Shown here piece after piece: positions 1 through 64,000 of a DNA stretch of 64,000 nt. The stretch is from Apostichopus japonicus (taxonomy: Eukaryota; Echinodermata; Holothuroidea; Aspidochirotida; Stichopodidae). How positions within the stretch are numbered: the first letter of the stretch is position 1; every line of letters begins with the position of its first letter. The stretch spans positions 5,111,501 through 5,175,500 of the forward strand of contig NC_092581.1 of assembly GCF_037975245.1 (NCBI RefSeq), written 5' to 3'. Both the position numbers and the translations under genes were made by a program. Below the pieces are notes generated by a model. The model searched no databases. It had not been told where the DNA came from and was given only the letters and a program-made list of their open reading frames with translations.

Positions 1-219
1 AGTAGAAATGCAGTTTTCTTAATTTTTTTGCGTGTCTTTGTTTTATCTACAACATTAATGTTAAACGTTAGCAAATGAAGATACCCAAAAAAATAAACAC
101 ACAAAAAAAGTTGTAAGATTTATGCCTTACGTACAACTTAATGGTCTTGATGAAGAAGTATGTACTTCTCTGTAGACAGATAAATTGGTAATGTAATCAA
201 CAGGTGAACGTTTTTACAG

Positions 220-263
<44 letters not shown>

Positions 264-785
264 CTATATTTATATATAAATTGTACATACTTAACTGGTA
301 TTCCTAGAGACATTGGTTTCATTCCCGTTCAGAAATTCAAAGCACTTATACTTTCAAGAACAAGCATTTCCCCTCAACTAAAAAAAAATTAAGGCATTTT
401 ATTTATAAACCAACCCCCTACCTCATGTTTTACTACACGCCCTGTAGGGTTACTCATCTGCCTCATTGCATGCGCATTATAATTTTATCGTACTATAGCT
501 TAACCATTGGGGATGACTTAACCAAAGAATTAAGTTAAACACTATATAAACAGATATACCGTTAATATTCACTCTCCCTGTATACGTGAACAATTCAAAC
601 TGATTTCCCTTTTTCATCAAGAAATTATTCCAGTTCTGCAAATCACTATATGGTTGTAAAATCAGAAAGAATTTACCCCTCTCCGTCATCTCTCCCCCCC
701 CTCCCAAACTTCTTAAATTTTTGTACAATCTAATCATTAACGTATCTTTTTTTATCGTGTTTTGTATTCTTTTTTTTTTCTACAG
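1..785 (+). other. Partial intron of the Brachyury gene
   Basis: Non-coding sequence ending in a T-rich tract and a TACAG acceptor at 781-785. It holds a TA dinucleotide run at about 221-259 and otherwise nothing I recognise. The upstream exons, which should encode the T-box DNA-binding domain, lie outside the window. Confidence 0.7.
221..259. repeat. (TA)n microsatellite
   Basis: An uninterrupted TA run of about 39 bases. The short open frames over it encode only Ile/Tyr alternation and are not genes. Confidence 0.95.
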
Positions 786-3700
786 TGGGAGGCTGGTTTC
801 TCCCCGGTGCTAGTGCGATGTGTGGACCCTCTCCCCATCAGTTTGCCCAGTCATTTGGTCTTCAGTCACACACGGGTTGCGATCGGCTCTCTGGTTTAAG
901 TCGTCACCGGTCAGCACCGTACCCGTCACCGTCTTCATATCACCAGAAATATTCAAATGGTATGTAAATTGATTAATTATATAACTTTTAATAGAGGGGA
1001 GACACGGGGAGGGGGTATAAGGGGAAAGGGTCCGGGCACTTATTTTGTGAAGACAAACATTTTTCTTAATTAGTAGGTACCATTTTCTTTTACTTAAAAA
1101 GTGCCGACTTGCTGAGAAATTAAAGAAAAGTTATAACTGTAGAAGAAAAGTTAGGGAAAAAATTCCCATTTTGTTGAAAAATATTCAAATAGATGAAATT
1201 TGTTATACGGTATGCAAGCGGAGCCATTTTGTCTTGCCCTCTCAAATGAAAATCACATGTTACAGTTCTCTCCCACCCACCCGCACCCCCCCCCCCTCGT
1301 TGGTTGAACGCTCCTCCGCCACCCTTGCTTCTTAACCGTTCTTTTTAACCATGCCTCAATGAGAAAATGCAGTTTCAAAGCGCGTTAAAAATAGACAAAT
1401 CGCTGAAAATGTTAGCGTTCTTTTGCTGACATAGTGAATGTATTCCGCACTAAAGTATTAAACTTTTGCCACAGAGAAGTAACAATTATTAAATATTTTT
1501 TTCTTTAGGTTTTTAATTTTTTTTTAGGTTTACGAATATTTAGAATGCTAAGTTAAACCGTTTTCTCTGTTAAGTGACACAGTAACAAGGTTTGCTTACG
1601 CGATGTTGAACACACATCACAGGTTAAGACATGTTACATCGAAGAAGTAAAAGTTCACCTTTTGGAATTACTGGGCTGCAAGGAACACACCCCCCCCCCC
1701 TCCCCCTGTAACAACTTCCTGTTTATGCAAATCAGGACACTCGTATATATTATATGAGTCAGCCAAAATAAACAACTTGTACAAAGTGTTTTCATCCATT
1801 TTATTTACGGACTGAGTATCCACACGACTAATTAAATCTCAACGAAACCTGCTGGGTTACTGGGTGACGTTGACTTCCCCCCCTTTTCTCGAACTTTATG
1901 ACCATTTTGATCCCACGCCTCTTAACTCCAAATGGTCTGTTTTGGTCTGTCGCGATAGATAACCTATGTGTAAGGCAGTATAGCGGGTTCCGAGGTTTGT
2001 TTAGTAGTGTTTGTTTAAGCAATAAAATGCTTTTCTATTTCATGTACCATTAAGCCTTCTTTGACGTGACTCTATTGTCCTTTTTCCCTTTGATCTTTCG
2101 CCGACAATAAGGTGTCTATTCTTAAAACGAGAAGAATTAAGATTAAATTGGGCGAATTGATACCTTATTTGTTAATTTTATTGGTAACAAAACACACCAG
2201 ACCACCGAGGGAGGGTCAACCTTCTTTTCAGAGTGGAAATTCTGCCCCTATTTTATATCGAAAATCCTTTTCCGGAGGTTTTTTTATTTTGTAAATTTTA
2301 CTTTAATTTCATCTCACGAAAACGGAATCAAATCATTCCATTAGTCGTAAAATTGAATCTATATAAAATGTTTGAGGAACCACAAAACTTGGAACGGGTT
2401 TATGGAAGATAAACTTTAATTTTTGTTATTTAAGATAAGAATTTAACCTCAAAGAAAAGTCACTCAATTTACAACTTTGTTTGTTAAATATTGTATCACA
2501 AATTTTCAAATAGAATCATGATATTGTAGTCATTTTACGCTAAATTAAAATAAAATGAAAAATGCAACTAATTAATTAATAATATGAATTCTGACCTTGA
2601 TAGGAATTATTCAGAGCAGGATTTGTGATTATGTTTATAAAAAATTTCCTGGGCGTTGTAAACAAAAATGTCTTATTTTTATACTTCACTTCACGTTTTG
2701 TTCTTATTTTTTACAAATGTGTTATTGCTGTTTTTTTTTCTTATTTTTTATGTTGCGTCAAATTATACCATAATTGTGTGAATTATGAAGATATAAATTG
2801 ATAGTTAATAACCTAATAAACATAAATGTATGTGGGTGTATGTGTGTGTGTGTGTGTTTGCTCAAGGAGGTTTATGTTATAAATCGTGTGTCGAAGGAAG
2901 CACACAATACTTATATATTTATACATTTTTTTATGAATATCTTAACTCTACACCCTACATTCGTCTTCCCGCTCCTGATATTTGCGGATATTTGTAATTT
3001 CAACAAATCAAAGCAACTGGATTTGTTGGAATTTCCACGTATCCTCAGTTCTTACTGTAATCCTAATAGCACATGCTACCGATTTACAGCACGATCCAGT
3101 TTTTACTGTGGTACAAAACTTTAAGATTTACAGTAGTAACTGTGTTCTCTATGTGTATCGGGTGAATTTAAAGACAAAAGGTTTCGGAAACGGTATTGTA
3201 GTTATATTAATGAATTAGTGTTAGTGAAGGTTGTCTCAGAATCCGCAGGTTGTGATCAAAATGCTTTAAATAGCGTTAGTTTATATAATTTATGATTACT
3301 GCACAGTGACGGCGAAAGACTGGATTGAATCTGGGTGTGGGGAGGGGATGTGGTGGGTTACTTATTCGAAGGGACAGTGGGACTTATGGATTTGATCTGA
3401 AGGCACTATAACAAAATTTACCTCAAATCTTGCCGAAACAAACTTGCAGTATCAGAAGTTGTATTGCCATTACATATTTGAAAGTTAACTTGTTAACCTT
3501 ACAGATAAAACTTTAATTTCACGTATTTGACCCAATATTGAGATGTCGCATAAAACCTCGTTATAATATGACGCCGCCAAAAAGTGCAAATGTATATAAT
3601 TACATATATTTTGTATATGTGAATATTTGTACATATATATCGATATTTCATATATAGTTAATAAATTACACTTTTGCTATATATTATTATTAACCATCAG

Positions 3701-4200
3701 GTTACCACTCGGGCTACTCCACAGACAGTACACCTGCAGGACTTTCTTTACTACCCCACGAGAACTGGCCCAGCTTAACCTCGTCAGCACCCCCGATGTC
3801 CTCTTCATGTTCCCAGTATTCTCCAGTTTGGCCTCCGATCAGTAATTCCTCATATCCTTCGGTATCTTCTACCAATCCATTCTCAAGTTTCATTTGCCCC
3901 CAATATCCAAGTTCCTCATCATCGCATAGTACCTCTTCGATGAATCAAGGGGCGGGTGTCTCACACAGTCCACCGTCAGCGCCCGTCGATTCATCTAGCC
4001 ATCATCTACCAGTATCTGAATCCCATCATGGCGTCTCCACCACCGCCTCGAGCTGTTCGGCGTTCCAAGAAACCTACCCAACCGACACTCAAGTCGGCAC
4101 GTTATATGATTCTTGCGGATATAGTTCATTAGGGATGTCATCACAACAGGCCCCGACTAATAAACCAAGTTGGTTACCTATATCTTCGCCATCGGTGTAA
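786..4200 (+). CDS. Brachyury (T-box transcription factor T), C-terminal part, last two exons
   Basis: Exons 786-959 and 3701-4200 (stop TAA 4198-4200) join in phase: the first ends with one base of a Gly codon before GTATGT, and the second follows a CATCAG acceptor. The product is the C-terminal regulatory region of Brachyury, a nuclear T-box activator of notochord, mesoderm or blastopore genes. The match is motif by motif with the vertebrate protein: GWFLPGAS, CDRLSGLSRHRSAPYPSP, STPAGLSLLPHENWPSL, SSSCSQYSPVWPPISN, and the terminal SWLPISSPSV (vertebrate SWTPVSPPSM). The middle is Ser/Pro/His-rich and diverged. The T-box itself is upstream of the window, so this is a partial gene. Identification rests on remembered similarity and is strong because the motif order and the exact C-terminus both fit. 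Coordinates span the intron. Confidence 0.9.
960..3700 (+). other. Last intron of the Brachyury gene
   Basis: A 2.7-kb intron from GTATGT at 960 to CATCAG at 3700. It is AT-rich with poly-C and poly-T tracts and a GT run at about 2828-2858. No coding exon or transposon edge was recognised; its short open frames show no splice logic or family resemblance. Confidence 0.75.
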
Positions 4201-4395
4201 AACGACTGTTTCTCAAAGACCACAGCGAAGCGATCTCATTATGTAAAATATATTTTCCTTCGGCGGGATTCGGTGGAGAAATGAATACAATTTTTATCTG
4301 CTGGATTATAATAAGCTGTGTGTTCAAGAAGAAGAAAAAAGGTGCCAAACACATGACTAATGAAAGAAATTTGCAAACAAAGACAATAATACCCA

Positions 4396-4401
4396 AATAA
4401 A
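4396..4401 (+). promoter_or_regulatory. Polyadenylation signal AATAAA, Brachyury
   Basis: A canonical AATAAA 196 bases after the Brachyury stop codon, the first such hexamer downstream. It would give a short 3' UTR of roughly 0.2 kb. Confidence 0.6.
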
Positions 4402-4632
4402 ATATATGGAAAAAATCAGCATAAATATTTACCTAGACTTACTTCCCTCTGGAAAAGCGATTCACTTTCTTGTTTATATATGTAACAACAGTGGACGAAC
4501 CGTGACCATTGGTCGTTTGACCGATTGGAGTGAGATTATATCACCAGAATGGAGATAAGTATAGTATTACGTTGCCAAACTTTTCTTGATTAATATCTGT
4601 ATGTTATTTAACAAATTGGGGATGTCGGTGAA

Positions 4633-4686
4633 GGGACGGGATGGGGCGGGACGGGACGGGGCGGGACGGGGCGGGACAGGACGGGA
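4633..4686 (+). repeat. G-rich GGGAC/GGGGC pentamer array
   Basis: About 11 tandem pentamers of the form GGGAC or GGGGC on the + strand. Closely spaced GGG runs could form a G-quadruplex. It lies 430 bases past the Brachyury stop. Confidence 0.85.
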
Positions 4687-7600
4687 GGTTGTAAAAGGAG
4701 TAGAATGGAATGTAAAATGCCATAAAATGGATCCTAGAAAGTCTATTATAAGTACCGATTGTAGCATGTTTTGACAATACAATGAGTTGCTTTCAAACTA
4801 TAATTGAACACCACGTGACAGCGAACCTTAGTCATTGTAAGAATAACACAATTGTGTTACTTTATTCAGTTCTAGTTTGACTCTCTTGCTACTAAAATGT
4901 TCTTTTACAACTCAAGCTTCTTTTCTTACTTTTTTTTTACTCTACAATTAACCTTTGTTGTCGCTCCCATCAAGGAGAGGATAAGAATAAAACATAGGAT
5001 CACATTTAATTAATAAATGTTATTGAATCAGGTCCAGTTGCTTGCTCGACTATAAGCTTGAGTAGGTGAGTTGAGTGGGCACTGGGGGTAGAGGGGGGGG
5101 GGGGTTCAATTAAAACAGTGAAATCATCTATAAGCCTTGTGTGTTCTTGACGTGGAGAGACACATATCAAATTCAATGGTGATGGCGGGAATCGGAGAGG
5201 GGTGGAGAGGGGGATGGAGGGGGAGAGGTCAAAGCCGTAGCCTAATAAAGATGATAAGCTTTGCGTAGAAGAAATTACGCTTTATCACTATTTTTGCCAA
5301 ATGTTACTTGTAAGATATTTATATCATGGCTGTACGAGTCACTTTTTTCTTTGTAATATAGTCGTGCTACTTTTCATGCATTTGTAAATTAAAATTGGCA
5401 CTATAAATTTCCTCTTTTTTTTTGGCTTTTCATCTTTTACTCAGTTTAGTTCTCATTTTTAATTATTTTTGTTTCGAAAACAAAACATGAAAATGGAACA
5501 AAAATATCAATAGAAAGGACCTAATCGATATTTTTTTTTTGCTTTTTTATTTTCTTTTATATTTTTATTGTTAAGATTTTTACTGTATAAATATTTTATA
5601 TGCAGGGGATAATCTGTTGAGCTACGTTGTCTTTCATGATCCATTTAGTACAGGACATAAGCCTTAAAACGGTGATTGGTTATCTCGCTCGTGACGTCAG
5701 ACTTCCAAAGCGTGTATACATGTTACTTTAAACAGTATAAGTTATGTTCTATCGTTATAGTTTATTCCTTTCCTAACTCTACAGTTGCACAGAAGGGGTT
5801 CTCAAAATTAATATCTTCCCGGAGCCGGGGAAATGTTGACGAGTATAGGAAATTATGGGATAAAAATAACATATTCTCATTTTGATCATGTCGTAAGAAC
5901 AAAATGAACAGTGCAGAAAACAAGGGGATGCGGTGACACGCTTGTCCGGGCCTAACGTGTCTCTCGCCGCCCTCTGATTATCATCAAAGGTATGAAAAAT
6001 TGATATTTATGATTTTTTGTACATTCTTTAAGGTTTTACAAGAAGGGGCTGTTCTGATATTTTTTCCAGGAATTTTTTATACCTTTTTATTTTTACAAAA
6101 TATTTTTAGATTTAAAAATGTAACCACAACATGTTTTTTCTCACCTCCCCCTCCTTTTTTTTATATTATGCGAATGCATATTTTGTACATTGTCACCAGA
6201 TTTCCACATTTCCTTAGGTATGAATAGAAAGTATATTATTTTCAATCATGTGAAATATAGAAGAAATTACAAAAATGTAAATAATTTTCAGAATTTCTCA
6301 GTTTTTGCATGTTTTTTTTTTATATCGCGAAGTTTTATAACAGACCATCTTTAATTATCAATAACATAATTTTAGTGTATATATCACCTTGCAGTACAAT
6401 GTATGTAATGCATCGGGCTTTTTAACTTGAAATACACGCACCCCTGGGGTGTGCGAATCAAGACTGGGGTTTAACGAAGTTATAACCATAAATACAAAAA
6501 ATCTTGAAGATGAGGTTCACCCACAGTTGATAAAAAAAAGGGGGGGGGTGGGAAAACGATCTATCATTTAATATTATATTTAATATTCTAATAACGAAAC
6601 AAAATGGATTAAAAGAAGAAAACGGTGAAAAGCATATTATAAAGAAATGATAAAATTATAATCTACTTTATCCTTAATGATCTGAAATTATAGGAACTAG
6701 GTCAATAAGCCAGGTTTAATGCTAAAGATCTACTCGGTCTAACCAATAACAGAGGTTGCCAAGTTCAAAATTGTTAAGTTCTAAAAAAAAAATTAAATAA
6801 CGTCTGTTAAAAGTACTAATAATATGTATATTGTCAAGTATTGAATCATTTTGATAACAAAATCAATAAATGGATAAAATGTATAGGAATGGGAGTTAGT
6901 TGAATAGTGACTGTAAAGTTTGTTGATATAAACAAAATCGTTTGAATAAAACATTTGAATGATCAACGCTGCATTTTTTAGTTTCTTTTAAGGGGGTCGG
7001 GTTGGAGGAGAGGGTGGATGGGTGGGTAATGACATTTTAAATTGAAGTCACCAGTAGTAATTAACTCGGCGAGATGTCAACATAATATCTTCTGACACCA
7101 TGCATATTGAATGCAACCGATAATGTATATTTGTAATATAAAAGCATAAAGCTATCACAACTTGATGAAAATAATCGTGCCCTTTCACTTATTCATTTAA
7201 AATTATTCTGTAATTGCCTATGTTTATTTTGTATACTCCAGCAGTAACAACCAGTTTCTCGACAGATCGTATTTTACATTCAAACTAGCATACACCGCTT
7301 TAATTCTGAATTCTGAAAATTAAATTAGAGCCTTCACACTCGGCTAATTAACAGATAATTAACAGCTTGCTGATGTTATATTAAAGTCGTCAAACTAAAC
7401 ATTCAAATAGAGAAACGATGTGCTTTCAAAATAAAAAACACATAATCTTCGTAAACACACAGGGTATAAACTCAATGCATATATCTAAAGAGATACATTG
7501 TAACAAAATGATTATGAATAGTGTGAAATGGTATACGTCAAATTTGCATCGATTCATATATATACATAGAGGCAAGCCTATGGGTCTATCAATTGAAACT

Positions 7601-10600
7601 GGATATTGTTTCCCTGAAAGGTTGAAAATTTCGGCTTTCCGATAAACCAATCAAGCTTGTGTGTTATTGGTCACATCTATAAGTATCATTATACGGGAGT
7701 CAATTGAAAGCAAACATTTCTGATAACGATCTGGGAAGATGGCTGGTCACGGTCTATTTGATGGCCGGATTATCAAAGACAATAGCAAGTAACAAAGGTT
7801 AACAATAGGCTATTATTATCGATCCCCGTCTTCCTGGCTTACAAGAAGAAGAAGAATAAGTAAAAACTTTCTTATTTTTCTTTAGGGAAGAAGAAACTTC
7901 AGCTCAGGTTTGGTTTACTCCACCTGAGTACACACGCCAACCGGGAGCCGAATACATCGCTTAGACTTGGACAATCGCTACCGCCTTGACAGCTCAAACA
8001 TCAGCGGTAATTAATGTTTGTCCAAGTTTAGTGTTGCCCTATTTGTTCAGTAATTAGGAAAGTGGGACATAGTTATTCAGTCAAGAGTCTTTGACAGAAG
8101 GGGATTTTGGAATAGATATATAACCCCTGGGGAGGATAAAGACTTTTGACTCTTTCATAGAAGAAGAAAGAGAGGTGTTATAATGAATGAATTTGCTTGT
8201 GTTAAGATCAATATGTTCAAGCTATTCAAAGAATCACTGTGCCATTCATCTGATTGCCACCAGTGGTCCGGGAGAGAAACAGGATATGACGTCACATTGT
8301 GACATCAGACGGCCACGAGGACTGGCCATTCCTACTTGTTAGAGGTTAGATATATACCTCCTTTCCACGACATGTATTGACATGTATTGACATTATGCAA
8401 TGCATGGTTTGACCGGGCACACATTCGTTAATACTATCATGTAATTAGGCAGGAAGGTTTTCGTACTATGCACATTTGTGCGTGTATAGCTGTACAGCAT
8501 GTCATGAAATTCCGAGCTTTAACTAGTGGTCTTTATGAACGGTGTGAATATGCAATGTTTTTGACCAGACACATACACATGAATGGCATGATATAACCAA
8601 CAGGACATGTTTGACACTATTAACATTTGCGCGTGTAATTCTACAGCATACGATAACTACACTGTCACATTTATTAAGCTAGTCACGACGACTACTTTAG
8701 TGCCATTTGAAAATCGACTTAAATAATAGGTATAGATGAAATCCAGTCCCCTTTCCACCGCCCCTGACGACCTACATTGTTTACAGGTCGAGTCCACCGT
8801 CTGACAATCAACCTCTCAAGTTACCTAAGGAGCTACTGGCCAAAGAATACCCGAGCCAGAGGCAACACACCTGAGTGGAATTATAACATTCACCTTGCTG
8901 GGTTAAGTCTTCCATTGAGCCTTAATAAAGCCGTTTACTTATCCGCTTTTTGCTAATTTCTTGCTTACCCTATAGCTTTCAACTGATTGCTCACTGTAAC
9001 AAGATTTTCGTCTTAACTTGTTGTTTTCCAAATACTCGGTAGAAGTGTCGTGTGTTAAGGTTAAAGGTCATCAGTAAAACCCCGCCGAATATGCTAGAAA
9101 GCTTATTAATGGTCACAAATGTTGAAACATAAACATGCCCTTTTTTAACTTCAGAGTATTTGTTCCTCTCTTAGACATTTTATTTGTCTTATTGGACACT
9201 CCAAAATGTCTGCGGATAATTTGGAGAGCTATAGTAACTCCAACCAGGAGGTACTTTTCAGAACTGTTATCAATAATTAGCTATAAATGTGACGGCGATA
9301 CTGATAACTAATAACAAACAACATTTTGCTTTGTTTTATTTTGCTTTTGAATAATGTTCTTTTCTTCATTTAAATATAACGATACCTGAAGCAATTTTTT
9401 CCCTTTATTACTTTTTTTTCCAAATAAAGATTCAGTCTCGAGTTAATTAGGTAGATACGTTAGTTAATTAACCGTGTAGGGAGCCTGGTCTGCGGCTCCG
9501 AGCCGAAGTAGAGTTGTTTGCATCAAACTTATCTTGGCGAAACATCAAACATCCCTAAATATATCAAGGACAAGAATTGTCTGGTTGGGAATCTATGTTG
9601 ATGTTTTTGTGCCAAATGTTTTTCTAAAAGCTCGTTTTTTGTTTGTATTTATCTGTCAAATTGTCCTCGAATCGTGATAGAAGTGGTAATGTTTGCCCAG
9701 CATTCAAAATCCTTGAAAGAGTATGTTTTAAACATTTAACAACATTATTTGTTAAATTTACCAAGATGACGTCACCCATTGGAGTGTTGCCAGATAAATT
9801 CATCAAAATGAAAACTAGACATCTAAATCCATTACTTGACAACTAAACCAAGTATCGGGTGGCATACCCCTATTAGAGTCTATATCCATCCGCCCGATTG
9901 CTCTCCTTCAGGAAAAGTGCCCTGTTATCGTGCATGTTGAAGAGCATGAATGGAAGTACATTTGGTAAAAAAATTGAGTCAATTGAGGCAATTTTAGACC
10001 CCTTTAGGCTTCTCAGGAGCAGCGTACGAAAATTGTTTATTACTGAGTGAAGAGGTTTGTTTACAAGTGGCGAAAACTTCCGGCTCTGATAGCAACAAAT
10101 CTGCGCTGTCATGGTACAGAAAACTGATAGTGCCATGAAAGGCCAATTCGTCAGCTATCCGGTGATGGGTAGCGTTTAGCTAGTCAAAACTTCTATCTAG
10201 ACTTAGAGACCACATTACTTTTGTGATTTAGTGTGTAAGTCAATGTGGCTTTTAATGGGCGTATGCTACCACCGGGAAACAAATCGGGTGCAACCCTGTA
10301 AACAATATTCCACATATTCTTCCTGGCATCGAACAATCCGTTTTACAATAGCAGTTGATTTTTTACAGGGAAAATAGGATTAAGGTAGACCAGACCGTCA
10401 GACTAGGATAATTGTTTATAAGCGTTGCACGTCCAGATATTTAATTGAACAATAAAAGAACAATCCCCTTGAAGTTAGTGAGGTCACGTCTAAGTATGTT
10501 GACAAAATGACTAATTATAGGTTTCAATGGACAATAAAAGCCTAAGTCAGTTTGTGTAAACCAACCCACGATCAATACGTCACGACATAGGTGTTACAGA

Positions 10601-13263
10601 AAGTGAGGAGGAGGGGGGGGGGGGAGGAACATAATATTAAGGGGGTCGACGTGGGTGTGGAGGATAACAAAACTATTCTAAGATCGTCGCAAACTATATA
10701 TTTTAATGTTTTTCTTAACAGAACTGTAACTATATAAGAAAAAAGAGTTTTTAAAAATGTAGCAATGAACCATTCAAATTGTCACATTTGTCAGTTATCA
10801 ACCCTCCTCCCTTCCCCCTCACCCTGCCCCACCCCACACAGTGCTCTACCGACAGTACAAGTTTGACCTACTTTGCTACGATGGGGGGGGGGGGGGTGTA
10901 ACTATTTGCTTACAAGCTGTTGAGATGCTTTGCTAGAACAGGGAGGGGCGTTAAATTTGCTGAGGGAAGGGAGATGTTTTGCTGTTGGTATGAGAATACC
11001 TGCATAGCTGTATTTGAGGAAAAACTTCGCTTAAACGGCGATAAAACATACTGTTACAGCCGGGAGAACCATGGCACAAGAGCGGACCGGGGGTGGGGAG
11101 GGGAGGGGAGGGGACGTTTTGGTATACAAATATGAAAAGACTGCTTTAGCTAAAGTATCCTTGAATACCCTGAAGCGAGATTTATGATTGAAAGAAAAAC
11201 AACTTAGGGAACATTTCAGACAGTTGTTATCACTTGCAAGATGATAGAACCACGAAAACACCTTTATGAGTTTCTTTTTATTTTCCTTCTTGAAAAGCGT
11301 CTGTTTAAAAATTTCGAAATCTCGACCAGGGAATTTAATGCTCATTCAACGCTTTTACAACTGGAGACTAATTCTCTTTCGACGATGAAGCGGTCCAACA
11401 CCTCGACACATTGGGTCCTATTCAACAGCCCAGTCAAGGACTAATATGTTTGTGTACAACGAACAAACGCGACTTGATGTTTGCAGTTTGGTGGTCTTCC
11501 TCGTTTTAGGCTTAGCTGTTTTTGAAGAAGAGTTTTGAAAACAGTTAAAGCAGTTTAACATGTAGAGTTAATTTTTTTAGTCTCTTTTACGAAAAAACAT
11601 TTTTCAGTTTCAGAAAAGAGTGCTATTGTTTTGAATGATTTAAATGAACAGTTGCTGCCTTGACTTAATTTAGAACCACAAATAACACCACACAAACAGA
11701 GAAACTTATCAATTAACGTTAAAGAACGGAACCCTAACTTGATACACAAGTTGGAATAAATTTTGGGTATACCATTTGGACTTTTATATGACCTCCCCCA
11801 CTCCCACCCCAGCCCCCACACCAAAAGAAAAGGAGTTACAGCTTGTCAAATCATGTTTCTTATATGAGAGAGAGAATAAAGCACTTATAGAAAACTACGT
11901 GTTAGTAAAGAAGGCCAATGCTACAATATATGAAGAGCCTAGCCTACTTATGTGCCTTAAAGCTTACATTGAGGAACATGTTAAGAGGGATGACAATATC
12001 CCGTCAAGGTCAAGGGCGGTCACCAAGGGTCAACGGAGGTTTACTTACTAGCTAGGGTAAGTGTATGTTTAGGAGGGGGTGAGGGTGAACCTAGGTTCAA
12101 TCATCTTAGACTAAGCTGCTTCAACCAGCGGCATATATTGTCAATTAAGATAATATAATTACTATTTTATCCAAATGTATAACAAGTCCAAAGGTGTCCA
12201 AATTCAGGTCGGGTCCCTGGACCAATTATGTCTTCAGTTTTATTACGTATATATATTATGAAAATATAATATTCCTTATCCCATATTTCCTTGGTCACCC
12301 TAACTAACCCTGGGCCCCTGAGCTGTATTCCCCCTGCCCCCCACCCCATCTCACCAGACCTGGTCAGATCCATTCCAAAATAGTTTAGATTCACAGGTCA
12401 ACCTTATCAGGAACACCTGTTCCACCCTTTGGCCTCCGAATGGAGTAAAATCCGTCTCCTTCCAGGAATAACGTAAGAAACTATTTTATTAAATGTCACT
12501 AAATATCTTATCCTTCCGTTCACAAATGTACCGAAATTGGATATTTAGTTACAGTCCGACGAAGGGTAGTACATACGATATGTTCATATGTAAATTAAAT
12601 TCTTATTTCAGGTCAACCAAAGCAACGGGTTTTTGAAAATGTTTTACATCGCTTTAATGGTTAGCCCATTTTTAAAGCTATCTCTCCACTTGAAGAGACA
12701 AGGGAAGAGAATCCTGAATGGGATGTTCTAGCCCACCTGTGGAGACTAACAAAAGTTGAAGAAAAAAATCCTTGAAAAGGATGAATTTACTTAGCAATCA
12801 GATCAAATTAGGGGAGGGGGAAACACACAGCTCAGAGTAAATAAACCGTACATTGGCGAAGCACCTGGATTATATAACAGTCTCGATGAGCTGGTCAGTG
12901 GTGGTGGGAGAACTGATGAAATGAGAGCAAGAGGCAGGTAAAGATTAAGATAGAGAGGGATAGAAGAGGAAACTGGTATCATTTCTAAAGGCATGCAAGT
13001 GCCAATAGGTTCTTCCTCAATATCTCAGTGCAAATAGCTCAGTATATTGGTGGTACCTTCAACCGTAATTTTGTACTTCGTATCATATAAATGTAATGAG
13101 TGCAGAATAACACTTGATATTCACATGGAGTATTGTCAACAAATCGACATTCATTCACAGTATACATTACGCTATACTGTAACACTATGAAAAAGAACAT
13201 TGGCAATAATAAGCAAGTTACACTTTCATATACAGAGTGCGCGCATCATCTTTCACTTTTTAA

Positions 13264-13324
13264 ATATATATATATTTATATATATATATATATATATGTA
13301 TGTATATATATATATATGTATATA

Positions 13325-13410
<86 letters not shown>
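13264..13410. repeat. Long (TA)n microsatellite
   Basis: About 145 bases of nearly pure TA with a few TG/GT interruptions in the first half. All open frames over it on both strands are Ile/Tyr artefacts. Confidence 0.97.
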
Positions 13411-13414
<4 letters not shown>

Positions 13415-16218
13415 GCAATATTTGGGTGTTTTACCCACTTCAGCCCAGTTCTTGACTTAACTACAGTCAAAGTGTTGCCATTTCTTTTTCTATTTCGGGT
13501 TTTTGAAGAACACGCGCGGCTCGTTAAAAATCTTCACTTGAATTCGAAAGGTAAAAGTTAAGTTAATTAAAACGGTAATGTGCAAATAGTGAGTAAGCGC
13601 GTTCAAGTATTCATTCCCCCACAAGCAAATAACATAACTTAGAATGGATTTTGCAGAACTTGTTATACGAAGGGTAATGCCTGTTTCTTTTTTAGGGAAA
13701 CTTTTTCTATGACGTAGTAGAGTAAACCAAATACTTTTCTTTAAACACAATAAAAGTTCGGTATCATGAAACGAATTCCGCTTTTTTTTGAGAGTTGAAG
13801 TTTATGACGTCATAGCATACAAGCCAATGAAGTCACGGTAAAAGTAGTTTAAATGTTTTTTGTTGTTGTTGTTACAATTGTGTTGTTAGCCCTGTGAATG
13901 TAGTATGCATCAGTAGGAGGCGTGTAGGTCTATAAATTGGACGCAAACTGATATAGGACGGCATAATTAAACAATCAAGTGTGAAGAAGGGGGTGGGGGA
14001 AGTTGGTGGGGGCAGTGGGTGGGGGGCAGTACGACGAATTCAAAAATACTGCAGACGAAAGATATGTTATAAGTTGTGTACAAAAGATGAAAAATCCAAA
14101 CGAAAAATGAAATAACCTTCAAATATTAAAACCGTCGCATATTGTGAAATGAGGAATGCAATTGTAATTTCAAGAAATGATTGAAGTTTTCATAACTGGA
14201 ACAATAATTCCCACACGCAAAATTGTAACAGTAGATCTCACTGGACTTGTTAATTACGATTTGACTAGAGAGAGAGAGAGAGACCACGGAGGAGGCCAGA
14301 ATGGGGAGGGGGAAGATGGCATTACAAAATGTTTGGGCGTTCTTATGTCATTAAGCCTACCCAACCTCCCGCCGCCCCCTCCCCTCACTAACATCCGAAA
14401 AATGTGAGAAGGAAAACACCATTATCTAAATCTTATGTGAGTCTAATCCTTTGATAGACAGTAGTCTCATAGGTAAACAATTAACATTACTAGGACCAAC
14501 CGACCGTGTACAAATGTCCCATTCATACCCCGAGCTATTTCCAAAACAACAACACTATGTGCCTAGATAAGGGTTATGTTTTCGTCCTAGGGTTGCATAC
14601 ATCATTATCGGCATTTCTAGTGTACCTATAGCTTGCCTGTAGGGTTTACACAGACGTTCGGCATAAGTACTCATTTAGGGTTCATAAATAATGACTAACA
14701 GAGACAACTACGTGTGCGGGTGTACACTTCTACAAGTGATGTGTTTACACTCTTTAAAGAAAAGACAAGAGTCATAGAGAATAGGGTAGAAGTTAACAAA
14801 CGATACTATTTACATCAGGTAAGGCCAACCATAACCATGATTGGATTTATTTTAAGGACGCCTTTTTTGGGGGCGGAAACTTGTTTTGAACTTCTCGTAA
14901 AAATTCCAAGAGAGAGTTAGTTGACTATGTGACAACTCGTGGTGAAGTCTTAGTCATTCATTGGGGGTGTTTGCTTACCGAAGGGGGAGAGAAATAAAAG
15001 TAAGGGGTGAATAGGTGTAACAGTAGTAGTATCATGGGTATTATTATGATGCAGATGGGGGTAACCCTGCGACCATTCAAAGAAACAATGATAAATCTAT
15101 ACAAACAGCAATTAAAACAAAGGAAAACAAACAAAGCGAAAAAAAACAAACAAATTCATCAAAAAAGGAATTTGTTGGCATTTTGTCTTGGGTGGAGGGA
15201 AACCGCTTTTTGGTGGCATCTGCTTTAATCATCTTGTTTTCAATGTTTTGCGTTGATTTTGATCAATTTTCGAAGCAATTTGATACTCAATATTCATCAC
15301 AACAATGCAGTTAGCATAACAATAGTCAGTTTGATTTAAAAAAATGTTTAGTTCTATCTATAGCATTGGCATCATATGTAAATGAGCTAAAGAACTTTCT
15401 AGCATTAAATATATAAATAAAGAACTCGCTTGTTGACGTTCGTGTTCAAAAATAAAATATTATTTAGAAGGGTTGTGATCAGATGAGTGGGTCTGAAGTC
15501 AACGGAGGGAAACCATTACAAATGGTTGGTCCGGCCAAGTAGACAAACAGATAAAAAATAAACAACTGGTTTGATGGATAGATGAGTTAAGTTTTATTTG
15601 AAATTTCTCCAGTGATTTCTGAAATCAGATAATAATTTCCTAGTTTTACATGTTTACTGCATGATATCATTTTCACCGATATAGCATAACAGCTGGTGAG
15701 TTGTTTACATTTAAGAGCAAAATATGGAAGACAACAATGGGGGTGGGGGTGGGGGGAGAGACAAACAGCAAAACAGTGGGAGTTTGGAGGCAGGCAATGG
15801 ACCAAACCACTCCTTCGGCCCGACCAACGAGCTGACACTTACTTTAAAAATATTGACACATAACAGATTGGGCCCTCTCACCCAAGGCAGCCTTGGCCCT
15901 CACCTGAGGGCTTAAAAGCAATCGTAGATTCCCAAAATGAAAAGCCAAGACTGCTTCAATGCCCATACAACTGTGTCTTCACCACATAATTAAAATAGAA
16001 GACATTTGCAAAGACGAAATTTATATGACACTTTGACAGACGTGTTAGGTCTTGCAGATTCATCCATATCTCCGAGAAGCGAGACATGCACAAGGGCCTT
16101 TAAACTTTGACCTGAGAGATCTTAAAACCAATTCTAGTCATAGGAATGATAAAGGCTGTTACACTTGGAAAATGTTCGTCTCTTTATGTACATGATTCAA
16201 ACTCTGTCACTGTTTTAA

Positions 16219-16581
16219 AGGCATTAAAGACTCGCCCCAAACCGCGTGCGGCCATCTGAAAAAGTTAACTTTCTGTTGCTTGCAAGTGACGTTTTGTACG
16301 TGTCGCTACAAAATGCAGACAGTACAGTAACGTGATACCTTAATGGTTATCTTTAGCTGGACCTGAGATGTCCATCGCTGTATCGTTATACACTGTGCTG
16401 TGGGTATTGACCGCAGCTGTATGTACTGACTGTACACTAGTGTCTAATTACTGACGGTAGCAAGCCATGTGTGTATTTTCTGGGATCGATGGTGGTGTCT
16501 AACACTTCTGTTACACCTCATTCGAAACTAGGTGAGATTACCGACATTAGACGTTTCTTTTTGCTCGAGTCTTCACACCCT
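16219..16581. mobile_element. TTAA-flanked non-autonomous DNA transposon, copy 1
   Basis: A 363-bp element flanked by TTAA on both sides (16215-16218 and 16582-16585). It starts AGGCATTAAAGACTCG and ends CTCGAGTCTTCACACCCT, an imperfect inverted repeat of about 16-18 bp. Two further copies with the same ends and internal sequence lie at 40107-40459 and 47402-47768. There is no coding capacity. TTAA duplications with AGG-type ends fit the Kolobok superfamily better than piggyBac, whose ends usually begin CCC; the superfamily call is an inference. Confidence 0.85.
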
Positions 16582-17093
16582 TTAAAAAAAGCCAAACCAG
16601 CCACTGACAAAATTCTTTCAAAACTTTCTTTTGTCTTCTATGAATATGAATCGATGACTTTAAAGGGATGATTGTGTTTGACACATGGCATATCCCTTCA
16701 CCAAAAGACATGGAGAATACCATTCTTACCTTGTTTCAATTATTGTTAGGATATAAGATTCACACTTTAAGAGACTAGCTTACATTTCAGAGGAAACTTA
16801 AACAAGAAGAAGAAGAAGAAGAAAATACATTCCAAAATACAACTGGGTTAGGCTTAGCTGGTGGAAACACAGGGAAAGTTGGGTATGTAACAAAGAAGTT
16901 TTCCCTGTTGGAGAGGGGTCGGGTGGGTGGGGTGGGGGGGGGTGGGTGGAGGAATGTAAACCTTCATGTGCCTACAATTGTTTTCCGTCAAATGTTTAAC
17001 AATCAGTGCTATAATACGGGCAACACGATTGGCAGTGTTCTGTTATGGCTGTGTCCTCTAACATCTTTCTGCACTGCTCTCGATTCTCTTGTT

Positions 17094-17099
17094 TTTATT
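17094..17099 (-). promoter_or_regulatory. Polyadenylation signal AATAAA, UFL1
   Basis: TTTATT on the + strand, read as AATAAA on the - strand, 174 bases past the UFL1 stop codon. It would give a 3' UTR of about 0.2 kb. Confidence 0.6.
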
Positions 17100-17272
17100 C
17101 CATCATTTTCCAAATCGATGAAAACTTTTTAATTCAATACCAAAGAAGGATCCATCCTGATTGATTGACAAGGTAGTTTTCTTCCGCCTTAAATCATCTC
17201 CGGTCGCATCGTAATTCCTCATCGCTTTCAAGTTTCACCGTCCCTCCGAAACCTCCGGCCCGATCGAATCCG

Positions 17273-20200
17273 TCATTCGGAGCTGACGGAAGGATTCTTT
17301 TTGGCCAAAGCAACATCCTTAACCCTTGGTAACATTTCCTCCAGTTCAACTTTGACCCCGGATGAATTGTCATGGGCTTCACCGCTGGTGGTATTTTCCT
17401 CTCTGTCTAGACCGATCTGTTTCTGTACCAGCCCCTGGTACTGTAATAGTAGGTTATGTTGCTCCTTGGTCAGCTGAGAGGCGAGGAATGTGATGATGTG
17501 AGGAACCAATCTAGAGATAAAAAAAAAATTGGTAGAGAACATTAAATCAGTAAGTCAGGAAATAAAATATGATTTTGTGTAGACAAATCCACAGAGTGGA
17601 TAAATGATGTTTGTCCTCTGTACCACACACACACAGACACACACTCACACATACAACACCAGAAGGTCATCAACTAATGTCTTACAAGCTTCTTAAAAGC
17701 TCAGACACGATATGGAAAACTGATACATCATAGGTGATTTTCAAAGAATGAGACATTACAAATTTAATTCATTTTCGTTGCCCTTGCGGGGACCGTCAAG
17801 CAGCAAGAGTGAAATTGCTGCGAAAAAGATGAGGGTAAATGAAAACATGAGAATGTCGGAAACACTTTGTCATTAGCCAATCCCATATCCTATGATTATT
17901 TCGTACAGATGTTTTCTCGAGGTTGACTTCAATGTCCTAACAGCACACACAATTTTCTTTGAAATCTGAGGAGAGTTTTCCGATGGTTGGAAGTAACCGT
18001 TCAGGGTTGAAAGAGGTCAAAATTTGAACCAGTTTAATGCCACCATTCTGGCATAGGTGCTTTAAAATTATGCTTTTTAAGAACTCAGTTATCTACAGAG
18101 CAGCCATTTATATTCAAAATGGGTTCTTAGAATCTCTGTTGTAATCTCTTCAATCCTTTTAATTCTTTCATTCTAAAAAAAAAAAAAAATTCTAATCCTC
18201 CATCTTATTTCTTATTTGTTCATGCTTTCATGATTGTACATTTTACGATTTTAGTGTATCATTATTATGTGTCCTATTTATAAATTTTGTAATTTATACT
18301 GGAATAAAGAATGAAAATTGAAATTGAGGTGTGCTTACCTTCCTGGGGCATGTAGCATACACTGCGTGCAGTTCTGAAATACAACGCTAGCAGTGAGATG
18401 GAGGGCTAGCGCTGGATCAGTCTCATCCTTCAGCTGGGCGATCAAGGCTTGCTTGTGATTGAATATCAGAGGCCTAGGCAAGAAACGAGAGAGAGAGTCA
18501 TAGAATGTACAGACCGCTGAAGTATTATCTTTTATCTTCTTACAAAAGATGTTTAATACATAATTCTGCTTTCTATCTCGTGTTGTTGTCATCTCAATAT
18601 AATATGGTAGAAGTTAGCAGTCACTAACAGCACACCCAAACAAACATATTGTTCTCAAGAATAGAGGGCAGCAATCCTAAATAACAACTACTTGTAATAA
18701 TCAAAGGTAATATATGTCATAAGACAACAACCGCAAGACATGGCGTATCCATTCGAAACACGGGAGTGGTGAAAGGGAAACGCTAACGGGACTTTTCCTT
18801 GCTGACGGGGAGAGGGTATAAGATACCCTACCGTCCATTGTGTTTTCTGCTTGAACATCATATTTTTACCAACACTATTCTCACAAAACAATCAAAAGTC
18901 CTCTCCCCCTCCCCACCTCCTTTCCTTCTTCATGGACATAGCAAAAAATTGATGAAGATATTTACATCCATGTAAACCAAAAACAGTTTTGATATTAATA
19001 TGTGGTACACAAACACGTAGTGGCAGTGCCACAGTACTAATTTCCAGCCATTTCAGGTAAACATTCACATATGTCATCATGTTCCTTTTAATGACATCAT
19101 TCTCAGCTGTGTTAGATTTTAAATCTTCTAGCAAAAATCCCTCAAGACAAAGAGAAAATGTTCAGCAATTTTTTATGAAAATATATACTTTAGGGAGAAA
19201 AGCAAAAAAGTTGTTAAATCCTTAATCTTGCTTAATCCTATCCAGCAGCAATAATTTAAATCAACAAACCTTTCTTTCTTTTTGTCTAATTTCCGGAGCA
19301 TGACGTCACAAATATCATCCTTGCAACAGTCTTCCAGGTTTGTATAAAAGTCGCCCAAATCCTGTTAATGTGAAAACAGAGAACGAGTTAAGGGAATTCA
19401 CCCAGGAATGAAGATGCGATGTCACGCTCAAAGGTTATGGTGCTTGATTTTAATCTTGTGTCTTTGATAGAAGTGTTTGTTACCATCGTTGGTGGCAATT
19501 TGCATACTTGATATATAACTTGATATCATCCTGTGTGTGAAATTGAAGTCTTAGATACTTGATATCAAGTTTGAGAGATTTTTATCTTGACTTCTTGATT
19601 CAAAGATGTGAAGTTATCATCATTAATTGCACTTCAAGTCTTGGATACTTGATATCATCTAGAGTATATAAATCAAGTCTTAGATACCTAATTCATGGGA
19701 CAGCTGTATTAAGTTTACTTCCAAGTGAAAACATCAATGATACTTAAAGTTAAAGTGGCTCTAAACCATTTGAGAATAGCATTCCATATATCAACTTTAA
19801 TGTAGATATGATAATTACTTAATTACCAAATTACTTAATTACCATGGAGACGGCTTCATTTTTGTCACAATCTAAAATTTTCACAAGCCATTAATATGTT
19901 GTACTTGTAAGAATTTGCAAAAGATATCTACGTATCTTCATTATGACCGATGTGTGTGTACAAGGCAAGGTTTCTTCTTGTCTCTGGAAAATTGACCTCG
20001 ATATAAAACAAAATCCTGCCAACTTCCTGTAGCTAATCCATTCTCCAGCACAAAACAAGAAAGACATTTCTAAAGTACCTTGCCATTGATGGCGCTATTC
20101 AGTTTTGTATACACCCCTCTGTGATCCTCTGGCAGCTTGGAGAGTATTTTGGCTCTGACCTGTGGACAGAATAATCAATTATAGAGAAATGTAAACAAAA

Positions 20201-22664
20201 CTTGATGTGTGAAGAGAAGAGGGAAGAGGGGAGGGGTTAAGGGGGGTCATTCTAATATCGATGCTTGAAACAAAAGACACCTTCATCACAGTCAAACATT
20301 GACAAAGGAACTAGAATAATTACGTCAGCTCAATGCGATTATAATAAAACCCTTCTTAGTCATCAGGAACGGTCCATTTTGTAAATCCTTATCAACCCCA
20401 TTCTGCAATCACTCTTTAAACCTTCCTGCTGTCATCCCGGTCAATCTACTGTGATCACCTTCACGCAATCCTAATCAACCAACCATCCTATAATCCTGAC
20501 TAACTTCCCTCAGCAATCTTCACCAATAGCCTGATGATATCATCTATCTCCCTCCTGTAATGATCATTAACACTTCTCCTACAACCCTTGACTAACCCCC
20601 CACCCCACCTCCTTTAATCACCACCATTTCACTCCTGCAATCATCACCAACTGTCACCTGCAACCATGACCAACACCCCCCCCAACCCCACCTTCTCCTC
20701 AATTCATCATCACGCCACTCCTCAACTCATCATCACCCCACCCCTCAAATCATCTTCAACCCACCCCTCAAATCATCATCACCCCATTCCTCAAATCATC
20801 ACTCACCCCACTCCTACAAACTTCTCTGACCCATTCCTTACCCCCTCAACTCCCACAAACCTCAACCAGTTAAGAAACTCACGTCTGCGGTCATGTCCGA
20901 TGATTCGGAGTGGGCCATCATCTGTTCTGTCGCAATCGAACTGAAGATGCAGTTTGTGATTTCCGTGCAGAGTGTTTTCAGAAGGTACTTGTTCAGTTGG
21001 CTGACCACATCTTCATCTGTTCCATAAAAATTTAAAATGAGAATTACCCCACCAAATTCAATCTTATGATGTACGGAAAATCATCTTTATCCTTTGCCAA
21101 GCCATTCCTTTCTATATTGAGCACAATGTGGCTCACTTAATCCTTTGAAATTTTCACAACTGTATAAGGATAAAAATTTATAAACAGATCTGATCAATAG
21201 CTACTACAAAATCTGAAATGTTGATACGCTTATGGTTGTGTACCGCAACCACAAACCATTTTTCTGGTGAAGTTTGACAATGAGTAATGATGCATATGGC
21301 ATGGCCTCTCCTTGGACCGATTCATCACACTGCCAAGCCTGCATCCACCTGTTAGTCCTACTTGGCAAACCCTCCTTTTTATCCATGTTCTCCCCCTCTA
21401 TCCCCCTTTCCCCTCCTCTTCTCCTCACACATGACCTCATACCTATTAACTGATTTACCCACAAGCCTGCACCCACATGTAAGTTCTACTTGGCAAACCC
21501 TCCCTTTTAACCATGTTCACCCCCTCCACCCTCTTTCCCCTTCCCTCCCTCCCCTTCCCAACCCCCCACACACACATGACCTCCTACCTGTAAATTGATT
21601 AACCCCCTTCTCAAAGAGTTTGACGTTGGTCCAGAGTGAGTTGACCTTCTCCTGGACATTCTCGTGGGTCTTTCTCCTCTCTGCCGCAGAGGAACCGCCT
21701 GCTAACGCCATGTAAGCCTCCTTGGCTGTTTCTTGATATCGTCTGGTCAAAGGTCTGTAAGATTAAGACACGCAAGAAAACAAACTTTTTACGCCACCGG
21801 TACATATAAATGTGTGCTTACCAATTGACAAAAGATATGGTCTCTAACTGCTGTCTGGCTAATGTGTTGGCACCAAAAGGAAGAAAGAAAGAGAGAAAAA
21901 AAGAGGATGGGAAAGGAATATATAGCCCCAGTTGCTTACTCAAGATGTAAATGGCTTCTGATTATTGTGGGTGTATGTGTCTCCCACAGTATACTAGTCT
22001 TATGGCCCAACAATTCAACAATATACTTAACAAAAGTATGAGTAAGTTCATTGATATATATGACTGAAAAAAACACCAGATTTTTACTTTATAGACAAGA
22101 TTCTTGTCATCTCAATAAATCTTGGTGATGCATACGTTTATTCAGTCCTACAACACTTCAACATTATATGATAATTTCACTTTCAATATACAAAAAAACG
22201 AACGATACCGACCGATTTGGAAATATCAACCAAAGTCTTTTAATGAAAGACTCATCATTAACTTGACGAACGAATGGACAAGAATGGACCGCAATATTAA
22301 GCTTAAGGTTCCAATCGAAGGCAAAATATCTTGCAATCACCCCTACAACATCGCAAAACAAAGAAGTTTCTTTTTCATAATAATAATAATAATAACAACA
22401 ATAGCAATAATAGAGGTTCTACCTTAATAAATCCTCCGCTAATTCTGTGTGCAACTCTTCTGGGCAATCCCGTAGTTTGGTCTTTAATATTCCCTCTATT
22501 TTCTCCACCGAATAGAACTCCAACTCCTGGCTTTGACCTCTGCTGCCTTCGAAACATGGAGCAAAAGATATATGGAAAATACAGATTTGGTCCCAAAAAT
22601 TGATTATTTCATTTCCTTAACAGATATGTGTAAGTTTTCATTGATCATACTTTCCCTCAATCAG

Positions 22665-22706
<42 letters not shown>

Positions 22707-25700
22707 TGGCATTTATATAGTGCCATAACTAAAACGATATTCTATGGCACTTTACAAGGAAAAAATAAAACGTACAAATGCACAAAAACAGCAACGAGAC
22801 AGAAGAAAGAGGCTTACTTAAAGGCCTCATTAAAGAGAACTGTCTTCAGAGCTTTTTTGAAACAAAGAAATGTGGATTGATTAGCAACCGAAGACGGCAA
22901 ATCATTCCACAGCCTGGCCCCATTTTACAGAAAATACACGGTTGCCAAACTGTTTTGTGCGGGTATATTATACGGTATATATCTAGACTGTTAACTGTTT
23001 TAGACAGTTAAAAACTGACATGAAGTCAAATATGGTAAATTGACTGGTTGTTGCGATCTGCTCCATTTATAAAGGCAAACTAGATGTTGCTTTCACCAAA
23101 TGAATCTTATCAGCAAGATTTGATAATATTGCTCATATCAAGTGTTTTTAAGAGAAATTCCTATTTCTGACAATTCTTCGCACCTCTGTGTTGTTATGGT
23201 AACCCTCATGTCTGCCACCAATGCACCCCTCCCTCCCATGGGAAACTCAAGAGAATGAATCATTTCCTAAAATCAATGATCTGAAAACTCCGCAATCACC
23301 TGGTCGATTCTTCTTCTAATTTCATTTTTATTATGTTGCTCATATCAAGTTTTTTTAAGAGAAATTCCTATTTCTGACAATTCTTCGCACCTCTGTGTTG
23401 TTATGGTAACCCTCATGTCTGCCACCAATGCACCCTTCCCTCCCTCTTGTGGGAAACTTAAGAGAATGAATCGTTGCCTAATATCAATGATCTGAAAACT
23501 CATTTGTCATCGATTCTTCTTCTAATTTCATTTTTATAGTTTTACTCAAATTAAGTAGTTTAAGAGAGGTTCCTATTTCTGTAAATTCTTTGCACCTCTG
23601 TGTTGTTATGGTGACCCTTATGTCTGCCACCAATGCACCCCTCCCTCCCTCCCGTGGGAATATTAAGAGAATAAATCGTTTCCCTAAAATACTCCGCACT
23701 CACTCGTCGACGATTCTTCTTCTAACGGTTCTACCGGGTCTTTGTTCCGGCCCTTCTTGACTTTCTTAGTCTTGACCTCTCGACTTGTGCTGGCAACGCC
23801 GGATTTCCCACTGCTGCCACCGCCACCTGGTGGAAAGCATTGTATAAATTTAACCTCTTGGCACAGTGCCAACATTGGGTATATCAGCACACCCGGCATA
23901 GGGATTGAATGTCCATAGAAGACTACAATATGAAAGGTGCCCACTTGACTCTGAATACGAGTAACATAACACACAAGTATCAATACGAGTAGGGTTCACC
24001 TTGGTAGGAGTATAAGTCCTGAGTAGGAGAGGGTTATCTTGCACATTTAGTAGAGCTAGACTTTCCACAATTTTTTCAAAATGTCCAAATTGCCACGAGT
24101 ACAAGTATGAAACACCAAGAGAGCACACACAAAGGGAGAGAATGAAAATATAATATACAGTATCCTTAAAAAATTTAAAACAATTCAACAAAATTAAAAA
24201 AAGGGGGAAATTTTGGGCTGGAACGAGATTCAGGACTTAAACCCGACGTACATCTGTTATTTATTTTTATTATAATTTTTTTTTTTTTTAATTTTTACTT
24301 AAAAATTATCACACCTGCAGCTTTTTTCCTTCTCTCATCCTTCTTGTCTTGTTTTCCGTCCGAGCCGCTGAATGCTGCCACCGCTTTCTTATCTTTGTGT
24401 AGGAAAAAGTCGCGATGTGTCACAGCATCCTGCGAGATTGAAGGACATTGAATGAATGTTGAGAGCATTCATGAGAGCAAACACGTAGCATGCGGTCTCG
24501 TCGCCAGGGTAAAACCCAACTATAGACAAAATCAATTGGGATTTCGCGATACTTTTACAAGCGAGACGATATATCAAAGTTGCAGAAATCGCTTTGAGCT
24601 AGCTTGGCCTAGCAATTCACCATACTGAAGCCAATGGTCATCATATTCAAACAACCAATGGCAGTATACAGTGACTACAGATGGTCAGAGGCTGCATGTG
24701 GACCTGTGCATGGTACAGAACTGCCTGGAGCTACTTTTCCGAACATCAGAAAATTTGTACTGGATCAAGCAAAGAGACCATACTTCAACTTGAATTTGAC
24801 TCACAAGAATGAAAATAACCACAACACATTAATATCATATACTTGTCCATAATGCATGCAGTTTTCTACAATTCAAGATTACGTGACAACAGATGGAGCT
24901 CTCGAAACCAGGCCAACAATTTTGACGGATCTTGTGAGCTCTACCTATGCGCGTGCTGTGTCGTTTCGTGCGGTTGAATTTTTAGCACCATTTACGGCTA
25001 GTGACAACAGTTCGAGTAAGCGAGAAGACAAGGAGACTTTCCTTTCACATCAATACAATCATAAAGTCCTTTGTAACTTGCTTATCCACTTTCCCTCCCC
25101 TCTCCCCTCCCCTTCCCCCTCCTACCTAAAATAAGGGGTTAATCAACGGTCTAGCGTGCCATTAATTAGCGTGCATTAATCATGTGAGTAACGCACGCTA
25201 GACCGTTGATTAACCCCGTTCATTCATACACTACCATTTGTGTGGGGGAAAAATCATAAAACAAAACATTTTTGGTTACATATAACCAAAGATTTATTAA
25301 AGTGATGCGCCGTAATTTTACTGTGCGTTACTCACAGGATTAACCACGGTCAGCTGACCTGAATGGACCAATAGGATTTAGGAATCTTTACTAAGTATGA
25401 ATGAACATCAGATTAAAGAAGATGCTGAACATGTGAGATAACGTCAAGCCTTGGTAGATATAAATAACTTAATCACACCAAAGACATCGTAAGTAATAAT
25501 AATAATAACAGTTCTTATAAAGCGCAACTTACAATAAAGTCTCGCCGCGCTGTACAAAAGAAAGTGAAAGATATGTACACAATATACAATAAGAGTAAAC
25601 ATAACAATTATAACAATGAAAACAGGTGTGTGTTCAAAACAGTTTTGAACATCTCCACCGACACGACATTCTTTATTTTGAGTGGGAGTTTATTGCAAAG

Positions 25701-28700
25701 GAGGTTGAGGAGTACTGGAAAGATCCCTCGCCATAAGGTTTAGTGGACACAGGGTGCATAGAGAGCAATGATTGGGTGCTAGAGCGCAGACGGCGAGTTG
25801 GGGTATAACTTCGTATGACATCAACTTCAACTTTTCCCTTCTCATCTGCAGGAAGACATTTTCTCACGGTTATATTGCTCATCCCATCCAGCATTTTTTA
25901 TTGATTGATACCAGTCTATGATTAAATGCAAAACTGATTCCTTTCCAATGGTTCTGCTGACATCATTCCGAGAGCGATAGAGGACTAGGTCGGGCTTATC
26001 TTATTATTAACCAGGAAACCAGTAAATATCACTTAAATATCACAGGAAACCAGGTCAACTATTTCCTGTGATTCGTCAGAGTTAACCAGATCGGCTGACC
26101 AGATCAGCGAACTTCCTCGTTACCATAAATGAACAGACAATAGGAAGAACCGCCATCGTTGGTGGAAATGACCTGACTGAAGGGGGAATAGTTTTTAAAC
26201 TGTCAGATAAACAATACTCCATTTATGGCATTGGAGTACAAAACAAACAGTAAATATCACTGTGTCATTCAGTCAAATACAGAGAATCTGTTCGAACCTA
26301 TACATGACTATGGTAACACTTAACTACTATAAACTGCACACTGTGTTTATGTTGCCAGCTAATTCACTCAGTATATTTCAACCTCTCAGATAAAACATAC
26401 TCCATTTATGGCATTGGAGTCAAAACAACAGTAAATATCACTGTGTAATTCAGTCAAATACAGAGAATATGTTCGAACCTATACATGATTAGGGTAACAC
26501 TAAACTATTATAAACCGCACATTGTGTTTATGTTGCCAGCTAATACACTCAGTATATTTCAAGCGATCCTTCCATCTCCATCTCAAGAGTTCACCGATTA
26601 GCATCCTGCCTGCAGGAAGTCGTCCGTACTATAAATACATGATCTGTTACATTTCCGTCATCACTAGTGCAGAGTCATTCCGTTGAAGAGGAAGGAACTC
26701 ATGTTTTGATAACATTTCTAAAAATAAACATCCGCATCGAAATCGAGCACCTATTTTGGTGCTCAGTGTCATTCGTGTCTTAAATACATGGGTCGGAATA
26801 AGTTGCTACTTCCGTATTCCTAATTCCCTTTTGGTTAGGCTTTGATCAGATGCACAAAGCTGCCAAGAATTAGCCGAGTGACAGATACTGTAACTGGGTA
26901 ATTAAATTCATCCTCACTACATGAACATTAAACAGGAATTTCAAGAAGCTTATACTCTCATTCACATCTAACTCTGACAAAATCCTAGTCCACAAAAGGA
27001 GGCTTTAAATTTGTTTTTTTCCATAAATGTGTTATATTTTTAACTTTTTATATATAGTCCCCCACTTAAAGTTGCAAGAGATAATATTACAACTTGCTCT
27101 AACTGATATTGGCGTTGTGGTCAAGTGGTTAAGGCAGTGGACTTGTGATCTAAGGATTACAGGTTCGAGCCCTGGCCAGATCATTGCGTTGTGTCCTTGG
27201 GCAAGGCACTTTATCTCCATTGCCTCTCTTCACCCAGGTGTATAAATGGGGACTTGCGAGGCTGCACCCTATGGGAAGTCCCCCAGGAGACACGTGGCTG
27301 TGGTGCCCCAGGAGAGATTGTTTGAATTGTGCACACTTAGGTGTGTAGGTGTGACATGTTACCAATGACCAGGGTTCAGTACAGCACGGCGAGACTTTAT
27401 TGTAAGTTGCGCTAAATAAGAACTGTTAATTATTATTATTATTATTATTATGTAAACCAAAAAACAGAGATACTGACTGAGGAGTCTCTCATTTGCAATT
27501 GCCTTATTATTCTCTGGAGAATTCTTATCAAGCTAGAGACATTTATTTTGATTTTCCACCAGTTAAATCCATTTTGTCTCACCTTTTGAGCCTTCTCCTT
27601 CATGACCGGTTCAAAGATCGTCAAGCACTCGTCGAGGAAGGCTTTGCTGCAGATGATGGTGTCGTTGAAGACCTTAATCCCGAGTTTACTCTTCGGTTTC
27701 AAAATATCTTGAATGAGTTGGTTCACGTCTTGTCTGGAGAGGGACGATGGTAGGATAGGCTGAAAGAGGCAGTGCATAGATAGTTGCTCATTCGAAGTGG
27801 AAGGGTGGTGAGGCGAGGGGGGGGGGAGTGGGGAGAAACCTTGCTTCAGTTTCATGCAGTATGCAAAAAGCTACAATACAAGCACATTTTGCATTTCACA
27901 AATAAAACATTGATCAATTGTGCCTTTATCCCTTCCCACTTTCTAAATTGAAGAAAAAGAAGTAACAAGAATAAAAATTAACAAAAGCTTGATAGATCAT
28001 TGGTACTCAAAGTGGGGTTCACAGCCCTCTTTAGGTGGCTCAGTCCTCACGTAAGCACCTCCGAAGTGTGCTGGACTAAACTCACCATGACGTCCACCCA
28101 ACTCGATGTTCTCACAGCTTCATCGATGGTAGCATCTACTTGGTCCTGCAGTATCTTCCCGATGGACGCAGCCTTCAGGTGGATGAATTTCTCCGCCTTG
28201 AACCTTCTCTTGATGTAACCTTTAGGGTCTGTCACCCCGAGTCTTGACAACGTATCATATTCTGCAACCAGAGATCCAAGATAAAAAAGCTTGCTGATTC
28301 CTAGCCGCAGTTTTAGATGGCAACATTTAATATAAATATCTGAATAAACTGATTATCTAAGTTTTGACCATTGTTAAGAGCAAGGTCCTTGCATTTATGT
28401 GAAACTGAGTAATCATGTATGAAGTTCATCCACAATTTCCTTTGGAGTTATTTGTGTTCGCAAGGTTTTCAGATTTTGTCCTCTGACCTCTGCCGAAAGC
28501 AAAAGGGCTCTCATACAAACTATGGTGGGTTTAGATATCACATTTTAAGAAAAAAATGATCAGTTGAGCTATTAATGTATCTTACAACTTAAGAATAATT
28601 GTCTGTCAGAAAGGTCATACGTTCAAATCAATATTCTGCAACAACAGCGAAAGCAGATGTAGAAACAAATAGACCTGTTTGAGGAAATGAATATGTAGAC

Positions 28701-31700
28701 ATGGGTAGCAGAAGTGAAAGATAAAACACTGACTCTTGCTAAGAACTTTGAACTATGTACCACTTGCCACCACACTGATACATCAGCTTAAAGTATTCTC
28801 TTGCTTTTTTTGCAATTTAGTCTCAACATGTGCTTAATAATTAAAAATCTGGTAGTTTCTATGCAAATGCCAACACTTAACCTCCTCCTAACACATCTTT
28901 ATATAATCATGCTTGACCACATCGCCATATAAAAGACTACGCTAAGTAGTAGTTGAGTTTCAGCTGTTTGCACCTTGATAATCGACTTACCCAAGTATCC
29001 ATTTTGTTTGTAGAAAGAATCGACCCAGTTATTCTGCGTTTTAGAAAATATCTCTGGGACGTAAGAAGCTTTGTCTTGACGGCCACCGATGATGTCACCG
29101 TTCAAGCGACCAGAGTTGACAAGCTTTTCTAAGACACCTTTAAACAAAGAAAAATGTAACAAAAGCTAGAGGGAGTTAACATAATACAAACTGAGTGTGC
29201 TATATTCAGATACACATTTTGTGCAAATAAAAAAGCATTGGAAATTTACATCTGACTTACTCTATAAACTTCCTTCGAAGATGCTACCACAAAAATTAAG
29301 AGTTCTTTAACATTAAGGAAATAACAGAACTGGAACTTGAAGGTCTGGCTAACCATTAGTATTGGTCAAACTACTGTTAAGAAATATAAAAATATTACTT
29401 ACTGTAAAAGAGTTTTTCAGGGAATTTGTACTTGTTCAAGATACTTTGTACAGATGTTGGCCTGTATTAAAACAAGAGAAAAGGGTGATAAAAGCAACTC
29501 TGTCATGCACATCAACTACTGGGAGGGCAAATGTAAAAGTTACCATCATGTTTGCCATGAAAATTTACCTTCCCTTTTGGACATGCTACTTGAAACCACA
29601 ATACCTGCCCGTCGATCTCTGTGTTGATTGGGGAGACAGGCCTTATGGTAAATGGTGGTAAACTTGTTAGTCCAGCCACTCTTTCTGATGTGCCATAACC
29701 TTTCATATGGTTTTTTCCCAACTTTGAGGGTGAGGGAAGTAATATATACTCTTATGAGGGGTACTTATGGTAAAGGTGGTAAACTTGATAGTCCAGTCAC
29801 TCTCTCTGATGTGCCATAACCTTTCGTATGGTTTTTCCCAAGAACACTGAGGGGTGAGGTAAGGGTAGTAATACATACTCTGATGAGGGGTACTTATGGT
29901 AAAGGTGGTAAACTGGATAGTCCAGCCGCTCTCTCTAATGTGCCATAACCATAACCTTTCATATACCTTTTATATAACAACACTGAGGGGTGGGTGAGGG
30001 TAGTAATACATACTCTGATGAGGGGTACTTATGGTAAAGGTGGTAAACTTGATATTCCAGCCGCTCTCTCTAATGTGCCATAACCATAACCTTTCATATA
30101 CCTTTTATATAACAACACTGAGGGGTGGGTGAGGGTAGTAATACATACTCTGATGAGGGGTACTTATGGTAAAGGTGGTAAACTTGATATTCCAGCCGCT
30201 CTCTCTAATGTGCCATAACCATAACCTTTCATATACCTTTTATATAACAACACTGAGGGGTGGGTGAGGGTAGTAATACATACTCTGATGAGGGGTACTT
30301 ATGGTAAAGGTGGTAAACTTGATAGTCCAGCCACTCTCTCTAATGTGCCATAACCATAACCTTTCATATACCTTTTATATAACAACACTGAGGGGTGGGT
30401 GAGGGTAGTAATACATACTCTGATGAGGGGTACTTATGGTAAAGGTGGTAAACTTGATAGTCTAGCCACTCTCTCTAATGTGCCATAACCATAACCTTTC
30501 ATATACCTTTTATATAACAACACTGAGGGGTGGGTGAGGGTAGTAATACATACTATGATGAGGGGTACTTATGGTAAAGGTGGTAAACTTGAAAGTCCAG
30601 CCACTCTCTCTGATGTGCCATCACCTTTCATATGGGTTTTCCCAAGAACATTGAGGGGTGGGGTGAGGGTAGTTATACATACTCTGACGAGGGATCTACT
30701 TTAAATACTCTTACCTAGTGATAACACTGAAGACACCTTTGACCTTTGAGGGGTGAGGGTAGTAATACATACTCTGATGAGGGATCTACTTTAATAGTCT
30801 TACCTAGTGATAACACTGAAGACACCTTTGACCTTTGAGGGGTGAGGGTAGTAATACATACTCTGATGAGGGATCTACTTTAATAGTCTTACCTAGTTAT
30901 AGCACTGAAGACACCTATGACCTTTGAGGGGTGAGGGTAGTAACACATACTCTGATGAGGGATCTACTTTAATAGTCTTACCTAGTGATAACACTGAAGA
31001 CACCTTTGACCTTTGAGGGGTGAGGGTAGTAACACATACTCTGATGAGGGATCTACTTTAAATACTCTTACCTAGTGATAACACTGAAGACACCTTTGAC
31101 CTTTGAGGGGTGAGGGTAGTAATACATACTCTGATGAGGGATCTACTTTAATAGTCTTACATAGTTATAGCACTGAAGACACCTTTGACCTTTGAGGGGT
31201 GAGGGTAGTAACACATACTCTGATGAGGGATCTACTTTAATAGTCTTACCTAGTTATAGCACTGAAGACACCTCTGACCTTTGCTGTATTCCTCTCGACA
31301 AAGGCCTGGGTGAAGATGACGTCCCTGTCGTATGGATCGATCTCCCCATTGATTAACCGACCAATACGTGATTCAATAGCCTGCCAAGGGAATATATAGA
31401 ATATATGAATACAGGGTCTGTATCTATCTATAAAGATGTAACTACTGTTTGAAATGTATTAGTACAGAAATATCCAATGGAAATTACAAGGAATAACTTA
31501 TAACTTCAAGTGTTTGAAGGCTCCGAATATCGTCTGTTATTAAAAAATATATATAAGAAAAAAACTTAGTATAAATTGGGTTTTACATCTCGCATAGCAG
31601 TTTGTTTGAGATTTTTATGACTTATTAATCATTTAATTTTTACCCCAGTTTCAGTAAAGGAAGTTCTGCTGTTAAGACCATGAGAAGTCAAAGAGTGAGT

Positions 31701-34700
31701 CAAAGAAATCGAGTCATTAAAACACTCACCTCTGATAAAAAGTCGGCAGGAAGATCGAGCGACTGGGTAAGTGCTGGAATAGTAACTTGGCCGTTCTCTT
31801 GAAGCTGTTCGTTTATTTCTTCGGCCAGATGATCCAGGTAAGAACTGACAAGGAATGAATTGACAGAGAAAGTCAAACAGGGAAGATGGCAGTCAGGGAG
31901 TGGGGTGGGGGTTAGGGGGAGAGACAAACGTCCAATAAAATTAGAAATTCTTTGCCAAAAGTATTTACTTACTCGTCTATAAGCTGTCCTAACACTAACG
32001 AAACGGACTGGTCGGACCTGACGATCTCGGCAGCCTTGGTTTCGATTTGGGAGAGCTCGATCCCAATGGTCTGGGCAAAAGAGAGTAAAAAAAAAAAGCA
32101 AATTTAAGAACAATTGCAATAAATTGATGAGAACAAGTTTAGTCAAAGCTTGATTAATCACTGTTAGGCTAGCGCTGGCTATGACAGTGCTAGTTACTTC
32201 AAAAGGTTTTAAGGTAATATAATAAGGAGTCAAGGACAATATTGAAATTAATAATAAATATCCTTGTGTGCATTCTGACAACACTGATTCTACAGAAGAG
32301 TTCAAACAGCATATATATTTATAATCAAAATATATATATCTAATATACCAGTGGTTAGGGTGTCCGCATATAAAGCAGGCAGCCCGGGTTCGAATCCTGG
32401 AAGTTTTTTCACTGTTCTGGATTTTCCAACTCACTACAATTTACAACTATCAGTTCTACAAACATATGTAATCCCTTCTTTGCTGCTTAATCCGCTTCCT
32501 GTATAGTCATGGTTTATTTGGTTCTAATTCCTTCAATGCAACTTACACTTATCTAGCGTCATACTTTCATTGTGTTTTTCATTTGTTCTTTTCATTCAAC
32601 TGCCAAGTATTGCTGAGGAAGGTCCCAGGGGTACCGAAAATTCCAATATATTTTCTAAAACATTACTCCTTATTTGTCAATTATGAGTCATATCTTATTT
32701 CTCTGGTTTTCTGTAATAATATATATACTGTTTGCATTTATAAACAGTTAGTCTTGACTCAAATCATACATGTACTACTACTAACATACATGTTTTCTGT
32801 TGTCTGCTTGGTACAGAACAGAGTTCGTTTCTGACAGAGCACACAAAATTATGCACCCAATTTATCAAACGCTATGTAAAACAATTCAACATGTATCACT
32901 TAGAGTAATTATTCTTGAATTAACTCCCAATGGTACCAATTGCAAATTTGTACTGTATGTTTTTGTAACATTCGATCCGTTCAGATAATTCATATATCTT
33001 GGTCTACATGTACCATTGCATATAAATGAAATAAATTTTGTCAAACAAAACCCTACATAAATCACATCAGCTTGGTGGCTATTGTAACATTATGAGTTGC
33101 ATCTGGAGCTAAGAGATGTCCAATGGCTCAACCTGATTTGAGAGATACAGGTGGAAAAATTGTAACTAAAATTGAAATTTGTTATCATTTGATCCACTTA
33201 CTTGTTGAAGATCTACCAAGTTTACTCTTCCTGTTGAGAAAATTCCAAATAAAAATGTTTTAACACGTAGTAAATTAGCACTTATTTCTTTCCTAGGTTA
33301 AAAGAAAATGGTAAAGCTCGAGAAAGTCAATTCAGAAAAAAAACATTTTGGTGAAAACATCTGGTGTGGTTGCTTGAGTTTCAAAGTATCATAGAGAGGA
33401 AAAGAAGCAGTTATCCTGAGAATCTAAGTCAACCCAGTTTTACTGTATGCCATATGTCCATTATAATACAACTTCTAGACTAACAGTATTTGATAGCAGG
33501 CTTGGGGCGATTACATCTGAATGTAATCGATTACGATTACTTGAGAATGTATGATTACGATTACGATTACGATTACGATTACAGCCTAAAGTTGAAGTAA
33601 TCGATTACAATTACGATTACATTGTAATGTAATCGTGATTACAATCATGATTACATTGTGGTTACTTGCACAATCCTCTGCATATCTGTTTAATATAACT
33701 CTCTGCCGGGAAATAGGGCAATGAAATAGGGCAAAGGAAGGGCATTTACAGTATATACGGACAAAATTGTGGAAGTATATCTACAATTCCTACCAGGCAT
33801 TACACATTTATGCCTTAACACGTTTAAGATGTGTAACCCATAAGTCCAGTAAAAAATACAATTTAAACAGACAAAGAGTAAACAGACAAATACTAAAGTA
33901 AAACAAATGAAGATTTTCATGCAACACTATATTTTGTAAACTAATAATTTCTGCATAGCAGCAAAACTAAAAACTCTTTTACATTATAACACCAAAATAA
34001 AACTAAACAGCTTTGAAATAGGGCATTCCACAGTACATGGGACATGGAAGGCCAAAGTAAAAGTAAATTATTTTCATCAAAAAATGGTCAACTCTGGTAA
34101 AGCAAATTCTGATTCACCAAAATACTTAATTTGCAGTGATTTTTTTTTTAACAGAATAATTCAGGTGATAAAAATCCTTGAATATGGCGATCAAATCCCC
34201 AGTAATTTACGTTTATTGTGCTAGAGAATTCTAGAAGCAGGAACACTTCTTTGGTCACACTAAAAGCCAATAGTAAGAATTAGTTTTAATCATTTCTACT
34301 AATTTTGCCGTTCTCATTCAAATTTCACTGTAATCATAAATGTAATACGATTACGATTACTTTGCCCTTGTAATCGATTACGATTACTTTGTAATTTTCA
34401 CAAAAGTAATCGATTACGATTACGACTACTTCAAAAAATGTAATCGATTGTAATCGATTACGATTACTGATTACGATTACCCCAAGCCTGTTTGATAGTA
34501 AAGGATATAAATTTAAGATGAAATCAGAAATATTCAAACAGTCATTATTTGAGACACCTGATCTCCCCAATGACAAAGACTCATATACAGTTGGGAAGCT
34601 TTTCAACATTCAAGATAGTATGTCAGTAACTTCAGAAGTTTACTAATATTGAACAAGTTACTGGTAACATTGTTTTTTCTTCCACATTATATACTGAAGC

Positions 34701-37027
34701 AAAACTGAAACTTTCGATAGCAATTCCAAAAGACTTTAGTAACATTATTTTGCACCATGTATGCCTACCTCCATGTACTATAAGTTCATCTCGTATTTCT
34801 TTAAATAGCTGGGAAGGTGTGACATATTCTTTGCCGTCTAGTGAGTAAATGACTTCAATTTGTTTTTCTTCAATGAGTTTGGATAGTATCTCCACACAGT
34901 TTCTTTCTGATAATCTAAAAAGAAAGAATAAAAATATCTATGGAAGAAAGGATTCTCCTCTCAAAGATGGGAAGGGTTTTGAGCTTTAGGTAAGTTCTTT
35001 GAAGAGGGAAATTTGTCAGTTAGGTTGGGAAAAAAAGGTAGAACACAAAGGATCAGGAGGGACAATCAAGTCCCAATCAAGGACCCTATGGGGAGGGAAA
35101 AAACTCAGACACCAAAAAGTAAAGTAATTTTTTTATGATGAAGACTTAGCCAACTTATTGCTCAAAATAAACCTCTAACTTCTGCAATGCATTATCAACA
35201 TTTAGGCCTATGTATGCAAGTTGTTTCAAACATTTTGAACAAATGTCTGATAAAATTATGGGTCTTTTCTTTAGAAATATCCTCACCAAAATGGGTGCTG
35301 TTGTGGTATGCATTACAGCACAGTTTAATTAGTGATATGCATCTGAGGTTCATATAGCATACAACTGTAAGGAAAACATACAAAAACTATGTTACGTTTG
35401 ACAATATGAAAATACAAAAACAGGGCTTTTAACTTTGCATTAGTATGATAAAATTTCCCCAAAATTGTCATAAGTTGTCTAATGGCTGATTACATTTGAC
35501 AATACTACTTATTCGTAATGTTCAGTAACACATGTCTTTGGAAAGGTGAAACATACTAAAAGCGATTGTGTACACTTCTTATTGTAAACTTGTAGTGTCA
35601 CCCTCTCACCAGGCAGTTTAATTTCTCAATGTTGTGATAGTGAGAATGGTAGGCTTTGGCCAAGCTTTGTCTCAGGCTAAGGTTAGGTCTTGCCTTACAC
35701 TACAGTAGCCAATCTTAGTCCATGCTGTACTGCATTTAGCTAGAACGCCTCAGTTTGGCCTATGTCAGACTAGGCCTAGGAATTAGGATAGGCCTACGTT
35801 AGCAGAAATAAGGACAAATATTGCAGTTTGTGTGCTTAAAGTTCAATGCAGATGTGTCTACTGCGAAGACAACACTGATAATGTATGTATTGTAGGGTCA
35901 CACTAATTAGCGTCAACTCACGACAACTCAAGACAACAGGTTTAAAATAACATCAAATACCATCAAATACAATTGATGTTATCAGAGTATATCTGGAAAC
36001 ACGTTTAAAACTGACTGGAATCAGCGTGCATACAGATCTTTCACGGGAAAAAATGTTTTTGTCGTAAAAATCGCCAACTTTTTTCTAAGGTTGAATTGGA
36101 CGACAAGATGCCATTGCGCTTGCGCAATGACATTGGACCGAACCATTACACTACAGGTAAGTGTAATTTTTCAATTGAGAATGGTGCCCACACACTGGTA
36201 ACTTGGCAAAAGGCGACGAGCGCCATCTAACGTGTTTCCAGATATACTCTGATAACATCAATTGTATTTGATGGTATTTGATGTTATTTTAAGCCTGTTG
36301 TCTTGAGTTGTCGTGAGTTGTCATGAGTTGACGCTAATTAGTGTGACCGGTATTGTATGTATTTTAGATCCTCCTGCAAGCAGGAACTTGCGAAGAAGCC
36401 ATTATTGGCTTATCAAAACCACACACTGACTGAAGTCAGTCTCTTAGATTCATAGTTTAACATCCCTGATTATGAATTGTCAACAACTCTGTAACTGAAT
36501 GGGATACATTAATCTTGGAGTGACTCGAACTCTATAGACCTTATGAATTGTATGTATGTATGTATGTATGAATGAAAAGGCACCGGCGTTAACCACTGAG
36601 CTAACACTCCCTAATAATAATAGTTTATGGCAATGTATCTTAGGCTATAGGGCCCAGGCCCCAGTAAACAATCAAAGAGCACTAGGCTACTAACTAGTGG
36701 TAACAGTAACGGTCAAGCTACTGTAGCTGAAGCACAACGATGAAGGGTATAGAGGTAAGGCTAGGCTATCACTATTATTATTGCCTACCACACGAACCGT
36801 ATTGCGAAACTACACTGGCTGCAAACAGATGTTTGATATACTACATGTCAAACACCACAAAACCTAAATAGATAAAGTAAGGATACATTTTCTGACACAG
36901 TATTGCAATTATATATTTAAAGAATCCATTTTCTGCTAAACAAATACCTCTGTGATGACGAAGTTAACTGTGCTCGCTTGAAATCTGCCGCAAGCCGTTT
37001 CACTTCTTCCCAGTCACTGCTGGCCAT
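17273..37027 (-). CDS. UFL1, E3 UFM1-protein ligase 1, complete in 19 exons
   Basis: UFL1 is the E3 ligase that attaches UFM1 to targets such as ribosomal protein uL24/RPL26 at the ER membrane, working with DDRGK1/UFBP1 and CDK5RAP3. Exons in transcript order: 36948-37027, 34769-34914, 33202-33230, 31973-32070, 31730-31844, 31250-31380, 29403-29461, 28991-29137, 28086-28261, 27583-27759, 24315-24429, 23704-23826, 22423-22537, 21588-21754, 20883-21016, 20079-20159, 19270-19361, 18339-18473, 17273-17510. All have GT/AG borders and compatible phases; they total 2358 nt, 785 residues plus stop (human 794). Landmarks matching human: [73 protein letters not shown] and MLHAPGR. The start is the ATG at 37027, aligning with the human N-terminus. 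Exon 11 is the least conserved; its acceptor at 24430 was chosen because it keeps phase. Confidence 0.95.
22664..22950 (-). mobile_element. CR1/L2-type LINE fragment, 3' end (UFL1 intron 12)
   Basis: On the - strand, 22918-22814 reads [15 protein letters not shown] followed by [15 protein letters not shown] and stop. This is the typical C-terminus of a CR1/L2-type reverse-transcriptase ORF (consensus APxLWNxLP ... FKxxLKTxLF). A 3' tail with a GGCACT-rich motif and a TA run follows. The reading frame is broken just upstream, so the copy is 5'-truncated and dead. Confidence 0.75.
23128..23725. repeat. Tandem repeat of about 200 bp, three units, running into UFL1 exon 12
   Basis: Units begin near 23130 and 23336 (TGCTCATATCAAG) and 23535. 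Each carries TTCTTCGCACCTCTGTGTTG (or a one-base variant), then GCCACCAATGCACCC, and ends in GATTCTTCTTCTAA. In the third unit this last block is the real 3' end of exon 12, which encodes LEEES. The duplicated unit therefore includes about 15-20 bases of coding exon plus a decayed splice donor. Confidence 0.85.
25133..25217. repeat. Perfect inverted repeat (hairpin) in UFL1 intron 10
   Basis: Arms GGGGTTAATCAACGGTCTAG at about 25135 and its complement near 25217 enclose about 35 bases. A second, shorter inverted pair (TGAGTAACGCAC near 25184 and GTGCGTTACTCA near 25323) overlaps it, suggesting a nested or decayed inverted-repeat element. No target duplication was found. Confidence 0.7.
25493..25894 (-). 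mobile_element. CR1/L2-type LINE fragment, 3' end (UFL1 intron 10)
   Basis: The - strand frame from 25894 reads [20 protein letters not shown] and then a degraded APxLWNxLP block. After a frameshift it continues [20 protein letters not shown], the familiar C-terminus of a CR1/L2-type reverse transcriptase. The 3' tail at 25497-25555 contains a GCGC-rich block and ends in (TAA)n. That tail is nearly identical to the tail of the SINE at 27111-27451. Confidence 0.8.
26199..26562. repeat. Direct tandem duplication, two units of about 184 bp
   Basis: Units start at 26199 and 26383 (CAGATAAA, then ATACTCCATTTATGGCATTG) and end at CACTCAGTATATTTCAA. They differ by scattered substitutions and small indels. 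Intronic and non-coding. Confidence 0.85.
27111..27451 (+). mobile_element. tRNA-derived SINE (family 1) with (ATT)n tail
   Basis: The head has a pol III A-box-like TGGTCAAGTGG (27118) and B box GGTTCGAGCCC (27162). A conserved SINE body follows (CCTTGGGCAAGGCACTTTA, then CACCCAGGTGTATAAATGGG), with a 3' tail at 27379-27437 ending in (ATT)n. The tail matches the LINE tail at 25497-25555 in reverse complement. It is a SINE rather than a tRNA gene, because the body continues for more than 250 bases. Confidence 0.85.
29640..30690. repeat. Minisatellite of about 135 bp, eight units (UFL1 intron 6, block A)
   Basis: Units begin CTTATGGTAAA at about 29641, 29764, 29893, 30028, 30163, 30298, 30433 and 30568. 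The middle units have a constant 135-bp period and are almost identical, indicating recent homogenisation. Each contains AACACTGAGGGGTG and TAATACATACTCTGATGAGG. This last stretch is shared with the adjoining 90-bp array. Confidence 0.93.
30690..31265. repeat. Tandem array of about 90 bp carrying copies of the UFL1 exon 6 end and splice donor (block B)
   Basis: TTACCTAG-type blocks recur at about 30711, 30800, 30889, 30979, 31069, 31158 (TTACATAG) and 31248. The last is the real donor of UFL1 exon 6. On the - strand every unit carries roughly the last 30 bases of that exon (GGTGTCTTCAGTG...ACTAG) followed by GTAAGA. There are six decoy copies plus the true site. The array also shares a 40-bp GAGGGTAGTAATACATACTC-type core with block A. 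Confidence 0.92.
32349..32400 (+). mobile_element. tRNA-like SINE head (family 3), fragment
   Basis: GTGGTTAGGGTGTCCGC resembles an A box and GGGTTCGAATCC a B box, with typical spacing. The surrounding sequence does not fold as an intact tRNA to my eye, so I call it a tRNA-derived SINE fragment in UFL1 intron 3. Confidence 0.55.
33497..34490. mobile_element. hAT-like non-autonomous transposon with GATTAC-rich ends
   Basis: A 994-bp element in UFL1 intron 2 flanked by the perfect 8-bp duplication TTTGATAG (33489-33496 and 34491-34498). It starts CAGGCTTGGGGCGATTAC and ends GATTACCCCAAGCCTG, an inverted repeat beginning with CAG. Both subterminal regions are packed with (ATTACG)n and AATCGATTAC repeats in mirror orientation. 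No transposase frame is present. The 8-bp duplication and CAG ends are hallmarks of hAT elements. Confidence 0.9.
35895..36349. mobile_element. 455-bp MITE with inverted repeats of about 110 bp
   Basis: Flanked by the 8-bp duplication GTATTGTA (35887-35894 and 36350-36357). The arms start GGGTCACACTAATTAGCGTC and end GACGCTAATTAGTGTGACCG, and stay nearly perfect for about 110 bp. The right arm has one extra copy of a TGACAACTCA unit. The interior has no coding capacity. An 8-bp duplication allows hAT, P or Merlin; GG-type ends favour Merlin, but this is not settled. It sits in UFL1 intron 1 against the 3' tail of a SINE. Confidence 0.88.
36352..36611 (-). mobile_element. tRNA-derived SINE (family 2), minus copy
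   Basis: On the - strand it begins GGGAGTGTTAGCTCAGTGGT (A-box type) and has GAGTTCGAGTCACTCC (B-box type). It ends GGATCTAAAATACATACA. A (TGTA)n run interrupts the tRNA-like head at about 36548-36569. A second copy lies at 59159-59395 on the + strand. Confidence 0.82.
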
Positions 37028-38399
37028 GTTGACAAGTTTGTGGTACTAGCAAATTGCAGCATGCACTTTGCAATACTTATTGTTATACATTTCATAAAAC
37101 GCAGATTGCATCGACCAAGTAGAAAGTGTCATGGATACCTTCAAAAACATTTATAGGGCAGTTTTGATAGTTCCTGGGAAAGTGAAGAGGAAAATTGACG
37201 TCTCTAAATGAAATAAAACTGTTAATTGTGTACACGAAGTCTGTATCTATGGCATAAACAATGGGAGACATGCTGTTTTAAAGAAAACAAACGAGATATT
37301 GCACCAATTTCCATAGATACGTATTACATTCCACCAACTTTTCATTTTCACATAAATACGTACACTTGTTTTTCGTCTAGTCTTCTTTAGACTTAGAGGA
37401 TCCACCCCATCCAACCCCACCATATCCCCACCGGCTCTCACATCCCAACATACAACCCAAATAACATTTAAAGGTACTTAGCTTAAGAAATTCAAGAGAA
37501 TCTGCAGATGATTTGTGTGGTTTCATTCTTTTTCCTTGCAAGAACTTATAAACAGGAACACCGATTCGAAGTTAATCACTCTAGTCCGCTTAGCTGTCTG
37601 CTAACTTCAACCAATAGGTTGCTAAGCTTCAAAATAAACAACTGTGACCCTTTCCATGTATTGCAAAAATCTCGATTACTTTACAGAAACGCTGCTAGTT
37701 CATAAACGTATGATTTCTTGCAAATTATTTGTATTTATTAAGTTTCTAGTTCCAACGTTTCATATGCTCTTTCTTTTGTAATGTTTTTTTACATTGTGTC
37801 AATAGTTTATGTCGGCCCTATTTAACGATAGGCTACCACTACCAGTACACACAGTAACATACAGTAAGGCCTAGCCCAGTTCTAGAAAAACTGTTATATT
37901 ACTAGCCTCGTACTTGTCGTAGCATGTCTAACGTTAAACCTAGGCCACAAATACTTGTAAGTTGTAAGCAAGAAAACTACAGAACGTTTATGAATAATGT
38001 CCAACTTAGCACAAGGCCTATCATTTATTGACCTGGGAGTCACAGTCAGACATGAGTTTGAGGTACTCTAGGCCTAAAGTTAGTCTAGTATTTTTAAGGC
38101 CACAGGTTGTTGTATTTCACAAAGCATTGTGCAAACTGCAAAGTGCCTGCAAGGTTCCAAAATGTATTGCTATCACTGTTTAAACCATCAAGCTATAAAT
38201 AACAAGGTATAGTAAGTTAATTTTAAAGGCAATACATCATTAATGTTATGAGTAACATGTCAAGATGAACGGTGTTGCCATCTTCCTTCATGTTCCATCA
38301 AATAGCCTTACATTAAAATAATATCAGAAAGCATGCAATAAGGAATACATTTATTTCCATTCAGTTTATCTCAGTTAAAGAAGTCCAGTGAAGACAATA
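37028..38399. promoter_or_regulatory. Head-to-head intergenic region between UFL1 and the coiled-coil gene
   Basis: The start codons of UFL1 (-) and the coiled-coil gene (+) face each other across 1.37 kb. This space should hold both 5' UTRs and promoters, possibly a shared bidirectional one. I see no clear TATA box or CpG-rich core. Either 5' UTR may also contain a non-coding exon that I cannot place. Confidence 0.5.
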
Positions 38400-41300
38400 A
38401 TGGAAGACAATGCACAGCAATGGCAACCTTCATCCCAAGATTCTGCCAATACAATGAGAAAGAAATATTTACTTGCACCAGACATTGCAACTGACAGCAA
38501 ATCCACAACTGTCACTTTTGAGCCTGAGGTATGAAACTTATTTTCACCTATAAAGGACATGTATTTCCACTACATTTTAGCTACAGTAGTTTATATGGCT
38601 TTACAGGTTTATTGTTTGTTTGTTTACGTTTATTTTGATTTTCCACAGATAATAAATATATAAATGTGGAGGGAAGTCCTCTAAAAGGCCAACATAGGCT
38701 TAACAAAGTAAAGGACTCCCAAAGAACAGGTGGTTGTATTCCCAATACAACAGGTGGTTGTAATCTACAGATCTTTCACAGAACATTGGGAATATAATAT
38801 AACTTAAAATAAGACAATTAGATGCCTCAGATGAGAGAAATTTTTTGATGGTTGTCAGTAAATTGCAATTTCAACCTGATTTGACATTCTACTTTAGCAT
38901 ATACTACAACTAGGGCAATTCAGAATGAGATACTTTTGATGTATTGAAGGATACTTAATGAGCTGCTAAGTGCATTCCCTTCTTTCTTTCTATGATTTTA
39001 GGTCAGTTACCTCTTAACTTTTGCCTTTCATGGGTTGTTGTAGTGAAATGAAAATGAAATGGAAACAGTTTAAAGAAGTTAAAACCGATCATTTTTCATT
39101 TCTGTCTTTTGCAAAATGATTCACTTGTATTTTCAATTCTCTCCAAAATATAGAAGCATAATAAAATAGATACAAATTTAGAGAGGATGAAGAAGAAGAA
39201 GAAGACGAAGAAGAAACAAAGACTTTCAAAATCTGCCGGCTTAAACATTCATGATGGAAACAGAGAAGCGAAGAGGCAAGCGGAACTCGAAGAGGTTTGT
39301 TGAACCAAAGATTATATCTCAAAACTCTGTCATGAATAAAATAAAAGATGAAAGACCGAAGGACAGAATGTGTTTTTTTCAAAATCCTGTCATTTTTATG
39401 CGGAATGAGACGCTTACTTAAGATTCCTATTGTTTATGAGATGAATTGTAATTTTTGAAATTTGTACATGAATCAAAATAAATCATATAGTAGTATGATA
39501 ATCTCCCTTTCTTATAATACTGTTTTCTTCTATTTTCATGAATTTTTATTCCAACAGTGGCTCAGAACAAATGGCGGTGAGAATCCACATCATTCACTTA
39601 AGACATTAATGTTGGTAAGAATTTACCTTTGACTCTACGTAATTCTATTTTATTAATACTGAGATATGAACTGCAAACTCATATTTTGTGAAAATGTTAA
39701 GTTAATAATCAAATGTTCTGATAGAGTGTTACCAATTTTCCTGACCTAGAAAGAAAAATGTAATACATTTATCTGAATACTTTTGTAAAGGGCTATATTT
39801 TCAGAAAGTTTGTTTGTAATCCCTCTGACAAACTGAGCACGCCTTCAAGATTATCCAAACATTGTTTGTCATCTTTCTTGCTTGTGATTCCTTTTCTTAT
39901 TGCTTTTATTTATTTGTTTACATTTTACTCAGTTGTATCTTATTTATGTTTCTTCCTGAAGATGATTTTTCTTACTCTCCGTTCTTCAAGGAAGTTGCTT
40001 TTCACTCAACCATTGAACCAACTGTTCTTTGTTTATGATATAGAGAGTTATAGATTAGATATGTCAAAAGTATATAGTAGAAGGCAAATTTTGTTCATTC
40101 AATTAAAGGCATTGAAGACTCGCACCAAACCGTGTGCCGCCCTCTGAAAAAGTAAACTTTCCGTTTCTTGCAAGTGAAGTTTTCTTCTTGTTGCTACAAA
40201 ATGCAGACAGTAAAGTGATACCTTGTTATCTTTTTATCTGGACCTGAGATGTCCATCGCTGCCATGTACACCGTGTTGTGGGTATTGACATTGCTGCATG
40301 TATTGACTGTACACTAGTGTCTAATAATCGACAATAGCAAGCTGTGTGTGTGTATTTTCTGGGATCGATGGTGTTGCTAACACTTCTGTTACACCTCATT
40401 CGAAACTAGGTCAGATTACCGGCATCCGACGTTTCTTTGTTCGCGAGTCTTCACTCCCTTTAAATTACTGTTAATTACTGTTAAATTACTGTTAATATAA
40501 ACAATTCTTCCAATTTCTAGAGACATATGAGTTCGGTGGACTACCCGGACGATTCGAGAAGGTTGAGCAGTTTCCAGTACGAGGAGTACGTGGAAGGGCT
40601 GATGGAGAAGATAGAGAGGCAGAGGAAGGATATACAAAGACAGACCGAGGAACTGGTGAAACAGATTGAACTACAAAAGATTAGAGAGGTTAAGACCTTT
40701 TTTGTTGAGTTGAAATTTATAAAAGTTATGCTTTTTATACTGTTCACACTTCCACCTATGGGGAAGGTTGCATTGCTAGATCAGCTCCACAGCTGTGGAA
40801 CAGTCTCCCCTTATATCTGAAAACAATCCAGCATGTGTCAACTCTCCAGAAAGAACTCAAGACGTTCTTATTCATGAATGCGTATCCATTTGTTTGATAA
40901 CTGTTGTGTCCATTTTGGGTACTTTGCTCCTGCAGCGCTTCTGAGCAGTTTTTTTTTTAACTGGATAAAAGCGCTTTACAAATTCTTATATTATTATTAT
41001 TTATTATTTAGGGAGTGGGGATAAGGTTGATGGATGTAGGGTACACTTGTATGGTTGTGTACTACCATATTATATGTTTATGATGTTGTTGTTTTCTTTC
41101 TTATGTGCTACTTGAAGTTACTATGTTACCCTTTTTATTTTCTTATTTTCTAGAGGGAGGAAGCTCGTCATCTGAAGAAGAGAAAGCCGAGATCGTCTCT
41201 TCGACAAGATAACTCCTTTCTAGATACTCTGCCAAAAGCCAGAATGTACAGGGTAAGTAAAAAGTGTTCTACTTCATGTTCTGTGTAATAAAACTGATTG

Positions 41301-44300
41301 TATTACTGCCAGTGTAATCTTTGATTTTTATTCTGCTAATATCATTTGAAAATGTGTCCATATATACTCTGTTTTATGGGTGCCACCGTTAGACATTGAC
41401 CTACAGATGGGAATGTCTACCACCAGGGGGGTAGGAAGCTTCCAAAAAGTGGGGGGAGGGGGCACAACATCAGAGGGGCACTTTCTCATTCCACAACCAC
41501 CACTCGTTATTTCATAAACCGATACACACCGGCCATATCACTTAAATATATATGATGTGTTAGTGTGCTATCAATACTAGTATGGTGCATGTGACTCTAT
41601 CAACCTACATCTGTACTTCTGTCCATCCATTATTTAGAACTTTCCAAAAAAATTCCTCCTGCGTTTATTCCTTGAACAAAAGTCTTTAGAAACTTCGGTT
41701 AAATCCTTAGTATGTTCAGACTAAAAACAAATAATTAAAATAAAATATTAAAATAACAAAGACTTAAGATATCCAAAAGACATTTCTTCATCAAAGGGGT
41801 ACATTTTATTTGCCAGTAGGGCACATTTGCTTTTTTGGAAAAAGTGGGGGCACGTTCCCCCAGTGCCCCCCCGGCTCCTACCCCCTGTCTACCACTGAAG
41901 CTCCATCCTCTTGATGTTGTACAATGTGGCAGGGGTACAAATTTCTCAGATAACCTGGATGAGCTTTCACAAGGATTTAAATACTGTACAAGTTCATATA
42001 AATAATGCAACATAAACAACTGGCAAAATCTACTGCAATTTTACTACAACATTCAAAGCTTACTATATTTGTGTAGTATGTAGACTTTCTATATTTATTT
42101 TATTTGTGACTTTTAAAAAAAATTCTTTCTGTTTTAGATTTCTGCTCTTGAAAGAAAACTCTGGAATGAGGGCAAGTTGAAAACAATTGAAGATAGTGAG
42201 AAATTTTGGAATTGCATCACTAACCCTGAAAATGACTCTCTGTTGATTGATGCAGATGGCACGTTAGTTGATGCTGAATCTCAGGTGCCTGGTAAGGGTT
42301 CTTTAATGATGTTACTTCCCATTTCCATATTCATGCATATGACCCCCCCTCCCCCTTCCTCCCCTATTCAGAAAATTTATGCAGAATCTCAAGTAATAAT
42401 AATAAAAATAATATGTGCTATTTATAAAGCGCTTTCCAATAAAATCTCAAAGCGCTGTACAGAAAAGAAATACCCAAAAAATATCAAACGATACAAAAAA
42501 TTGCACCAGGTAACTAAAAATAGCAATACACAGAATATAAAGGAATAATTAAAACATAATGAGCAAACATTTACATTACATTACAAGTATAAAGTGTTCA
42601 TATTAAACATTTAAAAATATGTGTTTTCAAATCCTTTTTAAAATTATTAAGATTAGTTAAAGAATGGATATTTCCTGGAAGACTGTTCCAAACCATTGGG
42701 GCAGCTGCTGTGAAAGATATAACTGTTCGTTTGCTGCTGCAACATTACCCACCCCCACCCCCTCTCCTCCCACCTATTGATCCTCCAAGACAATTTTGAC
42801 AAACTGTTTTGAACTGGATTTTTTCTTGCTCAGTCCCATACACCTCTAAGGTGTCATCTCTTACTTACCAACAAGACTTGGAAGAGGAAGATGATGAAAG
42901 AGAGGCAGGGACGGCCTCCCTGGGATTAATAAGAGAGGACACGGAACCAGCTCTGAGAGCATCTTCTAGTGGTAAAGTCTCTACTTTAAGGCAGCGCAGT
43001 TCCAACACAGAAGAAAGAAGGGTAAGTGTACATGCAAGATCAAATGACGAAAATCGGAGAGAATGGAGGGTTGGGAAGGGTTGGGGTTGGGGTTGGGAGG
43101 GTGGGAGTTGGGAGGGTGGGGAGGGGAGGGGAGGGGGTAGGTGTGATCATTGTTATCTGATTGAATATGCTGATTCTCTTCTGATCACAATTTTTTTTTT
43201 TCTTTCTGCTGTTCTAGCTGAACAGTCATCGATGTTGGCCCAAAATATGCTCAAAAGTTCATAGTATTATGGTCACCGATGATTAAATTTCAATCATTGC
43301 ATGGCCATTCTAAATGTAGTTTTCCACAGTGACATGTTTAATTGTCTTTTTTAACATGACTGAATGGTTTGTGAAAAAGTAGAACATTCAGGAGTTGGGT
43401 TGCAAGACAAGACATCCAGCTCCTTTAAGAGAGGGTTTTTTTTTTGGTGGGGGAGGGGGGTCAGGAATTGCTGGTTTTAGTCAGCAATTTTACACAATGT
43501 ACCAGTATTGTCCAAAAAATGATTCCAACTGGTCAAAACTAAGACTCATTATGAATGTCCTTTACTCAATAATAACCAATGAGAGGCAATTAACGATTTC
43601 ACAGATTAACTGTGAACTTGTTTGTGATTTTGATGGATGGAATCCGCGTTATAATTTCTTAAAATTATTTACAAGTACTTCTTTTGTTTCTCCGCAGAAA
43701 ATGTCATTAGCAGCTGGAGGGCGTAGGAAACATCCAAAAGTGATAGAATTTGAGCAAAAGTTTAAACAGGTGAGAATTAATTATCTCCAGTCCTGCAGTT
43801 GGTTAATGTGGACTTGCATACTCGCTATTTAACAGGAGACTTGTGGTGAGCGTACAATAGTATGAGGAGGAGTACAAGCAGGGTTGACCTCAGTGTGAGA
43901 ACGAGTACTCAGCGTTAAACATGAGTATGAGTACTTTATCACTGATAAGTAAGTATCTATTCTAGATGTCCAAAATCACTTCAAATACGAGTACAAATCA
44001 ATATGGGTGAGTACAAGCAGAATTCACCTCAGTTTAATAATGAGTACAAGGCTCTAAGTGTGAGCAAGAGTACTTAATCTTCCACTAGTATCTGTACTAC
44101 GTGTCCAAATGTACTCCAAGTACGAGTAAACATCAATATAGGTGAGTACAAGTAAAGGTAACTACACTGGAATACAAGTTTTGAGTACAGATTCACTACA
44201 AGTATGTTTAACAGTATTAAGGTGAGATCATACATGATCAAATAAAATGTCATGTCTCACAGTACAAATATGCAAGGAGGCAGCTTTTCTTATATGGATT

Positions 44301-47300
44301 GGGGTAGGGAAGGTGGGCTTATCTGGGATGAGGTAGAAGAGGTGCGCTATCTGGAGTGGGGAAGGGGAGGTGGGCATATTTTGTATAAGGTTGGCTTATC
44401 TAGGATGAGGTGGGGGAGCTGGGCTTATCTGGGGTGAGGTTGGCTTATCTGGGGTGAGGTAGGGGAGCTGGTTTATCTGGGGTGAGGTGGGTGGTAGACT
44501 TATCTGGGGTGAGGTGGGCTTATCTGGGATGAGGTAGGGGAGGTGAGCTTATCTGGGGTGAGGTGGGGTTTTATCTGGGAGGGAGGTGAGCTTATCTGGG
44601 GTGATGTAGGGGTGATTGTCTTATCTGGGGTGGGGTAGGGAAGATGGCTTATGTAAGGGAGGTGGGCCTATCTGGGGGAGGTGGGCTTATCTGGGGTGCG
44701 GTGGGCTTATCATGGGTGAGGTGGGCTAAACCTTGATCTTCATCTCTGACATTTTTGTTATTACATAATTATTTAATATTGCAAATAAATTTCTGGTGAT
44801 CAAAGCCCAATATATTGCTGTTTTACTGAAAAGGGTATTAAACAACACAGATTCATAGGTTGAACATTGTCGAAGTTATGATAATTAAACTCCCAAGTTT
44901 ATGATATTACCAGGAACTCTTTTTTATAAAATTTTGGTCTAAGCTATTAAAGTCGGTTTTTGTTCCTGCCAACAGAGTTTAATGACAAGTATTTATGTGC
45001 TGTGTGGATACTAGTTCAACCTTCTTAAAGCTCATATTATCAATATTGGAAAAACTGATTCACAAATTGTTCTTACTTTCAGAATCATTGTAGTCTTCTT
45101 TTACACTTGCTTGAGCAAATGATGGAAATTCTATCAGGACACATGATCCGTTTAGAAGCTGAATTGTTTCACATGGCCATTCACTTGATCGTTCTGTGTT
45201 GCAGTTGCGAACTTTGGAATATAACATCCCACCTACATCACTTTTAAAAAGAGACTTGAACTTAATCTGTTTCTCAGGAATGCTTTTTTGACAGTGAACG
45301 TTACTCTCACTTTTCGATAGTAGCAAGTATGTAAATTCCTTGTTTTGATTAATTGATTGATTAATTGACTGTTTTCACCCTCTTTAGGTTGAGTTTCCCA
45401 AACTTTCTGCCTTTACACTTAATCTGGAGCCACCTAAAGAAGACCCAGAGGTGTCTAAATTACGAAATGATTTCAAACAGCGGGCTAACCTCCGACGTCG
45501 GGCCAGCAAACGGCTCAACAAAATGTACGAGATGTCGTTGACGCATTTAGCCGCGACTCAGAGGTGAGATCTTCTCGATTCGATGGGGGCACTGATGTAA
45601 TAAATTCCATCTATAGCGTGTTCAAGATATCTGGTTAGGAGGGATGGAAGTGAGAGATCTGCCGATAGCTATAATAACACCACATCACTCATTCATACAG
45701 TAACAGCTGGTCCCCATCCCAAGAACTATATCGGTAGCTAGACCACAGGTTAAGGTTTTAAGCTGGTTCCGCTCCTGAGAGTCAAACAAGTTATTTGAAG
45801 CAATGTTTTAATATGGCTTGAAGTTACTGGCAAGATCTTAAAATTTTACCAACAATAAGTGAAACTTGCTCAGTAGGGTGGTTGGTAGTGTTGAGCATTA
45901 ATGCTACCTTACCCCCACCACCTCCCCCTCCCTCAATCCTAAAAGCTTTAAGAAATGCTGTTAGTTAAAAGAGACATAAAGAATCCAAAACTAATGATGG
46001 TTAACATATAACTATAATCTCCTTCTCTCCCCCCTCCCCCCCAGAAATAAATTCTTCCATTCAAACACGACTACATATGCCATTAATACTATTTATTATT
46101 GTTAATACTACATTAATACTGCAGTATTTGTACTTTTGTATTTACATCACTCCTTTGGTCAGGATGCTGGATCAGAATGAAGAACTGTCATCCATTTTCA
46201 AGGATCCAAGTTTGTCTGATGTGGTCAGTATATATGATTTCATTTAATAGTTCTTTTTGTGTCTTTTTTCTTTGATAATCTCACCTACTTAAGTTAACTA
46301 TGAAATGTTAAATATTGCCAGTAATCCATTTCATGATATTTCAACTGTTCAACTGTGGTCAGTATATGCTTTCATTTAATTATTATTTTTTATTTAGTTT
46401 TTTTTTATGGTAAACCCAACTGCTTGATTTAATGACGAAATATTAAATATTGCCAGTTATCTGTTTCATGATATTTCAACTGTCCAACTGTGGTCAGTAT
46501 ATGCTTTCATTTTAATAATTCTTTTTTTCTCGGATTAACCCACCTGCTTGAGTTAATTATGAAATATTAAATATTGCCAGTTATCCGTTCCATGATATTT
46601 CAACTGTCCAACTGTGGTCAGTATATGCTTTCATTTTAATAATTCTTTTTTTTCTCGGATTAACCCACCTGCTTGAGTTAATTACAAAATATTAAAAATT
46701 GCCAGTAATCTGTTTCATGATATTTCAACAGTTCAATTGTGGTCAGTATATGCTTTCATTTAATTATTTAAAACAAATTTTTTTTAAATTTATTTTCTTA
46801 TGGTGAACCCAAATGCTTGAGTTAATTATGAAATATTAAATATTGCAGTAATCTGTTTCTTGATATTTCAATTGTTTAGGTCATATATGCTTTTGTATCA
46901 TGGTTCTCTTTGCTTGCTTCAAACAGATATATAGATTTGACAAAGAAAAACAACTCGCTATAGATGTGCAGGATATCGAACAGTCGTCACGACCATCGGA
47001 AAGCCATCGCTCGCTCACGCCAGTTACAAAAACAGACGATTCTTCAGAGATAGTTGATGAAAGAGCAAATGATACCAGCCAAGAGCAGTACGAGGAGGAG
47101 TCGAATCATCTCCAAGAAATTGGCAGAATTGGACCGTTTCCTCTGACCTTGGATGCTGTCATAGAAAAGAATAACGTCATGGTAAGTTTGGGACGACCTT
47201 TTCTAAATTTTTTTGAAGCCCAACATTTGTTTCATTCTGTTGCCAACTATAATGTGGACATGTTGGGAATCATCGATCGTGAGATGTTTGCTCTAACAAT

Positions 47301-49816
47301 TTGTACAATCATACTGACACAAAGAGATGTTACGGTATATATGCTCTCTGGTCACACGGTGATACGATAACTTGTAATTGAGTTGAGAGCGAAACTCTTA
47401 AAGGCACTGAAGACTCGCCCCAAACCACGGGCCGCACTCTGAAAAAAAGTTAACATTCCTTTACTTGCAAGTGAAGTTTTCTTCTTGTCGCTACAAAATG
47501 CAGACAGTAATGAAACGTGATACTTTGTTATCTTTTATCTGGACCTGAGATCAGCCGATGTCCATCGCTGCTATGTACACTGTGTTGTGGGTATTGACCG
47601 TAGCTGTATGTATTGACTGTACACTAGTGTCTAATTACCGACCGTAGCAAGCTGTGTGTGTATTTTCTGGGATCGATGGTGGTGTCTAACACTTCTTTTA
47701 CACCTCATTCGAAACTAGGTCAGATTACCGGCATCAGACGTTTCCTTGTGCGCGAGTCTTCACTCCTTTTAAATTGTTAGATTAATTAGGCTTTTTAAGT
47801 GAGAAAACCTGGACACTAGGTTTTTTTTACTAACATCTATTAAATTACCAAGGAATAATTTAATATTCAAATTTTGCGTGGCAGTGTTGAAGGCTCTAAT
47901 TCTGTCTCATGTAAACTACTATGGTTGCTGTGTTAAAACACTGCTTCATGTCTTTGCGATTCCGGTTTTGGGGAGCATTTTGTGATTCGATACAGGATTA
48001 ATTATTCCCTGAGTTATGATTCATTCTTGGCATTTATATTTTAATACTGCTGCTTGTTTATGAATTCAGAGCTCTAAAACTGTAAAACTGTTAAATAAAG
48101 CTTTGCAACTAAAAACAAGGACAGTGTTTCATCAGCATATATGAAATTATGATCCAATCCACGTAGAAGTGAGTAATTAATGTAATTAATAAAATAAAGG
48201 AAAGGACTGGTCATGTACCGCTGAACCGGAATTCTGGTTGAGTCCTCTAAACACCTTGTTATATCTTTTTCACTGTCTACAAGGGACAGACTTTACCTTT
48301 GACCCTCAGGTGATGTGATTTGCTAAATGTGTAAAAAAGTCTACTCACAGTACAATGAACCTAATTATTATGATTACAGATGGGATTAATTAGCAATTGT
48401 CCACCTCAAGGTTTTTGTGGTACAATTACAATAGTTAATAATACAACAACAAATATGGAAAAGACTGACTACACAAGGCTGAGCTTACAAACTGGAAATG
48501 TTTTTACATTATGTAAACTGAAGTAGTCTCTGGCACAGAAAATGTTGAAGGTCTGCTGTATAGACCCCAACTATAGCACGCTATCATGGAAACGTTTCTT
48601 GAGATTACGTAATCGACCTGCCCTGGTCGTAAAATGACCTCTTCGTACCAATTAGTCTGCAACTCCTGCCACATATTTGTTCTTGTATGAGCCTGGGTAT
48701 TTGTGTGAACTCTGTATGATTAACTAAACTGTAGATATGAACATATTTCCACACAGTTTTTACACAAAGAGGCTAATGGTGTTAAGAAACCATGCAGGCT
48801 AATTGTACAGCCAGAGGTCCATTGACGAACGTGGCAGGTCGATCACGTAATCACAAAACTTTCCTAGCTACATCGTGGTATAATTGGAGCAAAGATAGCA
48901 GATCTTTAAGCTGGAAAATATAGCAATGACAAAAAACATGAAAACATAACTTAAGAATGCAAGGAAGAGAACAAAAACCCCTTCATCTACACCCCCCTCC
49001 CCCCTCCCCCTCCCCCCAACTTTGGGCTTGTAATAAAAAAAGTACCATACTTTAAATTTACTGACAAAAAAAACACGGAAAAACAAAAGAAGATGGTAAC
49101 CCTGAAAGACAGCCCCAAACCTCAAAGAGAACTCCAACACCTAAATAACGACCTTAATTAATTAGAGAGCCCAACAAAAACCCTTTGAAAACTCCAAGAC
49201 AACCCCAACTCTCAAGGGTAACCCCAACCCCCAAATTATGACCTTGATTGATTAGTGAGCCGAAGACAACCCTAAGAAGACTCAGACCCCCTTCCCCTCC
49301 TCTGCCCCCTCCCCCAGATGCCCCAGATCTCATTCCTGAAGATTCACTATGGTTTACATATGAAAATTATATATATTATTTTTATATAGAATATGAAATT
49401 GATTGAAAAATAGAGCCAAAAATAGTTTCACAAGGAAATAAATGCAATATGCATTTAACAGCAAAAAGAAGATTCACTATGGTTGACATACAAAATTTAT
49501 AGATAATATTTTTATATAATATGAAATTTATTGAAAAATAGAGCCAAAAATAGTTTCACAAGGAAGTAAATGCAATATGCATTTAACAGCAAAATGACCA
49601 TGAAATTAAGGCAAACCAATATGGATAGGTTAGAGGAAACCACAGGTTATGTAGCTTTGATATGTGATCTTGTCATATATATATATATATCCTTGTACAA
49701 ATAGTCATGCACTCATATTTCCATTATTATAACAATTACATCTCTTACAGGAAGCTAATCGGTCGGGTGTCTTCTGGTACAATTACGGGAAATTTCTGCC
49801 GTCCATAGCAACTTGA
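38400..49816 (+). CDS. Unrecognised 511-residue coiled-coil protein, complete in 12 exons
   Basis: Exons: 38400-38528, 39184-39294, 39558-39614, 40521-40688, 41154-41252, 42138-42291, 42834-43021, 43698-43769, 45388-45563, 46163-46223, 46927-47181, 49751-49816 (stop TGA). All junctions are GT/AG and in phase, so the model is well supported although I cannot name the family. Residues 44-80 contain a Lys-rich run (KKKKKTKKK). Residues 100-165 form a charged helix, likely a coiled coil (EKIERQRKDIQRQTEELVKQ), ending in basic HLKKRKPRSS. The sequence around 230-330 is acidic and Ser-rich; 327-405 is a second basic helical part (RANLRRRASKRLNKMYEMS). There is no signal peptide or membrane segment, so it is probably cytosolic, cytoskeletal or nuclear. 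The first ATG was chosen because the frame then fits exon 2. An additional upstream exon is possible. Confidence 0.82.
40107..40459. mobile_element. TTAA-flanked non-autonomous DNA transposon, copy 2
   Basis: A 353-bp member of the same family as 16219-16581, flanked by TTAA (40103-40106 and 40460-40463). The ends are AGGCATTGAAGACTCGC and GCGAGTCTTCACTCCCT. It ends only 61 bases before exon 4 of the coiled-coil gene. Confidence 0.88.
40739..41010 (+). mobile_element. CR1/L2-type LINE fragment, 3' end (coiled-coil gene intron 4)
   Basis: The + frame reads TVHTSTYGEGCIARSAPQLW, then NSLPLYLKTIQHVSTLQKEL and KTFLFMNAY before a stop at 40895. The 3' tail has GCGCTTTACAAATTC and then a (TTAT)n run. 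This is the standard CR1/L2 reverse-transcriptase C-terminus. It is 5'-truncated, with an intact frame over what remains. Confidence 0.88.
41424..41887. mobile_element. hAT-like non-autonomous transposon
   Basis: A 464-bp element flanked by the perfect duplication TCTACCAC (41416-41423 and 41888-41895). It starts CAGGGGGGTAGGAAGC and ends GGCTCCTACCCCCTG. Subterminal GTGGGGG/CCCCCAC blocks are also inverted. Intron 5 of the coiled-coil gene; no transposase. Confidence 0.87.
42394..42730 (-). mobile_element. CR1/L2-type LINE fragment, 3' end (coiled-coil gene intron 6)
   Basis: The - strand from 42725 reads VISFTAAAPMVWNSLPGNIH, then LTNLNNFKKDLKTHIFKCLI and stop. The 3' tail has CAGCGCTTTGAGATTTTATT and ends in (ATT)n-like sequence. 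This is a CR1/L2 reverse-transcriptase C-terminus, 5'-truncated. Confidence 0.88.
43855..44200. repeat. GAGTAC-rich degenerate repeat, two to three units of about 125 bp
   Basis: Units each contain GAGTACAAG, a CACCTCAGT-like block, GTCCAAA and TACGAGTA motifs. A related stretch with the same motif order lies at about 23950-24110 in UFL1. Family unknown. Confidence 0.65.
44258..44735 (+). repeat. Degenerate minisatellite with a GGCTTATCTGGGGTGAGGT core
   Basis: About 20 units of 19-35 bases built on the core GGCTTATCTGGGGTGAGGT, in intron 8 of the coiled-coil gene. Strongly purine- and GT-skewed on the + strand. Confidence 0.88.
46219..46880 (+). repeat. Tandem repeat of 123-136 bp starting at the exon 10 donor
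   Basis: GTGGTCAGTATAT recurs at 46221 (the exon 10 end and donor), 46354, 46490, 46613 and 46739, with a decayed last unit near 46870. Each unit continues TTTCATTTAAT, CTGCTTGAGTTAAT, AAATATTAAATATTGCCAGT and CATGATATTTCAACTGT. The unit therefore carries the last bases of the exon plus its splice donor. Confidence 0.9.
47402..47768. mobile_element. TTAA-flanked non-autonomous DNA transposon, copy 3
   Basis: A 367-bp member of the family at 16219-16581, flanked by TTAA (47398-47401 and 47769-47772). It starts AGGCACTGAAGACTCG and ends GCGAGTCTTCACTCCTT. Intron 11 of the coiled-coil gene. Confidence 0.88.
49338..49594. repeat. Direct tandem duplication, two units of about 130 bp
   Basis: Units start at 49338 and 49468 with GAAGATTCACTATGGTT and both end GCAATATGCATTTAACAGCA. 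Last intron of the coiled-coil gene. Confidence 0.9.
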
Positions 49817-50224
49817 AGATTAAGAGATTTAAAAGTGCTGAATCCTTCAAATATTGGAGTGAAAGGAACGAGTTTGCCATGACGTTGTGGTAATGACACC
49901 GTGTCGCTATACACATGGAGATTTTTACCTGTGATGCAGCTGACACTAACTAAATCAAGCACAGTTCTGAATTGAATGAAGAGCTTTTACACACCATGCA
50001 TTGGTCTGCATGTGTCTGCGCAGCCCCCAGGTACAGTGGTGGAAGATATCTGTGTAGGGCCTTTAATGGGTGATACGTTTGCGATACAGTTCCACAAAAG
50101 TTGACTGTTGTTTCATGTTAATGATTGTGGGGAAACAGCATTTGTACTTCCTTCTCGAAAACTCATATAAAGTATTTCTGTGATATACATTGGTCTTGTG
50201 TTGCTGTTGGGAAGAATTAAATGA

Positions 50225-51062
50225 ATCAGTTAAGTGAATGCATGAATGAACAAAGTATGAATGAATAAAGCAACGAAAGAATGGATGAACGATATATGAA
50301 AGAAAAAGTGAGATGAATGAATGAAAGAGTGGAATGCATGGATAAATGAAGCAAGAGTGAATGAATTGAAATATGAGTGAAAGAAAGAATGAATGAATGC
50401 TAAATGAATTAAAGAAGTATGAATGAATAAAGCAATGAAAGAATGGATGAAAGATATATGAAAGAAAAAGTGAGATGAATGAATAAAAGAGTGGAATGCA
50501 TGGATAAATGAAGCAAGAGTGAATGAATTGAAATATGAATGGAAGAGAATGAATGAATGCTAAATGAATGAATGAACGAAGTATGAATGAATAAAGCAAT
50601 GAAAGAATGGATGAAAGATATATGAAAGAAAGAGTGGATGAATGAATAAAAGAGTGAATGCATGGATAAATGAAGCAAGAGTGAATGAATGGAAATATGA
50701 GTGAAAGAAAGAATGAATGAATGAACGAAGTATGAATGAATAAAGCAATTAAAAATGGATGGATAAAAAAAAGGAAAATAATTGGATAAATAAGTGAAAG
50801 AGTGAATGAATGAAAGAAATATGAGTGAGTGAGTGAAAGAATGGAAATATGAGTGAAAGCAAGAATGAATGAATGAATGCTAAATGAATGAATGAACGAA
50901 CGAAGTATGAATGAATAAAGCAATTGAAAATGGATGGATACAAAATAAGTGGGAAAAATTGGATGACTTAATGAAAGAGTGAATATGAATGAAATAAATA
51001 TGAGTGAGTGTGTGAATGAATGAATGATGAATGAATGAATGAATGAATGAATGAATAAACAA
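50225..51062. repeat. GAAT-rich array with a higher-order unit of about 170 bp, in the probable 3' UTR
   Basis: About 840 bases built from GAAT and GAAAG words, organised into four or so longer units marked by AAGTATGAATGAATAAAGCA near 50256, 50416, 50580, 50728 and 50908. On the - strand it stays open for 341 codons, but only as Phe/Ile/His/Ser low complexity. It lies between the stop of the coiled-coil gene and its likely polyadenylation signal. Confidence 0.88.
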
Positions 51063-51292
51063 AATAGTGAATGATGAACACAGGACATGCAGATGTGTGA
51101 AAAAAAGTCTGTGTGTGTGTACAGAAGAATGTGTGGGTATATGATGGATTATGTATTATTTCATTGCTAAGGAAGGGAAACTATTATAGGCCATGTGCGA
51201 TTTTGTGATATTTTGCCCAGCGAATGCTAATGAAGTATTTCTGTACTAAAATGTGTATATATATATATCAGTATAAGATGAAAGATACAGTC

Positions 51293-51298
51293 AATAAA
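51293..51298 (+). promoter_or_regulatory. Polyadenylation signal AATAAA, coiled-coil gene
   Basis: AATAAA about 1.48 kb past the stop codon, followed within 20 bases by a GT/T-containing stretch. Earlier AATAAA words inside the GAAT array (for example near 50266) are part of the repeat, so the true 3' end could be nearer. Confidence 0.45.
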
Positions 51299-51309
51299 AT
51301 ATAAACTTG

Positions 51310-52636
51310 TAACATATGCTATGTAGTCATTCAACTGTTTGTGCCTACCAGGACAAATTTAAATGTTCAAAACACCCCAACCCCTCCCCCATCCCCACCC
51401 CCCTGAATGACCTCGCAATGTGTACGTAGAAGGTGCTTATAAAGAGAGTTGTAAAGGGATATACCTCCAACCAAGGGAAAGTTCCAACGGGTGATTTTTG
51501 GGCACCTAATTTTGATATGAAAAATAAATGTTTCTCCAAAATACTGAGGGTTGCTTCCATTGTTATGACACACACACGGACAGTCGTATGTACGTTAAAA
51601 GTGTGGACCACTCCCCCCTTTAGATCACTCCTAAGAACGGACATCAGGCAACTCCGGTTGCCCCCTTCTCCCCCCCTCCCACTGACGGACTCAAATGGAC
51701 CGCTGGCGCCCTTTTCAGCTTTTTACCACTTTTTACTTATTCGCGATTATTGACTTTTTATTGCGCTCTCAAATACCTATTGACATTTGTCACATTTTGT
51801 TGGTGTAATTTTCTGATAAAATGGCGATGACACCTATTTATTCTTCGTTTATCTGCAAATTAGCAAGGCCCGGAAAGGGTCCTTTCCGGCGATCTAGGGA
51901 GTATCTTTACTCAAAAAATTTCTGTACGCTCCGCGCCAACCTGTGGTGGCGCTCCGCTTAGATAGTGTCAAAAGCGCCCCTACAGACCATTCTCGCCCCC
52001 CTTGACCAATAACCCTAGCTTTGTCACTGCCCCCCCCCAAAAAAAACAACAACAAACAAACTCTAGGCTGGGCTTGAGCTGAAGTCTACATAGGTTTACA
52101 TCGAACCAATCCTATCTGGAGTTAGGGACAAGATAATTGAGTTCGGTGTTTCAAGTAGCATATGTGTCACGTTTTACATTGCCTACCACCGGAATATCCA
52201 ATTAAAACTTATCTTCTACGAACTCTGTTTGTATTCTTTATCAGATCATCACAATGCATAATCACGTGAGCCAGATATCATGGATGGATGTTAGTTGCCT
52301 TACTTATCTATTTTCCGGCAACATTTTTAAACTAACTTTCGTTACAAAATGTCACCTCACTCTTGAATGACTCGATCACCATGTTTTGTGAGTCACTTAC
52401 ATTTTTTCCCATGAGGGCTTGGATTGACTTTACTCAGACTGCAGTTCTGAAACAGAAATGCAAGTTTGTACATTTTAAAGGGATATTTGTTTTATTACTT
52501 TACTGGTCGATCCTGTTGTTCAACTATAGCGGGGATTTGATGTTCGAAAGTGGCAGGGGTAAGGGGGGGGGGGAAACCTCGGGGAGGGGTCCGAGAAGTT
52601 TTTGTATTTTATAAAGCCTCTAGTGGTAATACGGTG

Positions 52637-52682
<46 letters not shown>

Positions 52683-53755
52683 TAGGTTATTTCCAATTAC
52701 TAGTTGTGTATTTGAAAATGTAATTATGCTATCTGCATAAAAGTGTTGTCAGATTTTCCTAAGCGACATGAAATGTAACGAATAGATTTAAATAAGATAA
52801 GATGGGTCGATCTCTTTATATAACCTGTGTAATGACATTATGAATAAGTATAAACGTATCGCAGAGTTGTCGGTACTGCTGTGGCAAAACCAACCAAAGT
52901 ACGGACCGAATTTTCTATGTACAAAAAAGTCAACTCAAGGTCTCTGAAAAAATGGGGGGGGGGGTAGTCCCCCTTGCGCCCCTCCCCCACGTCTTTGTCT
53001 GTGATTATTTTATACAAAACGTAATGTTTTTGAGAACTTAAGTTTCGGAAATGACTGCGACCACCATTGATATACCTATATTTCCTATGGTGTTACACGT
53101 CCTTACGTAGGGCGTCCTAGGGATAAAACAGGCTGTGTCTTATACCTTCCGGTAGCAGGAAATAGGCTACCAGTGGAAATCAATGAGAACAACACACACA
53201 CAGTAGTATGAGTAGGCTAGTACAAATCAATATCGACAGGACTTAAATGTAACGTTAGGCTTCGTTACAGAACCTATTATGATAAATGGGTGTACCCGCC
53301 GTTATTCGTTCAAGTGTTATATTCCTTTGAGAAATTATCAACCAAGAAATATACTTTGATCATCTCGTGAACCTCTGAAACAAGCAGATGTCGATGTTAT
53401 TGTTTCTTCTAACAGCTGAAGGAATCTTTGGTTAAAGTCTTTGAACATAATTCGAACGGGTTTGTTTAAGAATCGTTTCAAAAAATTGTTTGGAGCTGGA
53501 GGTGATCAAGGTTTAAAAATATTTGCGAATGACGGGACGGACTATACCATTTTAATATCTACTCCGCGAAACAATCGCTCTATTCAACCGGTTACAGGTA
53601 AAGATAAAAACCTTTGTGAAAATATTGTTTGAAGATTAATTCAGTCGTGTTTAATATAACTGATATTTGAATAATATTGAAAGGAAAAGAGACAGTCCAG
53701 GCTATTGGATGTGACTGACACCGGTATTTAACAGTCAGTTTAATTTTGGTATATA
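51310..53755. other. Intergenic region before the Ig receptor pair
   Basis: No coding exon was recognised. It holds poly-C/G tracts and a (TA)n run at about 52640-52680. An open stretch at 53441-53598 ends in a good donor-like TTACAG|GTAAAG and could be a 5' non-coding exon of the first Ig gene, whose ATG is preceded by a strong acceptor. That link is speculative. Confidence 0.5.
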
Positions 53756-53763
53756 CCATAAAC

Positions 53764-54079
53764 CAGGGGTTCCCTAACTGGGGTGCATGAAACCCCCAGG
53801 GGTTGCGTGAGACGTTTCTGAAAGTCAAAACTAGTAAGAGTACTTTTTGTTGAACTAAAATCTGATATATCATATAATTTAGTGATGTACAAAAGTCGAC
53901 AAACTCTGTTTGGTTTTTCATTACAATATTTACACGATGAACTTGATCTTTTACGAAGCACTTTTATGCGTATTATAGTATAAATAATGACTCAGATCGT
54001 GTCTCGAAAAGTTGAGGGTTCGTAGACAACTCTGACATCCACAGGTGGTTCGTGGGAAGATAAAGTTAGGGAAACCCTG
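53764..54079. mobile_element. hAT-like non-autonomous transposon
   Basis: A 316-bp element with ends CAGGGGTTCCCTAACT and AGTTAGGGAAACCCTG. It is flanked by CCATAAAC (53756-53763) and CCTTAAAC (54080-54087), seven of eight bases matching. CAG ends and the 8-bp duplication fit hAT. No coding capacity. Confidence 0.85.
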
Positions 54080-54189
54080 CCTTAAACCTTTTAAATTTTC
54101 TTTTTTACGATGAAAATGTCAGCCAGTTATAAGGTGTATATGCCTTTGTAATGTGATGCCTGTGAACACAAAGTACTGCAAAGTTGAAG

Positions 54190-54562
54190 CAGTGACGTAG
54201 GAAGGTACTTTTGAGTGGGAGGGGGGGGGGGCTGAAGACTGATGGCCGACCTGGGGGAGGGGTCTAAGGGGAGGGGGTGTCCCCTCCCCTTTGGAATTTT
54301 TTTCATTTCCAGGTAGCCTCAGATGCAATTTGGTGCAATATAGCACACTTCAAAACCCACTCCATTTTGTAAACTTAATTTTGTATTTTCACCAGGCCTT
54401 AGATGCAATTTGGTGCTCCAAATGAGATTTTTTTTCTCATTTGGAAATGAAAAAGGGGTTTTCTGACTTGCGAAGCGGGGGGGGCGGAATGATACTTCCG
54501 CCCCTCCACATTTTTCACTGGGGGGCTGGCGCCCCCCCAGCCCCCCGGTTCCTACGCCCTTG
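54190..54562. mobile_element. hAT-like non-autonomous transposon just upstream of the first Ig gene
   Basis: A 373-bp element flanked by the perfect duplication AGTTGAAG (54182-54189 and 54563-54570). It starts CAGTGACGTAGGAAGG and ends GGTTCCTACGCCCTTG. It ends 121 bases before the start codon of the first Ig receptor. Confidence 0.87.
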
Positions 54563-54683
54563 AGTTGAAGTCAAAGTGATTCATTCAGTGTTCCATATCG
54601 TGTGTTATCCAAGACGTTTGCCTGTATACTATATTCATTTATCATCTTAAATCGGTTTTTTTTCTTGACTATTTTTTCTCAGG

Positions 54684-56615
54684 ATGTCAGGGAAGTCCTC
54701 TTCACAACTCCATAGGTACCGATATCTTTTTGTCTTGAGCCTATTTACTGTATTCGGTCAAAGTAATTCTGCTGTTCCTGTATTATCTATCGAACCGTCC
54801 AACATGACAATCGCAATGGGAGGGATTGTTCGATTTTCATGCCGTGCAGAAGAGTCCTCTGAATTAACTGTCAATTGGATCCGTGAGGATACAATTATCA
54901 GTACTGATAGAGTCATCTCTAACAATGTCGATATTGGCCGGTATTCGGTTATCGGAGTTACAGACGACGATTTCGATTTGCAGATAATCGATGTCAAACC
55001 GTACGACGAAGCTGCATTGAAATGTCAAGCCACGAAAACCGACGGCAGTGGTACCGTCATATCGCCCTTCGTATACTTGACGATTCATTATCCACCAAAC
55101 GCCGATAGATTACGATGTTATCTGGGCGCAGGGACTGTACGAGTCGAAGTTGGCGACGAACTTGAAGCCATATGTGTGTCACAACTGGGGGTTCCCCCCG
55201 CTGAACTCCAATGGGTAACAGTTGGTGGAGACAACGTCACTACCGCATACAAAGATCCAGGGTTAGACAGTTACGTAATACTAAGGTTTAAGAAAAACAT
55301 CACCTTAGAAGACAAAGGTATGGAGTTCACCTGTATCTTACGTCATCCATTATTGACTAAACCAAGCGAGTGCACGATAGGACCACTAGACGTGTACCAT
55401 GCTCCATTGAACGCAACCATCATTTCGTCATCATCAGAGAGCATCACGGAAGGTGATGATCTAGACTTGACATGCTCGGCTGACGTCAACCCTGAATATG
55501 ACGTCACTTTTGCCTGGTATACAGAACCCAGATACAAAGGTAAAACCACATACACTAGTGATGGAGCTACTATTCATTTTAGTAATGCACCTATAAGTTT
55601 GAACAGTACTATAGTCATTTGCAACGCAACAAATTCTCGCGGATTCAGTACCACTAGCACTGCTATCATAATTCTCTCAAAGGTGACGCAAGAACCTCCT
55701 CAACCTAAACCAACAAGAGGAGCAGGACATTTACCAACGGCTGCTCCGATGAACTTCCCTAACACTCAGATCATCGTGTTCATCCTAATGGGAGTTATAT
55801 TCGTCCTGTTACTTGGTATTGTTATCATATTGATCATAGGACGCAAATGGCGGGAACCTGTCATCGTTCTGGATGTCAATGATGAAGTCTGCAGACGATC
55901 TTTGTCTGGTGGCGGTAGCTTAGTTTTCGGTTCTGCCTCTCATAATATAGTGTTGCACCACACACCGAATAGCGAAAGACATCTACTTGAAATACACCAG
56001 GGTAGGAAAGATAGCTACAGTGTAGCTTCTTCGAGTACTTGCTGTTCTCATCGTGATTCTGACTCGGTTCAATGTGATCACGACAATTACCCTAGCGATC
56101 CTCAAAAGGCTGCGAAAATTGAAGGAACAGAATTTTATCGATCCGCCCATACTTCGTCACGACATAATTCCATCGATTCGGCTTGTTCTGACAATTCACA
56201 TTACGAGCGCTCTATTTGTAGCAGTACTCACGATAGTAAACATGGCCAATCTCCATATCGCTCACGTGACCCTTTGCCGCCAACTCCCGACGAGCTTATC
56301 CCTATGACGACGCTGAATGCGAATCACACTGTGACACTGGAGGATGAGGAACATCACGCAGAGAAAAACTTGTACATGAACTCGTCGCCGAAGAAAAGGT
56401 CAAATAGTCCTCGTTCAGAGTCACGTGACAATGCGTCATCGAAGCGTGACTCTGGTGAGCATAATTATGAAGATCTCACTCCTGTTTCTAAAAGGAAAAT
56501 GTATAGTCCCGATTTACTTGACACTGGCGAAGAAGATTTCCCCGACGATGATAAACCAAGGGTAACACCTGAGACACAATTCGGTGAAGTCAGAGACAAA
56601 GAATTCATGAAATGA
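54684..56615 (+). CDS. Three-Ig-domain transmembrane receptor, paralogue 1 (643 residues)
   Basis: Type I membrane protein in a single coding exon. Signal peptide about 1-30. Ig1 31-135 (C53, W65, C114), Ig2 140-236 (C164, W177, C217, plus an outer pair C145/C230), Ig3 240-332 (C264, W278, C313). Pro-rich stalk, transmembrane helix 362-386, then a tail of about 255 residues. N-glycosylation sequons at N40, N184, N205, N243, N307 and N314. The tail has YMN at Y564 (Grb2 SH2-type), YEDL at Y595, PLPPTP at 530-535 (SH3-type) and several Ser-rich stretches. This suggests a cell-surface adhesion or signalling receptor; the ligand is unknown. The ATG follows a strong acceptor (TTTTTTCTCAG), so a 5' UTR intron is likely. 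The closest general resemblance is to nephrin/KIRREL-type Ig proteins, but I cannot assign an orthologue. A paralogue lies 4.3 kb downstream in the same orientation. Confidence 0.9.
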   Translation: MSGKSSSQLHRYRYLFVLSLFTVFGQSNSAVPVLSIEPSNMTIAMGGIVRFSCRAEESSELTVNWIREDTIISTDRVISNNVDIGRYSVIGVTDDDFDLQIIDVKPYDEAALKCQATKTDGSGTVISPFVYLTIHYPPNADRLRCYLGAGTVRVEVGDELEAICVSQLGVPPAELQWVTVGGDNVTTAYKDPGLDSYVILRFKKNITLEDKGMEFTCILRHPLLTKPSECTIGPLDVYHAPLNATIISSSSESITEGDDLDLTCSADVNPEYDVTFAWYTEPRYKGKTTYTSDGATIHFSNAPISLNSTIVICNATNSRGFSTTSTAIIILSKVTQEPPQPKPTRGAGHLPTAAPMNFPNTQIIVFILMGVIFVLLLGIVIILIIGRKWREPVIVLDVNDEVCRRSLSGGGSLVFGSASHNIVLHHTPNSERHLLEIHQGRKDSYSVASSSTCCSHRDSDSVQCDHDNYPSDPQKAAKIEGTEFYRSAHTSSRHNSIDSACSDNSHYERSICSSTHDSKHGQSPYRSRDPLPPTPDELIPMTTLNANHTVTLEDEEHHAEKNLYMNSSPKKRSNSPRSESRDNASSKRDSGEHNYEDLTPVSKRKMYSPDLLDTGEEDFPDDDKPRVTPETQFGEVRDKEFMK

Positions 56616-56970
56616 ATACGAAAAAAAAAAACAGTTATTGACAAAGGAAGGGGACAAACAACAAAAGGAGCAAACGGTGATTACCCTGGATATTCTTAAC
56701 TCATATGCGATGGAATTCTTATAAGGAAAACAGTATATGTCATTGTATAATGTTAGTCTTTCAACCAAATGAAATCAAAGTCAGGGTTTGTTCTTCTTAT
56801 TTCTTTGACAAGACACTATTCCTATCAGCTTTTCTTTCAGCACATCATCATATGAAATTTTCTGCGTCCTCTCTGCGCCGCCTTATGACCAAATAGGACG
56901 ATGCCGGCTCTGAGTTAAACCAACGCCTCGAACAAGTATTAGCTAACGCTCTGTTACTTGTTACCCGTTT

Positions 56971-57008
56971 GGCGTTCCATGTATAAATCATTTCGTGTAT
57001 GGAACGCC
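56971..57008 (+). other. Hairpin in the 3' flank of Ig receptor 1
   Basis: A 10-bp perfect stem, GGCGTTCCAT and ATGGAACGCC, around an 18-base AT-rich loop. The arm recurs as ATGGAACGCC at about 57348. It may lie in the 3' UTR; function unknown. Confidence 0.6.
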
Positions 57009-57012
57009 GAAA

Positions 57013-60000
57013 AAGTCAAATGTATATATAATATTTCAATGTACATTAAAATCGCCATGGTACTCTATTATGATGAAAACGTACAGTACTTCATATCGCT
57101 GACATGTTCCTTTATTATTTCTAAATTCTACAAAGCCAAAAAAAAAAGAAAAAAAAAAGAAATAGACAGAAGTACGATAAATTTTATTTTTTTACATATC
57201 ATGTTACAGAAAGTTCAGATATTTCAGTTTGATTGTCATAGTCGGTGAACCTTTTGGTGTACCCTGTGCTTGTCGAAAATTTCACCAAAGTACGACGATG
57301 CATTTATTATTCGGCATCAGTCCATATAAATACTAACCATTATGTTTATGGAACGCCACGAAATGTGTATAATTTAACGAAACGACCGCCCAACTTGAAT
57401 ATATTTCTTTCAATGTGCATCATAATCATAATAGACTAACGATATACAAATACATAAATCATTTTTACTTATATTTTCTTCTTCAAATTAGCCAAATCGT
57501 AACATGGGCATCAGTTTAAACTGTCGTTATATTTTCATTTCGACTTATGAAAAGGCTGTTTTTTAAGTTGTGGACTTCCGTCATATAATCTCTCGTTTAC
57601 TTATAGTAATAATTTCATTTGTGTTACGTTCACGAGGAACCGATTTTAACTTTGTATCGAAAACATGCGTTGGCCTATAAATCCCATTTCACCACGCATC
57701 TACCCATTCGAGGACCACTTTGGTCCCTGTTTTAAATTTGTTTCGTGTCTACTATCACTTTTAAACTCAATGTGCATCATCTAGGTAACTGAACTTAAAA
57801 TGGTCTTAGTTTTTCTTTATTTTTTTTATGATTTTTTAATATTACTTATCTACAGAGGGAAATAATACTTTACAATAAAAAAAAAGGTAGCATTTTGATG
57901 TCTTTTTTTATTAAGTACAGAAAACGTTCCTTTGACAACTAAAATAAACATTCCAAATGTATTACATTTCAGGGATAAATCAACAACGAAATTATGGCAC
58001 GAAAAAAAAAAGTTTGTTGAAAACCATCTCCCTTTGATGACATCCTTGTTACTGTGACCCACTTCTTGCAGTAAGGGAGGGTTTAGCTTGTGAAAATATG
58101 TTACATTCGGGTCAAGTACTAGACATTTGGGTTCAACTATCAGTGTGAAATATGTTTCTCTTAACGATAAGTCAGACTTAATCCGCCGTCGAAAAGCCCC
58201 TTTAAAGTACAATGATGTTAGTGTTTTTCTCATTGGGATCATTAATAATAAATCATTATCAATTTTGCGCTGACCATGTTCCTTAAAATCGTGCAGTACT
58301 TCCGTAACCGTACAGACGCAACAAGATGACAAAGTACTTATTTAACTTTAGTTGTGCTTGGATCATCAAAAATGATAGCACGCAAATCAACCAAACTTGT
58401 TCCTAGTGGACCGTTTCCAAGCATAACGGAGATTTGGAAGGAAAACCAACCGCTACTAAAAAGATCTGACGTTTATTAGATCAAAATAAACAAATACATT
58501 TATAGACGAACTTCGCTTGCAAAAAGCAAGTTACAAAAGGATCTCTTCTTCCGAAGAGCAGGAGATTGGCACCCAGTTTCATTCGAATGCCCCATTACCA
58601 AGAACAGATACTTCTGACGTCATCAGCGAGAAAGGGGAGGGGTGTTTAGGGCATCTGTCAAATGATGCTCACATCCTTCTCAACTGTTTCGTCCCGTAGC
58701 TAGGCAATGTCTCAAGAAAATACAGAGAAAAGATAAAATCTGAGGGCGTACTTCAATTTGCAATGGTGATTGTTATCGTAACGAAGATTCTATCAATGAT
58801 GGAGACGAAGGGTAGACACCTTCTTGGCAAGAGCTTGCCAAGAGAACTAAGGATCAGACCACCGAATAAGCGCAGGCATAAGCTTTCAACATGCTAATTT
58901 TCTATATGCACCTGTGTAATCAATCGAATGCATTGATGACTTGCGGACAAGCATCCTCTTCTGTTCGTCTGCATCACAATCAACCACGCATGCATGCACG
59001 CTTATTCCACAAACTCAAGTAGGACGAAACTGTATGAAAACGAAAAATGTCATCAATATTATATAAAATTCATAAAATGAAGCAAATAGGTTGTTAAATT
59101 CTTGCTGTCCATGATCTACAAAATCCTGTTAATATTCCAATACCGCTTATAACTTTGTGGAGTGTTAGCTCAGTGGTTAATGCCGGTGCCTATCAATCAT
59201 AAGGTCCCGAGTTCAATTCACTCCAAGATTAATGTATGTCGTCCAGTTACAGAGTTGTTGACAATTGACAATTCATAATCATGGACGTTAAATATGAACC
59301 TAAGAGACTAACTTCGGTCAGCCTGCGGCTTTGATAAGCCAATGAGGCTTCTTCGCGAGTTCCTGGTTGCAAAGAGGATCTAAAATACATAAAAACACTT
59401 TACTGGCAGAAATTTGGTCTTGATTTGTCTTAGTTCATGAAATAGAGGAGAAATGGTTCTCAATAGCTATTTATGTTTTCAAGTTATTCAGCTGTAAAAT
59501 ACCCATGTCTCTGGGGTTGCTCCTTTAGTGCTTATCTGACGAAGACGTCGGCTCCTCAGTTCAGGCCTATACATGTAAATGTCCATCCATTGTTTATAAA
59601 ATTCTTATCATCCAAAAAACAACATGTTCTTCAACTTCATATTAACAACACAGAGCACCATTGGATGACATTCAAAACAATTTGCCAGTGACAAATTTTT
59701 AATGCAATATCAAACATGTTTTTCTTTTAATACCATAGAAGTAAGTTACGTTTTCCACCCAAGTTTTGGTTGCACCTGATGAACCTGATGAAGAACTGAC
59801 CTAATGGTATGTATGTTTGACTCAATAGTCCAACCACTTCAATTGATGACCCTCGGATTAAAGTTCATCCAAAATTAAAAGTGGAACAGAGATTCAACCT
59901 GCATGGGTTGATAGCAGTGTTTTCTGACAGTCTTCAAAATATCAAAATTAAGTTTGTGACTACAGTCATTCCTTAACTTTTGAAGATGTTCACAATACGC

Positions 60001-60941
60001 CGGGCATAATGTAGGGTTTAAACAAACACATGCTATAAACAAACAAGAATCAAAGAGAAAGAGTGGTACCGCAAGTTATTTACGAATAATTGCAACGTTA
60101 GACCATCCGTCAACCACTTTATATGACAAATATTGCGTGAACAGAATCTGGCAGACTTGGTACCAAGTTTTGTTTTTGTTTTAAAAAGAAGAAGAAGAAA
60201 GTACTAAAAGACAAAATCATTCAGCTTCTATTAATCTTGATATTATTAGTCACTATCGATTGTAATTATCAGTATCGCAGATTTCTTATTCTCAAAATTT
60301 GCAGGCTATATAAAAATGCATTCCAATTAAAGCGTAGAGAAAATGTTACCCGGCATCAATCTTTGTGGAAGTTACTGAACTTAAAAACTGAGTTTTCAAG
60401 ACATTTATTTTTAAACACTAGCACTTGTCAACATTTCACAAACAGATGGAAATAGACGCTTCTCGAGAACGCTCTGTGTAACCAGTAACAATGATACATT
60501 GAATATTTATATACAGTCTCTTGCCAACCAATCACCCAGGAAATGGTAGGCATGGCGCTCTCGTGGCCAAGACAACGATTTCCACAGCATCCGGTAAGGT
60601 CAGCAGTTACTCTATTAGATGCTCATTGCAGGAGCAATAGAAGGTTAACCTTTCATGTGATGACTTGTTTACAATGGTTTTGGTTACCACAAAACGGAAT
60701 GAAGCATCATTTCTGTTAAAACGGTTGACGTCAAAAGAATCTGTTTTAGAAATACCGAAATCGTGTAGCGAACAACATCAAAACTTGATTTATTAACTTT
60801 ATACTGAGAGCCTTACCATTATTGTCTCAACATCTCTATATCTCACAGTGAACTAAATTTCTGGAACAACCCAAATCACTTATTGAAAAAAAGATCATTA
60901 ATATTTTGAAGAAGAAACACCGAGCAAAAACTCTTCCAGTT
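57013..60941. other. Spacer between the two Ig receptor genes
   Basis: About 3.9 kb. It contains a repeated GGAACGCC word near 57350, a SINE at 59159-59395 and several A- or T-rich tracts. No exon was recognised. The CATCCG|GTAAGG at about 60586-60597 is a plausible donor for a 5' non-coding exon of the second Ig gene, but unproven. The 160-codon minus frame at 57850-58332 resembles nothing I know. Confidence 0.5.
59159..59395 (+). mobile_element. tRNA-derived SINE (family 2), plus copy
   Basis: Begins GGAGTGTTAGCTCAGTGGTT (A-box type), with GAGTTCAATTCACTCC in the B-box position (decayed from GTTCGAGTC), and ends GGATCTAAAATACAT. The body matches the copy at 36352-36611 throughout. Confidence 0.82.
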
Positions 60942-62909
60942 ATGGATCTTCTGAAAAGGAACTCTTTCCAACTCTTGCTGAATGTCATGATGGTGACTTT
61001 GGTAACTTGTGATCGCAGCATCGTCACTGGTCCGGACAACACGACCATATCGCTTGGTGATTCCGTCACCTTTTTTTGTACCGTTTCATCAGATGTGGAC
61101 CACGATACAATCGTTGCTTGGAAGCAAAACGATCGGGTAATTACTGAAGATTACAACGTAGGCAATCAAGTCGACGGTGCAAGGTATTCCTTGACGAGTG
61201 GGGTTGTCGGGCAAGAGTATAACCTACACATCACATCGGTTAATACCCTCGACGCTGGTATGTACACCTGTGCTATCCAATCACTTTTAAATCCCACCGA
61301 AACAATTGAATCTTCTGCCACCGTATGGCTTTCTTACAAAAGTGCCCCAAGTAAAGACTTTCCAAAATGTTCTCCATCAGAAGAAATGACCTTCAACGTT
61401 GGGGAACAGGTGAGTTTTTCATGTCGTTCTGAACTTGCTGTTCCCCCCGTACAGTTATCTTGGCTGAGTGATGGAGGAGAGGAACTGGGTGCGGTAGAAT
61501 CGACTCAAGGAACACTTTTAGTGTCCGAGTTTACCAAAATATTAACCAAAGAAGATAACGGAAAGACATTTGAATGTGATCTTAGCCATGAATTACTCAC
61601 CAACGATCGTTCGTGTGTTGTCGGTCAGTTGAATGTACAATACCCACCTACTATCATTACCCTTTCGTCAAATGTTGAGGAGGAGAGCTTAGAAATAGGC
61701 AGCACGGTAACTATAACATGTGAAGCAGACGCCAATCCACCTTCCAGGATTAGTTGGACGAATTCAACTGATATACCTCAAAGTAAAATTGTAAATGAAA
61801 ACTTTTTGATCATTAGTGACGTTACACAATCCCTTAACGGAAAAGTCATAGAATGCTCTGCTAAGAACGACTTGGGCGAAGCTACTAGTTCGTTCACTCT
61901 GAACGTCAATCAACCGTCAACAAAAGCTGCTACCCCAAAGCCCTCATCGACAACTACCGATTCAACTTCACGTGCCACAACATCTACACCCTCTGTATCG
62001 ACGAAGAAAATCCTGACCACACTCAAAAGAACCTTAGGATCTTTCAAGCCTCCTGCCTTACCAGGCACTAAGTACACGACCCAAGAACCCAACTTATCCC
62101 TAGATAATATTCTTGGAGTAGAGAGGAACTTTTTGATAGCTCTGTTGATCGGAGCATTTTTCGTATTATTGTGTTTTATTTTGCTATTGGTGTTGGTATT
62201 TGGCAGGAAACGTGCAAAGACCATTGTGTATGTGAACAGTGAAGATAACCTTCGCAAATTGTCCTTGTCAGCAGCCTCTGGAAACAAGATCCTCGTCCAC
62301 ACCCCTCTCATGGACCGTCGCAATAGAACCGGAAGTGATAATCCTTCTGACGACCAAAGTTTTGATTCGGCCATACACTTGCTCTCACCGGTCACCCCAG
62401 GTGATCAGCCGGATTATCGAGGTCACATGATCAACAGAAGCAGATCCAATATCTCAGCGTCTTCAAGTCAAGCGAGTGGAACGGGTTACATGCGAGTCCC
62501 ATCGACCGAATTGCTGATCAACACGCAATCACAACAAAGAGTTCAACAACCTCGATATGTAGTCCTTGACATGGTGAACCAGAATGGCGTTCCATTCCCA
62601 AGTGCTGATCCAGGACAGGTTAATTACGCATCTGCGACGACGGATAGACCGAAGGAACGTAAAGTGGATCGAAAAGGGCCTGGTTTTGAAACCATTCCTC
62701 TGAGAGGTGTACGACGAGACCAAGGGCAAGAATTGTATGTATTGCAAGGGACACAGTACATTCCGGTCCAAAAGGTCATGGATGAACCATCTCCTTCGAG
62801 CAACTCCAATGTGAAAATTCTCATAGGAGGGAGTGATAACAGCAGTGAGGAAGAATTAAACATACAAGAGGGCAGGTCATTACTAAATCCGGGACACCGT
62901 CCTGTCTGA
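60942..62909 (+). CDS. Three-Ig-domain transmembrane receptor with two TxYxxV motifs, paralogue 2 (655 residues)
   Basis: Single coding exon; start ATG 60942 gives signal peptide 1-23 (MDLLKRNSFQLLLNVMMVTL). The frame opens upstream at 60906, but only from a TTG, so that start is not used. Ig1 24-131 (C46, W60, DAGMYTC with C110), Ig2 140-232 (C161, W174, C212, outer pair C143/C225), Ig3 234-323 (C260, W272, C305). Then a Ser/Thr/Pro-rich stalk 324-390, transmembrane helix about 397-420 and a 234-residue tail. The tail carries TGYMRV (T514-V519) and TQYIPV (T604-V609), both fitting the immunoreceptor tyrosine-based switch motif TxYxxV/I. It also has IVYVNS at Y430, a YxN Grb2-type site, and YVVL at Y539. 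Domain plan, outer Ig2 cysteines and the juxtamembrane segment match paralogue 1. Switch motifs recruit SAP/SHP-type SH2 proteins in vertebrates; a similar role here is an inference. Confidence 0.9.
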   Translation: MDLLKRNSFQLLLNVMMVTLVTCDRSIVTGPDNTTISLGDSVTFFCTVSSDVDHDTIVAWKQNDRVITEDYNVGNQVDGARYSLTSGVVGQEYNLHITSVNTLDAGMYTCAIQSLLNPTETIESSATVWLSYKSAPSKDFPKCSPSEEMTFNVGEQVSFSCRSELAVPPVQLSWLSDGGEELGAVESTQGTLLVSEFTKILTKEDNGKTFECDLSHELLTNDRSCVVGQLNVQYPPTIITLSSNVEEESLEIGSTVTITCEADANPPSRISWTNSTDIPQSKIVNENFLIISDVTQSLNGKVIECSAKNDLGEATSSFTLNVNQPSTKAATPKPSSTTTDSTSRATTSTPSVSTKKILTTLKRTLGSFKPPALPGTKYTTQEPNLSLDNILGVERNFLIALLIGAFFVLLCFILLLVLVFGRKRAKTIVYVNSEDNLRKLSLSAASGNKILVHTPLMDRRNRTGSDNPSDDQSFDSAIHLLSPVTPGDQPDYRGHMINRSRSNISASSSQASGTGYMRVPSTELLINTQSQQRVQQPRYVVLDMVNQNGVPFPSADPGQVNYASATTDRPKERKVDRKGPGFETIPLRGVRRDQGQELYVLQGTQYIPVQKVMDEPSPSSNSNVKILIGGSDNSSEEELNIQEGRSLLNPGHRPV

Positions 62910-63091
62910 ACAGGTCTTATCTATTCGATAGTTGGTTGGAAATCCTGCGTTTACTAAAATACGCAAAATTTGGCTTACAATCAATGTTCGGCGCGCGGGT
63001 TTGCGCGTACGAGTATTGTTCGAGTAATGAAGCTCTGTAGTGCATTGTGTTTGAAATGAAGTATAACAAACCGTGTATGCAAGTTGGTTGA

Positions 63092-63097
63092 AATAAA
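63092..63097 (+). promoter_or_regulatory. Polyadenylation signal AATAAA, Ig receptor 2
   Basis: AATAAA 183 bases past the stop codon, the first canonical hexamer downstream. Confidence 0.6.
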
Positions 63098-64000
63098 GCT
63101 TTTGAGAAGTGAATGCTTAGATGTAATATTTAGCAGAGTGTGCTTAGGTCATATTGTATGGATGAAATCATTTGCATCAGTGTTGGAATGGAAACAATAA
63201 GAAGAGGCGCGCGTATAGTAACTGTATCGTTGTAACTAGGGTAGAGAGATTGGCTGCGTGGTTAGCGAAAAATGTGCAGTGTGTTCCAGATAGAAGTAAG
63301 ACAGCCTTTGACCTACGGAAATTATTAAGAGCTATCGGCAGACAAACTGTCTCCATCACTGTTTGGCTGCTCTGCTGCAAAGAGATTGTTGTGTGTTGTG
63401 TTAGTAATTAAGAGAAACCTTTGAGGGAAGACAAATAATGTATGGTAAACTACTTCGACAGATGAAGAGTATCCAAGTAATGTTATGTACAGAATAAGTA
63501 ATGTTCACAGAATAGTATAACATTGCTATTGTACAAGGCATGACCTTAAACAAAAGTGTATGTGGTTTTCAATTAAATTTGAAAAGGTTGCTAATTAGTT
63601 TGTTTCTTTAGCTCACAGATTGCATAATATGATTAAAATAGTTTCATATGTTGAACAGTCAGTTGTTGAATCCTTCCTGTAGGTCTAATCACATTAATGT
63701 AACGTTAACATTTAAGTATATACTCTGTCTTGTGTAACTTTCATTTTCAAAATTTACCTGTTAAAAGATCAGTATGAGAATGTATTTTCTCATAAATATT
63801 ATCGTTTATTTGATCAATGAAGCCAAATCGTTATACCATAATATAAGATAAGGGTAAAATTTAAAAATAACTGTTTTATTCTTCAAACAATGAAATGTTA
63901 ATATTAATATGAAATCTCTCATATATTACACATGCCCTATAAGTAAAACATGTTACCGTACAATTTTTTTTTAAAGTTATAATTAAATACAATAATTTTG
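63098..64000. other. Downstream flank of Ig receptor 2
   Basis: AT-rich sequence with no gene, RNA or transposon edge that I recognise. Confidence 0.55.

Follow-up and report, generated by a model that had tools for sequence, protein, structure and literature searches.

The window analysed here comprised 64,000 nt of the Apostichopus japonicus genome (C21:5111501-5175500). On its forward strand, the single-exon gene P0001 (60942-62909, stop codon included) was predicted from its open reading frame, Pfam matches and hydropathy to encode a type I membrane receptor of 655 aa. The frame has an in-frame stop codon upstream, starts at the first ATG at 60942 and continues for 655 codons with no internal stop to the stop codon at 62907-62909. 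An AATAAA polyadenylation signal, found by consensus match only, follows on the same strand at 63092-63097. Residues 1-23 (60942-61010), as judged by eye, correspond to a putative signal peptide. The first Ig domain (D1, residues 27-131, 61020-61334) was assigned as V-like from Pfam V-set and I-set matches, alignment and fold, and contains only two Cys residues, C46 and C110. The second (D2, residues 136-232, 61347-61637) was C2-set_2-like by Pfam, alignment, an AlphaFold model and its Cys pattern; the canonical C161/C212 are accompanied by C143/C225, presumed to pair and present family-wide. The third (D3, residues 235-322, 61644-61907) matched Ig_3 at 235-309 and Ig_2 at 239-322. A Ser/Thr/Pro-rich stalk (residues 323-396, 61908-62129) leads to the only hydrophobic helix, at residues 397-421 approximately (62130-62204) with the hydropathy peak at 401-419, and then to a predicted cytoplasmic tail of 234 aa (residues 422-655, 62205-62906) that contains seven Tyr and ends in GHRPV.

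Four Pfam models (Ig_3, I-set, ig and Ig_2) each returned three Ig stretches in P0001, all above the gathering scores, and V-set and C2-set_2 additionally matched D1 and D2, respectively. A neighbouring single-exon paralog, P0002 (54684-56615, forward strand), encodes 643 aa with three Ig domains and a membrane helix by Pfam and hydropathy, and shares 27% identity with P0001 over the aligned part; no ITIM or ITSM was found in its tail. NCBIfam searches of P0001 and P0002 gave no match, nor did an Rfam search of the window at gathering scores. Elsewhere in the window, an ORF on the reverse strand (31700-32434) included an exon of UFL1, the E3 ligase for UFM1 (PF09743, 4.3e-10).

The tail of P0001 carries four short tyrosine motifs. 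These are YVN at Y430 (62229-62237), which is of the Grb2-type YxN class and not enriched in the family; TGYMRV (62481-62498; T514/Y516/V519), the first match to the ITSM consensus; YVVL at Y539 (62556-62567); and TQYIPV (62751-62768; T604/Y606/V609), the second ITSM match. The three Ig domains and the membrane helix of the original prediction were recovered by Pfam and hydropathy, and the tail sites that it named (TGYMRV, TQYIPV, YxN and YxxL) were all confirmed by motif count, at the residues it gave. At the motif level, two TxYxx[VI] sites place the tail with those of ITSM-bearing receptors, and strict ITIM sites ([IVLS]xYxx[ILV]) were absent from it. Based on 20000 shuffles of the 234-residue tail, the two TxYxx[VI] sites compare with 0.042 expected (P 0.0009), a result that was unchanged with the Tyr positions fixed. 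For the wider class [SIVLT]xYxx[ILV], the two observed compare with 0.49 in the shuffles and were not significant (P 0.08). The values for Yxx[LIV] were three against 1.36 (P 0.14), and for YxN one against 0.48 (P 0.40). The claim that two such motifs are unlikely to be trivial therefore survived for the exact motif and not for the wider class, and the motif had been picked after the sequence was seen. With this post hoc choice, multiplication by the 29 family tails raises P 0.0009 to approximately 0.03, which is weaker still given the choice among motif classes. None of the other tails read had two ITSM matches, and the P0001 pair is without a counterpart in them. Taken on its own, the motif excess in P0001 is no more than suggestive.

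To place P0001 in context, the genome (671,581,487 bases in 35 contigs) was searched with three members as queries at E <= 0.001, and all counts are lower bounds. At least 40 matched places were found (31, followed by six new and three new). One gene on C12 accounts for two of these through separate exons, which leaves at least 39 loci. These loci are mostly single-frame, and at least 13 are on C21, where six members (P0002 at 5166289, P0001, L015, L011, L046 and L007) share a strand over a stretch of some 95 kb. Uninterrupted frames with a membrane helix and tail were read for 35 of the 39, made up of 30 distinct members plus L017, L022, L023, L025 and L026, which are near copies of either L016 or L018. 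Among these, the frames of L019 and L021 begin within D1, making a further exon possible, and L052 has two Ig domains. The other four are the C5 copies L027 and L028, each with a stop codon; L015, in which a D1 half lies upstream in another frame, apparently indicating an intron; and the multi-exon gene on C12.

An alignment of 17 members had eleven invariant columns, including the four Cys of D2. The pattern C-x(10-34)-C-x(35-75)-C-x(8-22)-C was matched strictly by 27 of the 30 members and by eye in L019 and L063, and was absent from L020. P0001 shares both family features, with a single frame running from ectodomain to tail and with C143, C161, C212 and C225 in D2. In the AlphaFold model, the extra Cys pair is located in the first (model residues 120-122) and last (201-205) strands of D2, and the pair probably staples these strands, A and G, together. 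A second disulfide in D2 is known from the CTX/CAR and CD2/SLAM families. In an ectodomain tree of 31 rows, only three of the 28 inner branches were well supported and 17 were drawn open; branches were long and the bootstrap had not settled. P0001 was unplaced in this tree, and the intron-containing gene on C12 did not appear as the parent. The idea that members share an intron in the 5'-UTR, with its end immediately upstream of the ATG, was considered and rejected, since the CAG seen near the ATG of P0001 and P0002 is not general among the 30 members.

The C12 relative (24.5127-24.5205 Mb; L053, L054 and L056) contains at least three D1-type stretches, a D2 that also has the extra Cys pair, a D3 and a membrane helix. 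Its probable tail exon carries YEDP, not ITIM-like sites. Very short tails of 6 and 16 residues were seen in L014/L062 (C21:2.294 Mb) and L061 (C11:3.354 Mb), respectively, and L014 also has a very long Thr/Ser-rich stalk. These short-tailed members are possible non-signalling partners.

For the family-wide motif analysis, 29 distinct tails were used, being the 30 read minus L020, the tail of which has 47 Tyr. Counts were compared with 2000 shuffles and with a reversed-motif control. ITIM and ITSM together gave 25 sites against a shuffled mean of 9.54, a number reached in none of the 2000 shuffles, and the reversed motifs gave one. Strict ITIM accounted for 20 of these, in 12 of the 29 tails (7.74 shuffled, 0/2000, reversed 0), and ITSM for five (1.15 shuffled, 8/2000, reversed 0). 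The three ITSM matches outside P0001 were TAYHDI (L064, also labelled L034), TIYAEI (L030) and TAYAVI (L046). The broader Yxx[LIV] was found 52 times against 28.5 (0/2000, reversed 13). A corresponding enrichment of YxN was rejected (12 observed, 10.5 expected, 735 of 2000 shuffles reaching the count, reversed 11), indicating that the motif excess is not a general effect of Tyr. No ITAM-like site was present in the 29 tails. Including L020 gave 26 forward and one reversed ITIM/ITSM site in 30 tails, and removing both L020 and P0001 gave 23 and one in 28 tails; the excess therefore holds without P0001. At least one ITIM or ITSM was present in only 13 of the 29 tails.

As a further control, the N-terminal part of an earlier 26-member set that included L020 was examined through the membrane helix. 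There, ITIM plus ITSM gave 22 forward and 23 reversed matches, and Yxx[LIV] 60 forward and 83 reversed, showing no forward bias in the ectodomains. Around the tail Tyr (L020 excluded), Leu, Ile or Val occupied position +3 in 29% and -1 in 24% of cases, compared with 8-19% at the other offsets and a background of 15% over 26 tails. Yxx[LIV] sites were also enriched over background in Ala at +1 (4.7-fold) and Glu at +2 (2.9-fold); in YMRV, YVVL and YIPV of P0001 the family's usual Ala at +1 is missing. Only one of the 52 Yxx[LIV] sites lay within 30 residues of the membrane, compared with 21 of all 183 tail Tyr. The joint preference at -2 and +3 was modest (Fisher P 0.026). The members are related by descent and the motif counts overstate their independence, but the end branches are long (median 1.94 changes per column) and the reversed-motif control is equally related.

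These results move the emphasis from P0001 to its family; neither P0002 nor the genome-wide family figured in the original prediction. The proposal of a deuterostome Ig receptor whose tyrosine motifs exceed chance was borne out at the family level (25 sites against 9.5 shuffled), with a SHP-2-type partner gene in the genome. The focus on switch motifs was too narrow, as 20 of the 25 family motifs are ITIM-like and the P0001 pair stands alone among the tails read. The family, and not the two motifs of P0001, is the interesting unit.

Located beyond the window, 41 kb downstream of P0001 in the C21:5215471 region, L046 combines VKYAEL, an ITIM, with TAYAVI, an ITSM, their Tyr lying 25 residues apart, and its tail also has YANS. 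A Tyr spacing of 25 residues is the arrangement found in PD-1. By its motifs, L046 is a better candidate for a switch-motif receptor than P0001.

A recent tandem cluster was found at C5:3.988-4.023 Mb (L018, L022, L023 and L025-L028), with two copies interrupted by stop codons. Over the ten pairs of the five intact copies, ectodomain dS was 0.04-0.09 and dN 0.03-0.05. Pooled pN/pS was 0.60 for D1, 0.54 for D2-D3 and 0.43 for the membrane helix plus tail; for the short stalk it was 1.01, on few changes (28 summed over pairs). The substitution pattern points to constraint on the domains and tail of these copies, with none seen on the stalk. By pN/pS, the five intact copies gave no sign of positive selection at this resolution, including in D1. 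All five tail Tyr were retained in four of the five, and L022 lacks the last three residues, including one Tyr.

In searches with the SH2 and PTP families, a pair of SH2 exons lay on one strand with PTP exons at C11:15.540-15.577 Mb, and together these presumably form one gene. PTPN11 was the better match both for the second SH2 exon (8.9e-30, compared with 3.5e-19 for the highest-ranking PTPN6 chain) and for the final catalytic exon (1.9e-17, compared with 2.3e-14 for SHP-1). Judged from these exon matches, a SHP-2-type gene exists in the A. japonicus genome. Many other SH2 matches occurred in 133-aa frames on C14, C4, C19, C9 and C20; the two that were read (L057 and L058) were near-identical, FES/FER-like by eye and beside a minisatellite. 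PTP exon matches were very numerous on C16 (14.5-20.3 Mb) and C2 (about 1-32 Mb); 150 of the 548 candidates were scored, and most of the rows fell on C2. This distribution suggests a large tyrosine-phosphatase expansion on C2 and C16.

The ectodomain of P0001 was compared with known receptors by sequence and fold, with SYG-2, SYG-1, Roughest, nectins and CADM4/Necl-4 ranking high. SIRP and nectin-like proteins were among the highest full-length fold matches. For SIRP alpha and gamma, the fold alignments had 16-18% identity and antibody rows had equal Z, so SIRP is not singled out. Among the Kirrel/SYG/Roughest/nephrin (IRM) proteins, which gave some of the best sequence matches (SYG-2 at 4.7e-15 for P0001 and Roughest at 2.8e-11 for P0002), P0001 is set apart by its three Ig domains, lack of introns and ITSM sites. 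The V-led three-Ig ectodomain of nectins and CADM proteins is also found in P0001, which differs from nectins, Necl/CADM and the poliovirus receptor in the extra D2 Cys pair, the single exon, the TxYxxV sites and an HRPV C-terminus. Nectin and CADM proteins carry a C-terminal PDZ-binding motif, and GHRPV is not such an end. The ectodomain has nectin-like, SIRP and Kirrel proteins as its relatives, in a V-led three-Ig arrangement.

PD-1, the SLAM family and Siglecs share TxYxx[VI] in the tail with P0001, and all three have an unlike ectodomain architecture. The SLAM family has two Ig domains, a V domain without the canonical disulfide and then a C2 domain; PD-1 and the CD28 family have a single V domain; and Siglecs have extra Cys in D1 that form intersheet and interdomain disulfides. 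Membership of each was ruled out by domain number and Cys pattern: P0001 has three Ig domains, excluding SLAM and PD-1/CD28, and no Cys besides C46 and C110 occurs in its D1 (residues 27-131), excluding SLAM and Siglecs. The paralog L046, with VKYAEL and TAYAVI, has the PD-1 spacing.

The suggestion that the receptor lies outside known families was not upheld, as the ectodomain is of the nectin-like, SIRP and Kirrel sort and intronless echinoderm Ig receptors are already known (KirrelL, PMC8903837). KirrelL is an Ig-domain transmembrane protein that is intronless in all echinoderms its authors examined, is expressed in skeletogenic cells and is required for their fusion, with an origin by retroposition raised by the authors (PMC8903837). 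It is like P0001 in being an echinoderm Ig-domain transmembrane protein with an intronless coding region, and by its description it is the closest published intronless relative. It differs in that its known role is skeletogenic cell fusion, and a term search of the main text did not find 'tyrosine' (PMC8903837). The amphioxus receptor BbLcLRR has ITIM or ITIM-like tail sites, is phosphorylated by Lck and binds SHIP1, and less so SHP1/2, in human T cells (PMC8211107). This invertebrate deuterostome receptor gives a precedent for ITIM-type signalling outside vertebrates; it differs from P0001 in its leucine-rich-repeat ectodomain, and its ITSM match, TRYLRV, is in the predicted ectodomain (PMC8211107). 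Among the literature matches listed, in a search with subscription papers largely outside it, no description of an echinoderm Ig family with ITIM/ITSM tails was found. A term search of the Holothuria glaberrima genome preprint text returned no 'immunoglobulin', 'Ig-like', 'intronless' or 'single-exon' (PMC13228809).

The explanation we favour, and hold to be about evenly balanced between true and false, is that P0001 is a cell-recognition receptor that signals through SHP-2-type SH2 proteins. It belongs to an old, mostly single-frame IgSF family with at least 39 loci. Its three Ig domains would recognise either a soluble ligand or a partner carried by another cell, and receptor clustering would allow a Src-type kinase to phosphorylate the tail Tyr. 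The resulting pYxx(L/I/V) sites, for which P0001 offers TGYMRV, TQYIPV and Y539 as a third, would then act as docking sites for SH2 proteins. The likeliest of these is the SHP-2-type phosphatase, and it would dampen or re-route signalling. The anatomy, the family, the directional motif enrichment across it and the SHP-2-type gene are observed; phosphorylation, SHP-2 binding by the P0001 tail, the sign of the signal, the ligand and the cell type are inferred. An immune role of P0001 is only a possibility. This explanation is favoured by the motif excess, the pN/pS of 0.43 for the membrane helix plus tail of the C5 copies, the SIRP and nectin-like fold matches and the SHP-2-type gene. Counting against it are the wider-class P of 0.08 and the lack of +1 Ala in P0001, the ITIM/ITSM-free tail of P0002, the restriction of motifs to 13 of 29 tails, the modest -2/+3 linkage and the loss of the last tail Tyr in L022. 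ITIM-like tails are also found in vertebrate adhesion receptors without a dedicated immune role, and this too counts against it.

Other explanations were also weighed. P0001 may instead serve adhesion in development or within tissues, in the manner of KirrelL. Its adhesion, whether homophilic or heterophilic, would link cells of mesenchyme, neural or epithelial type, and its tail Tyr would act on the cytoskeleton, with no immune role. This we consider rather unlikely. The high ranking of SYG-2, SYG-1, Roughest, nectins and CADM4/Necl-4 by sequence and fold, and the YEDP of the C12 relative in place of ITIM-like sites, both agree with it, as does the intronless, Ig-domain transmembrane KirrelL needed for skeletogenic cell fusion (PMC8903837). 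However, expansion that is both clustered and dispersed, with recent duplication on C5 and C11, would be more typical of recognition families, and the GHRPV end departs from the PDZ-binding end of nectins and CADMs. A somewhat stronger, still doubtful, alternative is that the TxYxx[VI] pair of P0001 arose by chance or represents sorting signals (YxxPhi endocytic motifs), with other members signalling through ITIM-like sites. The wider-class result, the after-the-fact selection of the motif and the lack of counterparts in other tails favour this, whereas the exact-motif P of 0.0009 and the excess across the whole family do not, and 51 of 52 family Yxx[LIV] sites are more than 30 residues from the membrane, unlike typical endocytic motifs. 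Finally, the two TxYxx[VI] sites and the second Cys pair of D2, a feature of the CD2/SLAM and CTX families, would suit a SLAM-type receptor using a SAP/EAT-2-like adaptor on its ITSMs. With three Ig domains instead of two, a canonical Cys pair in D1, and SAP and EAT-2 to our knowledge confined to vertebrates, this is highly improbable.

Beyond the preferred cell-recognition reading of P0001, a wider proposal is put forward tentatively, as conceivable and short of probable. Dozens of germline single-exon Ig receptors with diverse ectodomains and shared ITIM/ITSM-type SHP-2 docking tails, P0001 and L046 among them, would form an echinoderm-specific multigene family of inhibitory receptors, with the short-tailed L014 and L061 as possible pairs and an origin from a Kirrel/nectin-like adhesion gene. 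If true, echinoderms would have a family comparable to the KIR, LILR, Siglec and PD-1 systems, and KirrelL, the known fusion protein, might prove to belong to a far bigger set of receptors. In vertebrates, inhibitory Ig receptors signalling via ITIM/ITSM and SHP phosphatases are well documented. Should a large Ig family of echinoderms share this tail logic, a point that coelomocytes from a farmed animal make testable, control of recognition cells by receptor and phosphatase would either be older than the vertebrates or have two separate origins.
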